Source of the DNA: Spirochaetes bacterium GWF1_51_8
GTDB lineage: Bacteria; Spirochaetota; Brevinematia; Brevinematales; GWF1-51-8
Direction: 5' to 3'
Assembly: GCA_001829415.1 (NCBI GenBank)
Contig: MIBE01000053.1
Coordinates: 28,812 to 92,811 of the forward strand
DNA length: 64,000 nt
Numbering within the stretch: position 1 is the stretch's first letter; each line of letters starts with the position of its first letter. Positions 1 to 64,000 of the stretch are shown in pieces. The notes beneath the pieces were generated by a model. The model was not told the DNA's origin and searched no databases. It worked only from the letters and a program-made list of their open reading frames with translations. The position numbers and the translations under genes are program-made.

Positions 1-1308
1 CCGCCGTTCATCACCAGTACCCTTCAGCAGGCGTCCAATACCGTGCTCGGTTTCTCGTCCACCCGCACGATGATGATCGCTCAGGAACTCTACGAAGGTA
101 TCAACCTGAAGAATACGCGCACGGGTTTGATCACATATATGCGTACGGACTCGACCCGTATCTCGCCGATAGCGATGGAAGCGGTGCGGAAGTATGTCGC
201 CGAGACGTTCGGCGGGGACTACCTGCCTTCCGAGCCGAACCTCTACGCGAACAAGCGTACCGCGCAGGACGCTCACGAGGCGATCCGTCCGAGCGATGTT
301 CTCCTGCATCCCGACGAGATAAAAAAGTACCTTTCCGCCGACCAGTATAAACTCTACAACCTGATCTGGAGACGTTTCGTCGCCTCGCAGATGACGCAGT
401 CGAAGAGCGAAACCTACACTATCGAAGTGACGAACGGCGACAAGCTCTTTACCGCGTCCGACTCTCATACCGTGTTCGAAGGGCATCAGGCGGTATACCA
501 GTTCTCGAAGTCGAAGAAGGAGAAGCCGTTACCCCGCGACCTGAAGGCAGGGGACGCGCTCGCGACCTCAAATATCGCGAAGGACCAGAAGTTTACCGAG
601 CCCCCGGCGCGTTATACCGACGCATCGCTTGTCAAGACGATGGAAGAACTTGGGATAGGACGGCCGTCCACCTACGCGCCGACCATCTTCACCCTGACCA
701 AACGCTACTATATCAATAAATCCGGAAAGAGCCTCGTCCCGACCGAACTGGGGCGGGTAGTCAATAAACTGCTTGTCGATAACTTTCCCGATCTCATCAA
801 TGTCGGATTCACCGCGCGGATGGAAGACGAACTCGACGACGTGGAAGACGGAGCCAAGGAATGGAAGGGAGTCGTCCGCCACTTCTACGAGCCGTTCACC
901 AAGGTGCTGACTAAGGCCTATGCCGAGATCGACAACCTGAAGGGCAGTTTCGACGAAGAGACCGAGTATGTCTGCGAGAAGTGCGGCAAGAAGATGCTGA
1001 AGAAACTCGGGCGTTTCGGGTACTTCCTCGCGTGCTCGGGGTGGCCGGAGTGCCGTAACGCCAAACCGTTACCGCTCGGGAAATGCCCCAAGTGCGAGAC
1101 AGGACAGGTGGTGAAGAAAAAGGGCGGGCGCGGGAAGTTTTTCTACGGGTGCTCGACCTATCCGGCATGCGACTTCGCGAGCTTCCTCGAACCCTCGGGC
1201 GAAGCTTGTCCCAACGACGGAAGCGTACTTTTCAAAAAGCGCGAGAAGGGCGAAACAAAACTAATTTGTCTTAAAGAAGGATGCGGATATGAGAAAGCTT
1301 CGGAATAG
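1..1308 (+). CDS. topA: DNA topoisomerase I, 3' part (5' end outside window)
   Basis: Type IA topoisomerase that relaxes negative supercoils by cutting one strand through a tyrosine. The reading frame is open from base 1, so the ORF-track start at 43 is internal; the first residues read PPFITSTLQQ, a well-known TopA stretch. The active-site tyrosine motif GLITYMRTDSTR lies near the start, and GIGRPSTYAPT follows. The C-terminus has three topoisomerase zinc-ribbon units: a first with CEKCGKKM and CSGWPEC, a second with CPKC and CSTYPAC, and a third with one Cys before NDGS plus CLKEGC. The stop lies 20 bases inside the next gene, suggesting coupled expression. Roughly the N-terminal TOPRIM half is missing because of the window edge. 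Identification is firm. Confidence 0.97.
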   Translation, partial: PPFITSTLQQASNTVLGFSSTRTMMIAQELYEGINLKNTRTGLITYMRTDSTRISPIAMEAVRKYVAETFGGDYLPSEPNLYANKRTAQDAHEAIRPSDVLLHPDEIKKYLSADQYKLYNLIWRRFVASQMTQSKSETYTIEVTNGDKLFTASDSHTVFEGHQAVYQFSKSKKEKPLPRDLKAGDALATSNIAKDQKFTEPPARYTDASLVKTMEELGIGRPSTYAPTIFTLTKRYYINKSGKSLVPTELGRVVNKLLVDNFPDLINVGFTARMEDELDDVEDGAKEWKGVVRHFYEPFTKVLTKAYAEIDNLKGSFDEETEYVCEKCGKKMLKKLGRFGYFLACSGWPECRNAKPLPLGKCPKCETGQVVKKKGGRGKFFYGCSTYPACDFASFLEPSGEACPNDGSVLFKKREKGETKLICLKEGCGYEKASE

Positions 1309-2578
1309 CCTAATCTTTATTTTTTTATTCAGCGGGTCGGTGTTCGGTGTGAACGCCACGATCAACGAGATCGACGCGCCGATCTATAAAAACCCCATGC
1401 CGGAGGCCCCGATGGGCAATCTCCAGATCGGGATGAATGTTAAGATCGAGAAGGAGCAGGGCGACTATTACCTGATCTCGAACGGATGGCTGAGGGGATG
1501 GATTGCGAAAAAGTCCCTGACGCCGTTTACCCCGGTCTATTCCAATGTCAAGGAAAAGATCATTCTCGGAAGCAGGATATACACCGAGGGCGAAAAGAAC
1601 TACCTTGTCTATTACTATAACAACACGGTTTACAAAATGGATATCGTCACCCACCAGATCGTAAACGCCGTCGAAGTCGGCCCGATCAACGCTCTTCATG
1701 CGTCGCACCACGGGGAGTACTTTCTTGTCGAGGGCGCTTACACCAACGAAACCGATATCTACACCTACCGCGTGCTCAACCTGAAAAGCGGCAAGATCGT
1801 GTTTGTCGGGGTGTTCGATCACGATAAATCCTATGTCTTCTCCATCGATTTCTCCGGCAACGACCGTTATTTCGTAATGAGCTGTAAGCACGGCGAGAAG
1901 AAATCCGCGGCTGTTTTCGAAACCGAACGGGGCGAATTTATTTCTTACGCCAACCAGATCGAGAATGTGGAATGGCTGAGCAACACGCTGGTGATGAACA
2001 ACAAGGATTATTTCTGGGCGTGTGATTTCGATAAAAAATCCGGCGATCCGAATATGAGCTTCCGTCCCGAATTTCAGCTTACCGCTGTCAGCAAGGACTG
2101 GATTGTCGAGGGTGTGGTCGAATACGAGATTTTCGGGAAAAGTATCTATATCAATACCAAGAAGGGCGTGCTGTCGTTCAACACGGTGACCAAGGAACTC
2201 GGCGCCACGCCGTATAACGGGCTTCTGATCGACTCGTCGGGCGGGTACAACTACTTCCTGACCGCGTCCGGCGGAAATATGAAAGACGTCGCGAAAAACG
2301 TCCTGTTGAAGGAATTCGCCGGGGGAAAACCCCAGTATAAGTTCGAAATGTTTATCAAGGACAGCATCCTTTACTTCCAGACGAAAGATAAGATCGAGTC
2401 GCTGTACCTGTATAACCCCGCGATGAACTATACCTATAAGTACAAGACTATCAGCGAAGTAATGGCATGGAACGAGCAGGGCATCATCGCGGAAAGTTTC
2501 GGCGATAAGAACGTCATCATGATCGCGATAGAGAACCCGATGGAAAAAAAGTTTTCTTTCCTCGTGCTGAAGGACTGA
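1289..2578 (+). CDS. Secreted protein with SH3-like N-terminal domain and propeller-like body
   Basis: A 429-residue protein of unknown function. The N-terminus (MRKLRNSLIFIFLFSGSVFG) is a signal peptide. Residues about 30-80 look like a bacterial SH3 domain (APIYKNPMPEAPMG, then GWLRGWIAKKSLT), a fold often used to bind peptidoglycan or peptides in the envelope. The rest alternates short beta-rich segments such as YLVYYYNNTVYKMDI and YFVMSCKHG, which resembles a WD40/YVTN-type propeller, though no clear repeat signature is visible. The start overlaps the 3' end of topA by 20 bases, so it probably relies on topA transcription. It converges on the minus-strand gene ending at 2586 with only 7 bases between them. 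An envelope location is an inference from the signal peptide. Confidence 0.75.
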   Translation: MRKLRNSLIFIFLFSGSVFGVNATINEIDAPIYKNPMPEAPMGNLQIGMNVKIEKEQGDYYLISNGWLRGWIAKKSLTPFTPVYSNVKEKIILGSRIYTEGEKNYLVYYYNNTVYKMDIVTHQIVNAVEVGPINALHASHHGEYFLVEGAYTNETDIYTYRVLNLKSGKIVFVGVFDHDKSYVFSIDFSGNDRYFVMSCKHGEKKSAAVFETERGEFISYANQIENVEWLSNTLVMNNKDYFWACDFDKKSGDPNMSFRPEFQLTAVSKDWIVEGVVEYEIFGKSIYINTKKGVLSFNTVTKELGATPYNGLLIDSSGGYNYFLTASGGNMKDVAKNVLLKEFAGGKPQYKFEMFIKDSILYFQTKDKIESLYLYNPAMNYTYKYKTISEVMAWNEQGIIAESFGDKNVIMIAIENPMEKKFSFLVLKD

Positions 2579-2585
2579 ACGGGAA

Positions 2586-3362
2586 TTAGTTTTTGATAAA
2601 AAGGAATTTCCTCGACAGCTCGATCGTCTTCTTGTCGATCGATGTCGCGCGGATATAAATGAAATAAGAACCGGATTTCAGCCGGTCTTTATCGGCCTGC
2701 TCCTGCGGTTTCCAATACACCTCGTAACTTCCCTGAGTGAAATATTTCTGTTTGACTATGTAATGCACAATCGTGCCCCATTCGTCGTACACGATCATAT
2801 CGATAGTCGCGGGAATATGAAGCTTGAACTGCGCCGTCAGGTTTGTCATCCCGTAAAAGCAGAGTTCGGGGTAGATCGTGAAGTCTTCCTGCTTGATCAC
2901 CTCGCGGGGAATACGTTTGAACCCCAGAGAAAAAAGCTGGAGGTTGGTGCCGTGAAACTCCGCGACAAGGTAAATATTCTTATGAAAGATATTGGTCAGA
3001 CTGAGCGTGCCGGATTGGGTGAAGACTTTTTTTATAAGAATCTCGTCACTGATGGAGTCCCGGACAGTTAAGGTGAGCGAGGAGTCGGTGGACGAGTTCT
3101 CGATATTGACGAACGCGTTTTCCGGGAGGAAGTCTTCGCCGGTGAAAACGTCGTAGGTGCGGAGCCACGAGTTCGTCGGGTCGGACGCCTGCACGTAATT
3201 GCCCTTGACGGAAATGTTTTCATAGTCGAGGAACGAGGCATAGGGGTTTTCCGGTGAAACCTTGAATTTGATCACGTTGTTCGCCGCCCACTGGAAGGCG
3301 GATAATGTTCCGGCGATCAGGACGCCCGCGATTGTCAGGAGCAATAGGGAAGTCCGTCTCAT
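2586..3362 (-). CDS. Secreted protein with FlgD-Ig-like C-terminal domain
   Basis: A 258-residue exported protein; the N-terminus MRRTSLLLLTIAGVLIAGTLSAF is a signal peptide or single anchor. The last 80 or so residues follow the FlgD-type Ig-like pattern: a strand with VYDEWGTIVHYI, a later YEVYWKP, then LKSGSYFIYIRA and a final basic strand. In secreted proteins this domain usually sits at the C-terminus and is linked to surface attachment or assembly. The middle is beta-rich and unassigned. Its start overlaps the stop of the upstream membrane-protein gene by four bases (ATGA), so the two are translationally coupled. It is the last gene of the minus-strand operon that begins at 5342. Confidence 0.7.
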   Translation of the reverse strand: MRRTSLLLLTIAGVLIAGTLSAFQWAANNVIKFKVSPENPYASFLDYENISVKGNYVQASDPTNSWLRTYDVFTGEDFLPENAFVNIENSSTDSSLTLTVRDSISDEILIKKVFTQSGTLSLTNIFHKNIYLVAEFHGTNLQLFSLGFKRIPREVIKQEDFTIYPELCFYGMTNLTAQFKLHIPATIDMIVYDEWGTIVHYIVKQKYFTQGSYEVYWKPQEQADKDRLKSGSYFIYIRATSIDKKTIELSRKFLFIKN

Positions 3363-4417
3363 TTCTCATGCTCCGACTGGCCGATATAATGTTCGATCCA
3401 TTGCAGGTTCTTCTCGGTCTTCGTATCCTCGTCGGTCTCTTCGTCCTCGGACATCTTCGGACTCTGCGGGATATCGACCACCAGCTTGCCGTCCAGCCTC
3501 TTCAGCCGCGAGGCGTTCGATTTCAGGTATCTCATGACCCGCCTGTCGATAATGAACACGAGGAGACCCAGCCCGAAGAAGAGAAGCGTTTTCAGGATGA
3601 CAAGTAGGTAGCTCACGAAACTGCGCGCGGGGTAAAGGATGCCCGCGTAGCCCAGGCTATTTCCCTCGACGGCGATCGGGATTTTCTTCAGGATATTCAG
3701 CCCGCTGTGGATCTCGTCGTTGTTCTGCAATGTGTCCTTATAGAGCCGGAAGTCGTCGATAGAGAACAGGTCGTTACGTAATAAGGTGTCGCCGATATAG
3801 ACGAACGCCGGAAGGGGCTGGCCGATCACTTCGCCCGAAATGGCGGTGAAATCGAAGAGCGCGATGATCTGGAAGTTGATATCGAGCACAGGGTCTTTGC
3901 CCTGCAGGACAAGCCCGTAAAGGTTGTTGAAGTTCTTCGCGTAGATATTGTTGGTATAGTTGTAAAACTCCACCGAGAAACTTTCCGAGCCGGACTTATA
4001 GATAACGTTCATTTTTTTATCGATGATGATGAGGTCTTTGAAATCCGCGAACGGGCTGAAGTACTCGTGAGTGATATCCCCGATCTCGGTCAGTTCGCGC
4101 GAGAGGACGTAGGAAAATATCTGGTCGTAGAAACGCTGGGTCGAGGCATATCCCTCGAGAGTCGCGATCCGGATATGGAATATCTCCTTTAGGCTGCTCT
4201 GGAACTTCTGGACCTTTGCTACCGTTTCGCTGAAATAGGGATCGGTCAGGATGAACTCCTTGATGCCCGAGTAGACCGATGCCACTCCCGCGGAGATCGG
4301 GTTGCTCTCAGCGAGAGCCTTGCCGTCGCCGATTGCCTCGTACACGAATATATTGACAACAAAGACGATGAGAACAACGAAGAAAAAAATCTTTACACCG
4401 AGATATACCCTGTTCAT
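3359..4417 (-). CDS. Two-TM membrane protein with large extracytoplasmic domain
   Basis: A 352-residue protein with a transmembrane helix at residues about 7-27 (GVKIFFFVVLIVFVVNIFVY) and a second near 270-292 (LLVILKTLLFFGLGLLVFII). The 240 residues between them should face the periplasm. Their mix of helix, then DLIIIDKKMNVIYKSG and further beta segments, resembles dCACHE-like sensors of chemoreceptors and kinases. No HAMP, kinase, GGDEF or methyl-accepting domain follows, only about 60 charged, acidic residues in the cytoplasm. It overlaps aroK by four bases upstream and the FlgD-Ig protein by four downstream. A sensor function is inference; the topology is what the sequence shows. Confidence 0.65.
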   Translation of the reverse strand: MNRVYLGVKIFFFVVLIVFVVNIFVYEAIGDGKALAESNPISAGVASVYSGIKEFILTDPYFSETVAKVQKFQSSLKEIFHIRIATLEGYASTQRFYDQIFSYVLSRELTEIGDITHEYFSPFADFKDLIIIDKKMNVIYKSGSESFSVEFYNYTNNIYAKNFNNLYGLVLQGKDPVLDINFQIIALFDFTAISGEVIGQPLPAFVYIGDTLLRNDLFSIDDFRLYKDTLQNNDEIHSGLNILKKIPIAVEGNSLGYAGILYPARSFVSYLLVILKTLLFFGLGLLVFIIDRRVMRYLKSNASRLKRLDGKLVVDIPQSPKMSEDEETDEDTKTEKNLQWIEHYIGQSEHEK

Positions 4418-4929
4418 ACACCCGCCTTTTTTTCAATCTTCATCATGATCTGCCGGACACATTCGTTAATACTGTTTTTCCCGGTGTCTATGGTCATCAT
4501 CGCGACTTCTTCGTAGAACGCGCGCCGTTTATCCATCAGCTCGACTATTTCCGTCATCGGATCTTTCCCTGTCAGCGACGGCCTATTCGAGTCGAGATGA
4601 ATCCGTTCGAAAATCACGTTCGGGCCGGCGGTCAGGTAGACGCAAAACCCGCTGTTTCGGACAACCGCCCGATTCTCCGGTTTCAGCACCATTCCGCCCC
4701 CGGTGGAAATGACCGTATTCCCCACGGATGAGACCCTGACAAGAACACCCGCTTCGATCTCACGGAACTTCGCCTCGCCCAAACGCGAGAATATCTCCGG
4801 GACGGGCATCCCGGCCTCACGGACTATCTCGTCGTCGGTATCGACAAACTCGTAATCCAGCCTATCCGCGAGAGTCCGCCCGATAGCCGTCTTTCCGGTG
4901 CCCCGGTACCCGACAAATATGATGTTCAT
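4414..4929 (-). CDS. aroK: Shikimate kinase
   Basis: Phosphorylates shikimate at the 3-hydroxyl in the chorismate pathway, in the cytoplasm. The P-loop GYRGTGKTAIGR is at residues 6-17, the shikimate-binding DTDDEI follows near residue 32, and the family GGG (ISTGGGMVL) near 77. Length is 171 residues, normal for the family. I chose the ATG at 4929 rather than the ORF-track start at 5064: the product then begins MNIIFVGYRGTG as expected, and the 45 extra residues are out-of-frame reading of the upstream gene. It overlaps both neighbours by four bases, so the operon is tightly coupled. There is no link to other aromatic genes here. Confidence 0.92.
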   Translation of the reverse strand: MNIIFVGYRGTGKTAIGRTLADRLDYEFVDTDDEIVREAGMPVPEIFSRLGEAKFREIEAGVLVRVSSVGNTVISTGGGMVLKPENRAVVRNSGFCVYLTAGPNVIFERIHLDSNRPSLTGKDPMTEIVELMDKRRAFYEEVAMMTIDTGKNSINECVRQIMMKIEKKAGV

Positions 4930-5342
4930 GCCGAGGGCCTCATTCCCGCCAGCATTACGATATTCCCCCCGACAATCAAGAGGAGGGTGATGCCGCCGAT
5001 CAGGAACAGGCGGTACTTGATATACTCGAAGTCCGTTTCGGGCAAGGCTTTCCCGATACCGCATTCCGGAGCGACCTCGTCATAACGGAAAATCACGGTC
5101 GACGGGAGCTTCTTGCCGCTGAGGGCGAGAAGGTTCGGATCGGGCTCGGAGAGATGTTTCAGGTGCGAGAATTGGAGCCGCATATTCTCGATCTCTACCT
5201 GCAATTCTTTCTTCTCGATCTCCATCCGGTATATCCGGTCGATCTTTTCGAGGTTGTCCATGATTCCCCCCTTGCTGAAAGTAAACGCAAAGAGGATATA
5301 GATCGCGATCGCGTTGAATACCGCGAGAAATACATACTTCAT
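4926..5342 (-). CDS. Small membrane protein with coiled coil, FtsB/DivIC-like N-terminus
   Basis: A 138-residue protein with an N-terminal helix (VFLAVFNAIAIYILFAFTFS), then a predicted coiled coil around residues 29-65 (IDRIYRMEIEKKELQVEIEN). That arrangement is typical of septum formation initiators FtsB and DivIC. Unlike those, it has a second C-terminal hydrophobic helix (LFLIGGITLLLIVGGNIVML), so it may be a spirochaete variant or an unrelated protein. The stop overlaps the aroK start by four bases. It is the first gene of the operon reading down to 2586. The division role is a guess from architecture only. Confidence 0.55.
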   Translation of the reverse strand: MKYVFLAVFNAIAIYILFAFTFSKGGIMDNLEKIDRIYRMEIEKKELQVEIENMRLQFSHLKHLSEPDPNLLALSGKKLPSTVIFRYDEVAPECGIGKALPETDFEYIKYRLFLIGGITLLLIVGGNIVMLAGMRPSA

Positions 5343-5444
5343 AGGCCATCCTTGTTCAGGCTATATTATGTTTCGGCATAAAATAAGAGGGATTTAGGTT
5401 TAACGCGGAACAAGTAAAAAATATTCAACGGCCCCCTTTTTCTC

Positions 5445-5473
5445 TTGACAGAAACGCCCCGTGGGATTATGTT
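5445..5473 (+). promoter_or_regulatory. Putative sigma70 promoter (copy 1 of a repeated promoter block)
   Basis: TTGACA at 5445-5450 and TATGTT at 5468-5473, spacer 17. The 28 bases from 5442 match 6817-6844 at 25 positions, including most of the spacer. No intact gene starts just downstream; only the remnant at 5486-5641 follows. Confidence 0.45.
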
Positions 5474-5485
5474 CTGAGAATATAA

Positions 5486-5641
5486 AAATTTGAGTATTTT
5501 GTCGGCAATGGTGATTATGAAGGTTTCGAGGTATGTGAAGCCGTGGAAATTTATCCCGCGAGGAACGCGTACGCTGATCGCAATAAAAAAGGTGAAATAG
5601 TGATAGAACATGCAGATTTCTTTATAAAAGAAGCCCCGTAA
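5486..5641 (+). pseudogene. Probable C-terminal remnant of a protein gene
   Basis: A 51-codon open stretch between TAA at 5483 and TAA at 5639 that lacks a usable start codon and ribosome site but has protein-like composition: it contains DYEGFEVCEAVEIYPARNA, then a charged NKKGEIVIEHADFF and ends IKEAP. I do not recognise the family. It follows a promoter-like block and its last codons form part of the terminator hairpin that serves the opposite-strand lipoprotein gene. The most economical reading is that a gene was truncated from its 5' side. It could also be chance coding-like sequence. Confidence 0.35.
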
Positions 5642-5659
5642 ATATTCTTACGGGGCTTC
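5630..5659 (-). terminator. Rho-independent terminator of the lipoprotein gene
   Basis: A perfect 12-bp stem (GAAGCCCCGTAA / TTACGGGGCTTC) around a 6-base loop. On the minus strand it is followed by TTTTAT, fitting termination after the gene that stops at 5682. Confidence 0.85.
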
Positions 5660-5681
5660 GGTTTAATTAAAAGCTATTAGA

Positions 5682-6407
5682 TTACTGCTTCACATACTGA
5701 CTGCCGCACAGCGCGGGAACATTTGTACCGCTAACAAGGAGAAAGTTACCTATCTTCAAGAAATACTGGACAGATCCCATATCGAAGGAATGCCAGTCAT
5801 CCGAAGAAGTATTTGTCCAATTCAGAACGGTACCCACGGGCGGCGCAGACGGATTCGCGTAATAAACGCCGACTCCGTTTGTCGAAGTGAAATTGGTCGC
5901 ATCCGAAATGGTAATATTTGAGGTTGTCGAAGTCAAGACCATGAAATTGGAATTGATAATATTTGTGCCGTTTTCAGTTCTGGAAGAATAGCCGAAGTTC
6001 TTATATACACCCGACCAGCCCGAACCGCTAACCAGCACAAAGATGTTTCCCGTACTGTAATAGAGGTTATTACCGTCAATAAAAGCGATGTTCTTTTCCG
6101 TGAAAACATTCGTGTAGCCGTCGCTTAAAAGGTTGTTCAGTATCAGAGTATCTGTGATAAAAACGTAGGCACCGGAGTTGGTGCTGACCGATACGCCCTT
6201 TAGGATCCGCGTATAATTATTGTCAGCGCCGAAAGCATAGGTGTTCGTATAACTGCTATAATAATAATTCACCCATGTTCCGATTATAGACGCCACAGAG
6301 GGGGTTCCCCCGCCCGGAGTAGTACTTGCAGCCGGAGCACATGCCATAACCATCACCCCCATCAATACCAACATCAAAAAACTTGTGAGAGAAAGCATTT
6401 TTCTCAT
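5682..6407 (-). CDS. Putative lipoprotein of unknown function
   Basis: A 241-residue exported protein. The N-terminus MRKMLSLTSFLMLVLMGVMVMAC is a lipoprotein signal; the lipobox is VMAC, weaker than canonical but usual for spirochaetes, which tolerate relaxed lipoboxes. A Thr/Pro/Gly linker follows, and the mature body is rich in Asn, Thr, Ser and Tyr, with segments such as IIGTWVNYYYSSYTNTYAF. GTW near the start followed by alternating beta strands resembles lipocalin-like or DUF5004-type lipoproteins, but I cannot assign a family. It stands alone between a consensus promoter and a strong terminator, so it is a monocistronic, probably well-expressed surface or periplasmic lipoprotein. Confidence 0.7.
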   Translation of the reverse strand: MRKMLSLTSFLMLVLMGVMVMACAPAASTTPGGGTPSVASIIGTWVNYYYSSYTNTYAFGADNNYTRILKGVSVSTNSGAYVFITDTLILNNLLSDGYTNVFTEKNIAFIDGNNLYYSTGNIFVLVSGSGWSGVYKNFGYSSRTENGTNIINSNFMVLTSTTSNITISDATNFTSTNGVGVYYANPSAPPVGTVLNWTNTSSDDWHSFDMGSVQYFLKIGNFLLVSGTNVPALCGSQYVKQ

Positions 6408-6453
6408 AAAAAACCTCCTGGAAAATTTTAAAACATTTCAGATATTTTGTCGT

Positions 6454-6482
6454 ATTATACTGAATCACCTTTTTTTTGTCAA
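6454..6482 (-). promoter_or_regulatory. Consensus sigma70 promoter of the lipoprotein gene
   Basis: On the minus strand TTGACA, 17 bases, TATAAT: a perfect consensus, 47 bases upstream of the start codon at 6407. AGGAGG follows as the ribosome site. Confidence 0.85.
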
Positions 6483-6816
6483 TATGATTCCTTGAAATAT
6501 TGGAAATAATTCACGATACTGATGTCATTCAATGCAATCCCAATAACGCAAAAAAGATTGATGTTATTTAAAACAGGGAATGGACGGGGGAAACTTATTA
6601 GGGAATGGAGAAAATCAGCAAATCTATCCAAATATGATCGCACATGCGAATCCTATTCCCTGAAAGGAATCTTCCGCGAATACACTGAATATCGCCGCGG
6701 AAGCGGCGAACTTTCCGCCGGATTTTTTCATCCGAAACACAATTTGCCTGCGGCAGGCGCTATTCCCGTTTTACGAAATGGGTTTTACGCAAACGCTAAG
6801 ACACAAACACTGAATC
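6483..6816. other. Non-coding stretch with small inverted repeats
   Basis: No convincing gene. The 107-codon ORF at 6522 lacks a ribosome site and has no protein-like pattern. Two short hairpins are visible: CGCCGC/GCGGCG at 6693-6708 and GCCTG/CAGGC at 6746-6758. The stretch acgctaagacacaaacac belongs to a style of low-information intergenic text that recurs at 13.6-14.1 and 17.7 kb. Confidence 0.5.
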
Positions 6817-6819
6817 CTC

Positions 6820-6848
6820 TTGACAGAAACGCACAGCGGGATTAAAAT
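6820..6848 (+). promoter_or_regulatory. Sigma70 promoter for the rsgA-like leader operon (copy 2 of repeated block)
   Basis: TTGACA at 6820-6825 and TAAAAT at 6843-6848, spacer 17. Transcription would begin near 6855, giving a leader of roughly 280 bases before the GTPase gene. The spacer sequence is shared with the promoter at 5445. Confidence 0.7.
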
Positions 6849-6878
6849 TAATCTCAAAATAAATTGAAGGAGCATTGG

Positions 6879-6926
6879 ATGAGTGTCCGAATAGTCCGAT
6901 TTTTTAACCGGAAGGTTATGTTCTAA
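6879..6926 (+). CDS. Putative 15-residue leader peptide
   Basis: ATG at 6879 preceded at good spacing by GAAGGAG (6866-6872), encoding MSVRIVRFFNRKVMF and a TAA stop at 6924-6926. It lies about 25 bases after the predicted transcription start and directly before a GGAGG that can be sequestered by a downstream TCCTCC. Short basic ORFs in this position upstream of ribosome-protection or rRNA-modification genes commonly act as translation sensors. There is no homology evidence; the call rests on position, ribosome site and the structured leader after it. Confidence 0.5.
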   Translation: MSVRIVRFFNRKVMF

Positions 6927-7138
6927 CGGAGGACACCGGCTCTTGAAGGCCTGATTTTATATTGTACACCCTTCTTTAGGCGGTTCCTCCGCGTGTGGTC
7001 GTTTCCGAAGGATTAATTAAGGAGATGACTACTTGTGATCATTTCCAATGATACAATAGAGATGACTACTTGTGGTCATTTCAATTGCTATTAAAAAGGA
7101 ATGACCACTGTTAGCGTATTTAATGGAGGAATCGAGTC
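6927..7138 (+). promoter_or_regulatory. Structured leader with repeated mini-ORFs and alternative hairpins
   Basis: CGGAGGA (6927-6933) can pair with TCCTCCG (6985-6991). Two 24-base near-identical repeats (7022-7045 and 7059-7082, one difference) each begin their ATG right after GAG and encode MTTCDHFQ and MTTCGHFNCY; each can fold on itself. GTGGTCATT (7072-7080) can instead pair perfectly with AATGACCAC (7100-7108), so the two structures exclude one another. A third partial copy (GTGTGGTCGTTTCC) lies near 6992-7006. The GTPase ribosome site GGAGG at 7125-7129 follows. This layout suggests translation-dependent attenuation. Confidence 0.5.
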
Positions 7139-7142
7139 ATGA
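7101..7142 (+). CDS. Mini-ORF overlapping the rsgA-like start
   Basis: ATG at 7101 directly after AAAAAGGA encodes 13 residues (MTTVSVFNGGIES), and its TGA overlaps the GTPase ATG as ATGA at 7139-7142. The GGAGG of the GTPase lies within this ORF. It starts MTT like the two upstream repeat ORFs. The ribosome site is too close to the ATG to be ideal, so translation is uncertain; if used, it would couple to the GTPase. Confidence 0.3.
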   Translation: MTTVSVFNGGIES

Positions 7143-8197
7143 CATTAGAACAGCTTGGATGGAATCCCTTTTTCTGGGATGCCTCCGGTAATTTTTTCAA
7201 TCAAAACCTTATTCCCGCGCGTGTGACCGAAGCGTATTACAACCGTTATAAAACAATCTCCGTTCACGGCGAAACGCTCGTGGCGTTGACAGGGAAACTG
7301 CGCGCCGAATGCGAAAGCGCGGGGAATTACCCCGTGACGGGCGATTGGCTGATGATCGAAGGCGCCGCCGCGCATGTGCTGCTGCCGAGACGGACGGTGC
7401 TCGCGCGAAAGTCCGTCGGCAAGCAGACCGCCGGGCAGACGATCTGCGCGAACATGGACAGGGTGCTTGTGGTGGGCGCTCTCGACGGCGAATGGAATCC
7501 CCGCCGGATCGAACGTTTCCTGACAGCGGGGTGGAATAGCGGCGCGACCCCGGCGGTCGTTCTCAATAAGCGCGACGCCTGCGGGGATTGGGAAGCCGCG
7601 CTCGCCGAGACCGAGGCGTCCGCGCCCGGGGTCGAGGTGCTTGCGGTGAGCGCGCGCGACGGCGGCGGGATGGACGAACTCGCCCGGCTGATCCCGCCGT
7701 GCGCGACCGCCGTGATGATCGGCTCGTCGGGAGTGGGGAAGTCGTCGTTACTCAACACCCTCGCGGGTACGGTTCTTCGCGATACGGGGGATGTCCATGC
7801 CGCGACCTCGCAGGGCAGGCATACCACATCGTCGCGCGGGCTGTTCTTCCTGCCGAACGGCGGGATGATGATCGACACGCCGGGGCTCCGCGAGCTAGGG
7901 CTATGGGCGGAAGAGGACGCCCTCTCCGGGGTGTTCTCTGACATCATCGAAATAGCGGCGGGATGCCGTTACCGCGACTGCATGCACGAGAACGAGCCGG
8001 ATTGCGCTGTCCGCGAGGCGCTCGCCAATGGAAGCATCACCCGGGGACATTACGAGAACTACCTCAAGCAGAGGCGGGAGATCGCGTATGTCGAACGGAT
8101 GGCTGATCCGAGGCTGGAACGCGAGAACCGCGAGAAATGGAAAAAAATCAACAAGTTCCAGAAAGAGATCGAGAAACACGGGAAAAGGAAAATATAA
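7139..8197 (+). CDS. rsgA: RsgA/YjeQ-family ribosome-associated GTPase
   Basis: Circularly permuted GTPase that works on the small ribosomal subunit during late assembly or stress. Visible in order: an N-terminal OB-like region (GDWLMIEG near residue 65), G4 NKRD near 142, G1 GSSGVGKSSLL near 196, a switch region with TSQGRHTT, G3 DTPG near 247, and the C-terminal zinc cluster C-x4-C-x-H-x5-C (CRYRDCMHENEPDC). Length is 352, slightly above the classic form. The start MTLEQLGWNPFF and lysine-rich tail match the second RsgA paralogue seen in many genomes, so a canonical copy may exist elsewhere. It is preceded by an unusual leader and shares TAATG with the next gene. Family assignment is firm; exact role is not. 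Confidence 0.9.
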   Translation: MTLEQLGWNPFFWDASGNFFNQNLIPARVTEAYYNRYKTISVHGETLVALTGKLRAECESAGNYPVTGDWLMIEGAAAHVLLPRRTVLARKSVGKQTAGQTICANMDRVLVVGALDGEWNPRRIERFLTAGWNSGATPAVVLNKRDACGDWEAALAETEASAPGVEVLAVSARDGGGMDELARLIPPCATAVMIGSSGVGKSSLLNTLAGTVLRDTGDVHAATSQGRHTTSSRGLFFLPNGGMMIDTPGLRELGLWAEEDALSGVFSDIIEIAAGCRYRDCMHENEPDCAVREALANGSITRGHYENYLKQRREIAYVERMADPRLERENREKWKKINKFQKEIEKHGKRKI

Positions 8198-8940
8198 TGG
8201 ATAGAAGAGAATTGTTTTTCGAGGTGCATACTGGCGAGACGCGTGAAGGGCCGGGAAGCCCTGAGTCGACACGGAAGGCTTTTTCGTATATTTCGGGGAT
8301 AGATAAGAATTCGAAGGTCATCGATATCGGATGCGGGCCGGGATGGCAAACACTTGAACTAGCCCGGCTTTGCGGGGGGGAGATTACCGCGATTGACCTG
8401 CATGAGCCGTTTTTGGACATCCTGAAAACGAGCGCCCTGAAAGCCGGGTACGGCAATAGGCTAACGGCGCGTAAGATGTCTATGACGGAGATCGATTTTC
8501 CCGATGGGGCTTTCGATCTTGTGTGGTCCGAGGGCGCGATATATTTTATCGGATTCACCCGCGGTTTGAAAGAATTCCGCCGGCTATTGAAAACCGGGGG
8601 TTATCTCGCAGTGTCGGAGGCGACATGGCTGAAACCAAATCCGCCTGATGAAGTGAAGGAGTTCTGGAATAGAGAATATCCGGCTATGGGGACGCTGGAA
8701 TCGAATCTGGCTTCGATAGACTATCACGAATACGAGATTGCGGGATACTTTGTCCTTCCGCCGTCGGATTGGGAGGAATATTTTTCCCCATTGAAGGCGA
8801 GGTTTGAGCAGATGCTTGCACGGCATCCCGGCGACCCGGACGCGGAGGAGTATTACCGTGAGGAGCTTCACGAGTTCGCGATGTACGATAAGTACCGGGA
8901 ATTTTATGGGTATGTGTTTTATATCCTGAAGGCTATATAA
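8197..8940 (+). CDS. Class I SAM-dependent methyltransferase
   Basis: A 247-residue cytoplasmic enzyme with Rossmann methyltransferase motifs: motif I VIDIGCGPGWQTLELA (residues about 42-57), the acidic end of strand 2 ITAIDLHEPF, and motif IV FDLVWSEGAIYFIG. The substrate cannot be read from the sequence; it resembles the UbiE/Methyltransf_11 group of small-molecule enzymes rather than rRNA enzymes. I set the start at the ATG in TAATG (8197), overlapping the GTPase stop by one base, rather than 8137, because AAAAGGA lies at suitable spacing and the upstream extension is in the GTPase gene. Co-transcription with the GTPase under one leader is the notable context. Confidence 0.85.
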   Translation: MDRRELFFEVHTGETREGPGSPESTRKAFSYISGIDKNSKVIDIGCGPGWQTLELARLCGGEITAIDLHEPFLDILKTSALKAGYGNRLTARKMSMTEIDFPDGAFDLVWSEGAIYFIGFTRGLKEFRRLLKTGGYLAVSEATWLKPNPPDEVKEFWNREYPAMGTLESNLASIDYHEYEIAGYFVLPPSDWEEYFSPLKARFEQMLARHPGDPDAEEYYREELHEFAMYDKYREFYGYVFYILKAI

Positions 8941-8942
8941 AA

Positions 8943-8973
8943 AAAAGCCCGGGTCGAAACGACCCGGGCTTTT
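8943..8973. terminator. Bidirectional terminator
   Basis: A perfect 14-bp stem (AAAAGCCCGGGTCG / CGACCCGGGCTTTT) with a 3-base loop, between the convergent methyltransferase gene and the gene ending at 8985. The A/T ends serve both directions. Confidence 0.9.
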
Positions 8974-8984
8974 CAATTATTGCC

Positions 8985-9431
8985 TTACTTGACTGTCAGG
9001 TGCTCGATGCCGTTCTTCTCGAACTCTTCGGCATACTTGTCGATCAGGGGCGATTCCTTGTCGATCAGCTCCTCGACCGACATCGCCTCAAGCGCGTCAT
9101 GACCGAACTTATTGTGCATATCCCTCGACGCGAGACGGTGAATCAGGTCGTCCCAGAATACGATCTCCTCGAACGATTCGAGGATTTCGCCGCATTCCTC
9201 TTCGAGCTTGTGGGAGACGACATTCTTTTTCTTCTTTGGGTCGATCTCGATATCGTCGCCGGACTTAAAATCGTCCGCGCGGGCTACCACATAGTCGAGA
9301 AGCTCGGCATACTCTTTCTCGTCGAGATCGATCTCGGAATCGAGTTCCGCGACTTCGCCGGTAATCACAGTCGAAATAAAAAGTGCGCGTGTCAAAACAC
9401 GGAACTGATTATCTGTCAAATCGATGGTCAT
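8985..9431 (-). CDS. Acidic protein of unknown function
   Basis: A 148-residue, strongly acidic, mostly helical protein with no signal peptide or membrane segment. Visible features are repeated Glu/Asp runs (VAELDSEIDLDEKEY, LEEECGEILESFEE) and one basic patch PKKKK. I do not recognise the family. The start at 9431 has AAAGGAG just upstream. It follows the DUF58 gene by 11 bases and closes a three-gene minus-strand operon at a strong terminator, so a link to the DUF58 protein is likely but its nature is unknown. Confidence 0.7.
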   Translation of the reverse strand: MTIDLTDNQFRVLTRALFISTVITGEVAELDSEIDLDEKEYAELLDYVVARADDFKSGDDIEIDPKKKKNVVSHKLEEECGEILESFEEIVFWDDLIHRLASRDMHNKFGHDALEAMSVEELIDKESPLIDKYAEEFEKNGIEHLTVK

Positions 9432-9442
9432 TTTATCTCCTT

Positions 9443-10336
9443 TTAGCGCTTATGAGCGCGTCTTCTTAATAACAACTCTATTTTCTTGAAATAGTCCATA
9501 CTGTCGTTGATCTCCGTGTAGTCGAGCGAAAGTTTCGCGAACACCTTCCGGTAATAGTCGCGGTAACGCGCGATCTCGGAGAATCTCTGTTCGGACAAAT
9601 CGATCGTGCGTGTCTCGCCGGTCTCGATATCCTCGACATCGATCAGGACAGGGAGTCTTCCGCCGCCCTTGATCCTCAGCCGTTCTTCCATCAGGTCGTT
9701 CACTGCGATCGGGATGACCTCGTGCTTCTTGCTCAGCCCGATCAACGGTTTCTCGAAACCGGCATCGAAGAAGTCCGAGAGCAGGAAGATGATGGTTTTC
9801 TTCTTTAAAAGGTTCATCATCCGTGTAAGCGACGTCCCGATATCCGTGCCCTTGAGCACGGGAGTGCTGTACCAGCAGTCACGGATAATCCTCAGAAGGT
9901 GCGACTCGTTTTTTAACGGCGGGATGACCTTCTCGATATCCGAGCTGAAAAGGATCAGCCCGGCGCGGTCGTTATTGTAGAACGACGCAAAACCGAGCAA
10001 CGCCGTTATCTCCGCCATGATCTGCCGTTTGGACTTCTTACTTCCGAAGAACATCGAGTCGCTGATATCCACCGCGAAAATGACGGTCAACTGGCGGTCT
10101 TCTATATATGTCTTGATGAACGGCTGATTCATGCGGGCGGTGACGTTCCAGTCGATATCGCGGACATCGTCGCCGGGCTGGTAACTCCGCACCTCGTTGA
10201 ACTCGATGCCCCGTCCCTTGAACACGCTGTGGTAATCGCTCTGCAAAGTGTCGGCGACAAGTTTCCGCGCGCGGATTTCGAGGTTCTTGACACGGCGGAT
10301 GATCTGGTTGATCGAAATGTCGGGGGTGCGTTCCAT
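9443..10336 (-). CDS. DUF58 protein with VWA-like domain
   Basis: A 297-residue protein carrying the DUF58 signature GRGIEFNEVRSYQPGDDVRD followed by IDWNVTARMNQPFIK (residues about 40-75), then a von Willebrand A-like core with a MIDAS-type DISDS near residue 90 and LLSDFFD near 185. DUF58 proteins usually pair with MoxR-type AAA ATPases and BatA-like membrane proteins in a metal-insertion or complex-maturation system. No MoxR gene is in this window; a BatA-like protein is at 51821-53485, far away. The neighbours are a small membrane protein upstream (9 bases) and an acidic protein downstream (11 bases). Confidence 0.9.
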   Translation of the reverse strand: MERTPDISINQIIRRVKNLEIRARKLVADTLQSDYHSVFKGRGIEFNEVRSYQPGDDVRDIDWNVTARMNQPFIKTYIEDRQLTVIFAVDISDSMFFGSKKSKRQIMAEITALLGFASFYNNDRAGLILFSSDIEKVIPPLKNESHLLRIIRDCWYSTPVLKGTDIGTSLTRMMNLLKKKTIIFLLSDFFDAGFEKPLIGLSKKHEVIPIAVNDLMEERLRIKGGGRLPVLIDVEDIETGETRTIDLSEQRFSEIARYRDYYRKVFAKLSLDYTEINDSMDYFKKIELLLRRRAHKR

Positions 10337-10345
10337 AGGCGGGCC

Positions 10346-10612
10346 TTAGTTTTTCTTCGACGGTTCTTCGTCGTCGGTGATAGAGAGCACCGTCGCCTGC
10401 GTGATCTTACGGCCTTTCTCGTCGAACTGCTCTTCGTTCTTATGGAACATTTTGCGGTTCCTGGAGTTCTGGATAAACAGATACGCGCCGTAACCCACTA
10501 TCGCGAGTACGAGAAAAAAAATCATTACCGGCGAGAACATCACGAGAAGGTAGAATACGGTCAGTAAGCCCAGAATGCTGAATATCAGACTTGAACCCTC
10601 ATAACGGTACAT
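10346..10612 (-). CDS. Small membrane protein
   Basis: An 88-residue protein with two close hydrophobic segments (IFSILGLLTVFYLLVMF and VMIFFLVLAIVGYGAYLFI, residues about 9-46) and a hydrophilic C-terminus with a Lys/Asp-rich end (SITDDEEPSKKN). It has no recognisable family. GAAGGAG precedes the start, and the promoter at 10639-10667 lies upstream. It leads the DUF58 operon and may anchor or assist the DUF58 protein at the membrane; that is inference from position. Confidence 0.7.
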   Translation of the reverse strand: MYRYEGSSLIFSILGLLTVFYLLVMFSPVMIFFLVLAIVGYGAYLFIQNSRNRKMFHKNEEQFDEKGRKITQATVLSITDDEEPSKKN

Positions 10613-10638
10613 GTCAGGGCTCCTTCGATTTCTGGTAA

Positions 10639-10667
10639 AGTATAATATATTTGGGCGCGAAAGGCAA
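10639..10667 (-). promoter_or_regulatory. Putative promoter of the DUF58 operon
   Basis: On the minus strand TTGCCT, 17 bases, TATACT, just downstream of the previous gene's stop and 27 bases before the start codon at 10612. Confidence 0.55.
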
Positions 10668-10669
10668 AA

Positions 10670-12265
10670 TTATTCTTCCTCGGGCGATTCTTCGGGCTTC
10701 TCGTACAGCTCGATCTCGTTCACAGTGACCTGTCTCTTATCGTCGACCGCCAGTACCAGCGGATTCCCGTTACTCCCGGGGAGAATAAGCGCGCTCCGGA
10801 AGGTACCGATCTCCTCGAAGTTCATGATTAATGTCGTCTGGGCGCTGTCGCCGTGCGAAACAATCTGGATTTCACCGTCGGGAGTACAGTAGAACGACGG
10901 GATCGTCCTCAGCTCGATAATCTCGCGGCCGTCGATGTTCATACAAAGATAGTAGCGGTCGTAGGAAAAAAGGAACCTGAAACCCTGTTTATCGTTGTAA
11001 AAGACCGGCAAGCCGTGAAGGAAGGAATAATCGCCGTAGACTTGGCCGTTGATATTCAGGTAGTAGAAACCGGACTGGACGTAGCTGAACGCAAATCCTT
11101 TACCGTCGGGGGAAATCTCGATATGGTTCATCATCTCGCCGGCTTCGTATGTTTCGCCCTTGAAAACGAAGAACCATTCTCCGTCTTTGAGGTATGCGTA
11201 TGCATACTGTGTGCCGTCGATGGAGAAGACCAAGTCGAAAATCTGGTCGTAACCGCCGAGCACGGTTTCGCCGACTTTGATAAACCATTGCCCGGACTCG
11301 CCGCGTTCCTCGTCGAAACCAATGTTATACGAGTATGCGAACTTCGACCCGTCGCGACTGAAAACGAGAATACCCGCGTCGTCGTAGTCCCCGTACTGTG
11401 AGTCGTTTATTGTAAATCTCCATTTGTATCCTGATTTGTATGCAAATCCGAAATTCTCACCCGGCCCTATCACGGGATTGTGCAGTTTCTCGAACGGGCC
11501 GTACTGTTTGCCGTTCAGGAGCATTCCCCACGATCCGCTTTCAACATACAGTTCGAACGCATCCTCATCGAAAACGGGGTTGTTCACATAGACAAGGCAG
11601 ACATTACCATTTTGAAGCATGCGGAAGTAATGGATGTAATCGAACCCGGTCGAAGTATCGTTCCCTTGTTTCAGGTACCATTTGCCGCCTCTGACCGAAC
11701 CGGATTCGTCGGGAAAACCTCCTATATTGTATACGATCACGGGCTTTTCGTACTTCTCGTCGAACTCGGCGTTCATAACAGAATCGTATGCCTGCGATGT
11801 GATCCCGTCGATATTGACATACCATTTTGAAAGCGGCGGAAGTTCTTCGCCTTCATCGTTATAGCTATGATATTCATCCGGAATATCCTGCTCTATCCTG
11901 TATACGAAGCAGTACCGGCTGAGGTCGGGACTGATATCCGGCTGATGAATCTCGTCGTACGGCCCGAACTCCCGTTCTCCGATCCGGATATGCCACTTCC
12001 CGCCCACAGCTCCGCCGCTGCCGTCCGGTGTGGTCTCCTCACGGTATACATACCAGATTTTACCGCCGTCGGGCGAAATGTTGAAGTATTCGATCGTATC
12101 GTGTCCGCCGAAAATCTCCTCGTTAATCGAATAATAGGTTTTATTGTCCCTGCGGAAAATCAGCACGGCTTTCTTCCCGTTTTCGGTAAGGAATCCGCCC
12201 CGGAGTGAAAGATAGTCGATATTTAATGGAAATTCGTAGAGCGGTTTCAGTCTGGCGGATTTCAT
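10670..12265 (-). CDS. Large beta-propeller-like protein
   Basis: A 531-residue protein from the ATG at 12265. I prefer this to the ORF start at 12340 because GAGGTG is just upstream and the earlier stretch overlaps the promoter. The sequence is an array of about ten units built on a common pattern, a phrase like ISPDGKGFAFSYVQSG or FSRDGSKFAYSY followed by a Trp-rich strand (GKWYLK, GQWFIKVG) and a turn such as YGPFEKLHNP or LGGYDQIFD. This is typical of WD40/TolB-type propellers (PD40-like). No signal peptide is visible, so it may be cytoplasmic. The tail EKPEESPEEE is acidic. It has its own promoter and stands alone. Function unknown. Confidence 0.75.
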   Translation of the reverse strand: MKSARLKPLYEFPLNIDYLSLRGGFLTENGKKAVLIFRRDNKTYYSINEEIFGGHDTIEYFNISPDGGKIWYVYREETTPDGSGGAVGGKWHIRIGEREFGPYDEIHQPDISPDLSRYCFVYRIEQDIPDEYHSYNDEGEELPPLSKWYVNIDGITSQAYDSVMNAEFDEKYEKPVIVYNIGGFPDESGSVRGGKWYLKQGNDTSTGFDYIHYFRMLQNGNVCLVYVNNPVFDEDAFELYVESGSWGMLLNGKQYGPFEKLHNPVIGPGENFGFAYKSGYKWRFTINDSQYGDYDDAGILVFSRDGSKFAYSYNIGFDEERGESGQWFIKVGETVLGGYDQIFDLVFSIDGTQYAYAYLKDGEWFFVFKGETYEAGEMMNHIEISPDGKGFAFSYVQSGFYYLNINGQVYGDYSFLHGLPVFYNDKQGFRFLFSYDRYYLCMNIDGREIIELRTIPSFYCTPDGEIQIVSHGDSAQTTLIMNFEEIGTFRSALILPGSNGNPLVLAVDDKRQVTVNEIELYEKPEESPEEE

Positions 12266-12293
12266 AGGCACCTCGCGGGCGATTTTGGGCAAT

Positions 12294-12321
12294 ATTATAA
12301 CACGGCGGGCGGGTATGTCAA
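12294..12321 (-). promoter_or_regulatory. Promoter of the propeller-like gene
   Basis: On the minus strand TTGACA, 16 bases, TATAAT, 28 bases before the start codon at 12265. It supports that start over 12340. Confidence 0.75.
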
Positions 12322-12351
12322 CAGATACGGCGGAGTACAAAGCAGATTTGC

Positions 12352-12379
12352 TTGATAAGGGGGGCTTATATGCTATACT
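12352..12379 (+). promoter_or_regulatory. Promoter of the HicB-like gene
   Basis: TTGATA at 12352-12357, 16 bases, TATACT at 12374-12379, with TGC directly before the -10 box (extended -10). The ribosome site TGGAGG follows within 12 bases, so the transcript has a very short leader. Confidence 0.6.
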
Positions 12380-12395
12380 TATTATGGAGGTAATA

Positions 12396-12584
12396 ATGGT
12401 CTATACAGCGGTTATCGAGCATTGTAAGGAAACCGGGCTTTATGTAGGGTACATCCCCGGTTTCAAAGGCGCTCATTCACAGGGCGAAGCTATCGAGGAA
12501 CTGAATACGAACCTAATCGAAGTGGTGAGAATGCTGCTTGAGGACGGCGGACTCACGAATGAAGATTTAGTTGTCATTTGCTGA
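12396..12584 (+). CDS. HicB-family protein (solitary)
   Basis: A 62-residue protein matching the HicB partial RNase-H fold: MVYTAVIEHCKETGLYVGYIPGF, then GAHSQGEAIEELNTNLIEVV. HicB proteins neutralise the HicA mRNA interferase and often repress the operon. I set the start at 12396 because TGGAGG lies six bases upstream; the ORF-track start at 12285 would run through the promoter. No DNA-binding C-terminal domain is present, and no HicA-like ORF lies on either side: upstream is a divergent gene, downstream a convergent ankyrin gene that abuts the stop. It is therefore an orphan antitoxin-like gene or part of a dissolved pair. Confidence 0.75.
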   Translation: MVYTAVIEHCKETGLYVGYIPGFKGAHSQGEAIEELNTNLIEVVRMLLEDGGLTNEDLVVIC

Positions 12585-13535
12585 TTATTTCGCGCCGGCT
12601 TTTTTCAGGAGATTGATAATTTTAGAATTTTTTGTTTTATAAGCATGATCTATTACACTCCAATCGAAACAATCAATTACATTTACATCAGCACCCGCTT
12701 CAATTAGAACATTAACTACATCAGGGTTGATACCCTCCACAGCGTACATGAGTGCTGTTTTTTTAAATGTGTCTTCAGCGTTAATTTTCGCTCCACCTTC
12801 GATAAGTGCTTTCACAACATTTGCATGTCCTTTTTCCGCCGCAAACATAAGTATTGTTTCTTTGGCTGTACCCCACGCTAATCCTAAATCCGCACCGGCC
12901 TTTATTAATTCTTTAACTACTTCCACGTGGCCATTCATAGCAGCAATCATAAGTGCGCTTTCATTAAAGTTCGCTTCGTAATCATTATTGACAGGATCGC
13001 CAGTCAATTCATTAACATCCGCCTCATTGAAGATTAGTACTTGAACTGCACCAAGTTTTCCGTTTTTTGCTGCTATCATAAGGGCTGTATATCCATTTTT
13101 GTTTTGGAAAAACACCTTTGCACCTGCTTCTATAAGTTGATGAATAATGTTTGTATTTCCCTTTTGCGACGCATACATCAATGGGTTGTTTTCATCTTTA
13201 TCAACTGCCTCAACGTCTGCGCCAGAAGAAATTAATACGCGGACAGCATCTGCATTCCCTTTTTCTGAGGCAAACATCAACGCGGTTTTTCCAGCATTAT
13301 CAACATAATCGATATCGGCATTGAGCTTCAATAGCGCTTTGATTACGGAAATATTACCAATTTCAGATGCCATTATTAATGCTGTAGTACCGTTTTTATC
13401 AAGGGATTCATCTATATCGCCCTTGTAACTTTCTATGAACTTTAGATCGCCTTTCTTTACAGCATCGAGTAATGTCTGTTTCGGATAAAGAAGAACAGGG
13501 AAAAGTAACAATAAAAAAACGAAAAATCTTTTCAT
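12585..13535 (-). CDS. Secreted ankyrin-repeat protein
   Basis: A 316-residue protein with a clear signal peptide (MKRFFVFLLLLFPVLLYP) and then about eight ankyrin repeats of 33 residues, recognisable by GTTALIMASEIGN, GKTALMFASEKGNADAV, ENPLMYAS-like units, GYTALMIAAKNG and KTALMYAVEGIN. One repeat is enlarged by an insert with DPVNNDYEANFNE. Ankyrin repeats bind protein partners; with a signal peptide, the likely place is the periplasm. Base composition is more AT-rich than the neighbours, which could mean transfer. Its stop abuts the HicB stop on the other strand, and a consensus promoter lies upstream. Confidence 0.88.
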   Translation of the reverse strand: MKRFFVFLLLLFPVLLYPKQTLLDAVKKGDLKFIESYKGDIDESLDKNGTTALIMASEIGNISVIKALLKLNADIDYVDNAGKTALMFASEKGNADAVRVLISSGADVEAVDKDENNPLMYASQKGNTNIIHQLIEAGAKVFFQNKNGYTALMIAAKNGKLGAVQVLIFNEADVNELTGDPVNNDYEANFNESALMIAAMNGHVEVVKELIKAGADLGLAWGTAKETILMFAAEKGHANVVKALIEGGAKINAEDTFKKTALMYAVEGINPDVVNVLIEAGADVNVIDCFDWSVIDHAYKTKNSKIINLLKKAGAK

Positions 13536-13575
13536 ATAGCCACTCCTTCAAATAAACTGAATACTACATTGTTTC

Positions 13576-13604
13576 ATTTTATAGCTGAATCTTTGGGGTG
13601 TCAA
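13576..13604 (-). promoter_or_regulatory. Promoter of the ankyrin gene
   Basis: On the minus strand TTGACA, 17 bases, TAAAAT, about 40 bases upstream of the start codon; GAAGGAG is the ribosome site. Confidence 0.7.
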
Positions 13605-13639
13605 GAATGCGAGTGATAATACGAGTAAGGTTGGCGTGT

Positions 13640-14120
13640 ATAAGAATCCGTTTCTTTTCATCCGCGATGATCCGTGTCATCTGCGTCATCTGCGTGGAAT
13701 TGGGGTTAAATATTCAATCCCAATAGAACGCTGATTTGCGGGATAAAATATCCGAATTTTCACCAATGAGTAGATTTTGAAACCCATGCCCAATCGAAAA
13801 CTTCACACGGAGTACGCAGAGGTGTTACCATAAACGTTTGATGAGAGATTCTGTTTTACTTTCGCGGTATCATGCTCTTAAAACAATTCTTTCAGAATGA
13901 GATAACAAAAACAGCTATGGTAGCATGATAAAATCTCTTGAATATACATCACTGCTTCTTCCTCGGTGTGCTCTGCGTGAAACTTTTTGTTGTTCAAGCG
14001 GTTGTTATCGAACTGGCAAATCCACATGATCCGCGTCATCTGTGGGGAATTGGAGTTTAAATTTGTATCCCAATAGAACACGGATTTGCGCGGATTTTAC
14101 GGATTTACGCAGATTTAGAA
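13640..14120. repeat. Intergenic block with two copies of a dispersed repeat
   Basis: No gene is supported between 13536 and 14282. Copy A (13669-13742) and copy B (14028-14092) share GATCCG-GTCATCTG, then GGAATTGG, then ATCCCAATAGAAC and GATTTGCG with small gaps. Between and after them lie fragments like cacggagtacgcagagg, its opposite-strand counterpart ctcggtgtgctctgcgtga, and GCGCGGATTTTACGGATTTA. Related wording recurs at 17680-17790. The 67-codon ORF at 13878 is made of this repeat text and is not a gene. Confidence 0.7.
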
Positions 14121-14209
14121 AGGTTTATTCTCCGTACCTTCTTTCCTCTTCACTTTTTTAGTTTCCACTTTATACTTTTCACTTATGTCTTTTCACTTAC
14201 CCACTTATT

Positions 14210-14238
14210 TTGACGAATCGCCGTCTTTCTTCTATAAT
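14210..14238 (+). promoter_or_regulatory. Promoter of ileS-lspA
   Basis: TTGACG at 14210-14215, 17 bases, TATAAT at 14233-14238, 44 bases before the ileS start. AAAGGAGAAGGA supplies the ribosome site. I saw no T-box features in this short leader. Confidence 0.8.
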
Positions 14239-14282
14239 AATCGATTACGTTTTTTTATTACACCCTCTAAAGGAGAAGGAAA

Positions 14283-17069
14283 ATGGACTATTCCAAAACG
14301 GTCAATCTCCCGGACACGCCGTTCAGTATGAAGGCCGGGCTGACCAATCTCGAACCTTTATACCTCCAGAAATGGGACAAGGCGGAGATTTACCAACGCC
14401 AACAGGAGAACAGGAAAGACGCGGACGTCTTCATCCTGCATGACGGTCCCCCTTACGCTAACGGCGAGATTCATATCGGGCACGGTATTAACAAAATTTA
14501 TAAGGATATTATTCTCAAATATAAGTTTCTCCGCGGTTTCAAGACCCCGTATATTCCCGGGTGGGATTGCCACGGTCTGCCTATCGAACTTAAAGCGATG
14601 GAACAACTGGGGCAGGACGTAAAAGAAATGCAGCCGTTGAAGATTATCGGGAAATGCCGCGATTACGCGATGAAATATGTAAAAATCCAGATGGAAGGAT
14701 TCAAACGGCTGGGCGTGTTTGCCGACTGGGAAAATCCGTACCTTACCCTGTCGAGCCAGTATGAAGGTTCGATCGTAGAGGCGTTCGGCAGGCTGGTCGA
14801 GAAGGGATATATCTATCGCGGACTTCGCCCGATCCTCTGGTGTCCCAACTGCGGTACCGCGCTGGCGGACGCTGAGGTCGAATACCATGACCATACGTCG
14901 CCGGCGATTTTTGTGCTCTTCCCGGTGAAATCGCATCAGGTCCCCGGATTGGACAAACCCGTGTCCGTAATGATCTGGACGACCACGCCGTGGACGCTCC
15001 CCGCGAATACCGGACTGTCGTTCCATCCCGAAGAGGAATACGCGGCGTATCTGCTTCACGGGGAATACATCATTATGGCTCGAAAACTTGCCGATTCGGT
15101 GCTTTCAATCCACGGTCATGCCGCGGAAAAGGAGGTTCGACTCACCCGCGCCGATTTGGAAAACCTTTCGGTCGCGCATCCATGGATCGACCGCGAATCG
15201 AAGATCGTGTTCGGCGAACATGTCACAATGGATACCGGAACCGGTGTGGTGCATACCGCGCCCGGTCACGGTATGGAGGACTATTTCGCGGGGTTAGCCT
15301 ACGGGCTACCGATGCTTTCACCGGTCGACGACGAAGGCCGTTTCACCGACGATGTTCCCGAATGGAAAGGGATGAAGGTCGGCGAAGCGAATAACGCGAT
15401 TATCGAATTTCTCTCCGCGAAGGGACGTCTCTATCACAGGAGCGACCTGCTCCATTCATATCCGCATTGCTGGAGATGTAAAAAGCCGGTTATATTCCGG
15501 TCGAAGCCGCAATGGTTCTTCAAGGTTTCGGATAAAGAATTGTCGAAAAACACGATAAGCTTCCTTGATAAAATTAAATGGTACCCGAAGTGGGGCGAGG
15601 AACGTTTCCGCAATATGCTCGAGGGCAGGCCGGATTGGTGTCTGTCGCGCCAGCGCAGATGGGGCGTGCCGATTCCCGCGTTTTACTGCAAGAAGTGCGG
15701 CGACGCGGTGACAAATAAAGAAATCATCGATAAAGTAAAACCGATTATTTCAGCGGAAGGCATTGAAGCGTGGTACAAGCGCGATATCGCCGATTTCATT
15801 CCGGAAGGCCTGGCGTGCCCGAAATGCGGACATCAGGAATTTGAGAAAGAAAAGGACATCCTCGATGTCTGGTTCGATTCGGGGGTCAGCCATTTTGCAG
15901 TCCTCGACCGACGCGATAACCTTCACAGCCCCGCCGATGTCTATCTCGAGGGTAACGACCAGTACCGGGGGTGGTTCCAGTCGTCGATGTGGATGTCGAT
16001 GGCGATTCACGGACGCCCGCCGTACAAGGCTGTCATTACCCACGGTATGGCCCTCGACGAGCAGGGCAAGCCGATGCACAAGAGCCACGGGAACACCATT
16101 GCGCCGAAAGCGGTGTACGAAAAGTTCGGGGCGGACGTGTTCCGGCTCTGGTTTGTCACCGAGGATTCGACCCACGAAATGCGTATCGGCGAGGTAATGA
16201 TCCAAAAAAGCGTCGACTCGTACCGTAAGATACGGAACACGTTCCGCTACCTGATGGGCAACCTTAAGCATTTTGATCAGACTGAGCCGCTCGCATATAA
16301 AGAGATGATGGATATCGACAAATACGCTCTCGCGCTCCTCCACGGCCTCACTCAGCGCGTGGAGAAGTTCTACGACGGCTACGAGTTCTTTAGGGGCTTC
16401 CGCGAGATCTACAATTTCTGCGCGATCGATATGAGCAACCGTTACCTCGATATCCTGAAGGACAGACTCTACATCTATCCCGCCGATTCCGTCGAAGGAC
16501 GTTCGGGGCGCACCGCGCTGTCTTATATCCTGAAGTCGCTGATGACGATGCTCGCGCCGATATTGCCGTTTACTATGGAAGAAGTGTTTCAGAAATTCTA
16601 CGCGGCCGAAAAGGAGACTTTTAACGAATCGGTGCATTTGGGCGCATGGATCGGCGCGGCGGCGGAATGGGACAACCCAGCTATTGTGAAGAAGTTCGAC
16701 GAGATCATGAATATCCGCGAGACCGCTCTGAAGGCGCTCGAAAATCTCCGCACTGCGGGGATGATAGGGAATTCCGTCGACGCGAAAATAACGATCAAAC
16801 CGGCTAACCCGGAACAGAAAAAACTGCTCGAAGAGTATAAAGATCAGCTCCGGTACTTCTTCATCGTGTCGCGCGCGGAAGCGGCCGATACGGTAACATT
16901 GCCGACAGCCGAAGAGAACGGCGTCGCGGTGTATGCGGAGAAGGCTGAGGGGGAGAAGTGCGACCGCTGCTGGAACTACTCGACGCATGTCGGGGAAGAC
17001 CACGATCACCCGACCCTTTGCGAGCGCTGCGCCCCGATTGTCAAAGTATCCGGATTTAAAGCCGAATAG
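14283..17069 (+). CDS. ileS: Isoleucyl-tRNA synthetase
   Basis: Charges tRNA-Ile; class I synthetase of 928 residues, the normal length for the bacterial zinc-containing type. The ATP-binding HIGH motif is in GEIHIGHGINK near residue 60. The editing (CP1) domain follows with TTTPWTLPANTGLS. The KMSKS loop near residue 597 reads GKPMHKSHGN, a PMHKS variant of the usual KMSKS. A C-terminal zinc finger CDRCWNYS...CERC lies near 892-920. The start ATG at 14283 has AAAGGAGAAGGA upstream. Next comes lspA 9 bases on, and a single promoter lies in front, so the two form an operon. Confidence 0.97.
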   Translation: MDYSKTVNLPDTPFSMKAGLTNLEPLYLQKWDKAEIYQRQQENRKDADVFILHDGPPYANGEIHIGHGINKIYKDIILKYKFLRGFKTPYIPGWDCHGLPIELKAMEQLGQDVKEMQPLKIIGKCRDYAMKYVKIQMEGFKRLGVFADWENPYLTLSSQYEGSIVEAFGRLVEKGYIYRGLRPILWCPNCGTALADAEVEYHDHTSPAIFVLFPVKSHQVPGLDKPVSVMIWTTTPWTLPANTGLSFHPEEEYAAYLLHGEYIIMARKLADSVLSIHGHAAEKEVRLTRADLENLSVAHPWIDRESKIVFGEHVTMDTGTGVVHTAPGHGMEDYFAGLAYGLPMLSPVDDEGRFTDDVPEWKGMKVGEANNAIIEFLSAKGRLYHRSDLLHSYPHCWRCKKPVIFRSKPQWFFKVSDKELSKNTISFLDKIKWYPKWGEERFRNMLEGRPDWCLSRQRRWGVPIPAFYCKKCGDAVTNKEIIDKVKPIISAEGIEAWYKRDIADFIPEGLACPKCGHQEFEKEKDILDVWFDSGVSHFAVLDRRDNLHSPADVYLEGNDQYRGWFQSSMWMSMAIHGRPPYKAVITHGMALDEQGKPMHKSHGNTIAPKAVYEKFGADVFRLWFVTEDSTHEMRIGEVMIQKSVDSYRKIRNTFRYLMGNLKHFDQTEPLAYKEMMDIDKYALALLHGLTQRVEKFYDGYEFFRGFREIYNFCAIDMSNRYLDILKDRLYIYPADSVEGRSGRTALSYILKSLMTMLAPILPFTMEEVFQKFYAAEKETFNESVHLGAWIGAAAEWDNPAIVKKFDEIMNIRETALKALENLRTAGMIGNSVDAKITIKPANPEQKKLLEEYKDQLRYFFIVSRAEAADTVTLPTAEENGVAVYAEKAEGEKCDRCWNYSTHVGEDHDHPTLCERCAPIVKVSGFKAE

Positions 17070-17078
17070 GGAGATAAA

Positions 17079-17618
17079 ATGAAAAAGATTACCTGGAAAC
17101 AGATCGTTTACCCGTGTATCGCCGTGTTTATCGGCCTGTTGGATCTCGTGACGAAGTATTTCATCGTGAAGAACGTCCCGCCGAACCAGCCTATAGAAAT
17201 TCTCGGCGTGTTCTTCCGTTTCGTCTATATCCGCAATTCCGGGATGGTGTTCGGAATACTGAGCGGTGTGGACGCTGCATGGAAAATGCCCGCGCTGGTC
17301 ATCGCATCGCTGATCGCGGTCGCGGTCGTGATCTATTTCTATATCAAGATCGATAAGTTTATCAAGGACGGCGCCCCGCAGGACTGGGGCAGGATCGCGT
17401 TGATGGGGATACTCGGCGGCGCGATCGGAAACAACTTCGAACGGATCGCATTCGGCTCGGTCACCGACTTCCTCGACTGCGGGATCAACGAATCCATCCG
17501 CTGGTTCGTGTTCAATGTCAGCGACAGCTTCGTGGTGGTCGGGAGTATCATCCTCGCCGTTCTGCTTATCTTCTTCGAGAAGAAACATCCGAAGGTCGAA
17601 GAGAAGGCCGGGAAGTAG
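17079..17618 (+). CDS. lspA: Lipoprotein signal peptidase II
   Basis: Integral membrane aspartyl protease that cleaves prolipoproteins before the lipid-modified cysteine. The 179-residue sequence has four hydrophobic segments, an N-terminal DLVTKYF, the asparagine motif RNSGMVFG, GAIGNNFERI, and the two catalytic aspartates in SVTDFLDCG and FNVSDSFVVVG. The second is VSDS rather than the common IADS, still compatible with activity. It is slightly longer than E. coli LspA because of a loop around residues 90-105 and a charged tail. The many lipoproteins in this window are its likely substrates. Confidence 0.95.
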   Translation: MKKITWKQIVYPCIAVFIGLLDLVTKYFIVKNVPPNQPIEILGVFFRFVYIRNSGMVFGILSGVDAAWKMPALVIASLIAVAVVIYFYIKIDKFIKDGAPQDWGRIALMGILGGAIGNNFERIAFGSVTDFLDCGINESIRWFVFNVSDSFVVVGSIILAVLLIFFEKKHPKVEEKAGK

Positions 17619-17679
17619 AGCAGGGTGCTTTGACGGTAGCTGAGCGCCCATATAAATTTAATGCATCGTTCCGGCCTGT

Positions 17680-17790
17680 TTAATCCGCGCGAATCCGTAG
17701 AATCCGTGCTTATCCGTGTGAAATGGGATTCTTTAGTAGTACCCCAATTATTCGCGGATGACACGAATAACACGGATCAACATGGATTAA
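17680..17790. repeat. Dispersed intergenic repeat copies
   Basis: Contains TAATCCGCGCGAATCCGTAG followed by AATCCGTGCTTATCCGTGTG, and then ATTCGCGGATGACACGAATA with ACACGGATCAACATGGATTA. The units are related to those at 13.6-14.1 kb, partly in inverted orientation. There is no gene in 17619-17882. Confidence 0.65.
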
Positions 17791-17825
17791 CATTACGCCT
17801 GCCTTCAGTTTTCGGTTGGCAACGC

Positions 17826-17854
17826 TTGATTTTTCCATGTCTTGAGATTATAAT
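17826..17854 (+). promoter_or_regulatory. Putative promoter of the clostripain-like gene
   Basis: TTGATT at 17826-17831, 17 bases, TATAAT at 17849-17854; GAAGGAGC follows and precedes a TTG start codon. Confidence 0.65.
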
Positions 17855-17882
17855 TTTCATCATCTGAAGAAGGAGCAGTATA

Positions 17883-19418
17883 TTGAGACGTTTTATATAT
17901 GCCGTTTCTTTCGGTTATATTATCGTTTCCGCCATGCTTTTATCCTGCGCCCCGGAACCGGCGGCTCCAGTCTATACCGTCAAGGTAGCTCCGTTGTCCG
18001 TTCAGGTTTCTAACCCTAAGCTCCTCATCGTTTTTTATGCTTGGGGACGGAATAACCTGATCTACAACCTGTTTGACGATATCGCGGAAATGGCGTCGAA
18101 TGTCGGCGTACTTCAGTCCTCGAATGTCGATATCGTCCTCTGCGTATCCAGCTGGGACGATTATTATTATTCGTATATTTGGGATGGGAAGCTGATCAAG
18201 AATAAGGATATCGAACTTACAAACTACTGGTATTCCGGAGTGTATTATTATAACAAGACTTCCGGATGGTTCGAGCGGGTATACTACAACGGAGACCGGT
18301 TTGATAATACCGCGACGGCTGCGGCCATGATCGATAATCTATCCTGGGTAAAATCTCATTTCGATACATCCGACGTCTGGCTCAATCTTTGGGACCACGG
18401 GTATAACGTACTTGAAATGGGGCTGAACGATACCGCGGTCGAAAAAACGAATACTTGGAGCGTTATAAGCCCTCTTTATATCGGGTATGATGAAATCCAC
18501 AGTAAAGGAGTTTCCGACGACGAAGTTACTTACGCGATAAAGACGACGCTCGGGTCGGTGAGAGTCCTTTCGTTCGACGCTTGTGAAATGATGATACTGG
18601 AAAGCCTTTATACCTATAAGGACGTCGCGGACTGGCTTGTCGGGAGCATGGGATCGCTGCCGACTGAAGGGTTTAACTATGATGAACTCTTTGAAAGGAT
18701 ATCGGTCTCGAACGGTACTTCTTTTACGATCGCAAAACAGATCGTTGACAGTTATTATGACTATATTCATACCGACTTATCGAACTATTTTATCACTTGG
18801 GGGTCCGGTTCTCAATCCGATATTCCTTACCTTACCGCGGTAACGAAAGAGGGAATGACAAGAACGATCGGATATATTGAGCAGACCTATGACTATCTCG
18901 AAACGCTGACGGAAACAAATAATAATTGGTTTTACGGATATTGGGATTATGCTACAAACGCCGGAGTTCCTTATTACCCGCCTCTCGGTGTCGCTGTTTG
19001 GATCAATAGATGGGGTTCAGTTGATACATACCATTGCTGGTTCAGACCTTCGATAGGTGAGGGAGGATCTTATACAAGTATAGCGGGAATGTTGCTTGAC
19101 TGTATGAAAGGCGATGAAAATATTCATTTGACTGGCGTACAGAAAACGGCGTTATCGAACATTCTTAATGCTTATGAAACAAATGTAGAAGATGATGTTT
19201 TGGTCCTGTATTACGGACAGGGTAAATCCCGATACGGTCTTTGGTATCATAATTTCTATTACGGTCATTACCCTAATTATCAAAATGCTGGGATATCCAG
19301 ACAGAGACCGAAATACTTTACGCCATCAACGCTTCTTCTTTTCCGAGATTACCCGAAGGTATGGGAGCTTCTCGGCGGTATGAAATATAATATCAATGAC
19401 CACAGATTTAACTATTAA
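17883..19418 (+). CDS. Clostripain-family (C11) cysteine peptidase lipoprotein
   Basis: A 511-residue putative surface or periplasmic protease. Signal peptide and lipobox are at the start (GYIIVSAMLLSC), followed by a Pro/Ala linker. The C11-family core is visible: a strand LLIVFYAWGRNN, the catalytic-histidine region WLNLWDHGYN near residue 171, and the catalytic-cysteine region VLSFDACEMM near 231. Clostripains cleave after Arg or Lys and often mature themselves; no internal cleavage site can be named. The start is a TTG at 17883, chosen because GAAGGAGC lies eight bases upstream and no ATG gives the signal peptide. Two hairpin terminators follow. It stands alone. Confidence 0.82.
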   Translation: MRRFIYAVSFGYIIVSAMLLSCAPEPAAPVYTVKVAPLSVQVSNPKLLIVFYAWGRNNLIYNLFDDIAEMASNVGVLQSSNVDIVLCVSSWDDYYYSYIWDGKLIKNKDIELTNYWYSGVYYYNKTSGWFERVYYNGDRFDNTATAAAMIDNLSWVKSHFDTSDVWLNLWDHGYNVLEMGLNDTAVEKTNTWSVISPLYIGYDEIHSKGVSDDEVTYAIKTTLGSVRVLSFDACEMMILESLYTYKDVADWLVGSMGSLPTEGFNYDELFERISVSNGTSFTIAKQIVDSYYDYIHTDLSNYFITWGSGSQSDIPYLTAVTKEGMTRTIGYIEQTYDYLETLTETNNNWFYGYWDYATNAGVPYYPPLGVAVWINRWGSVDTYHCWFRPSIGEGGSYTSIAGMLLDCMKGDENIHLTGVQKTALSNILNAYETNVEDDVLVLYYGQGKSRYGLWYHNFYYGHYPNYQNAGISRQRPKYFTPSTLLLFRDYPKVWELLGGMKYNINDHRFNY

Positions 19419-19442
19419 TAAACAAGAGAGATCAATAAAAAC

Positions 19443-19467
19443 CCCCGGAAGCATTTTACTTCCGGGG
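19443..19467 (+). terminator. Hairpin downstream of the clostripain-like gene
   Basis: Perfect 9-bp stem CCCCGGAAG / CTTCCGGGG with a 7-base loop; the following T-tract is weak (CTTGTTGT). Confidence 0.65.
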
Positions 19468-19488
19468 CTTGTTGTAATCCCGGAAAAT

Positions 19489-19522
19489 AAAAAACGTCCC
19501 GCAAAAAACGGGACGTTTTTTT
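19489..19522. terminator. Bidirectional terminator between clostripain-like gene and flaB
   Basis: Stem AAAAAACGTCCCG / CGGGACGTTTTTT, loop of 7, with T-runs on both strands. A further imperfect 12-bp inverted repeat (19521-19549) follows on the flaB side. Confidence 0.88.
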
Positions 19523-19644
19523 GCGAAATTCCTAAAGGGAATTCCGCAAATGACGATACAAATAGTGTAAGAAAATAACCAGGGACCCTCAACAATCAGA
19601 TTTCGTTAGACTATATCCTAGCGTAGTAGGGTATCAGCCTATCC

Positions 19645-20532
19645 CTAACCAAGGAGCCTCAGCACCAGCTGGGGCTTTAAATTTGCCTGAGCCAGCATCG
19701 AGACGTTAGCTTGCGCCAGGATCTGGTTCTTCACAAATTCACTCATCTGTTCCGCCATATTGGTATCCCGGATGCGGGATTCCGCCGCCTGAGTGTTTTC
19801 AAACGCTATGTATAAGCCCTTGAAAAGCTTCTCGAAACGGTTCTGATATGAGCCGAGATCGGTTCTCTGCTTGGCCACTTTTTCAAGCGCCTGGTCGATG
19901 AGGCCGATCGAACGGTTGGCGGTTTCGGGCAATTCAGCCGAAACTTTCGGGGACTTATCTTCCATAAGACCCAGCGCCGCGGCATTCATAGTACCGATAA
20001 AAACCTGAACTTTTTGGTTCATATTCGGTCCGATATGGAACCATATGCCTGTTTCCTCCGCAGTCGCCGGAGCGCCGCCCGCCGAAGCGGGAGTGTTGAC
20101 GTTCGGTTCAGCGAAACGGCCCAGAAAGATGTCCATACCGTTAAACTGCGCGTGGGAGGCGATACGGTTCAATTCGTCCAGCAGCTGATTGATTTCAACG
20201 TTAATCAACGAGCGATCCTCAGTGCTGTAGACACCGTTACCCGCCTGCACCGACAATTCGCGGATTCTCTGGAGTACTTGCGTAGTTTCTTCCAGGTATC
20301 CTTCAGCGGTCTGAAGGAAGGAAACCGCGTCTTCGGTATTGCGCATAGCCTGGTATAGGCCCTTAATCTGCGTCCGCATTTTCTCGGAAACAGCCAGACC
20401 GGAAGCGTCGTCGCCGGCCTTATTGATTCTCAAACCGGAGGAAAGTTTTTCGATATCCGAGTTCAAGCTTAGCTCGGTAATCTTAAACTGCCTGTTCGCG
20501 AAAACAGAACTGATATTGTGATTGATGATCAT
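19645..20532 (-). CDS. flaB: Periplasmic flagellar core protein FlaB (copy 1)
   Basis: Flagellin core subunit of the endoflagella. The N-terminal D0/D1 region has the hallmark [35 protein letters not shown] and [20 protein letters not shown]; the C-terminal helix has [20 protein letters not shown] and ends [11 protein letters not shown]. The central part is short (no D2/D3), as in spirochaetes, though this copy carries an extra Pro/Ala-rich loop ([16 protein letters not shown]) that copy 2 lacks. Length is 295 residues. GGAGGG precedes the start. A sigma28-like element lies about 130 bases upstream. FlaB has no signal peptide; it is exported by the flagellar type III system. Confidence 0.96.
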
Positions 20533-20664
20533 TTCTACCCTCCTTGAAAAAAAATATCCATCCCTGCGATTGTTGGGGTCCCTGGTATGCGTACCCTGAA
20601 AAGTGCGGAGAAGGAATCCGGGGGTAGACGATCACTTGCCTATTACCGAAATAATAAAACGCAG

Positions 20665-20692
20665 TTATCCCGATCAACGATCGGGAAATTTA
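20665..20692 (-). promoter_or_regulatory. Possible sigma28-type promoter of flaB copy 1
   Basis: On the minus strand TAAATTTC, 12 bases, CGGGATAA: a partial match to the FliA consensus TAAAGTTT-N11-GCCGATAA. The spacer carries an 8-bp inverted repeat (TCCCGATC/GATCGGGA, 20668-20686). The long leader of about 130 bases is unusual. Confidence 0.35.
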
Positions 20693-20706
20693 AAAAGATA
20701 AAAATG

Positions 20707-20738
20707 AGTAGTTATCCCGATGGCGGCGGGATAACTAC
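20707..20738 (-). terminator. Hairpin between the two flaB genes
   Basis: Perfect 13-bp stem AGTAGTTATCCCG / CGGGATAACTACT with a 7-base loop, 48 bases after the stop of flaB copy 2, followed on the minus strand by a T-rich stretch. It probably limits read-through into copy 1. Confidence 0.7.
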
Positions 20739-20785
20739 TATAAAAACTTTATTCTATTATACCTATCCCTGAGCAGGAACCCTAA

Positions 20786-21646
20786 TTACCGCAGCAGAGC
20801 CAAGACTAGCTGAGGCTTTTGGTTCGCCTGAGCGAGCATGGCGGTAGCAGCCTGAGTGAGGATTTGGTTCTTCACAAAATCGCTCATTTCGGTAGCCATG
20901 TTCGTGTCGCGGATACGGGATTCCGCGGCTTGCAGGTTTTCAGCACCGATCATTAAAGCTTTCGAGGTATACTCGAGGCGATTCTGATACGCGCCGAGGT
21001 CCGCTCTCTGCTTGTTGACTTTTACCAAGGCAACGTCGATCTGACCGATTGCCATATTGGCGTTTTCAGGGGTGCTGAGGCTTAAGATCTGATTGTTGAC
21101 CGGATTTCTCATTCCGAGCGCCGAGGCGGTCATCGTGTTGATGAAGGCCTGTACTCTCTGATCCATGTTTGCTCCGAGGTGGAACCACATACTCGCGGTC
21201 GGGTTGTTGCCGATCACGGGCTGTGCGAAACGGCCGGTAAGCATGTTCATGCCGTTAAACTGCGCATGAGAAGCGATACGGTCGAGTTCGTCGATCATCT
21301 GGGAGACTTCCACCTGGATCATCATGCGATCGGTGACGTCGTAGATACCGTTCGCGGCCTGAATTGAAAGTTCGCGCAGACGCTGAAGAATGTCTGTCGA
21401 TTCCTGCAAATAACCTTCGGTAGTCTGGATAAAGGAAATGGCGTCCTCAGTGTTCTTGACAGCTCGCCATAAGCCGCGAACCTGTGAACGCATCTTCTCT
21501 GACACCGCCAACCCGGAAGCGTCGTCGCCGGCTTTGTTAATACGCATGCCGGAAGAGAGCTTCTCGATGTTTTTGTCCATCTCGAGACCGTCATTTTTCA
21601 ACGAACGGTTTGCGAAGATAGCGCTGAGGTTGTGGTTGATAATCAT
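20786..21646 (-). CDS. flaB: Periplasmic flagellar core protein FlaB (copy 2)
   Basis: A 286-residue flagellin core protein, closely related to copy 1. Conserved parts include [56 protein letters not shown] and the C-terminal [20 protein letters not shown]. It lacks the 16-residue loop of copy 1 and is nearer the length typical of treponemal FlaB. GGAGGA precedes the start. It is transcribed in the same direction as copy 1 but separated by 253 bases with hairpins, so the two genes can be expressed at different levels. Spirochaete filaments commonly mix several FlaB proteins. Confidence 0.96.
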
Positions 21647-21713
21647 ATCAATCCTCCTTGATATATTGAACCCGGCGTCCTTGCCGGATTTTTTTCGTAG
21701 GAAAAGCTAAAGC

Positions 21714-21742
21714 ATTTTCGGAAAGTTCCGAAAATTAAGTTA
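21714..21742 (-). promoter_or_regulatory. Inverted repeat and possible sigma28-type promoter of flaB copy 2
   Basis: A perfect palindrome ATTTTCGGAA-AG-TTCCGAAAAT (21714-21735) overlaps a minus-strand TAACTTAA, 12 bases, TCCGAAAA that partly matches the FliA consensus. It lies 69 bases upstream of the start codon. The palindrome could be an operator or an mRNA hairpin. Confidence 0.35.
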
Positions 21743-22010
21743 GGGGAAGAACGGGAATTCTCATTTGCAAAGAAACACAACTTCCTTGCTCTTTTTATCG
21801 ACGCCCCGCCATGTTTACTTTAGAGCGTGATGATAAAATATTTTTGATTCCTGGGAAATCTATAAACTCAGGATTGTTCAGGGTAATCCGAACTTCGGAA
21901 TTTGCATGAATAACCGATCCGAATGGATAAGCCGATAGTATTGAAAGATTCCCCTAAAAACCAAATTATGGATAGAAGAAATAATATTTTGAAAAAATAT
22001 CAAAAAACGC
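21743..22010. other. Intergenic stretch without recognised features
   Basis: Between the divergent flaB and glycan-capture units. I see no ORF with coding character and no strong hairpin; the sequence becomes AT-rich toward 22000. Confidence 0.5.
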
Positions 22011-22039
22011 TTGACATGGAAACGTTTCCATAATATAAT
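22011..22039 (+). promoter_or_regulatory. Consensus promoter with LacI-type operator in the spacer
   Basis: TTGACA at 22011-22016, 17 bases, TATAAT at 22034-22039. The spacer contains TGGAAACGTTTCCA (22017-22030), a perfect 14-base palindrome with the central CG typical of LacI/GalR-family operators and of cre-like sites. A bound repressor would cover the promoter directly, so the operon should be induced by a sugar ligand or under catabolite control. No LacI-family gene is in the window. Confidence 0.85.
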
Positions 22040-22131
22040 TCTCTATAATAAAATGAGGGGGTAATAAGATAAGAAAAATCCGATTCGGTTAGATGAAAAT
22101 AAATATTTTCTTTCGATGAAGGAAAAAAGTA

Positions 22132-22159
22132 TTGACAAAATGTTAAAATCGGTTAAACT
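22132..22159 (+). promoter_or_regulatory. Second, proximal promoter of the glycan-capture operon
   Basis: TTGACA at 22132-22137, 16 bases, TAAACT at 22154-22159, 40 bases before the first gene. The spacer and -10 carry the repeated words GTTAAAATCG and GTTAAAC. GGTGGAGG is the ribosome site. Confidence 0.6.
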
Positions 22160-22199
22160 AACAGCACAATGCAAAATTTGAAAAGGTGGAGGTTAAAAT

Positions 22200-23585
22200 A
22201 TGAAGTTAGTCAGAGTCTTCTTAATATTCATGACGGCTCTATTGATCGCGAACAATCTATATCCGAAGAGCGCGGCGGATAAGAGCTATTTGTTGGCTTA
22301 TATCTCAAATTTAACTGTAACAGTTACAAACTGGGCTGGCACAAATTATGGTTGGGATGCTGACGATATGCTGATCAGCGAGAATATGGTATTAAGCTAC
22401 CCGAAGTATTCTACAAATTCCATTTCAAATACTAAGGCGTATATATATCCTCCCAAAACCGCGGAAAACATTTGTGAACTTTCAGATGATTCTAAAATGT
22501 CATCTCCCACGGAAAGAACATCCGGTGAAATATTCGGTTTCTGGTTTACTTGGGATACCAACGGCTTCTATTATGCTATTCAGGGGCAAGCCTCCGGCCA
22601 GGAAAACAACTTGATGCTTCTCATCGATCGTGTCACGAATGTCGGTACAAGGTCGATGGCTAATATGAACAGCGGCTGGAAAAGAAATATCAACCTTTAT
22701 GAATGGGATGTGGATTTCTATACCGGTTTTTGGTTAAAAGACCATGACATCACTTGGACAGGCGGCGGCGGCTTTCAGGTATGGAGGACTATTTCAATCG
22801 ACCCAAGTGGCGGCTTGAGTGCTACTTGGGAAAGCATTTATTCTTTTAACGGTACAGTCTATACTCCTGGTTCGGGATTTTCCGCAAATTCTGTGTTCCT
22901 GAATTTTACAACAAAAGAAACTGAAAAAACCAAGCATGTCGCGACAGGTTTTGTTAAATGGACTGTTTTTACGAATGGGATGTCACCTATTTATATTTCA
23001 AACTTGACTATTAAAGTCACCGCGGTGAGTACTGGACCTGCCGATGGAAGCCCGGTCTTTGATTTTTGTCCAGATAACCTCGGGGGTATCAATTCGATCA
23101 ATCCGCGTGTTTCGCAGGACAATTATTTTATTCTGAATGTATTTACCAACGGTCATGTCAACACAAATTTCTCACCTCAGTTCAACGGGAAAATATATGC
23201 ATTACCTGGGGCGAGCGATTATTCACATACGATTATTCCTTTCTTCAGTGGATCGAAGGATAATTTCGGAAATGATACTTCTTATCTAATCCCGGATCAA
23301 GGCGGTACTGTGACATTCAGTGTCGATACCAATGTTTTAAAATCGATCGGATACTTGTATGGTGTGAAAATAACCGTGTATGATCTGATCGGGAATAAGG
23401 TTGCAACAATCTATGATGACCCCCAAACTCTTGATGTCAATAATATATCACCATATCTTGTTTGGGATGGTAAAGATGAGAATAATAATCTTGTAGGTAT
23501 GGGAACATATATTGTAGTCTTAAGCGGGTTCAATCCTTCCAGCGATGCTGTCAAGCTGAAAGGGTATGTCAACGTACTGAGATAG
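22200..23585 (+). CDS. Secreted protein with carbohydrate-binding-like N-domain and FlgD-Ig C-terminus
   Basis: A 461-residue exported protein; signal peptide MKLVRVFLIFMTALLIANNLYP. The N-terminal half (EIFGFWFTWDTNGFYYAIQG, then NLMLLIDR and WDVDFYTGFWL) resembles the glucodextranase/DOMON-like sugar-binding modules found in starch-active enzymes. The C-terminus is a clear FlgD-type Ig domain: VYDLIGNKVATIYDD, YLVWDGKDENNN, then GMGTYIVVLSG. No glycosidase catalytic motif is seen, so it is more likely a binding protein than an enzyme. It is first in the operon behind the LacI-type operator. GC content is lower than in the housekeeping genes. Domain assignments are by eye. Confidence 0.7.
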   Translation: MKLVRVFLIFMTALLIANNLYPKSAADKSYLLAYISNLTVTVTNWAGTNYGWDADDMLISENMVLSYPKYSTNSISNTKAYIYPPKTAENICELSDDSKMSSPTERTSGEIFGFWFTWDTNGFYYAIQGQASGQENNLMLLIDRVTNVGTRSMANMNSGWKRNINLYEWDVDFYTGFWLKDHDITWTGGGGFQVWRTISIDPSGGLSATWESIYSFNGTVYTPGSGFSANSVFLNFTTKETEKTKHVATGFVKWTVFTNGMSPIYISNLTIKVTAVSTGPADGSPVFDFCPDNLGGINSINPRVSQDNYFILNVFTNGHVNTNFSPQFNGKIYALPGASDYSHTIIPFFSGSKDNFGNDTSYLIPDQGGTVTFSVDTNVLKSIGYLYGVKITVYDLIGNKVATIYDDPQTLDVNNISPYLVWDGKDENNNLVGMGTYIVVLSGFNPSSDAVKLKGYVNVLR

Positions 23586-23600
23586 AACTAGGAGGATTGT

Positions 23601-24542
23601 ATGCGGAATAAAGTATTTATCTTTGCAATTGGTTTAACCCTAGTTTTTTCTTCCATTAGCGGAATGTTTGGGGAAATTCTGGAAGGCCGCTATGTAGGAG
23701 GAAAAGTTGTGGGGAAAGGGGGCGCTATCAATGCCGATTCTATGGGTGTCTCCTCAATATTTTTTAACTCCGCGGCTTTGGCGGATGTAAAAAAGAATTT
23801 GGAAATCTGGTTTTCCTACGGCGCACCGTATGAAGATGTCCCCGGATCATCAATGCATGAATTTGCTTTTGCCGCCGGATATAACTTGGGATTTATGAAG
23901 ACTGCGGTTGGGTTTAAGTCAACAGGGGATTTCACTGCGTTGTCGTATAACTATATCTATGCAACCGGTGCTACATCCTTTGAAATAGGGAATTCCATTC
24001 TAAAAAGTGTTTCCGTAGGATTGAGCTTAAAAATGGTTGATATACATGCAGGAAACCTGCCCAGCTATACCGGTTTTAGTGTAAATAGCGATGGAATAGG
24101 TTTTTCATTTGATGTCGGTACACAGTTGCATCTCTTCAGCGATGTTTTAGTGTTGGGTATTAACGGAAGAAATCTATTTTCTTCAAGTATTTCATTAATA
24201 GGTACTGGTGGGGATTCACTGAAAAGAGACTTGTTCCTGGGTTTGAAGTGTTACATCACAAAGTTTCTTAATCTTACTGTAGATTACAATGCCCTTGGTT
24301 CGGCACATACGGTTCCATATATCAATCTTTTCGGTGATAGTGTGTCATTTGCAAATCTATATTTTGGGATTGAATTCGATTATCTTGAGAATATGGAAAT
24401 TTATACCGGATTTAACGAAGGGTCGTTAACCCTGGGAGTTGGAGTGACCGACTCGGATTATTTTAAGTTGGATTTCGGGATTTGGGTATTACCCGGGTTG
24501 AAAATGTATAGCCATGTCGGTTTGTCTGTCAGCCCGTTCTGA
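23601..24542 (+). CDS. PorV/UPF0164-like outer-membrane beta-barrel protein
   Basis: A 313-residue exported protein with signal peptide (KVFIFAIGLTLVFSSISGMFG). The start of the mature part, GKGGAINADSMGVSSIFFNSAAL, is the characteristic opening of PorV/PorQ-like and UPF0164 proteins of the FadL-related barrel group. Alternating beta strands continue to a C-terminal phenylalanine (VGLSVSPF), the usual BAM recognition end. In Bacteroidetes, PorV helps export or attach surface proteins; in this operon it sits next to a FlgD-Ig protein that could be its client. It starts after GGAGG, 16 bases behind the previous gene. Confidence 0.75.
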   Translation: MRNKVFIFAIGLTLVFSSISGMFGEILEGRYVGGKVVGKGGAINADSMGVSSIFFNSAALADVKKNLEIWFSYGAPYEDVPGSSMHEFAFAAGYNLGFMKTAVGFKSTGDFTALSYNYIYATGATSFEIGNSILKSVSVGLSLKMVDIHAGNLPSYTGFSVNSDGIGFSFDVGTQLHLFSDVLVLGINGRNLFSSSISLIGTGGDSLKRDLFLGLKCYITKFLNLTVDYNALGSAHTVPYINLFGDSVSFANLYFGIEFDYLENMEIYTGFNEGSLTLGVGVTDSDYFKLDFGIWVLPGLKMYSHVGLSVSPF

Positions 24543-24563
24543 TGATCAAGTGAGGAGGAAAGA

Positions 24564-26174
24564 ATGAAAAAGAAACTACTATTAGCTTTATTGCTTCTGT
24601 TTACTTCCTTACACAGCGCATTTGCGGGGATAACATGGAATGCGTTCATGGAAGGTGGGATTCAATGGTACAACGACGCTACCGGTTCGGTAGTGAGCAA
24701 TGGAACATGGAAGATATATCCCTATAGTGATAACAAATATGGATATTATGAATTAAAGATGAATCTTCTAAGTGATAACGGATGGACGGGGTGGGGAAAT
24801 TTAAAAGTTAACCTTCTTGATTCGTCCGGCGCGGAAATGCAGATAAAAAATGAAATGGTACATTTCTCCTATAAACCTAATAAAATTAACTTTTCTCTCA
24901 TCAGAAATGAGAACTGGACTTGGTTAGGACAGCCTTATCTTAGCATTTTCGGTCAAAAAAATACCGATCAGAAGACAGTTACTTTTGTTTTTGAGCAAAG
25001 TGAACAGATCTTAAAAGGACTTCATACTAAAACGGTTTTGTACGGAAAAGATATCAATGATAACTATTTCGGTACCCGTTTTGACGGCGGATATAAACTG
25101 AATAAGTTTTTCACCGGGTCTTTAGGTTTTACTTTTTCTATGAAGCGGTGGCAGGCAAAGAGTAACAATTCAGTTTTAGGTTTCGGATATGATGTAAACG
25201 CGAATATAATTCTCCCCGCGAGTATTAATCTTTTCATGGGACTTGAATTCAATCATATCGACGAGGCTTGGAGAGGACCGTTATCCAATACTCCTTTTTT
25301 GGGTGCAATAGATGGATTTGCATATCGGTTTGAATTCAAATCTTCTTTCCCTACTTTAGCCGGGAATTTCAATTTGAATGGCAGTATTATGTATAAAGGA
25401 AAAAACTATGACGCCGATGCGCAGTTTGGTGGTACAGGCGGAAACTGGTTTGAGGAGTTTATACAGCTTCTCTATGCTTTCCCGCTGAAAATGATAGATT
25501 TTGAGTTTAACATCAAATACGGGCATCCAGTATATGCAACTTCGGCAAAACTTGGAAGCCCCTCTGTCCCGACATCCATAATAGCAAATACACCTTGGCT
25601 TTGGGGATATCATATCTGGGACTATAGGGAAGGGGTGTATACTACCGGACAGGTTTTCAATTATTATACAAAGTTGAGTGTTCAGTTTAAAAAGGGTATC
25701 AAGTTCTTTGCGAGTTATGTACTTTATATGCCTGGAAGTATTGAACTTTGGGGCGGCAATAATAAATATGACGATAACAAGAAAAATGATGCCTTATTCT
25801 TTGAATTGAAATTTGAAAATGAAACTGGAAAGATTAATTTACAGTATAAGATATATCGAGCCTTCTATGATGATCCTACTTATCGGATTGAGGCTGGCGG
25901 ATTGGAACTTGTTGCAAATATCACTCCGCAGATTAAGCTATACTCACGCATACTGCTTATGAATAGCGGCGGTGCAATTCTTACTGCATCGGGTTCTTCG
26001 ACATGGTGGAACTATTTTGGACAAATCCAGTATTATCCGGTGAATAATATGGGGATATTTCTTGAATTCGGAAATGGCGGAGATTCTGATCGTTTGACAA
26101 GTACAGTTTCTTCCACCTATTCTGCTAAGGAATTTGAGAGAAAGATTGTGTTGAAGTTTAACTACAATATATAG
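24564..26174 (+). CDS. Outer-membrane beta-barrel protein (porin-like)
   Basis: A 536-residue protein with signal peptide MKKKLLLALLLLFTSLHSAFA and a mature body of alternating aromatic and polar strands (YGYYELKMNLLSDNGWTGWG, INLFMGLEFNHIDEAW, IKLYSRILLMN) that ends in a strand FERKIVLKFNYNI. The pattern and length fit a 16-18 stranded porin; no plug domain or TonB box is visible. GAGGAGG lies before the ATG. It is third in the operon, and with the next gene gives two large barrels in a row, a plausible channel pair for oligosaccharides. Family unassigned. Confidence 0.65.
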   Translation: MKKKLLLALLLLFTSLHSAFAGITWNAFMEGGIQWYNDATGSVVSNGTWKIYPYSDNKYGYYELKMNLLSDNGWTGWGNLKVNLLDSSGAEMQIKNEMVHFSYKPNKINFSLIRNENWTWLGQPYLSIFGQKNTDQKTVTFVFEQSEQILKGLHTKTVLYGKDINDNYFGTRFDGGYKLNKFFTGSLGFTFSMKRWQAKSNNSVLGFGYDVNANIILPASINLFMGLEFNHIDEAWRGPLSNTPFLGAIDGFAYRFEFKSSFPTLAGNFNLNGSIMYKGKNYDADAQFGGTGGNWFEEFIQLLYAFPLKMIDFEFNIKYGHPVYATSAKLGSPSVPTSIIANTPWLWGYHIWDYREGVYTTGQVFNYYTKLSVQFKKGIKFFASYVLYMPGSIELWGGNNKYDDNKKNDALFFELKFENETGKINLQYKIYRAFYDDPTYRIEAGGLELVANITPQIKLYSRILLMNSGGAILTASGSSTWWNYFGQIQYYPVNNMGIFLEFGNGGDSDRLTSTVSSTYSAKEFERKIVLKFNYNI

Positions 26175-26191
26175 AAAACAGGAGGAGACAA

Positions 26192-27763
26192 ATGAATATA
26201 TTCAAAAGATTGGGAATAGCTTTTTTATTCATGGTATTTTCAACAATCGGAGTTGTAAATTCATCTTATGGAGCCATGTTGCTTTTTAAAGGAGAAGGTT
26301 TCTTTTTATTAAATATGGTGTTAGATGTTTCGAATGGGGTAATTAACACTACTGGAACAGGCCAGCCATATTTGAACAATGTTTCATTTTTAAAACTTAA
26401 TCTCTATCCTACTTTAGAGGATAAGGAGTATAAATCTACCTTCAAGATTAAGATTAATCCGTATGCTACGGGCAATGATTATTTGATTGCTGATGGGTTT
26501 AACTTTATCTATGATACAGATAAAGCAAATGTTACGATCTTCGTAAATAGATACGGCTTTAGATTTAACGATCCGATGTTCTCTGGATTTGAGAATTATG
26601 GATGGGAATACTCGAAATATAGTTATGACAAGCCGGTATATTTTGCTTATAATAACACTATTCATACTCCTGCTTTCTACGATGGAAACACCGATGATCG
26701 TTTTATGAGATTGGGGTATGGATTGACCGGATTGTATCTATCGGGTAAGGGTGATTTAGGTTATGAAGTAGCAGCCTACCTGAATAAATGGCAGACCAGT
26801 TCTCATATTCAGGGAAATGTAAACTACAATCTTGGAATGTTGAAACTGGGTGTATTGGCCAAGGTTGATAATCATCCTAATAATGATATCGCAAAAGGTT
26901 CTGCTCATAATGCAACCAATTTCCAGTCAGCATTATCCCAGAAATATAATACAGCGTTTGTTGTTTACTCTTTAGGACTTTTTGGAAATGTTGATCTTTC
27001 AATCATGAATCTTTTCTTTGAAGGGGTATATAGAAGTGGTAAAGGTTTGCCTGGAAACGCTCTTTCTACCGCGAAAACCGGATTGATAGATATATATGCC
27101 GGTATCGGAACAGGTATGTTTGAGGGTAATGAAGTTGAACTGTCTGCATTCTATAGAATGGATACTATTACCAACAGTACGCGAATGAACATTGACTTAA
27201 AGGCATACTCAGCACTCGAATTCGGAGATATGCAGTTATTCCAATTGGCATGGATTGATTTTTTATTTGCTAATCAGACGGGAACAGCTATTTCAGGAAA
27301 TTCGATAAATCTGAGTTTGCGTTTTATCATGTTTGATACTTTTGGAATTAGATTAGCTGGGTCTTATGAGAATTATGCTGTTTCGAGTAATGTTTCTTCG
27401 GACCTCTCTGTGAAAGCTGCGTTCGATTTTTATATCGATGAAATGTTGACGGTTTATGCTGGTGTTACTGCATACGGTTTGCTGGCTACTACAACCGGAA
27501 ATCCGATTTATAGCGGTGGTTTTTACTTCCTTCCTGTAGTCGGTTTGATATCTTCGCCTTTCGAATCCCTCAGGCTTTCGTTGACATTTGGGTACGATGT
27601 TGAATCATTCAGATACGATTTTGATGGTGCAAACCATGAAAACATGGTTACAAAGAAACTGCAATCTCAGGTGATTGATTCTGTAAATCAGACCTTTGCT
27701 GTGGACTGGTTGACATATGTAGCAAATCCTTCGATTGCATTCACTGCTTCAATTGTATTCTAA
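26192..27763 (+). CDS. Outer-membrane beta-barrel protein (porin-like), second copy
   Basis: A 523-residue protein with signal peptide (IAFLFMVFSTIGVVNSSYG) and barrel-like strands such as NYNLGMLKLGVLAKVDNH, FGIRLAGSYENYAV and LRLSLTFGYDVESF, ending in IAFTASIVF with a terminal phenylalanine. Its opening (MLLFKGEGFFLLNMVLDVSNG, LNLYPTLEDKEYKS) parallels the previous gene in layout, with early strands followed by NPYATGNDY, so distant paralogy is possible, but identity is low by eye. AGGAGG precedes the start, 17 bases after the upstream stop. Role inferred: glycan passage through the outer membrane. Confidence 0.65.
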   Translation: MNIFKRLGIAFLFMVFSTIGVVNSSYGAMLLFKGEGFFLLNMVLDVSNGVINTTGTGQPYLNNVSFLKLNLYPTLEDKEYKSTFKIKINPYATGNDYLIADGFNFIYDTDKANVTIFVNRYGFRFNDPMFSGFENYGWEYSKYSYDKPVYFAYNNTIHTPAFYDGNTDDRFMRLGYGLTGLYLSGKGDLGYEVAAYLNKWQTSSHIQGNVNYNLGMLKLGVLAKVDNHPNNDIAKGSAHNATNFQSALSQKYNTAFVVYSLGLFGNVDLSIMNLFFEGVYRSGKGLPGNALSTAKTGLIDIYAGIGTGMFEGNEVELSAFYRMDTITNSTRMNIDLKAYSALEFGDMQLFQLAWIDFLFANQTGTAISGNSINLSLRFIMFDTFGIRLAGSYENYAVSSNVSSDLSVKAAFDFYIDEMLTVYAGVTAYGLLATTTGNPIYSGGFYFLPVVGLISSPFESLRLSLTFGYDVESFRYDFDGANHENMVTKKLQSQVIDSVNQTFAVDWLTYVANPSIAFTASIVF

Positions 27764-27790
27764 GTGTTAAGAAAAACAATGGAGGGAAAA

Positions 27791-28276
27791 ATGAAACTGA
27801 AAAAGAACCTCCTACTTTCAGTCTTGGGAATGTTTCTTATAGCATTTAATTCCTGCGGCGTTCTTGACGCTGTAAAGGATAGATATATTCCCTTTGAAAT
27901 GGTAGGAATAGAAGGGAGCGAAGTTTTAGTGAAGTTTGTGTTCGACGCCCCTTCCGCAAAGGAAGTTTGGCTTGCGGGATCGTTTAATAACTGGTCGCAG
28001 AGCAAAAGTAATCCCGCATATCCCGCAGTGCCTTTACAGCAGAATGCACGTGTGGTAATGGAACTGGATCCGAAAACCGGATATTGGATTGCGGTTATTC
28101 CTCTTGCGCCGGGAAGGTATCAGTATAAGTACATTGTCGATACCTCGAACTGGCAGGAAGACCCAAACACACCTGAACATGTCGACGATGGCTTTGGCGG
28201 GAATAACTCTATTATCATGGTAACCATGCCGGCTGAAGCAAAGCAAGATGCGCCTGAAGAACAACCTGCGCAATAG
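27791..28276 (+). CDS. Lipoprotein with CBM48/AMPK-type glycogen-binding domain (copy 1)
   Basis: A 161-residue lipoprotein. I start it at 27791, where GGAGGG lies just upstream and the product begins MKLKKNLLLSVLGMFLI; the ORF-track start at 27764 is too early. The lipobox is FNSC. The body is a single CBM48-like beta-sandwich: VLVKFVFDAPSAKEVWLAGSF, NNWSQ, then ELDPKTGYWIAVIPLAPGRY and YKYIVD. The conserved tryptophan and the GRYQYKY strand bind alpha-1,4-glucans in this family. There is no catalytic domain, so it should act as a surface or periplasmic glucan-binding protein. It is followed 15 bases later by a paralogue. Confidence 0.82.
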   Translation: MKLKKNLLLSVLGMFLIAFNSCGVLDAVKDRYIPFEMVGIEGSEVLVKFVFDAPSAKEVWLAGSFNNWSQSKSNPAYPAVPLQQNARVVMELDPKTGYWIAVIPLAPGRYQYKYIVDTSNWQEDPNTPEHVDDGFGGNNSIIMVTMPAEAKQDAPEEQPAQ

Positions 28277-28291
28277 CACAAAGGTAGAAAA

Positions 28292-28750
28292 ATGTTAGTA
28301 TTTTCCGGAAGAAAAGTTTTTAGCAGTCTTATGCTGACCCTGATCCTTACACTCGCCGTCACATCGTGTGAAGAGGGCGAGGTAATGGATCGGGTTCAGC
28401 CGTATAAGGTACTCGGGTCGTTCGGCACTAGTGAAGTGCATGTAAAGTTTAACTTTGACGAACCGACCGCGAGGCAGGTTTGGCTGATCGGCGATTTCAA
28501 CAATTGGGCTATCGGGAAATCGAATCCGTTTTATCCCGATGTCCCGTTATCCCAAGGCGCTAAAGTCGCGATGCAGAAAGATCCGTCAACCGGATTCTGG
28601 ACTGTGACAATCCCGCTCAATCCCGGACGGTACCTTTATCAATATGCAATCGACGAAGGGATTTTCATTGTCGGAGACCCTAACAATAATGATAAGTATG
28701 AGCTCGCCGACGGGACCTATAAGTCTATTGTCTATGTGATCGATAAGTAA
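28292..28750 (+). CDS. Lipoprotein with CBM48/AMPK-type glycogen-binding domain (copy 2)
   Basis: A 152-residue lipoprotein paralogous to the preceding gene. Lipobox AVTSC. The CBM48-like domain shows VHVKFNFDEPTARQVWLIGDF, NNWAIGKSNPFYPDVPL, DPSTGFWTVTIPLNPGRYLY and QYAIDE. It shares the block DRVQPYKVLG / DRYIPFEMVG before the domain, so the two arose by tandem duplication, but GC content is higher here. The ribosome site is weak (AAGGTAG, 15 bases from the previous stop), so translation may be coupled. Probable role: binding alpha-glucan near the cell surface. Confidence 0.8.
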   Translation: MLVFSGRKVFSSLMLTLILTLAVTSCEEGEVMDRVQPYKVLGSFGTSEVHVKFNFDEPTARQVWLIGDFNNWAIGKSNPFYPDVPLSQGAKVAMQKDPSTGFWTVTIPLNPGRYLYQYAIDEGIFIVGDPNNNDKYELADGTYKSIVYVIDK

Positions 28751-28767
28751 AAGCTTTGGAGGCATAC

Positions 28768-30153
28768 ATGGCAAGATATTTTTGGATGGTAGCGTGTTTA
28801 TTCCTGCTCGCGCTTCCCGCGTGTGACGGAAAAGGCGGCGGCGGGACCAACGATTCAGTTGCTAACGAGTTTAAGCTGGATGAAACCGGGGATACAGTTT
28901 TGACATTCCTGATGTGGGGGACTCCTGAAGAAAAGTCCTCTGTCTATGCTGTTCTTAAAGAGTTCCAGAAACAGCAGGATGCGAAGGGCGATCATATCGG
29001 TCTGAAAGTCATCTCCGTTGACTCCCTGAATTATTCAGATAAACTTCAGACAATGTTCGCGGGCGGCACCTATCCCGATGTATTTTATCTGCATATCCAG
29101 GACTTCTTTAAATATGCCAGTAAGGGTAACCTCGCTGCTCTTGACGATTATGTAAAGGAACCCGATTTCAATGTCGGAGACTTCTATCCCGCCCTTATGG
29201 AGAAGTTTACCTTCGAAGGGACATTGTACGGCGTTCCGAAGGACTGGACTTCTTTTGTGCTCTACTATAACATGGACATGTTCGATAAAGCCGGACTCTC
29301 TTATCCCGACGATACTTGGACATGGGAAGATTTCCTCAATGCCGCGAAAAAGCTGACTGTCGACTATAACGGGGACAAGAAGATCGACCAGTACGGTTTC
29401 ATTATCGAAACTTGGGCTGACTGGTATAATTCGTGGATTATGCAGAACGACGGTATGATCTTCGACGACAAGGGCAACTGGGTGTTCTCACGCGGCGCCA
29501 ATGTCGATAAAAATGCCAAGGCCATTCAGTATGTCGCCGACCTGATCAATGTAGTCGGTGTCGCGCCCTCTATCGACCAGTCCAAGCAGTTGGGCGGCGG
29601 TGAAGCGTTTATGTCCGGCCGTGTCGCGATGTGTATGTACGGTCGCTGGCAGATGCTGAAGTTCAAGAAGATCAAAGACTTCAAGTGGGGTTACGCTGTT
29701 CTTCCGCAGAACGTGAAGAAGGCCGCTACTGTGGTCGCGGTTTCTCTCGCAATCGCCGAACAGTCTCCCAATAAAGACGCGGCTTGGAAGCTCCTGAAGT
29801 TCATCACAAGCTTCGAAGGCCAGATTTATACCGCTGAAGCGGGACTTGCGGTTCCTTCCAGAATTTCGCTGGTTGAATCGGATCATTATCTCAAGGCTCC
29901 AGAGGTCATTAAGTATCAGCCCCATCTGGCTATGAATAGTTCGAAGGAAGACCCGTTTATCATCGAACTCGCCTATGGTAAGTTTGCTCCCGCCAACGCT
30001 TATTGGCTGGAAGTTCGCCAGAAAATGGACGAACAGTTCGACGAAGTATTCCTCGGTAAGCAGCAGGCTAAGGATGTTATCTTGAGACTTGACAAGATCA
30101 TCAACGATATCATCGAGCCTCAGGCTATTGAAAATGTAGAAGTCTCTGAATAA
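28768..30153 (+). CDS. Sugar ABC transporter substrate-binding lipoprotein
   Basis: A 461-residue family-1 (MalE-like) solute-binding protein anchored by a lipobox (LLALPAC) after a short signal. Visible features: TFLMWGTPEEKSSVYAVLKEF at the N-lobe start, QTMFAGGTYPDVFYLH, GVPKDWTSFVLYYNMDMFDKAG and TWEDFLNAAKKL, the classic SBP_bac_1 region, then FMSGRVAMCMYGRWQ. I start it at the ATG 28768 (GGAGG seven bases before), not the TTG at 28756. It ends the operon at a strong terminator; no permease or ATPase genes follow, so it must work with an ABC complex encoded elsewhere. The operon context points to malto-oligosaccharides as ligand. Confidence 0.92.
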   Translation: MARYFWMVACLFLLALPACDGKGGGGTNDSVANEFKLDETGDTVLTFLMWGTPEEKSSVYAVLKEFQKQQDAKGDHIGLKVISVDSLNYSDKLQTMFAGGTYPDVFYLHIQDFFKYASKGNLAALDDYVKEPDFNVGDFYPALMEKFTFEGTLYGVPKDWTSFVLYYNMDMFDKAGLSYPDDTWTWEDFLNAAKKLTVDYNGDKKIDQYGFIIETWADWYNSWIMQNDGMIFDDKGNWVFSRGANVDKNAKAIQYVADLINVVGVAPSIDQSKQLGGGEAFMSGRVAMCMYGRWQMLKFKKIKDFKWGYAVLPQNVKKAATVVAVSLAIAEQSPNKDAAWKLLKFITSFEGQIYTAEAGLAVPSRISLVESDHYLKAPEVIKYQPHLAMNSSKEDPFIIELAYGKFAPANAYWLEVRQKMDEQFDEVFLGKQQAKDVILRLDKIINDIIEPQAIENVEVSE

Positions 30154-30166
30154 GAGATAGATTTAA

Positions 30167-30198
30167 GCCCCGCGGAATTTCCCGCGGGGCTTTTTTTT
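30167..30198 (+). terminator. Terminator of the glycan-capture operon
   Basis: GCCCCGCGG / CCGCGGGGC stem, 6-base loop, then eight T. The T-run overlaps the recG stop codon on the other strand. Confidence 0.92.
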
Positions 30199-32266
30199 AT
30201 CCCGAACGAAGATAATCCGAAGGCAGGAAATCGAGGATCCCCTTTTTCAGGGACTGATGGGCTGGTTTTTCGAGTTCCGGGTCTTTTTCAAGTATCACCC
30301 TAGCATCCTCACGCGCCACTTTTAACAGCTTCTCGTCACGTAAAAAATCAGCGATCTTTAATTCCGGCATGCCGGACTGCCTCACCCCGAGTATCTCGCC
30401 GGGGCCTCTGAGCTTCAAGTCTTCCTCGGCGATTCGAAATCCGTCGTTCGTCTCCGTCATGATCTTCATTCGCCGGACGGTATCCTCGGAATCGTCGCTG
30501 CCGGTGACAAGGAAGCAATATGACTGGTAAGGCCCCCGTCCGACACGGCCCCGGAACTGATGGAGTTGTGACAGGCCGAATCGCTCCGCGTTTTCGATGA
30601 CCATCACCGTAGAATTCGGTACGTCGATCCCAACCTCGATCACGCTGGTCGAGACAAGGATATGGATTTTGCCCTGTTTGAATTCGGTCATAATCTCGTT
30701 CTTTTCCGCAGGGCGCATTTTACCATGTACGAGGCCGATCGCGAGGTTTTTATAAAAACGCTGGAGCTTGACGAACATTTCCTTTGCGGCCTTACTCTCG
30801 AGGTAGACGGATTCCTCGATCAGCGGATAGATAAAAAACGCCTGCCTGCCGCGTTCGATCTCTTTCTGGATAAAATCGAGCATCACCTCGTACTTCGAGT
30901 GCGTGACCCATTTGGTGGAGATCGGCAGGCGGTGCGACGGAAGTTCGTCGATCAGCGAGACTTCGAGGTCGCCGTAGATGGTGAGAGTCAGCGTTCTCGG
31001 GATCGGCGTCGCGGTCATCACAAGGACGTCGGGCGCGGAAGTCTTCTTGGATAACGCGATCCTCTGTTCCACCCCGAACTTGTGCTGTTCGTCCACGATA
31101 ATCAGGCTGAGGCTTTTAAACTCGATGTCATTCTGGAAAAGGGCGTGCGTCCCTACAGCGAGATTTGCCGAACCGGATTTAAGGAGCTCGTTCGCGGCGG
31201 TTTTTTCGGCGGCGCTTAACGATCCAGTCAGGAGAACAGGCGTCAGGCCCAACGGTTCGGCGATAGTCTTCAGTGTCTCGTAATGCTGAACGGCGAGCAC
31301 CTCGGTCGGAACCATCAACGCGCTCTGGTAACCGTTCTCGGCGCTGAAGATCATCGCGCCCATCGCCACGGTCGTCTTGCCGCTCCCGACATCCCCGTGA
31401 AGGAGCCGGTGCATCGGGTGCGCCGAGCGCATATCGAGGATCGTCTCCTCGAGCGCCTTATACTGCGCCTTTGTCGGTTTGTAGGGAAGCGAGATGAGAT
31501 ATTTCTTCATCAAGTCCTGTTTCTCATACCGGTAGGGTTTTTCCACGGATTGAAAGATAGTGCGCTTTTTTATTACAGCGAGCTGGATCGCGAAAAACTC
31601 CTCGAACGCAAGCCGGAGTTTCGCCCTTTTCAGGAGTTGGGAGTCCTCGGGGTAATGGATATTCCGAAGCGCGTCCTGCTTCCCGAGAATATTGTGCTGT
31701 TTGATCATGTACACGGGAAGCTCGTCGTCGATCTTCGGAAGGAAGATGTCGAGCGTATTGCGGACCATGTTCCGCAGTTCCTTCATATAGAGCTTTTCAG
31801 TCAACTGGTACACCGGCAGGATCGCGCCGAAATTCGATGCGTCCTCGCCCTCGATATATTCCTCGAAATCGAAACCTCCAGCCTGGATTTTGTTGAACTT
31901 ATAGATAAAATGCGCGGTGAGCCAGTACTTCTGCCCGATCTTTAACGACTGGACAAGGTAGGGGCGGTTGAACCCGATCAGGAAGGCTTGGGATTCGCCG
32001 TCCTGCACCGCGATCTTCGGGTGCGGTTTCCGGTTATAGAAGATGCTTTGATGATCGGTGACCGTGACTATCACCGTGACAGGCTTATCCTGCGTCAGGC
32101 TGTCGCGGATCGATTCGACATGGCTCCGGTCTTCATAGCGGAACGGGAAATAGGTCAGGAGATCGTAGACTGAAAATAAATCCAGCTTCGAGAGGAGATT
32201 CTTTTGACGCGAGGTGATATGCTTCTGCGCCCGGAGATCGATGTTGTTCAGTTCATTCAGATACAT
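30197..32266 (-). CDS. recG: ATP-dependent DNA helicase RecG
   Basis: Branch-migration helicase that remodels stalled forks and Holliday junctions. The 689-residue protein has the wedge (OB) domain in its N-terminal part (TVIVTVTDHQSIFYN, IQAGGFDFEEYI), Walker A RLLHGDVGSGKTTVAMGAM, DEQH box VDEQHKFGVEQR, motif III MTATPIPRTLTLTIYGDLE, and motif VI QLHQFRGRVGRG. The C-terminal TRG region GFRIAEEDLKLRGPGEILG is present. Length is normal. It follows the unknown gene at 32284 by 17 bases on the same strand and ends at the shared terminator. Confidence 0.97.
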   Translation of the reverse strand: MYLNELNNIDLRAQKHITSRQKNLLSKLDLFSVYDLLTYFPFRYEDRSHVESIRDSLTQDKPVTVIVTVTDHQSIFYNRKPHPKIAVQDGESQAFLIGFNRPYLVQSLKIGQKYWLTAHFIYKFNKIQAGGFDFEEYIEGEDASNFGAILPVYQLTEKLYMKELRNMVRNTLDIFLPKIDDELPVYMIKQHNILGKQDALRNIHYPEDSQLLKRAKLRLAFEEFFAIQLAVIKKRTIFQSVEKPYRYEKQDLMKKYLISLPYKPTKAQYKALEETILDMRSAHPMHRLLHGDVGSGKTTVAMGAMIFSAENGYQSALMVPTEVLAVQHYETLKTIAEPLGLTPVLLTGSLSAAEKTAANELLKSGSANLAVGTHALFQNDIEFKSLSLIIVDEQHKFGVEQRIALSKKTSAPDVLVMTATPIPRTLTLTIYGDLEVSLIDELPSHRLPISTKWVTHSKYEVMLDFIQKEIERGRQAFFIYPLIEESVYLESKAAKEMFVKLQRFYKNLAIGLVHGKMRPAEKNEIMTEFKQGKIHILVSTSVIEVGIDVPNSTVMVIENAERFGLSQLHQFRGRVGRGPYQSYCFLVTGSDDSEDTVRRMKIMTETNDGFRIAEEDLKLRGPGEILGVRQSGMPELKIADFLRDEKLLKVAREDARVILEKDPELEKPAHQSLKKGILDFLPSDYLRSG

Positions 32267-32283
32267 GGATTCCGCCCGTTATG

Positions 32284-33783
32284 CTATTCCTGCGATAAGC
32301 GGAAGGTTTGTTCTTTTTTCCAGAGCTCGTTGTAGTAAAATCCCTTCAGGCTGAGCTTTTCCTTGAGGTCGTCGGGGAAGGGTACGAAGCGCCAGAAGAT
32401 ATAGCGGACGTCCTTATGCAGTTTTTGGATACCCTGCGCTTCCTTTGAGAGCCAGAGCATATAGTCTTCGATGAAGGCCGTCTTGATGTCGCCCTTCAGT
32501 TTTTCTTTCGTGAAGTATTCATAGTAACGGCCGGTCAGGCCTTCGTCCATCCAGTGATATGACGCGAGTTCCTTCGCGGTCTGCCAACGGAAATCCGCCA
32601 GCGCCATTTGGATAGTCAGATCGGGGATTCTCGTGAAGATCGGGATGGCGATTCTTCCTTTACTTGTCGCCTTGTTGTACTTATCGTATGGTTCCCAGCA
32701 GATGCCGAAATTACCGTAGCCGGGCACGAGGATGAGATAGGGCAGAATGCGGTTGGTCGCCTGACGGAATGTGCGGGAGAACACCGACCCGTCGAGCCCT
32801 TCCACCCCCGCGAGCCTGTCGACCACGGACGATTTGAAGTTATATTCACGGGTTTCCTTCGGGATGAACGCCGACGTCAGGATTGGGAAATGGTTCCCCT
32901 GACGGCCTACGCACATCTTGATCATCTGGCGGAGCGCACCGGCTTCGTTCTCTATTGTGCGCGCGTCCACTTCGTAGAGCTGGGGCGTCATGCCCTCGCC
33001 GTCCTGCCCGGACGCCTGCACCATCTGTTTTTCCATCTCGTTCACTTCTTCAAACTTGCTCGAGTAGTTATTCCGCGCAAGCTGCATTTCCTTTTGGAGC
33101 CTGCGGAGTTCGCGGCTGATTTCAGGGAGTTCTTCCAGCTTCGCGAGCTGGTCGTCGGAATAGATATCCGGCATGGCGAGAAGTTGTTCGTTCGGGTGAT
33201 TGACAATCAGGTTCGCTATCGATAAAAGGTTTTCCTCGACAAGTTTCCTTTTTTCTAAAAGGTTCTGGTAGTTCAGGCGTTCCGCTTCGGCCGCACCCAC
33301 TATTCTCTCATATTTGGAACGGTTGCCCGACGGGTCGTCGCCACCGCTGCTTCCGCCGACAGTGGAGAGCTTTTTCTGCTTCGGCTGTTCGTCGGTCATA
33401 CTGGGCTTGACTTTTCCCTCGGCGACCGCGATCAGCCATTCGTCGATATAGTATACTGTAGTATCGGGATCGTTTTCGTCTTTTGGGCGGCTGAGAATCA
33501 TCTTCTGGTCGTCGGCGTTGAGGTAACGCATATCCAGACAGCCGAAACGAAGGAGGAGCCGCTTCTGGGCGGGCATATCGGGACTGACCTTCTTCGCGAC
33601 CTCGGTATAGACTTGCCAGAATGTGGTGGCAAGACGTTCCCTATAGACGACTTTTTCGTCTTTGTCCTGGCTGTCGCGGTACTTAGCCTGAAGATTGAGC
33701 AGACGATCGACCAGCTCGGGATCTTCTCCCTCGAGGGCTTTTTTAAGAAAGCCGTCGGGCAATGAATCGTACAATTTCCCCAT
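32284..33783 (-). CDS. Uncharacterised cytoplasmic protein with central coiled coil
   Basis: A 499-residue protein without signal peptide or membrane segments. The first 130 residues are helical (YDSLPDGFLKKALEGEDPEL, ERLATTFWQVYTEVAKKV). A Gly/Ser linker (GGSSGGDDPSG) leads to a coiled coil around 155-265 (AEAERLNYQNLLEKRKLVEE, EISRELRRLQKEMQLARNN). The C-terminal 220 residues form a distinct domain with conserved-looking Trp/Tyr positions (YGNFGICWEPYDKYNK, RYIFWRFVPFPDDLKEK). I do not recognise the family; it has the look of a conserved spirochaete hypothetical. It has its own promoter and lies upstream of recG, 17 bases apart. Confidence 0.75.
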   Translation of the reverse strand: MGKLYDSLPDGFLKKALEGEDPELVDRLLNLQAKYRDSQDKDEKVVYRERLATTFWQVYTEVAKKVSPDMPAQKRLLLRFGCLDMRYLNADDQKMILSRPKDENDPDTTVYYIDEWLIAVAEGKVKPSMTDEQPKQKKLSTVGGSSGGDDPSGNRSKYERIVGAAEAERLNYQNLLEKRKLVEENLLSIANLIVNHPNEQLLAMPDIYSDDQLAKLEELPEISRELRRLQKEMQLARNNYSSKFEEVNEMEKQMVQASGQDGEGMTPQLYEVDARTIENEAGALRQMIKMCVGRQGNHFPILTSAFIPKETREYNFKSSVVDRLAGVEGLDGSVFSRTFRQATNRILPYLILVPGYGNFGICWEPYDKYNKATSKGRIAIPIFTRIPDLTIQMALADFRWQTAKELASYHWMDEGLTGRYYEYFTKEKLKGDIKTAFIEDYMLWLSKEAQGIQKLHKDVRYIFWRFVPFPDDLKEKLSLKGFYYNELWKKEQTFRLSQE

Positions 33784-33815
33784 CGTATCCTCTTATATCC
33801 GTATCTTATCACAGT

Positions 33816-33843
33816 ATCTTAAAATAAATCATTGTAATGTCAA
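33816..33843 (-). promoter_or_regulatory. Promoter of the 499-residue gene and recG
   Basis: On the minus strand TTGACA, 16 bases, TAAGAT, about 33 bases before the start at 33783 and just after the trmJ-like stop. Confidence 0.6.
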
Positions 33844-33847
33844 GTAT

Positions 33848-34600
33848 TTATTCATTTTCAGGTTTCCCGCGGCCGTCTTCTTTTTCCGCGAGATCCTTCC
33901 GCATCTGGATAATCATTCCGTTGACGCGCTGGAAGAGATTCCTGATAATCACCGTATCGTAATGGTCAAGTCCGGCGCGGTGGAGGATTTTATTGAGATA
34001 CTTCCGGAGGCGCCATTCGGGCACCAGCCTGAAGTAATCGAGGTTTTCGAGGGTGGCGACGATATCCTTGAGCATCGCGTCGAACTCCTCACGGGGCGCG
34101 GTCTTGCGGACATGAGTCCCGCCGACTTCGAGCGTCATATAGAGTTCGTAAAGCGCGACCATGACCGCCTGCGACAGGTTTAGCGAAGGGAACTCCTCGG
34201 TGCTCGGTATGTAGCACATCAGGTCGCAATCGAGAATGTCCTCGTTCGAGAGCCCGTGCTTCTCGTTGCCGAACACGAGGCAGATATTCTTATCGCGGAG
34301 CGGGATGAGATAATTCGCGAGTTCGCGGATACTGTAGTCGCGCTTACGCCATTGGCCTTCCCGGCGGCTGAACGCCACACGGATATCGCTTCCGGCGAAC
34401 GCGCCTGCGAGCGAGGTCTCGGTCTCAGCGTTCAGCAGAATGCTTTTCGCATGCACCGAATGGTTGAGAGCGTTCTCGGAAACCGTGTCGCACTTCGGAT
34501 TGACAAACACGAGTCGTTTGACCCCGGTGTTCATCATCGCGCGCGCGACCGCCCCGACATTACCTTCACCCTCAGGTTCGACCAAAATCACCGTTATCAT
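33848..34600 (-). CDS. trmJ: TrmH/SpoU-family RNA 2'-O-methyltransferase, TrmJ-like
   Basis: A SPOUT-fold enzyme that 2'-O-methylates RNA. The N-terminus VILVEPEGEGNVGAVARAMMNTG is motif 1 (normally PxNxGAxAR; here EGNVGAVARA), followed by LVFVNP; motif 2 is NICLVFGNEKHGLSNEDI and motif 3 is CYIPSTEEFPSLNLSQAVMVALYEL. This order and the C-terminal helical extension (about residues 165-240) match TrmJ, which modifies position 32 of tRNAs; the exact target is not proven. Length 250 residues is typical. It overlaps the upstream response-regulator gene by four bases. Confidence 0.88.
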   Translation of the reverse strand: MITVILVEPEGEGNVGAVARAMMNTGVKRLVFVNPKCDTVSENALNHSVHAKSILLNAETETSLAGAFAGSDIRVAFSRREGQWRKRDYSIRELANYLIPLRDKNICLVFGNEKHGLSNEDILDCDLMCYIPSTEEFPSLNLSQAVMVALYELYMTLEVGGTHVRKTAPREEFDAMLKDIVATLENLDYFRLVPEWRLRKYLNKILHRAGLDHYDTVIIRNLFQRVNGMIIQMRKDLAEKEDGRGKPENE

Positions 34601-34974
34601 TCTCTCGAACCCATCACAGAATTGACGACTTCACTGAAATGCTGGAGGCTGAACGGTTTCAGTAGAAGGGCGTGGATCAGTTTTTCCGGGCGGTTCCGGT
34701 TGGTTTCGTCGATATCGATAGATTCGCCCGACGAGAGCAGGATTGGAAGATCGGGATTAATCTCTTTGATCTTATGCGCAAGCATAATTCCCGGGATATC
34801 CGGGAGATTGAGGTCGAGGATAGCGAGGCCGATTCTATCGGGGAACGCTTTCATGCAATTGAGCGCTTGAGTCCCGTTGGAACACTCGATCACATCATAG
34901 TTAAGGTATTGGAGATAACGCGAGACGAGACGGAGAACCATCTCCTCGTCGTCGGCTAATAATACTTGTTTCAA
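34597..34974 (-). CDS. Single-domain response regulator (CheY-like)
   Basis: A stand-alone receiver domain of 125 residues. Acidic pocket residues are in VLLADDEEMVL, the phospho-accepting aspartate is in LAILDLNLPDIPG, the conserved Ser is in ILLSSGES and the lysine in LLLKPFS. No output domain follows. I prefer the TTG at 34974, giving MKQVLLADDE: AAAGGG lies nine bases upstream of it, but only a base or none from the ATG at 34983. Both start in the same frame. The stop overlaps the trmJ-like start by four bases. No histidine kinase is near. Confidence 0.85.
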   Translation of the reverse strand: MKQVLLADDEEMVLRLVSRYLQYLNYDVIECSNGTQALNCMKAFPDRIGLAILDLNLPDIPGIMLAHKIKEINPDLPILLSSGESIDIDETNRNRPEKLIHALLLKPFSLQHFSEVVNSVMGSRE

Positions 34975-35054
34975 ACAACACATCCCTTTCTGTATATATT
35001 ATTATAACATATTTTCAAAAAAATAAAAATTATTTAGGGATTTCACGGAAATAA

Positions 35055-35082
35055 TTGCAATAAAAAATATTTCTGATATAAT
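35055..35082 (+). promoter_or_regulatory. Promoter of the V-ATPase operon
   Basis: TTGCAA at 35055-35060, 16 bases, TATAAT at 35077-35082, with TGA just before the -10 box (extended -10). It is 29 bases before the first ATG; GGAGG is the ribosome site. Confidence 0.75.
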
Positions 35083-35111
35083 GTAAGGGATAAAATAATC
35101 GGAGGAAGACC

Positions 35112-35603
35112 ATGATGAATATAGTGCTTGTGATCGCTACGCTATTCATAGTTATTTTAATTGTATCGGGGGTTTATTTTATCTTCATGAAAAAAGTGCC
35201 CAGCGGAAAGGCAAGAACCTTACTGACCGGAAGCGCGGGTATCTCTATGGTACTAATGATTATACTTGCCATCATCATGCTCTCGACAGTCAATAACAAG
35301 ATGCACGCACAGGAGACCGCGGGTCAGGCATCCGCACAGGTCGAAGGTGCACAGCATGTCGCTCCGCCCGCCAAGGCTCCTCTCGATCCGGTTGCGGGAT
35401 TGGGCTTTCTTGCCGCCGGTCTCGCCGTGGGCTTGGGTTCTATCGGAGCAGGTATCGCAGTGGGTATGTCCGCGTCGGCCGCCTTGGGCGCGATCTCGGA
35501 AGACCCCAGCATCTTCGGTAAAAGTATCCTTTACATAGGTATGGCTGAAGGTATCGCCATCTACGGGCTTATCATCGCCATCATGATATTGGGTAAACTA
35601 TAG
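35112..35603 (+). CDS. atpK: V-type ATPase subunit K (proteolipid ring)
   Basis: Membrane rotor ring subunit of the A/V-type ATPase. The 163-residue sequence has four hydrophobic segments. The second hairpin carries the Gly/Ala-rich helix (AVGLGSIGAGIAVGMSASAALG) and the ion-binding glutamate in YIGMAEGIAIYGL. The first hairpin (IATLFIVILIVSGVYFIF, GISMVLMIILAIIML) lacks the Gly-rich pattern and the glutamate, so each subunit should have one ion site in four helices. A Pro/Ala/Gln loop joins the hairpins. The residues around the Glu do not let me decide between protons and sodium. It is first of eleven genes, an order that differs from Treponema, where K is usually last. Confidence 0.93.
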   Translation: MMNIVLVIATLFIVILIVSGVYFIFMKKVPSGKARTLLTGSAGISMVLMIILAIIMLSTVNNKMHAQETAGQASAQVEGAQHVAPPAKAPLDPVAGLGFLAAGLAVGLGSIGAGIAVGMSASAALGAISEDPSIFGKSILYIGMAEGIAIYGLIIAIMILGKL

Positions 35604-35610
35604 AGGTTTT

Positions 35611-35916
35611 ATGAAAACCGTGGTATTAGGAGACAAGTATACCGTTCTCCTTTTTTCATTCGCGGGACTGGAAGGCCGGATAGTAGAGAACGAGGCCCAG
35701 GCTATCGAGCAGGTCAAGGATATCCGGCGTAATAAGGAATACGGGTTAATGATCGTGACGGAACGGATCGCGCAGTGGGCGAACACCTGGATCAATAAGA
35801 CGAGGTTTTCGAAGTCCAATCTGCTGATCGTGGAAGTTCCCGACCGGAGCGGTCATATCGAGACGGGGAAATCCTTGTCCGACTTTATCCGTGAAGCTGT
35901 CGGTATTAGAATCTGA
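35611..35916 (+). CDS. atpF: V-type ATPase subunit F
   Basis: Small central-stalk subunit (101 residues) that joins subunit D in the rotor. The family pattern is visible: VVLGDKYTVLLFSFAGL at the start, EYGLMIVTERIAQW in the middle and LLIVEVPDRSGH before a C-terminal helix. It begins seven bases after the subunit K stop, and subunit E follows 18 bases later. The length is normal. Confidence 0.88.
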   Translation: MKTVVLGDKYTVLLFSFAGLEGRIVENEAQAIEQVKDIRRNKEYGLMIVTERIAQWANTWINKTRFSKSNLLIVEVPDRSGHIETGKSLSDFIREAVGIRI

Positions 35917-35934
35917 TATTCAGGCAGGGTTTTC

Positions 35935-36525
35935 ATGGGATTAAAAGAAATATTGGAAGAGATCGGAAAAGAATCCGACGAACGGGCTCTGACTGTTATT
36001 AACGAGGCGAAGGTCAAAGCCGCGCAGATAGTCGCCCAGAAGATCGACGAGCTCGAAGAGTATTACCGTAAGAAACGCGAAGCGTTTATGAACGATATAG
36101 AGCGCGAAGAAAGAAAAGTATTCGCTAAAGTGGAACTGGACGCGCAGAAAGAACTCAACATTATCGATAATGAAATTATCGAAACCACCCTATCCGAAGC
36201 CTTTACCGAAATCGTCGACCGTCTGAAAAAAGACGAAAAACTTTATCTCTCATTTTTACAGAGGATGGTCGAACAGGCCGTCAAGGTTCTCGGTAAGAAG
36301 GAAGTGGTTGTTTCGCTTAACAGCGACGACGCTAATCTTTTTAAAAAACTCTCGGAACAGACCAAAGTAAAAATTACCCTCGGAGAACCCGCGCATATCC
36401 GCGCCGGGATTATCTGTTCCGCGAAGGATTCTCCCGTGTTTATCGATAACTCGCTGGCTTCGATCTTACGCGACCTGAAACCGGAGTTTATCCGTCTGAT
36501 CGTTTCCGAACTCGCACAGAAGTAG
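35935..36525 (+). CDS. atpE: V-type ATPase subunit E
   Basis: Peripheral-stalk subunit of 196 residues. The N-terminal half is a long amphipathic coiled coil (ALTVINEAKVKAAQIVAQKI, YYRKKREAFMNDIEREER), the C-terminal half a compact alpha/beta head (KVLGKKEVVVSLNSDD, AGIICSAKDSPVFIDNSLAS) that docks on the catalytic head. The ORF starts at 35935 with GCAGGG upstream and lies eight bases before atpA. It should pair with the coiled-coil G/H-like protein at 41246. Confidence 0.9.
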   Translation: MGLKEILEEIGKESDERALTVINEAKVKAAQIVAQKIDELEEYYRKKREAFMNDIEREERKVFAKVELDAQKELNIIDNEIIETTLSEAFTEIVDRLKKDEKLYLSFLQRMVEQAVKVLGKKEVVVSLNSDDANLFKKLSEQTKVKITLGEPAHIRAGIICSAKDSPVFIDNSLASILRDLKPEFIRLIVSELAQK

Positions 36526-36533
36526 AGGAATAT

Positions 36534-38309
36534 ATGATAGAAAATGCAGTCGGTACAATTACCCGTGTTAACGGCCCGCTTGTCGAAGCAAAACTGAATA
36601 CCATGGTACAGATGATGGAGCTTGTTCAGGTGTCGGAATGGCGCCTGATCGGCGAAGTCCTCGGTATCGATGACGATATCGCGAATATTCAGGTCTACGA
36701 AGACACAAGCGGCGTCAAGCCGGGCGATTTGATCTACGGGACGGGTTTACCGTTGTCCGTGGAACTCGGGCCGGGATTGATCGGCAACGTGTTCGACGGC
36801 ATCCAGCGCCCGTTGGAGCATATCGCCGAAATCAGCGGTATTTATATCGGGCGAGGGATCAATATCCCGTCATTAGATAGAAAGAAAAAATGGGGATTCA
36901 AGCCGGTTGTTAAGACGGGCGACATAGTCAAACAAGGCACGATTATCGGTGTCGTACAGGAATCCTCGCTGATCGAACATAGAATCCTCATCCCCCCGAA
37001 GGTCGAGGGGAAAGTGGTCAAGATAGTTTCCGAAGGCGATTACCTTGTCGATGAGGTGATGGCGGTGATCCATACCCCGTTCGGTGAAAATGTCGAGGTC
37101 AAGATGTACCAGCGCTGGCCTGTGAAGTTCCCGAGGCCTGTCGCGGAACGTATGATTCCCACCATCCCGCTTCTCACCGGACAGCGTATCGTCGATACGT
37201 TCTTCCCGATGGCGAAGGGCGGGACTGCCGCGATCCCGGGCGGTTTCGGCACCGGGAAAACAATCACCCAGCACCAGCTCGCGAAATGGGCCGACGCGCA
37301 GGTAATTGTCTATATCGGGTGCGGCGAGCGCGGTAACGAGATCACCGAAGTGCTCGAAGAGTTCCCGAAGCTGATCGATCCCCGGACGAACAAGCCGCTG
37401 ATCGAGCGCACGGTATTGATCGCGAACACGTCGAACATGCCGGTGACCGCCCGTGAAGCGTCTATCTATACAGGAATTACCCTCGCGGAATACTACCGCG
37501 ATATGGGATACGATGTCGCGTTGATGGCGGACTCATCTTCCCGTTGGGCGGAAGCCCTGCGCGAACTGTCCGGCCGTCTCGAGGAAATGCCCGCCGAAGA
37601 AGGCTTTCCGGCATACCTCGGCTCACGCCTCGCGGCGTTCTACGAGCGCGCGGGGTACACGAAGACCCTTTCGGGCAAGACCGGCTCGATCACCGTTATC
37701 GGAGCGGTATCTCCTCCCGGAGGCGACTTCTCGGAACCTGTCACTCAGAACACGAAGCGTTTCGTGCGCTGTTTCTGGGAACTCGACAAGTCCCTCGCGA
37801 GCGCCCGCCATTACCCGTCGATCAACTGGATCCGCAGTTACAGCGAGTACGGAGACGCGTGCGAAGGCTGGTGGGTACAGAACGTGTCGCGCAAGTATAA
37901 AGAAATCAGGAACCGCGCGTACGAGATATTGCAGAAGGAAGAGCATCTCCAGAAGATCGTGAAGCTGGTCGGCCCGGACGCGTTGCCCGACTCCGAACGC
38001 CTCGTGATCGAAACCGCGAGAATCATCAAGCTCGGTTTCCTCCAGCAGAGCGCGTACGACGATATCGATATGTACACCTCTCCCCAGAAACAATTGCGAA
38101 TTCTCGAAGTGATCCTGAAGTTCCACGAGCGCGCGGGCGAGATCGTCCGTATGGGCGCGCCGATATTCGAAATAAAGGAAATGAGCACGATCTCGAAGAT
38201 CATCCGTATCAAGATGACCGTCCCGAACGAGGACCTTACCGAGATCGGGAAGATAGAAGACTCGATGATGAAGGAATTTGAAGATATAGAAGAAATCTAT
38301 AAAGAATAG
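36534..38309 (+). CDS. atpA: V-type ATPase catalytic subunit A
   Basis: Catalytic nucleotide-binding subunit, 591 residues. The P-loop is GGFGTGKTITQHQ (residues about 234-246), followed by VIVYIGCGERGNEITEVL with the catalytic glutamate region, and ALMADSSSRWAEALRELSGR further on. The family-specific non-homologous region is present (KVEGKVVKIVSEGDYLV). The N-terminal barrel starts GTITRVNGPLVEAKL. Length and motifs are normal. It converts ATP hydrolysis to rotation or the reverse; the direction in this organism cannot be read from the sequence. It is followed 14 bases later by the unusual small gene. Confidence 0.97.
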   Translation: MIENAVGTITRVNGPLVEAKLNTMVQMMELVQVSEWRLIGEVLGIDDDIANIQVYEDTSGVKPGDLIYGTGLPLSVELGPGLIGNVFDGIQRPLEHIAEISGIYIGRGINIPSLDRKKKWGFKPVVKTGDIVKQGTIIGVVQESSLIEHRILIPPKVEGKVVKIVSEGDYLVDEVMAVIHTPFGENVEVKMYQRWPVKFPRPVAERMIPTIPLLTGQRIVDTFFPMAKGGTAAIPGGFGTGKTITQHQLAKWADAQVIVYIGCGERGNEITEVLEEFPKLIDPRTNKPLIERTVLIANTSNMPVTAREASIYTGITLAEYYRDMGYDVALMADSSSRWAEALRELSGRLEEMPAEEGFPAYLGSRLAAFYERAGYTKTLSGKTGSITVIGAVSPPGGDFSEPVTQNTKRFVRCFWELDKSLASARHYPSINWIRSYSEYGDACEGWWVQNVSRKYKEIRNRAYEILQKEEHLQKIVKLVGPDALPDSERLVIETARIIKLGFLQQSAYDDIDMYTSPQKQLRILEVILKFHERAGEIVRMGAPIFEIKEMSTISKIIRIKMTVPNEDLTEIGKIEDSMMKEFEDIEEIYKE

Positions 38310-38323
38310 AGGCCGGTCGCTTT

Positions 38324-38722
38324 ATGAATAAGATCGGAGAGTTCAAGGAATTAGTATATATGCTCAAGTACGCTTGCGAGCATGCTGAGAGCGAGATCGA
38401 AGTGGGAGCGGTATTTCACCGTTTCACATCCTGCTTCGACCTTCTGCACGGGATTGTCGCGGAACTCGCGGAATGCCGGGGGATAGGCACCGGTTCGGTT
38501 AGGGAGTGTTTTATTCAGGCGCTTCACTCGGGTATCATCCCGGAGGAAGTTTTCCCGTTGCCGATGCTCGACGACCGTGAGGATATCCGTAACGGCAGCG
38601 CCGAGTCTCACGCGAGCGAAGTGTTCGACAGGATCGGCGGAATATACATCCCGGCGCTCGTAGAGATGGCCGAACAGTTGGACGCCGAGTGGGGCGAGGA
38701 AAATTCCATTGAAGCGGAATAA
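38324..38722 (+). CDS. HEPN-type (HI0074/nucleotidyltransferase-substrate-binding-like) protein in the V-ATPase operon
   Basis: A 132-residue helical protein between subunits A and B. Its pattern, [19 protein letters not shown], then [15 protein letters not shown], then [20 protein letters not shown] and [13 protein letters not shown], parallels the HI0074-like family, in which an RFEFTFEL helix, an SPREVIREAF helix and an MLEDRNLTSHTY motif recur. Those proteins partner with MNT nucleotidyltransferases; none is next to it. The catalytic-looking R-x-H motif is changed ([12 protein letters not shown]). Position between A and B suggests an assembly or regulatory role. Other spirochaetes have an unrelated DUF2764 gene in the operon. 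Homology is by eye only. Confidence 0.5.
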
Positions 38723-38747
38723 ACGCGATAGAAATGACGAGGGATAT

Positions 38748-40151
38748 ATGTCTTATCAAATGACGCGGCAGTACCGCGGAATGACAGGGATTAACGGGCC
38801 CATCGCCGTAGTCGAAGGGATCGAAGGTGTCGGATACGACGAGATCGTCGAGATCACCCTTTCCGACGGCACCCGCAGGATGGGAAAGGTTCTCGAGACA
38901 TCGGGGAAGGCCGTTATTCTTCAGGTTTTCGAAGGCACGAGCGGGATCAATCCGCAGAAAACAAGCCTCAAGTTCACCGGGAAACCCCTCGAAGTGGGTC
39001 TTGCGGAAGCGATGCTGGGGCGTGTGTTCAGCGGAATGGGTAATCCTATCGACGGGCTTGGGCCGATCATCGCCGAGCAGACTCGTAATGTGAACGGCGA
39101 ACCGCTCAATCCGGTGGTGCGCGCATATCCGCGCGAGTACATCGAGACCGGGGTATCGGCTATCGACGTGATGAACACGTTGGTACGCGGGCAGAAACTA
39201 CCGATCTTCTCGGCGGCTGGCCTTCCGCATAACGAGCTCGCGGCGCAGATTGCCGCGCAGGCGCGTCTCCCCGGTGGACAGACCGGGAACTTCGCGGTGG
39301 TTTTCGCCGCGATGGGTATCAAGCATGACGACGCCGCGTTCTTCGTCAGCAACTTCGAGGACACCGGCTCGTTAAAGAACGTGGTCATGTTCCTCAACCT
39401 CGCGGACGACCCCTCGATCGAACGTGTCATTACCCCGCGTATCGCGTTGACGACCGCGGAATACCTCGCTTATGAAAAAGGCAAGCACGTGCTTGTGATT
39501 ATGACCGATATGACCAGTTATTGCGAAGCGTTACGCGAGATCGGGACTGCGCGCGGCGAAGTACCCGCGCGTAAAGGGTTCCCGGGATATATGTATTCCG
39601 ACCTGTCCACTCTCTACGAGCGCGCGGGACGTGTAAAGGGTAAAGAGGGAAGCATCACTCAGGTGCCGATCCTCACGATGCCGAACGACGACATCACGCA
39701 TCCCGTGCCCGACCTGACCGGGTATATCACCGAAGGCCAGATCGTGCTCTCCCGCGAACTGAACGGGAAGGGGATTTATCCCGCTATCGACATCCTGCCG
39801 TCGTTGTCCCGTCTGATGAAGGACAGTATCGGCGAGGGATATACCCGCAAGGACCATCCGCACCTGTTTATGCAGATGTATGCGGCGTATTCGCGTGTGA
39901 AGGAAATCCGTTCGATCGCCTCGATTATCGGCGAGGAAGAACTGAGCAAGGTCGATAAAAAGTACCTGAAGTTCGGCTACGAGTTCGAGAACCATTTCGC
40001 CGGGCAGGGATTTACCGAGGACAGGACGCTCGAGACCAGTATGAACATGGCTTGGGAAATCCTTTCCATCCTGCCGTCGTCGGAACTGTCGGGCCTGACG
40101 GAAAAGGAAATCCAGCAGTACTATGTCGGAAAGATCGATTCCGAGGAGTAA
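38748..40151 (+). CDS. atpB: V-type ATPase subunit B
   Basis: Non-catalytic nucleotide-binding subunit of the head, 467 residues from the ATG at 38748. I prefer it to 38709 because GAGGGA lies seven bases upstream and the product starts [20 protein letters not shown] as in homologues; the earlier start overlaps the preceding gene. Recognisable are [32 protein letters not shown] (the degenerate P-loop region), [20 protein letters not shown], and [20 protein letters not shown]. It alternates with A in the head. Subunit D follows three bases after the stop. Confidence 0.97.
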
Positions 40152-40154
40152 CGG

Positions 40155-40790
40155 ATGAATTTATCGGAAATCGCGCCTACTAAAACGAATTTGCTCGAAT
40201 ATAAAGGACAGTTGAAGTTTTCGCAGGACGGTCACGCGCTTCTGGAGCAAAAACGTGAAGTATTAGTGATGAACCTGCTCGAGATTATCTCGAAGATCAA
40301 AGACCAGCGCAAACGGCTGAACCAGCTCCTCGTGCATGCCTACGAGTTCCTTTCGATACTGGAACTCGAGATCGGAGAGTTCGAGATCGACCGCATCCTG
40401 AAAGGGATTCGTTCCGACCTGCGTCTGGATATTATCGAGAGGAGCGTAATGGGGGTTGCGGTCCCGACAATCAGGAATAAAGAAAAGCTGCCGGTGAAGG
40501 AAGGGCCTCAGGTCTCTATCAGCACCACGACATTGAACTACGATACATTGATGAAAACGGTCGCTGAGATCATGAAACTGATCTTCTACGTCGCCGAGGT
40601 GGAAGTTTCGGCATGGCGGCTGGCATACGAGATCAAGAAGACCCAGAGGCGCGTGAACGCCCTCGAGAACAATTTTATCCCGATGTTCAAGGACATAGTC
40701 AAGTACATTCAGGATACCCTCGAGGAACGCGAACGCGAGACATTTTTCCAGATGAAACGTGTGAAAAACGCCCATCTGGCGGATCAATAG
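40155..40790 (+). CDS. atpD: V-type ATPase subunit D
   Basis: Central rotor shaft subunit, 211 residues, almost all coiled coil. The N-terminal APTKTNLLEYKGQLKF, the loop HALLEQKREVLVMNL, and the C-terminal RRVNALENNFIPMFKDIVKY are the family's conserved ends, which pair as a two-helix shaft inside the A3B3 head. The start follows atpB by three bases, so translation is coupled. Next comes a Usp-like gene ten bases later. Confidence 0.95.
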   Translation: MNLSEIAPTKTNLLEYKGQLKFSQDGHALLEQKREVLVMNLLEIISKIKDQRKRLNQLLVHAYEFLSILELEIGEFEIDRILKGIRSDLRLDIIERSVMGVAVPTIRNKEKLPVKEGPQVSISTTTLNYDTLMKTVAEIMKLIFYVAEVEVSAWRLAYEIKKTQRRVNALENNFIPMFKDIVKYIQDTLEERERETFFQMKRVKNAHLADQ

Positions 40791-40799
40791 GAGAGAGCG

Positions 40800-41249
40800 A
40801 TGGAGAAAGTCTACATCCCCATTTGCGGTGCGTCGGAAGCGAAACGCGCCATACAAAAGGGAATTGAGTTTGCCAAACGCTTCGATCTCGAAGTGGTGGT
40901 TATTAATGTTCTTGACCAGGAGTCGATCAACAAGCTTCAGCGGTACAAGATATTTATCGACGAGGAATCGGCTCATTTTACCGATAGCCTGAAACGCGAC
41001 GCGGAAAAATACCTGCATTACGCCGAAAAGATCGCGGAACAGGCGGGGATTGGAATTCATAAGGTTCTGCTCGAGGGAGACCCGTTTTCTGAAATCTCCG
41101 AGTACATCAAAAATGACGCCGCCGAGCATTGCTATGTCTGCATCGCGAAACGCCACGAAGCGGTCAATTGCCGGGATATTTTCGGTGTCGTCGAGAAGAA
41201 GCTCTTATCGCAGACCGATTTCGACCTGATTATCGCGGGAGAGAAATGA
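40800..41249 (+). CDS. Universal stress protein-like domain in the V-ATPase operon
   Basis: A 149-residue protein with a UspA-like alpha/beta layout: a first strand YIPICGASEAKRAIQKGIEFA, then LEVVVINVLD, a helix pair with YLHYAEKIAEQAGI, strand HKVLLEGDPFSEISEYI, and ending FDLIIAGEK. The ATP-binding motif GxxGx9GS is not clear, so it is probably the non-nucleotide-binding type. Usp proteins modulate partners under stress; placement between subunits D and G/H suggests control of the ATPase. This gene is not part of the standard A/V-ATPase set. Its stop overlaps the next start. Family assignment is moderate. Confidence 0.7.
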   Translation: MEKVYIPICGASEAKRAIQKGIEFAKRFDLEVVVINVLDQESINKLQRYKIFIDEESAHFTDSLKRDAEKYLHYAEKIAEQAGIGIHKVLLEGDPFSEISEYIKNDAAEHCYVCIAKRHEAVNCRDIFGVVEKKLLSQTDFDLIIAGEK

Positions 41250-41560
41250 TGAAGACGATTATCGATTCGATTGTGAAGGCCGAACACGACGTACAGAAAA
41301 ACTATATGGAAGCTGAAAAAGAGGCGAAGACATTGATAGACGAGGCCCGCGCGAAAACGGTCAAACTCGAGGACGAGTATCAGAAAAAGTTCGAAGATGA
41401 AGTCCTGGCAAGAAAAGAAGATATGAAGCTCCGTGCTGAAAAAAGGGTCGCCGAACTGAAGACTACTGTCGAGAAGGAACTGAAGGACAAAAAGTCCGTG
41501 ATCGAAAAAAAGCGCGGTGCAATTAAAGAAAAGATCATAAAGATGGTACTGGAGAAATAA
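41246..41560 (+). CDS. V-type ATPase peripheral-stalk subunit (G/H-like)
   Basis: A 104-residue protein that is almost entirely one charged coiled coil (AEHDVQKNYMEAEKEAKTLI, KLRAEKRVAELKTTVEKELK). Position and character fit the subunit called G or H in A/V-ATPases, which pairs with subunit E in the stator stalk. I start it at 41246, overlapping the Usp stop by ATGA, not at 41129. Subunit C starts directly after its stop, with no gap. The sequence alone cannot exclude another coiled-coil protein, but the operon context is strong. Confidence 0.75.
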   Translation: MMKTIIDSIVKAEHDVQKNYMEAEKEAKTLIDEARAKTVKLEDEYQKKFEDEVLARKEDMKLRAEKRVAELKTTVEKELKDKKSVIEKKRGAIKEKIIKMVLEK

Positions 41561-42556
41561 ATGTTCGGGATCGAGTTTACGGCGGTCAACCCGAAAGTGC
41601 GCAACTGGATGTCATTCCTGCTCAAACCCGAAGATATGGAATACCTTGTCGGGGCGAGCCTGAACGAGGTGATCGAGACGATCCGCGCGAAGGCAAAAAA
41701 GGAAAGTATCGAGACAGGCGATATCCGCGAAATCGAACAGATCCTGAAAAACGCCATCGTGCAGTACATCCATAGCGGCCTGAATTTCCTTGTAGGGAAA
41801 CCCGCCGATTTTCTCCAGACATGGCTCGAAGTATACCGGATCGAGAATTTGAAGACGATCGCCCGCGCTCTCATAACCGGGAAGCCCGTCGATTTTCTCT
41901 ATAAAATCAAGGACAAAGATTGGCTGACGATGGACTCGGTGAAGGATGTCCGGTCGTTCGACGAGTACCTTGAGTTTCTTCGGCGGACCGATTACTATAC
42001 GATTGCCCAGAAGGCCTTTCCGCGCATTGTCGAGGAAAAGAACACCTTTTTCTGGGAGATCGCGCTGGATAACCAATACGCTCATCTTCTGAAGAAGGCG
42101 GCGCAGAAGCTGTCGCGCCCGAGCAGGGATGCGGTGAAGCGGCTGTTGTTTTTCTCGATGGAGGCCAGCCGGTTTCAATGGATATTCCGGATGCGTTTCC
42201 AGTACGGGCTTTCGGTGGAAGAAACAATTACGTTTATCCCGAACGTCTACAAGTCATTATCGAAACGGGGATACGCGGAACTGCTGGAATCGGAATCGCC
42301 CGCGGCGTTTTTTGAAAAACTGCACCAGCGCGGGATTATCGAGGAAATGGTTACCGACGCGTCGTCGTTCGAGAAACTGATGAATGACGCGATTGTCAAA
42401 CGGACCCACCGTTACCTCGGCGGAATTCCGTTCCAGTTCGGCATATTTTTATCGTTTATTATCTTAAAGAGCATGGATGTCCGAAAATATATCATCCTGC
42501 TCGAGGGAAAACGCGCAGGTGTTGACCGCGCGATACTTGAAAAACTCCTGATCTAA
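41561..42556 (+). CDS. atpC: V-type ATPase subunit C (AC39-like)
   Basis: Funnel-shaped subunit (331 residues) that connects the central shaft to the membrane ring. It is helical and shows typical segments: IETGDIREIEQILKNAIVQY, LEVYRIENLKTIARALITGK, and RTHRYLGGIPFQFGIFLSFI near the C-terminus. The last is characteristic of vATP-synt_AC39 proteins. The start codon follows the preceding stop immediately (TAAATG). Subunit I begins 14 bases after its stop. Confidence 0.9.
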   Translation: MFGIEFTAVNPKVRNWMSFLLKPEDMEYLVGASLNEVIETIRAKAKKESIETGDIREIEQILKNAIVQYIHSGLNFLVGKPADFLQTWLEVYRIENLKTIARALITGKPVDFLYKIKDKDWLTMDSVKDVRSFDEYLEFLRRTDYYTIAQKAFPRIVEEKNTFFWEIALDNQYAHLLKKAAQKLSRPSRDAVKRLLFFSMEASRFQWIFRMRFQYGLSVEETITFIPNVYKSLSKRGYAELLESESPAAFFEKLHQRGIIEEMVTDASSFEKLMNDAIVKRTHRYLGGIPFQFGIFLSFIILKSMDVRKYIILLEGKRAGVDRAILEKLLI

Positions 42557-42570
42557 GGCGGAAGGAACAG

Positions 42571-44490
42571 ATGTTTTTGCCCCAGAATATGACAAAACTT
42601 GATGTCGTGATCCTGAAACGTCATGTCGATGAAGTCTCCAAGGAAGTAATGAGCTTCGGCGAGTTTGAGATTATCAAGCTCGGCGGTTCGGAGATTCGCG
42701 CTTATTCCCTGAAAAAGGAATCCCTCGAGGATATCACCGGGCGCTTCATGGATTTCCGCAGGCGCCTCAACAATGTCAAGTCGTTTTTTACTAAAATTAC
42801 TTACCTGAAAGAAGAAGAAATTACCGAATATCTCGACGAGATGTCGATTAAGAACATGCTTAAAGAGATCGAGATGGAAGTAAACACTCTGGTGCGTGAA
42901 ATCGAGAGCGTGAAACAACGCCAGACCGATTACCTTGTCAAGCTCGACAGTTACCGTTTCTTCGGCAATCTCGATATGGACCTGACAAAGACGAGCGAAG
43001 TCCAGAATTTCTACATGGGTTTCGGGGGAATACCCACCGCCCAGTACCAGACGTTTATGGACGCCATTTCACTGATCCCGTCGGTAGTCATGAATGTCGG
43101 CACGGTGTCGCAGAAGAACATGGTGTTCTTCACGGTGCCGAATAACACCCGCGAACAGCTCGAGAAAATCCTTCAGAACGTTTTTTACCAGGATTACGGT
43201 ATCCCCGCCGACGCGAAAGAGAATATCCGAAAGCGCATCATGAAATATGCCTTCGAGTATTCTATCGCGCTGGACGAGGAAGAACTGCTCGAAAAGAGGC
43301 GCGACAAAATAATCAAACGCCTCGCGCCGCTTTTTCACAGGATAAACCAGAGTATCGAATACCGCCTGAACCTGACCAAGCTCCGCGGAGAAATGGTCTC
43401 TACCAATTCCGTCGTACTTTTCTCGGGCTGGGTGCCGTCGGGAATGCTCGAAGACCTGAAGCAGAAAATAACCGATATCACCGACAATAAATGCGAGTTC
43501 CTCGACGAGGACGCCGCCGTGCTGTATATGCGCGACGGGATCGTCCCGCCGACTAAGCTCAATAACCCCAGGATACTGAAACCGTTCGAGCTCCTTGTCA
43601 ACCTGTTCGGCACACCTAACTATAAAGAATTCGACCCGACCCCGTTCGCGGCGATCAGCTATATCCTGATGTTCGGCGCGATGTTCGGCGATGTCGGTCA
43701 CGGTCTGGTGCTGAGTGTGGTGGGATTTATCGTCCTGCTCCTCAAGCGCTCGGCGGGAATCGCGAGTATCGCCGCGATCATGGTGTGGGGCGGATTGTCG
43801 TCCACGCTCTTCGGGTTTCTATACGGCGAGGTGTTCGGGAAGCCGCTGATTCCGCCGTTATGGATATCGCCAATTCACAATATCAATACGATCCTGTCGA
43901 CCGCGATCATTTTCGGAGTCGGGATGATCACGGTCGGAATGATCCTCGGGATTATCAATTCATTCATGCGGAAGGATTACGGACGGGCGTTATTCGCCCC
44001 TAATGGCATCGCCGGGATAACGTTCTACTGGGGCCTGCTGTATATGGGATACACGGTGCTGACCGGCGGTACGTTCCCGCAGTTTATTATCTATATCACG
44101 ATCGGCGCGGGCATTCTGATCGCGCTCGAGAAATGGCTCGCGTATAAGCTGTTCCATCACGGCGAGAAGGAAAATCCCGCGCTCGGCGCAATCGACCTTT
44201 TCGAGACCACGTTGTCGATGCTGTCGAATACGATCTCCTTCGTCCGCGTGGGCGCGTTCGCGCTGAACCACGGAGCGTTGATGAGCGCCTTCTTTATCAT
44301 CGCGAATATGACCGACAACCCGTTCATACAGGCGCTGATTATTTTTATCGGGAACCTATTCGTTATCGGGTTCGAAGGCTTGGTGGTTGGGATTCAAGTG
44401 CTGAGGCTCGAGTACTACGAGTTCTTCATGAAGTTCTTCCGTGCCGACGGGCGCGGATTCCATTCGCTGAAAGACTTTAAAAAAGAATAG
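42571..44490 (+). CDS. atpI: V-type ATPase subunit I (a-type stator subunit)
   Basis: Membrane stator subunit of 639 residues, holding the ion half-channels. The N-terminal 320 residues are cytoplasmic, with coiled coils (MLKEIEMEVNTLVREIESVK). The C-terminal half has seven or more transmembrane helices, including the landmark MFGAMFGDVGHGLVLSVVGF, LLYMGYTVLTGG, and NTISFVRVGAFALNHGALMS, where the arginine is the essential residue next to the ring. Length matches the family. It is the last canonical gene of the operon; the gene at 44508 may be co-transcribed. Confidence 0.96.
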   Translation: MFLPQNMTKLDVVILKRHVDEVSKEVMSFGEFEIIKLGGSEIRAYSLKKESLEDITGRFMDFRRRLNNVKSFFTKITYLKEEEITEYLDEMSIKNMLKEIEMEVNTLVREIESVKQRQTDYLVKLDSYRFFGNLDMDLTKTSEVQNFYMGFGGIPTAQYQTFMDAISLIPSVVMNVGTVSQKNMVFFTVPNNTREQLEKILQNVFYQDYGIPADAKENIRKRIMKYAFEYSIALDEEELLEKRRDKIIKRLAPLFHRINQSIEYRLNLTKLRGEMVSTNSVVLFSGWVPSGMLEDLKQKITDITDNKCEFLDEDAAVLYMRDGIVPPTKLNNPRILKPFELLVNLFGTPNYKEFDPTPFAAISYILMFGAMFGDVGHGLVLSVVGFIVLLLKRSAGIASIAAIMVWGGLSSTLFGFLYGEVFGKPLIPPLWISPIHNINTILSTAIIFGVGMITVGMILGIINSFMRKDYGRALFAPNGIAGITFYWGLLYMGYTVLTGGTFPQFIIYITIGAGILIALEKWLAYKLFHHGEKENPALGAIDLFETTLSMLSNTISFVRVGAFALNHGALMSAFFIIANMTDNPFIQALIIFIGNLFVIGFEGLVVGIQVLRLEYYEFFMKFFRADGRGFHSLKDFKKE

Positions 44491-44507
44491 AGCGTAGGGA
44501 GGTAAAT

Positions 44508-44990
44508 ATGCGTGCCCTTATTAATTTAATCTTAGTCGGTATCATTATTTTTTCGCTGATCAGCTATTTTTCCGGATCTAAGTTTTCGGATTTGATGAAA
44601 GGTAATGTTTTCAGCGGCGGGGATAATACCGGTGAGGTATCTGCCGTTTCTGAATGGAAATCCGGGATCGAGAAAGCAGGTTTATTGCTGAAAGAATTAG
44701 GTGTTCTGGTGGAGGAATACAACTCCGGCGCGATCGAATCTCCCTCGGATATCGAAGCGAAAGTTATAGAGATCGATCAGTTGATGATCGGCTTGAAGCA
44801 ATATAAGAGTTCCCTTTCCGGCGACGAACGGAAAGAGTTTATCAAGAGCTTCAACGAACTCGAAGACGAATGGGACGATATGCAGGACAATTACAAAGTA
44901 GTGGAAGATATCCTCGAAGAAATGGAGACGGACGGTGATGAAAGCGCCGAGACCAATTCCGGCGTGAAAGAACACTTTTTTGGAGAATAA
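44508..44990 (+). CDS. Small anchored protein with acidic helical domain
   Basis: A 160-residue protein with one N-terminal membrane segment (INLILVGIIIFSLISYFSG) and a charged, helical remainder (GLLLKELGVLVEEYNSG, EFIKSFNELEDEWDDMQDNY) ending in a very acidic tail. It has no recognised family. GGGAGG precedes the start, 17 bases after atpI, so it may be read from the same transcript. No terminator is evident between them. Function unknown. Confidence 0.65.
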   Translation: MRALINLILVGIIIFSLISYFSGSKFSDLMKGNVFSGGDNTGEVSAVSEWKSGIEKAGLLLKELGVLVEEYNSGAIESPSDIEAKVIEIDQLMIGLKQYKSSLSGDERKEFIKSFNELEDEWDDMQDNYKVVEDILEEMETDGDESAETNSGVKEHFFGE

Positions 44991-45043
44991 TAGTTGAATT
45001 TCAAGTATAGACCGATTGTACATTCCACCCCGGACAACTTATC

Positions 45044-46771
45044 ATGCGGATAAACCCGTCTGTGCTCCTTCTCGTGTCAGTAATCGCCGCGCTTCCGGCG
45101 AATACCGCGTTATTCGCGGGCGCGAAAGTGTTCTCGGTGAGCGCGACCTCGTGCGCCCCCGGTTCGCAGGCGCTGTTCCTTCTCGATAGCGACCCGAAGA
45201 CTGTCTGGAAACCCGCCTCGGGCGATTCCGGCCTCGAAGGTTTTTCCGTATGCTTCACCGAACCTGCCGACATTTCAGTAATCGAAATCTGCACCCCTTC
45301 CGGCTCGAAATCTAAAGCGCCGGTGTTTTACTACCTTGTGAACGGCATCGCGCAGGGGAAGATCGCAGCGAACTCAAAACTCACAGGCCTCGGTCTTAAA
45401 GCGGTCACCGAGCTCGAGTTCCTTTCGACCGGCGCGCAGTCCGATATCGCGATATCCGAGCTCAAGCTCGATCCCTCGACCAACTCGGCATCCGGGGCGG
45501 CGTATCCGCTCTTTATCGACGGGACTGTCAGGATCACCGGAAGCGCGTCGCAGAACGGCGCCCCCGGCCTGCTTTGCGACGGGGACTTCTGTACGGCGTG
45601 GTCGGCGTCATACTCCTCGCAGGAATTCGCCCCCGTCATCGAGATATCGCTTTTATCGAACCTGCTGATCTCGGGGATATACTTTGTGAACGGCAAACAA
45701 GTCGCGGGTGAGACATCCGGCACGGGCGGTAAGATAAAAGCGATAGAAATTTCCGCCGACGGCATACCCGCCGGGACATACACGTTAAAAGATATTTCCA
45801 GCCTCCAAAAGGTCAGGCTCGAGAAACCGTTACTCGGAAAAGAGATCAAGATAAAAGTCCTCTCTGTCTACGGGAAGGAGATGGTTAAAACAGCCGCCCT
45901 GACGGATTTCGCGTTCGATATCGCGGGCGTCCCCGTGTTTGTGAAGATCGCCAAGAAGGAAACTCAGGCGGCAGTACTCCCGAAGTCTATCCCCGCGAAA
46001 ATGCCGGACTTTGTTTCGAAAATCCTTGTTTTCAGCTATATATCCCTGAGCAATACGAACCGGAATTTCACACTGAAATTCAGGCCCGACGGATCGTTCG
46101 CGGCGTTGTCCGAGATATACGGCTACCAGTTCGCCCAGAGCTTCTATATAAAGGGTTCGTGGCAGATCGTGAAGTCCGGCCCGGGTGTCTGGGAAATCGG
46201 GATTGACGGGAAAATCTGGAACAATTGCGAAAAGTTCGCCTCGGTGTCGTTCTCCGAAAATATCGACCTCGCGTGCACGGCCGAGACGGTGAAAGAGACG
46301 ATCAAGGTCTACCTTCCCTCGAAAGTCCCGGCGTTAACCCCGCCCCCGAAAAAGGTCATCATCACGAATTTCGTCAGTTACACGAACGTCTATTCCTATT
46401 CGAAAACGAACCTGACGGTCGATCCGAATAAGCATATCCACCCGTTGAAAAAAACAAATCTCTCGATTTCCGGGAAATCGGAGACCAATATTCAAATACT
46501 CGCCGAAGTCTGCGAAAAGCCCGCCGACGCACCGGCGTCCTTCCAGATCACCGAACGGACTGTGATCGAGACAAATATGGCGCTGCCGCCGGTCTACCAG
46601 GCGGAAGACCTGATCCGTTGGTATATATGGAATAAGAAGCCCGAGTGCTGGAAGATCGAAGGGAAATGGATATGGGGACTTTACCCCGCGGTGGTCTCCG
46701 AACTGGACTATCTCGAGGAGTTCCAACTGGGCGAGCCGATCGATATGGACTTGATCAAGGCTAAAGAATGA
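45044..46771 (+). CDS. Secreted protein with two discoidin-like domains
   Basis: A 575-residue exported protein; signal peptide SVLLLVSVIAALPANTALFA. Two stretches have the F5/8-type (discoidin, NADase-type glycan-binding) logic: SQALFLLDSDPKTVWKPASG leading to ISVIEICTPSG, and GLLCDGDFCTAWSASYSSQEF leading to LLISGIYFVNG. The Asp-Gly/Thr-x-W turn is the classic exposed-tryptophan loop. The C-terminal 250 residues have a lipocalin-like TLKFRPDGSFAALSEIYG and a Pro/Lys linker (PALTPPPKKVI). It probably binds polysaccharide or envelope material. No clear ribosome site is seen near 45044. Its neighbours give no functional hint. Confidence 0.65.
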   Translation: MRINPSVLLLVSVIAALPANTALFAGAKVFSVSATSCAPGSQALFLLDSDPKTVWKPASGDSGLEGFSVCFTEPADISVIEICTPSGSKSKAPVFYYLVNGIAQGKIAANSKLTGLGLKAVTELEFLSTGAQSDIAISELKLDPSTNSASGAAYPLFIDGTVRITGSASQNGAPGLLCDGDFCTAWSASYSSQEFAPVIEISLLSNLLISGIYFVNGKQVAGETSGTGGKIKAIEISADGIPAGTYTLKDISSLQKVRLEKPLLGKEIKIKVLSVYGKEMVKTAALTDFAFDIAGVPVFVKIAKKETQAAVLPKSIPAKMPDFVSKILVFSYISLSNTNRNFTLKFRPDGSFAALSEIYGYQFAQSFYIKGSWQIVKSGPGVWEIGIDGKIWNNCEKFASVSFSENIDLACTAETVKETIKVYLPSKVPALTPPPKKVIITNFVSYTNVYSYSKTNLTVDPNKHIHPLKKTNLSISGKSETNIQILAEVCEKPADAPASFQITERTVIETNMALPPVYQAEDLIRWYIWNKKPECWKIEGKWIWGLYPAVVSELDYLEEFQLGEPIDMDLIKAKE

Positions 46772-46783
46772 CTCTTTTGCGAC

Positions 46784-46812
46784 TTGACGGGACGAAAAAG
46801 TTATAGTATAAT
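46784..46812 (+). promoter_or_regulatory. Promoter of tRNA-Gly
   Basis: TTGACG at 46784-46789, 17 bases, TATAAT at 46807-46812, twelve bases before the tRNA 5' end. Confidence 0.85.
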
Positions 46813-46823
46813 ATTTCTACAAC

Positions 46824-46894
46824 GCGGCCATCATACAGTGGCAGTATCTTAGCCTTCCAAGCTAATGACGCGGGTCCGATTCCCGCTGGCCGCT
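46824..46894 (+). tRNA. tRNA-Gly (anticodon TCC)
   Basis: Seventy-one bases without encoded CCA. Acceptor GCGGCCA pairs with TGGCCGC; D stem ATAC/GTAT; anticodon stem TTAGC/GCTAA with loop CTTCCAA giving TCC; T stem GCGGG/CCCGC around TCCGATT. It decodes GGA and GGG. Confidence 0.95.
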
Positions 46895-46900
46895 ATCGCG

Positions 46901-46926
46901 GGGCTGTCCTCAGGGACGGCCCTTTT
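46901..46926 (+). terminator. Terminator after tRNA-Gly
   Basis: GGGCTGTCC / GGGACGGCCC (one G-T pair) with loop TCA and TTTT, seven bases after the tRNA. Confidence 0.8.
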
Positions 46927-46942
46927 GTATGACACCTCTTTT

Positions 46943-46971
46943 TTGACAATTCGCTTACCGCCGATTAGAAT
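46943..46971 (+). promoter_or_regulatory. Promoter of pyk
   Basis: TTGACA at 46943-46948, 17 bases, TAGAAT at 46966-46971, 51 bases before the start codon. Confidence 0.75.
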
Positions 46972-47022
46972 AATCGGATACATGCTATTCAATGCGGCCG
47001 GAAATACCTCTGCGGGAGCACC

Positions 47023-48474
47023 ATGATGATGATAAAATTCACCAAGACGGTTTTTACGATCGGGCCGGCATCGCGGGACCCGAACACTATTAAAAGCCTC
47101 ATTTTCGAAGGGGGGGATGTCGCGCGTTTGAACTTCTCGCACGAGGACTTTGCGGCGCACGCGAGATCGGTAGAGTATGTCCGGCTTGCTTCCGAGGAGC
47201 TCCATAAGCCCGTCGGTATCTTCCAGGACCTTCAGGGGCCGAAGATCAGGATCGGGAAGCTCAAGACCGAGTTTATCGAACTGAAGGAAGACGGCGAACT
47301 GATTATCACGACAGACCAGATCGAGGGCGACGAGAAAAGGGTTAGTATCGACTATCCCTATCTTCACGAGGAAGTGTCGCCTGGAAGCAGGATACTGCTC
47401 GACGACGGCCTAATGGAACTGAGGGTCGAATCTATTTCCGGGAAGGACATCCGCTGTAAAGTAATCAGCGGCGGTAAGCTCAAGCCCCGGAAGGGCGTCA
47501 ACCTTCCGCATATCCGCCTGCATAAAATTTCCTCGATCACCGAGAAAGACCGCGCCGATTTGGCGTTCTCGTTCGAACAGGATCTCGATTTTGTCGCACT
47601 GTCGTTTGTCCGCAGTTCAGCCGATGTCAAGGAACTCAAAGAGCTGATGAAGTCCAAGTACGGCCGGATCATCCCGGTCATTTCTAAAATTGAGAAGCCC
47701 GAGGCGGTGGACGATATCGATAATATCATCGATGTGAGCGACGCGATCATGGTGGCGCGCGGAGACTTGGGGGTGGAGACGTCGCCTGAGGACGTGCCGA
47801 TGATCCAAAAGACACTGATCCGCAAGTGCAACCTTGTCGGGAAGCCCGTGATCACCGCGACCCAGATGCTGGAGTCGATGATCACGAATCCGCGCCCCAC
47901 GCGCGCCGAGGCCAACGATGTGGCGAACGCGATATTGGACGGTTCGAGCGCGGTAATGCTATCGGGCGAAACCGCCGCCGGGAAATACCCGGTCGAATCG
48001 GTCAGGATGATGAAGCTGATCGCGCAGAAGACGGAATCCAGTATGCAGTTCCGCAAACTCGTGCTCGGTAAGATGCTCAATATAGACGATCTGGCCGCAC
48101 GGAGAACCGGGAACTACGAGGACGCGGTCGGGCATGCGGCGGTAGACCTTGCCGAAGAGATCGGCGCGCAATTCATTGTGTGCTTCACTCACGGCGGCGG
48201 AACGGCGCGCCTGATTTCGAAATACCGCCCGGATATCCGTGTGATCGGGTTCAGTCCGCTCAAGTCGACTGTCCGTCAGCTCGCGCTGGCGTGGGGAATC
48301 CACCCTCTCGAGACCCGTGAGGTGAACACTGTGGACGAGCTCCTCGACGGCGCGGCGGAAGCCTTGAAATTCAAGGGGTGGGTGGAACCGGGGCAGACGA
48401 TCGTGATCACCGCCGGAGTCCCGGTGGGGAAGCCGGGCAAAACAAATATGGTGAAGGTAGTTCAAATTGAGTAA
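47023..48474 (+). CDS. pyk: Pyruvate kinase
   Basis: Last step of glycolysis, PEP plus ADP to pyruvate plus ATP. The 483-residue protein shows the family start TKTVFTIGPASRD with the substrate region DVARLNFSHEDF, the PEP/metal stretch VISKIEKPEAVDDIDNI and IMVARGDLGVE, and ATQMLESMITNPRPTRAEA, plus LDGSSAVMLSGETAAGKYP. The C-terminal regulatory domain is present (FIVCFTHGGGTARLISKYRP) and ends with a Gly/Lys-rich TNMVKVVQIE. The ATG at 47023 is the first of three ATG codons (MMMIKF); the second or third could be used. Single gene with its own promoter. Confidence 0.97.
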   Translation: MMMIKFTKTVFTIGPASRDPNTIKSLIFEGGDVARLNFSHEDFAAHARSVEYVRLASEELHKPVGIFQDLQGPKIRIGKLKTEFIELKEDGELIITTDQIEGDEKRVSIDYPYLHEEVSPGSRILLDDGLMELRVESISGKDIRCKVISGGKLKPRKGVNLPHIRLHKISSITEKDRADLAFSFEQDLDFVALSFVRSSADVKELKELMKSKYGRIIPVISKIEKPEAVDDIDNIIDVSDAIMVARGDLGVETSPEDVPMIQKTLIRKCNLVGKPVITATQMLESMITNPRPTRAEANDVANAILDGSSAVMLSGETAAGKYPVESVRMMKLIAQKTESSMQFRKLVLGKMLNIDDLAARRTGNYEDAVGHAAVDLAEEIGAQFIVCFTHGGGTARLISKYRPDIRVIGFSPLKSTVRQLALAWGIHPLETREVNTVDELLDGAAEALKFKGWVEPGQTIVITAGVPVGKPGKTNMVKVVQIE

Positions 48475-48482
48475 TCAATTCT

Positions 48483-48511
48483 TTGACGGTTTTTGCGTTT
48501 TAGTATATACT
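48483..48511 (+). promoter_or_regulatory. Promoter of yajC-secD-secF
   Basis: TTGACG at 48483-48488, 17 bases, TATACT at 48506-48511, about 40 bases before the yajC start. Confidence 0.75.
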
Positions 48512-48551
48512 ATCAGACCTGTATTTTATTGAAACCATAATGGAGGATTCA

Positions 48552-48959
48552 ATGTATCAGTTTGTTTTAGACGGCGCAGTTTTCGCTCAGACCGCTCCCG
48601 CGGCTCAGGGCGCTCCTCAGGCTCCAGCTGTTCCCGTACAGGGCACACCCGCGGCGGCTCCCGGTGTTCAGCCTAAACCCCAGGGCGGCGATTTAACTTC
48701 GCTGTTGATCATGCTCGGTATACCGGTACTTTTCTTCGTGATCCTCTTCGTACCTGAAATGCGCAGAAGAAAGAAAATGAAACAGCAGCTTGCGTCACTC
48801 AAGCAGGGCGATAAAGTCATTACCGCCGGCGGTGTTGTCGGTACAATCGATTTTGTCGGCGAACGGACTGTCTATATCAAGTCCCAGGATACCAAAATGG
48901 AAGTCGCTAAAGAATATGTCGGCTTCGTATTTTCCAACGAACCTGAACAAAAAAAGTAA
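48552..48959 (+). CDS. yajC: Preprotein translocase subunit YajC
   Basis: Small single-span protein that joins SecDF. The 135-residue sequence has an Ala/Pro/Gln-rich N-terminal stretch (APAAQGAPQAPAVPVQGTP) before the membrane helix LLIMLGIPVLFFVILFV, and the family motif EMRRRKKMKQQLASLKQGDK, VITAGGVVGTIDFV. The N-terminal extension makes it longer than the usual 100-110 residues and is uncommon. I start it at 48552, because GGAGG lies between the two ATGs and is only correctly spaced for the second. It is followed by secD 62 bases later. Confidence 0.93.
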   Translation: MYQFVLDGAVFAQTAPAAQGAPQAPAVPVQGTPAAAPGVQPKPQGGDLTSLLIMLGIPVLFFVILFVPEMRRRKKMKQQLASLKQGDKVITAGGVVGTIDFVGERTVYIKSQDTKMEVAKEYVGFVFSNEPEQKK

Positions 48960-49021
48960 ATTCGCTCCATAAAGACGATAGGGATTTCCCTACCGGAAGG
49001 ATTATCACCGGAGGCTTTTGA

Positions 49022-50566
49022 ATGAATAAGGGTTTTCGCTTTTTCGTATTGCTGTTATTTACGGGACTGGCGTTCTACTTTCTGTATCCCACGATTCAGT
49101 GGTATTTTGTGCTTACTCCCGAACAGCAGAATATTATCGGCCTTCCCGAAGAAAAGGTAGCCGATTTATCCAAAGAACAGAAGCAGCAGTTCAAGGATGT
49201 CAAAGAAATCCGCCAGCGTTCGATCAAGCTCGGTCTTGACCTTCAGGGCGGTGTGTTCATCCTGATGCAGATCAATGAAGACGATCTTCGCAAGAAGCTT
49301 CTGGAAACTTACGGCGATTCGAATGTTGTCAACGAAAAATGGGAAGACGAGTATAAGTCCGCAGTCCAGCAGACGCTCGATGTTCTCAAAAGCCGTATGG
49401 ACAAATTCGGTGTCAGCGAACCGGTTATTCAGAAAACCTACTCCGGCCAGATATCCGTTCAACTGCCCGGCCTCGACAATCCCCAGCTTATCAGGGACGC
49501 GCTCTCCAAAGTCGGAAAGCTCGAGTTCCATATGGTGGACGAGGAATCGATGGGATTTCTTATGAAGTACCCCGGCATCCAGATGTCGAACGGGACGGTC
49601 GTATCGAAGGAATCTATTCCGACGAACTTCTTCCTCCCGCCCGATTCCGCGTGGTATCCCTATTTTGAAAACGATCTGGAAGGCAGTCCGAGACTTGTCG
49701 GATGGTATATCCTGAAGACGACAGTCGAGCTCGACGGTACCTATGTCGAAAAAGCGATGCAGGGCTCCGACAACGACGGTAATCCCAGTGTCAACTTCCA
49801 GCTCTCGCCCGAAGGCGGCGATATCTTTTATATAGTGACATCCAAGAATACGAATAAACGTCTCGCTATCGTGCTGGACGAAAAAGTAAAAAGCGCTCCT
49901 TATATCCGCGCGGTCATTAGCGACAGCGGTACTATCACCTCGGAAAGCTTCAAGCACAACCCCAACGAAGTGCTCTTCCTTATCAATGTGCTGAAAGCTG
50001 GCGCGCTCCCTGTTAAGATCGATATCGTACAGGAAAATGTGATCGGCCCGACCCTCGGTCAGGACTCGATCAACGCCGGTATTCAGGCGGCCGCATGGGG
50101 CGCGTTGGCAGTCGTGATATTCATGATACTCTACTACAGGGTAAGCGGCTTCATCTCGATGGTCGGCCTTGTATTCAATATGTGGTTCCTGATGGGAACG
50201 ATGGGCTTGATGGGCAACACGATGACACTGTCCGGTATCGCGGGTATCGCGCTCACTGTCGGTATGGCGGTGGACGCAAGCGTGATCATCTTCGAACGTA
50301 TCCGTGAGGAGATGCGGCGCGCGAGGTCGTTCAAGCATGCTCTCGAGAACGGCTACGAAATGGCGAAATCGACGATTTGGGACTCGAACATTACGACATT
50401 GATCGCATCGGCAGCGCTCGCAATGAGCGATGTAGAAGCTGTCAGAGGCTTCGGTCTGACATTATCGTTCGGTATCATCGCGAACATCTTTGCGTCTCTT
50501 TATGTCATGCGCTTTTTCTTCGATTGGCTGTTAGACACTTTCAAGCTGAAAAAGCTGAGCATATAA
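49022..50566 (+). CDS. secD: Protein translocase subunit SecD
   Basis: Membrane protein that uses the ion gradient to pull proteins through the SecYEG channel. The 514-residue sequence starts with one membrane helix (FFVLLLFTGLAFYFLY), then the large periplasmic P1 domain, beginning LGLDLQGGVFILMQI (the conserved DLQGG), and KSRMDKFGVSEPVIQ. The C-terminal five-helix domain contains GALPVKIDIVQENVIGPTLG, GIAGIALTVGMAVDASVIIFERIREE and the final LYVMRFFF. The GSDND and LSPEGGDIF stretches lie in the P1 head. It is followed by secF 15 bases after the stop. Confidence 0.97.
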   Translation: MNKGFRFFVLLLFTGLAFYFLYPTIQWYFVLTPEQQNIIGLPEEKVADLSKEQKQQFKDVKEIRQRSIKLGLDLQGGVFILMQINEDDLRKKLLETYGDSNVVNEKWEDEYKSAVQQTLDVLKSRMDKFGVSEPVIQKTYSGQISVQLPGLDNPQLIRDALSKVGKLEFHMVDEESMGFLMKYPGIQMSNGTVVSKESIPTNFFLPPDSAWYPYFENDLEGSPRLVGWYILKTTVELDGTYVEKAMQGSDNDGNPSVNFQLSPEGGDIFYIVTSKNTNKRLAIVLDEKVKSAPYIRAVISDSGTITSESFKHNPNEVLFLINVLKAGALPVKIDIVQENVIGPTLGQDSINAGIQAAAWGALAVVIFMILYYRVSGFISMVGLVFNMWFLMGTMGLMGNTMTLSGIAGIALTVGMAVDASVIIFERIREEMRRARSFKHALENGYEMAKSTIWDSNITTLIASAALAMSDVEAVRGFGLTLSFGIIANIFASLYVMRFFFDWLLDTFKLKKLSI

Positions 50567-50581
50567 GGTTAGGAGCGAGTA

Positions 50582-51553
50582 ATGGAAAATCAGAATACAA
50601 CACCCCAGGAAAAGACTCAGAAAGTTTGGGGTTTGAAAGTTCATAAACGTGTGCACTTCATCGGAATGCGGAAGTTTTCTTTTCTGTTTTCCGCGCTGAT
50701 ACTTCTTGCCGGTATCGCTCTCTATTTTGTGAAGGGCGGTTTCAAGATGGGTATCGATTTCCAGGGCGGTACGCGCGTGGAAGTCAATATCAACGCGGCT
50801 AATGTAAATATCGACAGTATCCGCCAGTTGTTCATGAAAGACAATTTCGACTCTTCCGTCAATACGGTCGGCGACCCTACGAAACAGCATTACCTGATTA
50901 CCGTCTCCGATCTGACCGAAAAGACCGTAATTGCTCCTACTAATATCACGATGATCTTGGAACAGAAATTCGGTTCCAACACGATTGAGCTTTTGGGAAG
51001 CGAAGAAATCGGGCCCAAGGTCGCGGAGAACACGGGACAGAGATTGATCACGCTCCTGCTGTTCGTATCGCTCCTGATTCTGCTTTTCGTCGCGCTGCGG
51101 TTCAACTTCCTTTACGGTGCGGGTGCCGTTTTAGCTCTTTTCCACGATATCGCGATCATGGCGGCGTTCGCTCTCTTCCTCGATATCCCGATCGACTCGA
51201 CGATTATCGCGGCGTTTCTGACCATTCTCGGTTATTCGATCAACGACACCATCGTGGTATTCGATAGAGTGAGAGAGAGCCATAAACTTAATCCCGAAGA
51301 GGATTATGAGATGGTGATGGACAGAAGTATCACCGTCACCCTTTCAAGAACATTGGTAACATCGCTGACCACATTATTTGTCGCGATCTCCATCACGATC
51401 TGGGGCGGACGCGTGTTGTCGAACTTCGGTCTGATGCTGTGTATCGGTATCGTGAGCGGTACTTATTCGTCGATTTTTGTCGCGTCGCCGATATCGTTCA
51501 TGCTCCGTAATGCGATGCACAAGAAGAAACCGTCGGAGAAGAAGGCGAAGTAG
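50582..51553 (+). CDS. secF: Protein translocase subunit SecF
   Basis: Partner of SecD, 323 residues. It has an N-terminal hydrophilic region, membrane helix FLFSALILLAGIALYFV, the DFQGGTRVEV motif of SecF, and the five-helix half with GAGAVLALFHDIAIMAAFALF, FLTILGYSINDTIVVFDRVRE and VTLSRTLVTSLTTLF. The last residues are basic (HKKKPSEKKAK). GGAGCGAG serves as the ribosome site. The yajC-secD-secF order is the usual one. Confidence 0.97.
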   Translation: MENQNTTPQEKTQKVWGLKVHKRVHFIGMRKFSFLFSALILLAGIALYFVKGGFKMGIDFQGGTRVEVNINAANVNIDSIRQLFMKDNFDSSVNTVGDPTKQHYLITVSDLTEKTVIAPTNITMILEQKFGSNTIELLGSEEIGPKVAENTGQRLITLLLFVSLLILLFVALRFNFLYGAGAVLALFHDIAIMAAFALFLDIPIDSTIIAAFLTILGYSINDTIVVFDRVRESHKLNPEEDYEMVMDRSITVTLSRTLVTSLTTLFVAISITIWGGRVLSNFGLMLCIGIVSGTYSSIFVASPISFMLRNAMHKKKPSEKKAK

Positions 51554-51568
51554 GTAAAAGCTGAAAAT

Positions 51569-51597
51569 TTGACAGGCGTCATAGAATGGAGTATAAT
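51569..51597 (+). promoter_or_regulatory. Promoter of the tRNA-Lys/tRNA-Asn pair
   Basis: TTGACA at 51569-51574, 17 bases, TATAAT at 51592-51597, a perfect consensus, 20 bases before the first tRNA. Confidence 0.9.
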
Positions 51598-51616
51598 ACT
51601 GGACGCTAAATGAGAC

Positions 51617-51689
51617 GGGTCGCTAGCTCAGCCGGTAGAGCATCGCCCTTTTAAGGCGAGGGCCCTGGGTTCGATCCCCAGGCGACTCA
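51617..51689 (+). tRNA. tRNA-Lys (anticodon TTT)
   Basis: Seventy-three bases. Acceptor GGGTCGC pairs with GCGACTC (one G-T), D arm TAGCTCAGCCGGTAGAGC, anticodon stem with loop CTTTTAA giving TTT, T arm CTGGG/CCCAG around TTCGATC. CCA is not encoded. Confidence 0.96.
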
Positions 51690-51710
51690 ATCTTATCAAT
51701 TACGAAATAT

Positions 51711-51783
51711 TCCTCCGTAGCTCAGTTGGCAGAGCGGGTGACTGTTAATCACTAGGTCGCAGGTTCGAGCCCTGCCGGGGGAG
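51711..51783 (+). tRNA. tRNA-Asn (anticodon GTT)
   Basis: Seventy-three bases. Acceptor TCCTCCG/CGGGGGA, D arm TAGCTCAGTTGGCAGAGC, anticodon loop CTGTTAA giving GTT, T arm GCAGG/CCTGC with TTCGAGC. Spacing of 21 bases from tRNA-Lys; both probably come from one transcript. Confidence 0.96.
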
Positions 51784-51791
51784 AAATAGAT

Positions 51792-51822
51792 AGGGCTACC
51801 CCGACGGGAAAGCCCTTTTTTT
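51792..51822 (+). terminator. Terminator after the tRNA pair
   Basis: AGGGCT / AGCCCT closes a loop that contains CCCG/CGGG, followed by seven T. The T-run overlaps the stop codon of the minus-strand gene. Confidence 0.8.
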
Positions 51823-53485
51823 ATCGTTTGATCTCTTCGGTATCTTTCAATATCCAGAACATTGTCAGCATGGCAAGCAGGACGAAAAACACAACAGGAT
51901 TGTTCCTGAACATAAAAAGGAGCGCGATCTCCTTTTCGAGTTTCTCGTTACCGCGGACGCCCTCGAAATATTCCTTCCAGTTATCGACCGACGAGACATA
52001 ATGCAGATTGGACGAGATCGTCTTCGCGGCGGAAACATCCGGCGGAAGTCCGGCATGCTCGGCGGGATTGAGAGAGATTGATACCGGGTGGGTCTGGCCC
52101 TTTAGGCTGACAGTGTAGACACCCGGTAAATTCGTCCCGGCGGGGTTCATGCTCCCGGCGACATAGTTCAGCTTGTCCGGCAGGTTAACGCTATCCGCGC
52201 CGCCGATAAGGAAATTGAGCTGGTTCCGCCAGAAGTCCGAATGGATACCAAGGTCGATCCCCATTGCGAGGGTCAGGAAATCCCATTTCCATGTGTCCCA
52301 GCCGAGGAAAATCCGGATATTCTGCGCGGTCTCGAAAAGAAGCGGAGTGTTCGCGAACCCGGTCTTCACCACGAGTTCCTGCCCGTTATAAAGAAATTTC
52401 GTTTCGCCGGGTTTGAACTCGGGCGAATCGAACCCCAGCGCTTCGAGCAGGGAAGCGGCTTCGGCTTTCTTCTTCACTCCCGGCTGGTAGAAGACCTTCT
52501 TTTTCGTCGACGACAGCGTCTGTAAATCTTCAAGCTGACTGCCGGAGAGGTCGAGCAGGATGATCGCGTTATAGGTGTCGATACCCTTCAAGGAATAGGT
52601 CTCCTCTTTCGACTTCAGCACGGCGTATTCCGGGGAAATCCAACGGATCTTGTCGAGGAAGCGTTTCAGCGCGGCGTACTCCTCGGACGGCCTCCCCGCT
52701 ACGACAAGGAGCTTGTAGTACGACGGCATGATGTTCACCGCCCACTTGAGCGAGTTGTTGTTCGTAGCCGTATCGCCGCCATTGACGGCCACCCCGAGTA
52801 TCTTATACCCCTGTGACTGGAAGGTGTGCGGGATTTTTGCCGGATTGATCCCTGGCTTGAGGGCGAGCTGTTTAGTCATCACGGCCTTCCCGTTCTCGGA
52901 GAGGACAAGCGTTACGCTTTTCGCGCTATCGGAATAGACTTCGATGTTCATCATGGCAGGCTCGCCGCCCTGAATATACTCGTCGGCGGAGAACGAATAG
53001 ATCGAGAGAGTGTCGCCCATACCCCCGTAGACGAGCGGGTAGACATGCGGCGACCACTCCGGTTTCCCGATGGACGAGTTATCCAAAAAGTCGCTTACGG
53101 TGACGATCTTCGAGCCCGGGGCGATCTTGTTCCCGAGCGTCCTGACTGCGTCGAACACGAGCGAAAACTCGGGGTTGAGGGTGCCGACGTCCTGAGAGAT
53201 TGTGTCCGCGAAATAGAACGTTTTATCGCCGCCCGCGAGCGCGATCAGTTCGCCCAGCGTGGGTGACAAGCCGTTACAACTCGCGCTTTGATCGATCAGC
53301 AGGTAGACGTCGGGGTAGTCGCGGATGGTATACTTAATCTCGATCCGCGTATCGAAGGCGAAGTGCGCGGCGGTAAAGAGCGCGGCGCCGAAAAGGAGCG
53401 ACGCGGCAACGGAGTTTTTCCGCACGAGCCGGACAAAGAGAAATCCCGCCGTGAAGAGCGTAGCCGAAACAATCCATCCGGCCAT
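51821..53485 (-). CDS. BatA-like membrane protein with degenerate VWA domain
   Basis: A 554-residue protein with two N-terminal membrane helices (VSATLFTAGFLFVRLV, VAASLLFGAALFTAAHFAF), a large extracytoplasmic part and a C-terminal helix (PVVFFVLLAMLTMFWILK). After the second helix DVYLLIDQSASCNG marks a VWA-like start with a MIDAS-type DQSAS; later come IVTVSDFLDN and a Ig-like stretch (YIQGGEPAMMNIEVYSDSAK), then a second Rossmann-like region (YKLLVVAGRPSEEYAALKRF) like those in BatA-type membrane proteins near MoxR/DUF58. It starts a few bases after yjbQ ends. Together with the distant DUF58 gene it hints at a split MoxR-type system. Confidence 0.65.
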   Translation of the reverse strand: MAGWIVSATLFTAGFLFVRLVRKNSVAASLLFGAALFTAAHFAFDTRIEIKYTIRDYPDVYLLIDQSASCNGLSPTLGELIALAGGDKTFYFADTISQDVGTLNPEFSLVFDAVRTLGNKIAPGSKIVTVSDFLDNSSIGKPEWSPHVYPLVYGGMGDTLSIYSFSADEYIQGGEPAMMNIEVYSDSAKSVTLVLSENGKAVMTKQLALKPGINPAKIPHTFQSQGYKILGVAVNGGDTATNNNSLKWAVNIMPSYYKLLVVAGRPSEEYAALKRFLDKIRWISPEYAVLKSKEETYSLKGIDTYNAIILLDLSGSQLEDLQTLSSTKKKVFYQPGVKKKAEAASLLEALGFDSPEFKPGETKFLYNGQELVVKTGFANTPLLFETAQNIRIFLGWDTWKWDFLTLAMGIDLGIHSDFWRNQLNFLIGGADSVNLPDKLNYVAGSMNPAGTNLPGVYTVSLKGQTHPVSISLNPAEHAGLPPDVSAAKTISSNLHYVSSVDNWKEYFEGVRGNEKLEKEIALLFMFRNNPVVFFVLLAMLTMFWILKDTEEIKR

Positions 53486-53486
53486 G

Positions 53487-53894
53487 CTAACCTTCCATGC
53501 ACTTAATCATAAAACGCCGCCTGCGGGGGCCGTCGAACTCGCAGAAGTAAATCCCCTGCCATGTCCCGAGCACAAGCCGGCCGCCGTGAATAATGACCGT
53601 TAGGCTCGGCCCCGCGAGCGTGGATTTGATATGCGAGTCGGAATTGCCCTCGGAGTGGCGGAAGTCGCCCCTCGGCGGGACCATCGACGACAGGTGAATC
53701 TCCATATCACGGACGACGTCGGGGTCGGCGTTCTCGTTAATCGTCACCCCCGCCGTGGTGTGCGGGATGTGTACGACGCACAGACCTTCGGCGACACCGG
53801 ACTCCGCGACCGCACGGGAAACCTCGTGCGTGATGTCGAGGAACTCGTTCCGTTTGGATGTGGAGATGGAAAGTTCGAAGTAAGTCGGGGGCAT
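53487..53894 (-). CDS. yjbQ: YjbQ/UPF0047 family protein
   Basis: A 135-residue cytoplasmic protein of the YjbQ family, related to enzymes with weak thiamine-phosphate synthase activity; its true role is unsettled. Signature elements: LCVVHIPHTTAGVTINENAD (His and Asn of the metal pocket), HLSSMVPPRGDFRHSEGNSD, SHIKSTLAGPSLTVIIHGGR and LGTWQGIYFCEFDGPRRRR. All conserved histidines are present. It lies directly upstream of the BatA-like gene on the same strand, with the stop next to the ATG. Confidence 0.92.
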   Translation of the reverse strand: MPPTYFELSISTSKRNEFLDITHEVSRAVAESGVAEGLCVVHIPHTTAGVTINENADPDVVRDMEIHLSSMVPPRGDFRHSEGNSDSHIKSTLAGPSLTVIIHGGRLVLGTWQGIYFCEFDGPRRRRFMIKCMEG

Positions 53895-53936
53895 AGGACC
53901 GCCTTGAAAGTTTTATATCAAATTAGTATAAAAAGA

Positions 53937-54128
53937 TTAAGATGATTTGGATTTTAATTTCAGTGAATCTATAAAGAATTCAGTGTAAGTAGGGGAGATT
54001 TCTTTTAACTCATTCTTTATAAATTTCTGAAAACTTAATCCTGACTTTTTATAGTCAGATGTAATCTTATCCTTGGTATCCCAAATCATTTTCATCGTTT
54101 TATCGTAACCGCTATTTTCGTTTTTCAT
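53937..54128 (-). CDS. Small charged protein in AT-rich island
   Basis: A 63-residue protein, MKNENSGYDKTMKMIWDTKDK at the start and a Lys/Ser-rich end. It is not recognised. It has AAAGGT just before the ATG and a reasonable promoter upstream (54152-54180), which is why I keep it. Its composition matches the AT-rich TPR gene next door and not the GC-richer genes to the left. The two are divergent, with back-to-back promoters. Could be an antitoxin or regulator, but there is no direct evidence. Confidence 0.45.
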   Translation of the reverse strand: MKNENSGYDKTMKMIWDTKDKITSDYKKSGLSFQKFIKNELKEISPTYTEFFIDSLKLKSKSS

Positions 54129-54151
54129 TTTGTACCTTTATAGTATAGAGT

Positions 54152-54180
54152 ATTATACATGCCGCAGGTATATTTAGCAA
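54152..54180 (-). promoter_or_regulatory. Promoter of the 63-residue gene
   Basis: On the minus strand TTGCTA, 17 bases, TATAAT, 24 bases before the ATG. Confidence 0.55.
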
Positions 54181-54194
54181 GAAGCGGGAAATAC

Positions 54195-54223
54195 TTGCTG
54201 AGAGCGTGGGGGAGAGGTATAAT
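54195..54223 (+). promoter_or_regulatory. Promoter of the TPR gene
   Basis: TTGCTG at 54195-54200, 17 bases, TATAAT at 54218-54223; GAAGGAG follows. It is back to back with the promoter at 54152 and shares its -35 hexamer to one base. Confidence 0.6.
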
Positions 54224-54243
54224 AGTATGAAGGAGAAAATGAA

Positions 54244-55833
54244 ATGGCTTTTCCAGAATTTAAAGTTACTCAAGAGATGCTTGAATTTATTAAGAATTCA
54301 ATACAAAACTATACTCCTCCTCAAGGATTGTTTTCAATTCTAGATGAGATAATATTGATTATGAATAAAAGTCCTTCAATAAAAATCATCGGTAGTTTAT
54401 TAGTTTATTTTATTTATCTAATATCGTGTTTATTGGTAAATCGGGCTATAAATAATAAATTGCTAAGAATAGCTTATAAAGTGCTTTTCTGTTTCTCACT
54501 TATAAGCGTTGTTGTATGGACATTGATAATTATTACAGAATCTTTTTGGATATTTAGTATTTATATTGTTACAATTATTTTTTATTTCTTATGTTGGGAG
54601 ATGTCTAAAAATAAACTGATCATTCAACCTTTTAGCATTCCTAAAGAATTTATCGATAAGTATCCGGGTAATAATGGAGAAGTATTAGCAAATCTTATAT
54701 CAACAAAAATTAAACATATTATTTGTACGATAAATCATGGAGAACACAATGATCAAATTGAAGAAGGAAAGTCTTTAATAAAAAAGGGATTAGCAGATAA
54801 AGCGTTTTCATTAAACATGAAAGATATTTTATCTAGTCCAAATACTTATCCTGAAATATCAGTAAAAGAGATAAAAATATCCATTGGAAATATTATTGAT
54901 TCTTTAAAAAAGGAAGGAATGTTAAAAAAACTATTCAAATATAATTATTTTAACTTTTGTGGATGCATTGTAAAAAATTATCAAAAATGGGAGCTAATCA
55001 TAACAGGCGGTGATATAAAAAGTATTGTTACGATACATGAAACGCTTAATATATTCAGCGTTTTTAACGATGATAGCTTACTTAAGGCGGTATATAAAAT
55101 TCTTATTAATGTATTAAGAAAAAAGCCAAACGATGGTCAGAATGATAAAGAAAAAAGTTCTGATGAAGAGATATATTATTCTTGCTTAGCAAGTGACTAT
55201 ATTGATAAAAAAGAATTTCAAAAAGCAAAAGAATTATTATCAATCGGGCTAAAAAAATACCCAGAATCAGTAGGTATATTGTATGGATGTGCGAAATACT
55301 ATTATTATATAAGCGACTGGCAAAAAGTCATGGAATTCTGTGAGAAGATAATTACTATTAGAAATGATGATTATAGAGATTATGGTCGCTTAGGTATGGC
55401 ATATTCAGAACTAGGAAAATACAATGAGGCAATACAACAGTATAATATTGCTCTGTCTATGAAAAATGACGATTGGTTAGTTGATTATAACATTGGATTG
55501 GTTTATTTGAAAACCGAAAATATTGAAGAAGCAATAAAAAGTTTTGAAAATGCAAAAAAGAAGAATAATAATGAATGGAAAATTTACTACTATTTAGGTG
55601 ATTTATATAAACAGAATAATAACAATGTTAAAGCCATAGAAAATTTCGAGTATGTTAAGAATAATAAAAAAAATGTTATTGATGTTTATCAATGTCTTGG
55701 AAAAATATATAAGGAGCAAAGGGAAAAACAAAAAGCTATTGAAAACTATGAATTGTATATATTCTACGAAAAAGAGAATAAAAAAGAATTAGGTTTAGCG
55801 AAAAAGGCTTTAGATGAGTTGTATAAAGAATAA
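54244..55833 (+). CDS. Membrane-anchored TPR protein
   Basis: A 529-residue protein. Two or three N-terminal hydrophobic segments (IIGSLLVYFIYLISCLLV, VLFCFSLISVVVWTLIIITE, FWIFSIYIVTIIFYFLCW; residues about 60-125) anchor it. A middle helical part (180-300) is unassigned. From about residue 310 come at least five TPR-like units, for example DYIDKKEFQKAKELLSIGLK, DYRDYGRLGMAYSELGKYNE, and VIDVYQCLGKIYKEQREKQK. TPRs dock partner proteins on the cytoplasmic side. Very high A+T content and Lys/Asn/Ile richness contrast with the genome; it looks acquired. No enzyme domain is visible. Confidence 0.75.
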   Translation: MAFPEFKVTQEMLEFIKNSIQNYTPPQGLFSILDEIILIMNKSPSIKIIGSLLVYFIYLISCLLVNRAINNKLLRIAYKVLFCFSLISVVVWTLIIITESFWIFSIYIVTIIFYFLCWEMSKNKLIIQPFSIPKEFIDKYPGNNGEVLANLISTKIKHIICTINHGEHNDQIEEGKSLIKKGLADKAFSLNMKDILSSPNTYPEISVKEIKISIGNIIDSLKKEGMLKKLFKYNYFNFCGCIVKNYQKWELIITGGDIKSIVTIHETLNIFSVFNDDSLLKAVYKILINVLRKKPNDGQNDKEKSSDEEIYYSCLASDYIDKKEFQKAKELLSIGLKKYPESVGILYGCAKYYYYISDWQKVMEFCEKIITIRNDDYRDYGRLGMAYSELGKYNEAIQQYNIALSMKNDDWLVDYNIGLVYLKTENIEEAIKSFENAKKKNNNEWKIYYYLGDLYKQNNNNVKAIENFEYVKNNKKNVIDVYQCLGKIYKEQREKQKAIENYELYIFYEKENKKELGLAKKALDELYKE

Positions 55834-55890
55834 AAAAAAGAAAAGTTAGGCAGAAATGGTATTCACCTGACAGTCGAATCTAAAACATAG

Positions 55891-55912
55891 AGCCCCGCCT
55901 TTCGACGAGGCT
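55891..55912 (-). terminator. Hairpin after the leuC-type gene
   Basis: On the minus strand AGCCTCGTC-GAAA-GGCGGGGCT, nine pairs including two G-T, with a GAAA tetraloop; a weak T-tract follows (TCTATGTTTT). It lies 14 bases past the leuC stop. Confidence 0.6.
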
Positions 55913-55925
55913 TCCTTATTATAAC

Positions 55926-57188
55926 CTATTTCAGTTCATCAGGATGGGCTATATATCCCTTGACAGCGCTTGCGGCGGCGACAGCGGGACTAGTCAAATA
56001 GACCTCGCTGCCGGGATCGCCCATACGCCCGACAAAGTTACGGTTCGAGGTCGCGACCGCGCGCTCGCCCTTAGCGAGGATACCCATATGCCCGCCGAGG
56101 CAAGGCCCGCAGGTCGGGGTGGAGAACACCGCGCCGGCTTCGACCAATATCTCCGCGAGACCGTTCTTGATCGCCTGCATCCAGACCGCCTGTGTCGCGG
56201 GGATGACCAAGAGACGCACATCGGGATGCACCTTCCTGCCCTTGAGCAGGTTCGCGGCGATCTCGATATCCTCGTACTTGCCGTTCGTGCACGCCCCCAC
56301 AAAGACCTGATCGATCTTCACGCCGGACGCCTCGGAGACGTTCTTCGTGTTCTCGGGAAGGTGCGGAAACGAGACCTGCGGCTCTATCTTTGAAACGTCG
56401 TACTCATGCGTCTCGCAGTACTTCGCGTCGGGGTCGGAGTCGTACGCCTTGTACGGGCGTTTCGCGCGGGGCTTGATATAGTCGAGGGTGACATTGTCCA
56501 CCGCGAAGATACCGTTCTTTGCCCCGGCTTCGATCGCCATATTCGCCATCGTCGCGCGGCTGTGGATCGTGAGGCCCTTGAGCGTCTCGCCGGTAAATTC
56601 CATCGTCTTGTATAACGCGCCGTCGACGCCGATCTTGCCTATCGTATAAAGGATCAGGTCCTTGGAACTGACCCATTTACCCAGCTTGCCGTTGTAAATA
56701 AACTTAATCTGCTCGGGTACTTTGAACCAAGTCTTGCCGGTCAGCATGGTAAACGCCAGGTCGGTCGAGCCGACACCGGTCGAGAACGCGCCGAACGCGC
56801 CGTAGGTACAGGTGTGAGAGTCCGCGCCGATGATCACATCGCCGGGCAAAGTGAGGCCCAGTTCGGGAAGCAGGACATGTTCCACGCCCACACGGCCCAT
56901 CTCGAAAAAGTACTTGATCCCGTATTCTTTAGCGAAATCGCGGAGGATTTTCACCTGCTCCGCGCTTTTAATATCTTTGTTGGGGGTAAAATGGTCGGGC
57001 ACGAGCGCGATTCGTTCTGCATCCCAGACCTTTTTCGCGCCTAACTTGCGGATGTTCTGAATCGAGATCGGCGCGGTCACATCGTTACCGAGACAGAAAT
57101 CGACCTTGACGTCGATGATCTCACCGGGTTCCACAAAATCCTTTCCCGCGTGCGCGGCGAGGATTTTTTCCGACATTGTCATGCCCAT
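55926..57188 (-). CDS. leuC: 3-isopropylmalate dehydratase large subunit-type (aconitase family)
   Basis: A [4Fe-4S] dehydratase of the LeuC/homoaconitase type, 420 residues, the size of the single-domain large subunit that needs a separate small (LeuD) swivel subunit. Cluster cysteines are in [15 protein letters not shown] and [13 protein letters not shown]. Other landmarks are [30 protein letters not shown] and [20 protein letters not shown]. The start has two close ATGs; GGAGGACTCTT supports MGMTMSEK at 57188. No leuD or leuB gene is next to it, unusual for leucine operons, so it could serve a homoaconitase-like or another pathway. LeuC is the default call. Confidence 0.85.
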
Positions 57189-57328
57189 AAGAGTCCTCCG
57201 TAAACATGAATGAGGGCGATTCCTTAAACTATTTGTTTACCAACAACAGTTTAGTGAATACTAATAATCCGCCCCATGGGCGCTTCCTTGCCGCCTTAAA
57301 AAGGCGGTTTATTAAAACGGCCGGGGAG

Positions 57329-57357
57329 ATTATAATACGGATAGGGAAAAATGTAAA
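57329..57357 (-). promoter_or_regulatory. Promoter and ~140-base leader of the leuC-type gene
   Basis: On the minus strand TTTACA, 17 bases, TATAAT. The transcript would have about 140 bases of leader, with a hairpin CCGCCTT/AAGGCGG and a longer one closed by TAAACT/AGTTTA. I saw no T-box or leucine-rich leader ORF. Confidence 0.6.
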
Positions 57358-57430
57358 GGAATGCCGGGCAAAACAAAACCCCGCATACTCGGATTTGCCG
57401 GATATACGGGGTAGATTGGGTAAATGTTAT

Positions 57431-59602
57431 TTACGGGTTGACTGTCGAGCTCATATAAATATAAGCGGTTCCCGCCGGGACGATTATATTCGTCGCGGCA
57501 CCGGGGAAGACAACCGAACTCAAACCGGGAACCTCGCCTGAAGCGGCGGTTCCGTTACACATCACGTACCACGTTCCGGCTTTAGTGATCGAGTAGGTTT
57601 GCGCGGACGAATAAAAGTTTACGAGAACGATGAAGTCGCGCGCGCCGGAAACACTGTAATACCTGTATCCGATTGAGCCGTTCGCCCATGACGAGACTAC
57701 CCAGTCGAATCCAGTGGGATTTGTCGCGTTTTGATTGAGCACCGGATTATTCTTGCGGAGCTTGATCAGCTCGGATGCGAAATCGACCAGATCGGCGTTC
57801 GTAACCGCGAGATCCCAGATCATCTTATTATTCGCTTCGTCGGTATTGTTCGCGATATAGTTTCCGTAGTGCAGTCGCATAAACTCGTCACCCATCCAGA
57901 ACATCGGTGTCCCCATCGCTGTCATCATATGCGCATAAGCGAGCTTGATTTTTACTTTTGTAGAAGACCAGCGTCCCGCGAGAGTACCCTCGTCGTGCGA
58001 ACTGGTGTAGTTGATGATATGTGTACCCTTCTTCCAGCCTCCATTATTGCAATGGTATGAAAGGTCTCCAAGATATCCGGGAGCCGAATTGAAGAGAGCC
58101 TCCCAGACACCGTTGCGGAAGCCGTTGCCCCATGACGCGACATAATCGCCGTAGCTCAAGTTAAACGCCTGAATCGAGGAATTATGCGAACCGCTGAATT
58201 CTTCGAAAATATAATACCTATCGCCGTACCCATTGTCAACAAGAGCTTTCACGACCGCAAGTGTTGCGTCGATATCCATATTTTCGGTCGAATCAAGACG
58301 GAAGCCGTCGACATGAAACACATCCATGAAATATTTCATGTTATCGTACATGAGCTTTTTCACTAACGGCCGCCATGTGGCCAGTTTATTTCCCCATGCG
58401 GTCGAGTCGTTATTCGGGTCACCGTCGTTATTGTAATCGAAGTAATAGACATCATCGACTGTCCAAAGATGATTATCGCTGCTTGCGGTGTGATTATAGA
58501 CCACATCGAGGATCACCGCGATTCCGGCGTTATGAAGCTCGTCGACAAGTTGTTTAAATTCGGTGACCTGTGCCCCGGTGTTTGCCGATGCGTATCCCGA
58601 TTCGGGAGCGAAATAGAGAGAGTTATTGTAGCCCCAGCTATACCCGGCATCGGGGAATTCCGAGATCGGCATCAATTCCACCGCATTGATCCCGAGATTG
58701 GTCAGGTAGGTAAGTTTTTCGAGGATACCCAGATACTTACCCTTGTTACCCGCCGTCACTCCGCTCGATGCGTCGGAAGTGAAGTCCTTGACATGCATCT
58801 CATAAATCACAAGTTCGGTGCGGGTGGGGCGGACATACCCGGAATCCGTCCATGCATAGTTTGTAGCGATGATCAGGCTGTTCCCCGATGAGTACATGTT
58901 TGCTTTCGCGTAGGGGTCGCATGTCCATGTGCTTGCACCGAGGATGAATTTGTACTGTTTCCCGTTAGGACTGGCGATATTAGTCTTCAGCCACCAGTAC
59001 TTACCATCGGGGGTGAGATACATGTTCTTCGCACCGTCCCCCCAATCAGGAACAGTAAAATCACCGGCTACCTTGGCGGAAGTAAAATTCGGGGCGAATA
59101 TAGAGAAATAGACCGTCGTGCCGTCGGTGTCGATATTCGCGCCGAGCATGTTGGTCACTTTAGCCATACTATCGGGATTGGAAAGCTTTGTCACCAAAGA
59201 TGAGTCCCAGAGCTGGCGGTTATAAGAGATGGCGAATTTCTCAATCGCCGCCGTGCCGACCGGAAGCGTTCTATCGGCGGGAAAGCCGTAGAGAGCCTTT
59301 TCGTAGCTCGTGCCGCTCCTGAACTGGAGACCGTATGTGGAACTCTGCGCGGCGATCGTCTTAAAGATCAAAAACGTATACCCCCCGATATTGGTCGTTC
59401 CGGAATTAGTGACCTGCGATCCGGCGGCTCCCGTTTTCCAGAACCACATATTCGGCGACGCCATATTATAACCGTTCAAAAAATAGATTGTGACCGGGAC
59501 AGTCGGGATGGCGTTCGTGGTGCCCGGATCGACAGGTACGGGCCCGCCGCACGCAGATAGCACGACGGAAAATATGATTCCGAGAATCGACAATTGCTTC
59601 AT
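57431..59602 (-). CDS. Extracellular alpha-amylase/pullulanase-type lipoprotein (GH13)
   Basis: A 723-residue surface alpha-glucan hydrolase. Starting at the ATG 59602 (GGAGG before it), it has a lipobox (VVLSAC). The first 150 residues resemble a pullulanase-type starch-binding domain (VTIYFLNGYN, MWFWKTGAAG). A CBM48-like unit follows (TVYFSIFAPNFTSAKVAGDF, YWWLKTN, YKFILG). The catalytic barrel has all four GH13 regions: DVVYNH, GFRLDSTEN with the nucleophile Asp, IFEEFSG with the acid Glu, and SSHDEG. A C-terminal beta domain ends the protein. Size and order suggest pullulanase or branching-debranching specificity. The ORF-track start 59653 lies in the leader and is rejected. It matches the alpha-glucan binding proteins at 27.8-28.8 kb. 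Confidence 0.92.
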   Translation of the reverse strand: MKQLSILGIIFSVVLSACGGPVPVDPGTTNAIPTVPVTIYFLNGYNMASPNMWFWKTGAAGSQVTNSGTTNIGGYTFLIFKTIAAQSSTYGLQFRSGTSYEKALYGFPADRTLPVGTAAIEKFAISYNRQLWDSSLVTKLSNPDSMAKVTNMLGANIDTDGTTVYFSIFAPNFTSAKVAGDFTVPDWGDGAKNMYLTPDGKYWWLKTNIASPNGKQYKFILGASTWTCDPYAKANMYSSGNSLIIATNYAWTDSGYVRPTRTELVIYEMHVKDFTSDASSGVTAGNKGKYLGILEKLTYLTNLGINAVELMPISEFPDAGYSWGYNNSLYFAPESGYASANTGAQVTEFKQLVDELHNAGIAVILDVVYNHTASSDNHLWTVDDVYYFDYNNDGDPNNDSTAWGNKLATWRPLVKKLMYDNMKYFMDVFHVDGFRLDSTENMDIDATLAVVKALVDNGYGDRYYIFEEFSGSHNSSIQAFNLSYGDYVASWGNGFRNGVWEALFNSAPGYLGDLSYHCNNGGWKKGTHIINYTSSHDEGTLAGRWSSTKVKIKLAYAHMMTAMGTPMFWMGDEFMRLHYGNYIANNTDEANNKMIWDLAVTNADLVDFASELIKLRKNNPVLNQNATNPTGFDWVVSSWANGSIGYRYYSVSGARDFIVLVNFYSSAQTYSITKAGTWYVMCNGTAASGEVPGLSSVVFPGAATNIIVPAGTAYIYMSSTVNP

Positions 59603-59663
59603 AAAAAAACCTCCGGAAAAATTTTGAGGAAGAGCGGATAAGATGAGATACAACCCTATATAT

Positions 59664-59691
59664 ACTATAACTCAAAAATCCGAAAAGTCAA
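59664..59691 (-). promoter_or_regulatory. Promoter of the amylase gene
   Basis: On the minus strand TTGACT, 16 bases, TATAGT, about 60 bases before the start codon at 59602. The LacI-type palindrome of 22017 is not present here. Confidence 0.65.
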
Positions 59692-59898
59692 GGTGAAAAA
59701 CGGACTAATTCCGCTTCTAAGAAGTATTTACTGCGGGATTCGAAAAGTATTCATGTAGATATTTCCAATTCCTGACGAGTGATAGGTTCCATCAGTTTAA
59801 TGCGGGGTTGTCCGGCCTGTTTCAAGCAGACACGGAAAACTCCAGCGAGGGGTTTATGTCCCGGAAGCATGCGGCAGGATGCGGCCTCACTCGCCGTC

Positions 59899-60621
59899 TC
59901 AGACGGCAAGAGACTGGCGGCCCAATTCCGCTGGCACGGCGCGTGTCATCCGGCAGTAATGAACGATGTCTTCCATACTGATATACGGCTTCGGGGCGAA
60001 AAACTCGAACAAGCCGTTCACATGATAATAGTCCTGCTGGGTGTCCACTGTCACACGGGCGTTCGGCTCGTAGTAAATTCCGGTCGATACCGGTTCGAGC
60101 ACCTTAAAGAACTGACGGTTCTTGTACAGATAGGGCGTGACATGTTCGAGATCGTAGATCTGCGAGGCCGAACGGTATGCCATAGCGAGCGAGTCTGCGG
60201 AAATCACCTCGACCCCCGTCCCGAGCGGTATCCCGAGGTAATGGGTCAGGTCGGCCTCCGCGTCGAGGTGCATTTCCACGGCCTTGTCGAGGAAATCGGG
60301 GTCTGTTAACGGGTTATCGCCGGTAACACGGACGACAAAGTCCGAATCGTACTTTTTCGCCGCCTTATGAAAACGGTCGAGGACATTATCCTTGCTTCCC
60401 GCGAAGTATTTGACGAAATCGTAATCGGCGAGGATGCTCCTGAGCGGGGAAAGCGATTCTTCGGTCGTCGCGATAATGATGTGCCGGATGTATTCCGAAA
60501 GTGTCAGCCGTTCGATGATATGCGCCACTAACGGTTTCCCGAGGATCGGCAGAGCGGCCTTTCCGGGAAGCCTCGACGAATCCATGCGTACCTGTAGTAC
60601 CGCGTCTATGGCGTATTTCAT
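59899..60621 (-). CDS. SpsF-like cytidylyltransferase
   Basis: A 240-residue NTP-transferase of the CMP-KDO synthetase-like type, the SpsF/NeuA-related group that activates sugars for surface polysaccharides. The nucleotide-binding opening is VLQVRMDSSRLPGKAALPIL, followed by IIIATTEES, DNVLDRFHKAAKKYDSDFVV and VTGDNPLTDPDF, where the Asp binds metal. The product sugar is not readable. It follows the glycosyltransferase-like gene by 13 bases on the same strand, which supports a shared role in envelope glycan synthesis. The stop sits in a small palindrome (GCCGTCT/AGACGGC). Confidence 0.85.
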   Translation of the reverse strand: MKYAIDAVLQVRMDSSRLPGKAALPILGKPLVAHIIERLTLSEYIRHIIIATTEESLSPLRSILADYDFVKYFAGSKDNVLDRFHKAAKKYDSDFVVRVTGDNPLTDPDFLDKAVEMHLDAEADLTHYLGIPLGTGVEVISADSLAMAYRSASQIYDLEHVTPYLYKNRQFFKVLEPVSTGIYYEPNARVTVDTQQDYYHVNGLFEFFAPKPYISMEDIVHYCRMTRAVPAELGRQSLAV

Positions 60622-60634
60622 AAATCCTCCTTGC

Positions 60635-61597
60635 CTAATCCAGGTCTCTGTTCACTGTGCGGAACACCGTCATATCGTCCACCGCGACCTGCTTATTCGA
60701 GGCCGTGTTCGCGCGGACTTCGCGGATCGCCTTCATCAGTTGACCGATCTTGCCGAAACGGAAAGTAAAAATCCATTTGAGGATGATAAAAAAGATCGTC
60801 CTGCCTCTTCCGCGTGTGATACTTTTATCTGAGAACTGGGAATAGTTGAAACGGATATAGTCCGCGTCGTTCGAATCGAATTGGATATCGGGCTTGGGCG
60901 CGCCGAGGAGCCGCACCTTGAAATCCGTCACCTGCAGGATCAGATAGCTCTGCCGCCAGATCGAGAGGCCCAATTCCGCGAGACAGAAACGGGGATCGCG
61001 GTAGTCCGAAAGTTCCATTGCTGTGGAGAGGAACATGTCGCGGTTAATGATGAAGCACGGGTATTTCGGGTAGAACGACGAAAGCGCAGTGCCCTTTTTA
61101 TCGATAGAGATTGTGTCGAGGAAACCGTTCTTCAGCGACGCCTTCACTATATTCGGTACCGGTTCCTCGTACTGGTTGAGTATCTCCGGTATCAGAAGAC
61201 CCGTACTGTTCTGCGAGAAGTAGGTTTGAAGGATTTCCATATCGATCGATTTGATTTTGAAGTCTTCGTCGATCATTAGGACGAAACGGGAAAGACTCTC
61301 GCGTATTCCGAGGGTGATGACTTGAGAAAGGTCGAGTTTTTCCTTAGGTAGGAGAATCCTGAGCGCGGGAAAGCTCGCGAGAAGCCTGTCGTACTTATAG
61401 CCCTCTTTATCGACATTGATCAGCAGGACTTCCGTTTTGAAAACCGTCTGGGTGGTAAAGTTATAGATGGAATTGATCGTATCGACCGGATCGGACAGCT
61501 TATTGATCACGAGGCACACCGTCAGGTCGATAGCGAGCTTCTTACCGTCTTTCCGCGTGGTAAAGTTTGATAATTCCGTGTAGTCGGGAAGTACCAT
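60635..61597 (-). CDS. Glycosyltransferase family 2-like protein
   Basis: A 320-residue protein with a GT-A-like fold: strand LTVCLVINKLSDPVDTINSI, then VLLINVDKEGYKYDRLLASF, and an acidic metal motif in FVLMIDEDFKIKS around residue 115. Later parts (YPCFIINRDMFLSTAMELSD, FCLAELGLSIWRQSYLI) fit the acceptor half. No membrane helices are clear except a basic amphipathic tail near residue 270 (IFFIILKWIFTFRFGK) that may touch the membrane. It lies between plsY and the SpsF-like gene. Family is probable rather than certain, because the motifs are diverged. Confidence 0.65.
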   Translation of the reverse strand: MVLPDYTELSNFTTRKDGKKLAIDLTVCLVINKLSDPVDTINSIYNFTTQTVFKTEVLLINVDKEGYKYDRLLASFPALRILLPKEKLDLSQVITLGIRESLSRFVLMIDEDFKIKSIDMEILQTYFSQNSTGLLIPEILNQYEEPVPNIVKASLKNGFLDTISIDKKGTALSSFYPKYPCFIINRDMFLSTAMELSDYRDPRFCLAELGLSIWRQSYLILQVTDFKVRLLGAPKPDIQFDSNDADYIRFNYSQFSDKSITRGRGRTIFFIILKWIFTFRFGKIGQLMKAIREVRANTASNKQVAVDDMTVFRTVNRDLD

Positions 61598-61672
61598 GCA
61601 AGTCTCCCTTTTCTTTCTCTTTATTCCTATCGGAATAAACAGAAAAATGACGAGACCGGCGGGCGGGAAAAG

Positions 61673-62308
61673 TTATTCTTTTTTTTCTTCCGTTTTTTCG
61701 GCAGACTTATCGCCGTCTTTCTTTCCGCTGATCAGTTTCGCGATATTGCTCCGGTGCATGACAATGATGAGGAGCGCCGCCGCGATTGTAACTACCATGA
61801 CGACAGTCCGGTGCGGTTCAAGGATGACGATAGTGATGGGTAGCGCGATTGCCGCGACTATCGAGCCGATTGCGACCACCTTCGTGATGAGATAAAGCAG
61901 GAGGAACACGCCAATCGCGATCGCGCATGGTATCGGGGCGATTACGAGGAATACCCCGGCCGCCGTGGCGACACCCTTACCCCCCTTGAACTTGACATAA
62001 ACCGGGAAGAGATGCCCGAGGATCGACGCCATCCCCACGATCATCATGCTGAGATCGAGGTCGGCGGCCACAGTTCCGATCAGGCGGACTATCAGCACCG
62101 GGATCGCACCCTTGAGACAGTCGAGGATGAAGATCGGGACGAATCCGCCCCAAAATCCGAACTGACGTCCGACATTGGTCGCGCCGATATTCCCGGAGCC
62201 GACCTTGCGGATATCCACGCCGCGCATCTTCGAGTAGATAAGGCCGAACGGGATCGAGCCGAAAAGGTATGCCGCTGCTGTGACGGCGATCAGGATTTCT
62301 ATGGACAT
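61673..62308 (-). CDS. plsY: Glycerol-3-phosphate acyltransferase PlsY
   Basis: Makes lysophosphatidate from acyl-phosphate and glycerol-3-phosphate, the first membrane-lipid step. The 211-residue protein has five hydrophobic segments and all three PlsY motifs: FGSIPFGLIYSKM with GVDIRKVGSGNIGATNVGR, then ILGHLFPVYVKFKGGKGVATA, and a third near FLLLYLITKVVAIGS. The C-terminal tail is Lys/Glu-rich. GAGGAA at the end of the upstream gene is its ribosome site, so its translation depends on that gene. It is three bases after the AAA gene's stop. Confidence 0.95.
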   Translation of the reverse strand: MSIEILIAVTAAAYLFGSIPFGLIYSKMRGVDIRKVGSGNIGATNVGRQFGFWGGFVPIFILDCLKGAIPVLIVRLIGTVAADLDLSMMIVGMASILGHLFPVYVKFKGGKGVATAAGVFLVIAPIPCAIAIGVFLLLYLITKVVAIGSIVAAIALPITIVILEPHRTVVMVVTIAAALLIIVMHRSNIAKLISGKKDGDKSAEKTEEKKE

Positions 62309-62311
62309 AGG

Positions 62312-64000
62312 TTATTCCTCCGATTGAATAATTGCTTCGGCTCGTCTGGCTACTTCGTAGATTGCATCGAGCTTTTCAGTAACCTCGGGGTCGATTTCTT
62401 CAGGTTTGGCATATTGAAGTAGTAAATAATATTTTGATTTATTCATAATTGACGAACTTTGATTAGTTTGTAACAGGTAGGTCTCGAAAATTTTATCTAA
62501 GAAATCATCTGTCATTTTTGTATCATTCCACCAAGAATCTGTAGGATTTTCCAATGCAACTGGTGGTATTCTTTTATTGATGATTTCGTTCAAGAGAGGT
62601 ATGTTTTGTTGGAAGAACAAACCTGAAAAATTTAAATTTTCTAGATACCTAGTTAAAGTATAAGGAATGGGAATATAGTTTTCAATTTCCCGTCTGTTCC
62701 ACGACAATGTAATAAAATCAGAAATATCTGTCGGGGGTAATTGTTTTGTTTTATCAGTAAGTAAAACTCCTAACAAATCATTTTGTGCATTTTTCATCGC
62801 TGAAAAATGCTTTAGTGCTTCATTAATCTGATCATTGTGTAAAAAATACACAAAAGGTTTATTTAAATAGGGTAGTGACTCAGTTTTTTTCAATTTTGCA
62901 AATTCACGTAAAATTTTCAGATCAGTATCACCTTCCAAATAAAGAATCCATCTATTTTGATTTGCTAGAAAATATTGCTCCATTCCATACTTTGATAAAG
63001 ATGAAATCAAATGTTTTTTATTTCCTTCGTTTAGTAACAGCTGTTTATTAATTAAAAAAGTATAAATCAAATCATTTGAAAACGCTTCATTAATAATTAC
63101 CTCAGAATGAGATGCAATAATTATTTGAAAGTTTGATTTTTTTATTTCATGGGTTAATCTATTATAGATTTCTCTTTGTCTTAAGACTTCCAAATGTGCA
63201 TCGGGTTCATCTATTAGAAGAATAGTACTGTCGTGTGTGTAAATATAAGAGAAAATCAATAAAACTTGAAGAAGTCCACGACCAGAGTTTAAAATATTTA
63301 GTTCTTTTTTATTTTCTTTATATGTTAAATCAATTTGTCCGTTAATAGAATTATATGTAGGTGCTTGTAATTCAATTAAAAATAAATCTTCCATCAATTC
63401 TTTTAACTTTTGCCATTTATCATTTTTATGTGTATCAGAATCGCTGTATAAATTCCAGCATAGGTTTCTTAGTACTTGCGCGGTCTGTCCCTCCCCAATT
63501 CTTGCATTTATAGATCCCATTTCAAGTTTATCTTCGGTGGAGGAAAGACCCGACATGGGGGGTAAATACCCGACTTTTTCATTTATGATAGATAAATGTT
63601 GATAAAGCTTTTTTCCAGTAAGAGTATCATCATCACTTAAAATTCGGCAATAAATTGATTCCTGATTACCATAGATAAATTCAAATCCAATAGTCCATTT
63701 TTGATTATTTGTTTCTCCATCAGCAATAATTTCAATATTTATATTCTCAGTTTTTCCTTTATCAATTCCTTTTCTAACATTATATGATTTCCAAAGCTGT
63801 ATCGCATGGCTGTTAGGAATTGCTAAGATATTTTTCCTGTTTATGGTTAATCCGGTTGTTCTTTTTGAATTTGGTTTTGTAGCCAAGTGACTCTTCCATG
63901 AATTAAGTCCCAGTTCCCATAAATAAATCGCCTGTAACGCCGTGGTTTTGCCGTAATTATTCGGACCGACGAAAACAACGACAGAATCAAGGTCGAACTC
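62312..64000 (-). CDS. OLD-like AAA ATPase with TOPRIM-type domain (5' end outside window)
   Basis: Putative ATP-dependent nuclease of the OLD family, often linked to phage defence. The frame is open to base 64000; the ORF-track start at 63886 omits the P-loop, read as VFVGPNNYGKTTALQ from about 63960. The ABC-type signature region contains LNSGRGLLQVLLIF, Walker B is ILLIDEPDAHLEVLRQ, and an H-loop IIIASHSEVII follows. A TOPRIM-like start ILYLEGDTDLKIL lies after it, and FITLSWNRREIENYI resembles the region found in this family. No helicase partner (as in Gabija) lies downstream; plsY does. The core is very AT-rich while both ends are not. Confidence 0.8.
   Translation of the reverse strand, partial: EFDLDSVVVFVGPNNYGKTTALQAIYLWELGLNSWKSHLATKPNSKRTTGLTINRKNILAIPNSHAIQLWKSYNVRKGIDKGKTENINIEIIADGETNNQKWTIGFEFIYGNQESIYCRILSDDDTLTGKKLYQHLSIINEKVGYLPPMSGLSSTEDKLEMGSINARIGEGQTAQVLRNLCWNLYSDSDTHKNDKWQKLKELMEDLFLIELQAPTYNSINGQIDLTYKENKKELNILNSGRGLLQVLLIFSYIYTHDSTILLIDEPDAHLEVLRQREIYNRLTHEIKKSNFQIIIASHSEVIINEAFSNDLIYTFLINKQLLLNEGNKKHLISSLSKYGMEQYFLANQNRWILYLEGDTDLKILREFAKLKKTESLPYLNKPFVYFLHNDQINEALKHFSAMKNAQNDLLGVLLTDKTKQLPPTDISDFITLSWNRREIENYIPIPYTLTRYLENLNFSGLFFQQNIPLLNEIINKRIPPVALENPTDSWWNDTKMTDDFLDKIFETYLLQTNQSSSIMNKSKYYLLLQYAKPEEIDPEVTEKLDAIYEVARRAEAIIQSEE

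Follow-up and report, generated by a model that had tools for sequence, protein, structure and literature searches.

A candidate ermC-type translation attenuator upstream of an rsgA GTPase gene and its coupled methyltransferase in a spirochaete

The window, a 64,000-nucleotide stretch of a contig from Spirochaetes bacterium GWF1_51_8, contains an rsgA gene and a coupled methyltransferase gene that are probably both controlled by an ermC-type translation attenuator. The leader contains a short uORF, a segment directly behind it that mimics the rsgA ribosome site (SD), and an anti-SD segment that can pair with that mimic or with the SD itself. This pairing potential and its conservation are read directly from the sequences, while we infer the direction of the switch from modeled folding with ribosomes at imposed positions. 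The initial annotation of the locus had already proposed a translation-sensing leader of the ermC type. The uORF, the segment behind it, the anti-SD and the SD hold up, as they are kept in four genomes and follow a logic that recurs in Bacillota; the additional small ORFs and the downstream pairing that it had built into the switch do not.

Organization of the locus

The features of the leader and the two genes are collected in Table 1. The consensus promoter and the 15-codon ORF with a good ribosome site described in the initial annotation are both present as claimed, and its identification of the downstream genes as an rsgA-like GTPase and a methyltransferase is also correct. The GTPase scores 153.9 bits with PF03193 (cut-off 30) and 167.8 with TIGR00157 (cut-off 100), which identifies it as RsgA. 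Conservation was evaluated over four genomes, namely that of the window (G000) and three others of the genus (G001, G002 and G003), genus and family being equivalent here. The order of rsgA followed by the methyltransferase gene is common to all four, and the three relatives have a TTGACA-17-TACAAT promoter at the corresponding position. A perfect TTGACA-17-TATAAT promoter is also found nearby on the minus strand (6454-6482), just upstream of a secreted-looking ORF of 241 aa (5682-6407).

Table 1. Features of the rsgA leader and downstream genes, in window coordinates
Feature	Position	Strand	Remarks
Sigma-70-type promoter, TTGACA-17-TAAAAT	6820-6848	+	matches consensus at 11/12 positions
uORF ribosome site, AGGAG	6868-6872	+	6 nt 5' of uORF; AGGAGCA invariant in four species
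uORF, 15 codons, peptide MSVRIVRFFNRKVMF and stop	6879-6926	+	equal length in four species
Segment 1, GTGTCC	6883-6888	+	partner is GGACAC within segment 2
Segment 2, CGGAGGACACCG	6927-6938	+	adjoins uORF stop; mimic of rsgA SD
Accessory hairpin, GAAGG...CCTTC	6945-6974	+	in 2-3 loop; GAAGG and CCCTTCTTTA retained in relatives
Segment 3 (anti-SD), CGGTTCCTCCG	6981-6991	+	partner is segment 2 (ON) or segment 4 (OFF)
Dispersed tandem palindromic repeat	6994-7108	+	in 3-4 loop; units 7022-7053 and 7059-7090 plus half units; outside switch
Segment 4, GGAGGAATCG	7125-7134	+	rsgA ribosome site; invariant in four species
RsgA-type GTPase gene	7139-8197	+	352 aa; Pfam RsgA_GTPase 4.9e-45; TIGR00157
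Class I SAM methyltransferase gene	8197-8940	+	start overlaps rsgA stop (TAATG); PDB relatives 3f4k, 3t7r

Mutually exclusive helices

GGAGGA (6928) and TCCTCC (6985) can pair across a spacing of 51 nt, as the initial annotation had observed. It overlooked the important alternative, which is that TCCTCC also pairs with the ribosome site of rsgA. Segment 3 therefore has two mutually exclusive partners, with 10-11 pairs each: segment 2 (helix 2:3) or the rsgA SD (helix 3:4). Either GGAGGACACCG is paired with CGGTTCCTCC, or CGGTTCCTCC is paired with the SD. In terms of the letters shared by all species, CGGTTYCTCCG joins the CGGRGGACACCG segment in the first helix and GGAGGAATCG in the second.

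The strength of these pairings was compared, species by species, with 2000 dinucleotide shuffles of the upstream sequence. Helix 3:4 is equalled by 1, 11, 9 and 0 shuffles in the window, G002, G001 and G003, respectively, and helix 2:3 by 10, 37, 22 and 28. Helix 1:2 forms all six of its pairs and is invariant in the four species, so no covariation is seen there; it is weak relative to the shuffles, being equalled by 35, 283, 277 and 93 of 2000 (same order). Helices 2:3 and 3:4 show only one-sided changes within the genus, where segments 1-4 barely vary among the four closely related leaders. As a whole, the region folds better than 100 of 100 shuffles (z = -3.7), with part of this due to the self-palindromic repeat.

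Folding was calculated at equilibrium only, with the position of the ribosome imposed as a constraint. Blocking the bases that a ribosome would cover at the uORF stop yields helix 3:4 in all four species (9.3-10 pairs). With the ribosome at codon 6 or 8, helix 2:3 forms instead, again in all four (7.1-10.7 pairs). With the stall placed at codon 10, G001 and G002 revert to 3:4; only an early stall would therefore serve. Without any ribosome, the window's leader folds as 2:3 (ON) and that of G003 mostly so, whereas those of G001 and G002 fold as 3:4 (OFF); these differences among species make the basal behavior uncertain.

Conservation within the genus

The RsgA proteins of the four genomes are 59-64% identical. 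All four leaders have in common the promoter, AGGAGCA, the 15-codon uORF, CGGRGGACACCG, the GAAGG...CCCTTCTTTA element, CGGTTYCTCCG and TGGAGGAATCG, and CGGRGGACACCG sits just 3' of the uORF stop in each. The uORF peptides of the relatives (MSVRIIRVSTRGVGF, MSVRIIRVLTRVVGF and MSVRIIRVAARGAVI) share the start MSVRI(I/V)R with that of the window. Four of the five nucleotide changes in codons 1-7 of the four-species alignment are synonymous, a sign of selection acting on the peptide. The conserved start in turn suggests that stalling may depend on the nascent peptide. MSVRI(I/V)R contains neither IFVI nor the arginine-X-arginine stalling motif, though it does have R-X-X-R.

Searched with a covariance model built on the leader's 5' part, each genome yields a single strong match, always before rsgA (E-values of 1e-17 to 5e-22). 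The model places the leader before no other gene in the four genomes, the next best E-value being 0.24. The rsgA genes of more distant members of the order (families f2 and f3) have no such leader and directly follow another gene; on this distribution the leader seems not to be an ancestral feature of the order. Comparison of the window's leader with Rfam gave no match at gathering or loose thresholds.

A dispersed repeat in the 3-4 loop

Three ATGAC ORFs reading MTT, two of them within near-identical repeats that can fold alone, had been assigned a central role in the initial annotation. The ORFs do exist, at 7025 (MTTCDHFQ), 7062 (MTTCGHFNCY) and 7101 (MTTVSVFNGGIES, which overlaps the rsgA start), and the palindromes are real and stable, with 88% identity between the two repeats over 32 nt. 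Neither the ORFs nor the proposed pairing of GTGGTCATT (7072) with AATGACCAC (7100) can be retained as working parts. The repeat unit ATGACTACTTGTGGTCATTTC occurs on other contigs of the same genome, next to unrelated genes. Its core, CTTGTGGTCATTTC, has 13 matches in that genome with at most one mismatch, versus 0 for the reversed pattern; the corresponding counts in the relatives are 4 versus 1 (G001), 1 versus 1 (G002) and 0 versus 1 (G003). No ATGAC-type repeat lies between segment 3 and the gene in these three species. G001 has a diverged copy between the promoter and the uORF, which shows the repeat inserting at different places of the same leader.

The MTT ORFs are palindromes read as codons, and they lack a normally spaced ribosome site because the purine run abuts the ATG. 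The ATGAC units are a REP/MITE-like dispersed palindromic repeat that is found in unrelated intergenic places, has landed in the 3-4 loop and is not part of the switch. On contig C10 of the same genome (L004:1500-1690), about five nearly identical 40-nt palindromic units are arranged in a tandem array that is broken by a short run of N. A second dispersed repeat (GAAGCAATCTATTT...AGACTGCTTC) is present in the 2-3 loop of the G001 and G002 leaders and beside another gene of the window's genome (L023:1310-1400, L024:1350-1400 and L008:1540-1700).

Related leaders in Bacillota

In the phylogenetic tree, RsgA of the genus groups with the second RsgA of Bacillota (about 350 aa) and is separated from their housekeeping RsgA as well as from the spirochaete RsgA sequences included; the support of 99/99 applies to the clade and not to positions inside it. 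Each of the four genus genomes has one RsgA match, always in this '2' clade, and no housekeeping-type RsgA was found in any of them. The assembly of the window's genome is 93.5% complete and may have missed a second rsgA.

A strict SD-bearing uORF is present within 200 nt of 17 of the 18 Bacillaceae rsgA2 genes, compared with 3 of 30 control genes, although many of the 18 are closely related and therefore represent fewer independent cases. The Bacillaceae uORFs are unrelated in sequence (for example, MGKLINLVQKKVNIRGQKME), yet the uORF-end segment, anti-SD and SD still give two exclusive helices. In Bacillota, the bases that flank the SD covary with their partners: GGAGGACAA/TTGTCC, GGAGGATAC/GTATCC, GGAGGAAAA/TTTTCC and GGAGGAATC/GATTCC. 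Covariation across rsgA leaders, which the initial annotation had named as a check, is thus seen as compensatory SD flanks in Bacillota but not as two-sided changes in the switch helices of the genus.

Elsewhere the design seems to differ. In a wider set of Bacillales (L132-L155), scanned without a matched control, Gln-Pro is encoded in the uORF of about 18 of the 24 leaders. Many of these combine CAGCCC in the uORF with GGGCTGT downstream and an intrinsic terminator, and they look like a candidate family of ribosome-mediated transcription attenuators. Many Clostridia rsgA2 leaders (L042 and L103-L127) have a uORF of 10-13 codons and one or more terminators, an observation that is also from a scan without a matched control and should be taken as a lead. 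Examples of these uORFs are MKTFSIEVIVK, MIENTLKVIVI, MNVNIRVIVI and MTQSVTFEDIVI, and of the terminators, GCACGGTAGGTTATCGTG-T(n). The strict uORF count is uninformative for Clostridia and part of the Bacillales: with a greater distance from the gene or a weaker ribosome site, their uORFs escape it, and they came to light in the wider scan. Among the rsgA leaders tested against Rfam, a selection other than L132-L155, the only matches are to Clostridiales-2 sRNA; they fall in L042, and one lies 5' of the rsgA there. We also note similar segments on plasmids of Lysinibacillus and Stenotrophomonas (L066 and L069), hosts of two phyla, in which genes for a FosB-type fosfomycin resistance protein and a HAD hydrolase come immediately after the RsgA gene.

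Proposed mechanism and alternatives

In the mechanism we favor, a constitutive-looking promoter would drive transcription of a leader with a well-placed uORF. During normal growth, ribosomes would translate the uORF to its end and thereby occlude segment 2, leaving segment 3 to mask the SD and keep rsgA expression low. A ribosome stalled within the first 6-8 codons, by a drug or other translation stress, would leave segment 2 free to capture segment 3. With segment 3 held in this way, the SD would open and both RsgA and the methyltransferase would be produced. The repeat in the 3-4 loop would fold into self-contained hairpins, and the switch would stay in working order.

The same parts could serve another purpose. 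The leader might sense initiation capacity, that is, the supply of working 30S subunits, instead of stalled elongation: when few ribosomes load on the uORF, segment 2 would be unmasked, 2:3 would form and the 30S-maturation GTPase would be made, closing a homeostatic loop. This homeostatic role in maturing the 30S subunit deserves serious consideration as an alternative because the RsgA of the genus is the only RsgA match in its genome, and a 30S assembly GTPase is a fitting product for such a loop. Also in keeping with it are the separate ribosome site of the uORF and the mostly 2:3 fold of the ribosome-free leader in the window and G003. The 3:4 fold of the ribosome-free leaders of G001 and G002 argues the other way, as does the preservation of the uORF peptide through synonymous changes, for which pure initiation sensing has no need. 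We consider this reading improbable, though well ahead of the remaining ones. One of these supposes that ribosomes slow down at rare arginine codons of the uORF, CGA at positions 4 and 7, which would make the leader an arginine or charged-tRNA sensor like the amino-acid attenuators. CGA is indeed the rarest arginine codon among the genes of the window (1.8 per 1000), but neither target gene encodes an enzyme of amino-acid metabolism. G003 has CGG and AGA at these positions, such that the residue is kept and the codon is not, and we reject rare-codon sensing as highly improbable.

Two further possibilities carry even less weight. The version in the initial annotation, with ATGAC-repeat hairpins set by translation of the MTT ORFs controlling the gene, has the stability of the palindromes in its favor; the dispersal of the repeat through the genome, its absence from the 3-4 loop of three relatives in which the leader is otherwise retained and the poor spacing of ribosome sites for the MTT ORFs leave it hardly credible. 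It is just as implausible that the leader is simply a long untranslated region full of repeats with no regulatory function. These leaders do harbor at least two repeat families, but conservation is restricted to the switch segments and the uORF, and the shuffle tests and the parallel designs in Bacillota likewise speak for function. An ermC-type attenuator that responds to stalled elongation is thus the explanation we prefer.

Comparison with known systems

The ermC leader consists of a uORF, an SD-mimic segment behind it and an anti-SD with two possible partners, and the target SD is masked while the uORF is freely translated. The leader described here has the same anatomy, and probably the same masking logic, as that of this macrolide-inducible 23S rRNA methyltransferase gene. 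It differs in its leader peptide, which lacks IFVI, in its target, a 30S-subunit GTPase together with a methyltransferase, and in the repeat within the 3-4 loop. Such leaders are known to mark genes that respond to ribosome-targeting drugs. Their recurrence, in unrelated sequence forms, before one RsgA clade suggests that the clade is switched on by translation stress.

The hflXr gene of Listeria monocytogenes encodes a ribosome-splitting GTPase and is preceded by the rli80 leader, in which uORF-dependent attenuation is induced by lincomycin and erythromycin (PMC6310831). Both leaders place a short uORF (14 aa in hflXr) and alternative RNA folds before a ribosome-associated GTPase. Whereas hflXr is controlled through transcription termination and has an RLR motif, the rsgA leader would act on translation initiation and has MSVRI(I/V)R; moreover, HflX acts on 50S/70S and RsgA on 30S. 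The vmlR and ARE-ABCF leaders (PMC9226507) are similar in exerting attenuation-type control over a ribosome-protection factor; they differ in that the factor is an ATPase, not a GTPase, and in mixing transcription and translation attenuation. In Streptomyces coelicolor, an RsgA paralogue (SCO6149/SCO5211 pair) is listed among the genes activated by WblC/WhiB7 under translation-inhibitor stress (PMC7157823). Control in that case is by a transcription factor, and no rsgA leader is described.

The initial annotation knew of no described example, and we agree to the extent that no account of an rsgA leader or rsgA attenuation was found in the open-licence literature, where subscription work may be missed. 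Ribosome-stall control is known from antibiotic-resistance genes and, as far as we could find, is apparently new for rsgA. From the leaders, together with the hflXr and WblC cases, we infer by analogy and not by proof that RsgA of this clade may answer translation stress. Tentatively, and with rather less confidence than we have in the attenuator itself, the clade might represent a stress-inducible 30S protection or rescue factor, held in reserve behind ribosome-sensing leaders that have arisen repeatedly (of the SD-masking type in this genus and in Bacillaceae, and with a uORF plus terminator in Clostridia and the other Bacillales). The leaders make it testable whether RsgA paralogues are uncharacterized small-subunit protection or rescue factors. 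If so, RsgA of this clade would stand beside HflXr and the antibiotic-resistance ABC-F proteins as a counterpart acting on 30S.
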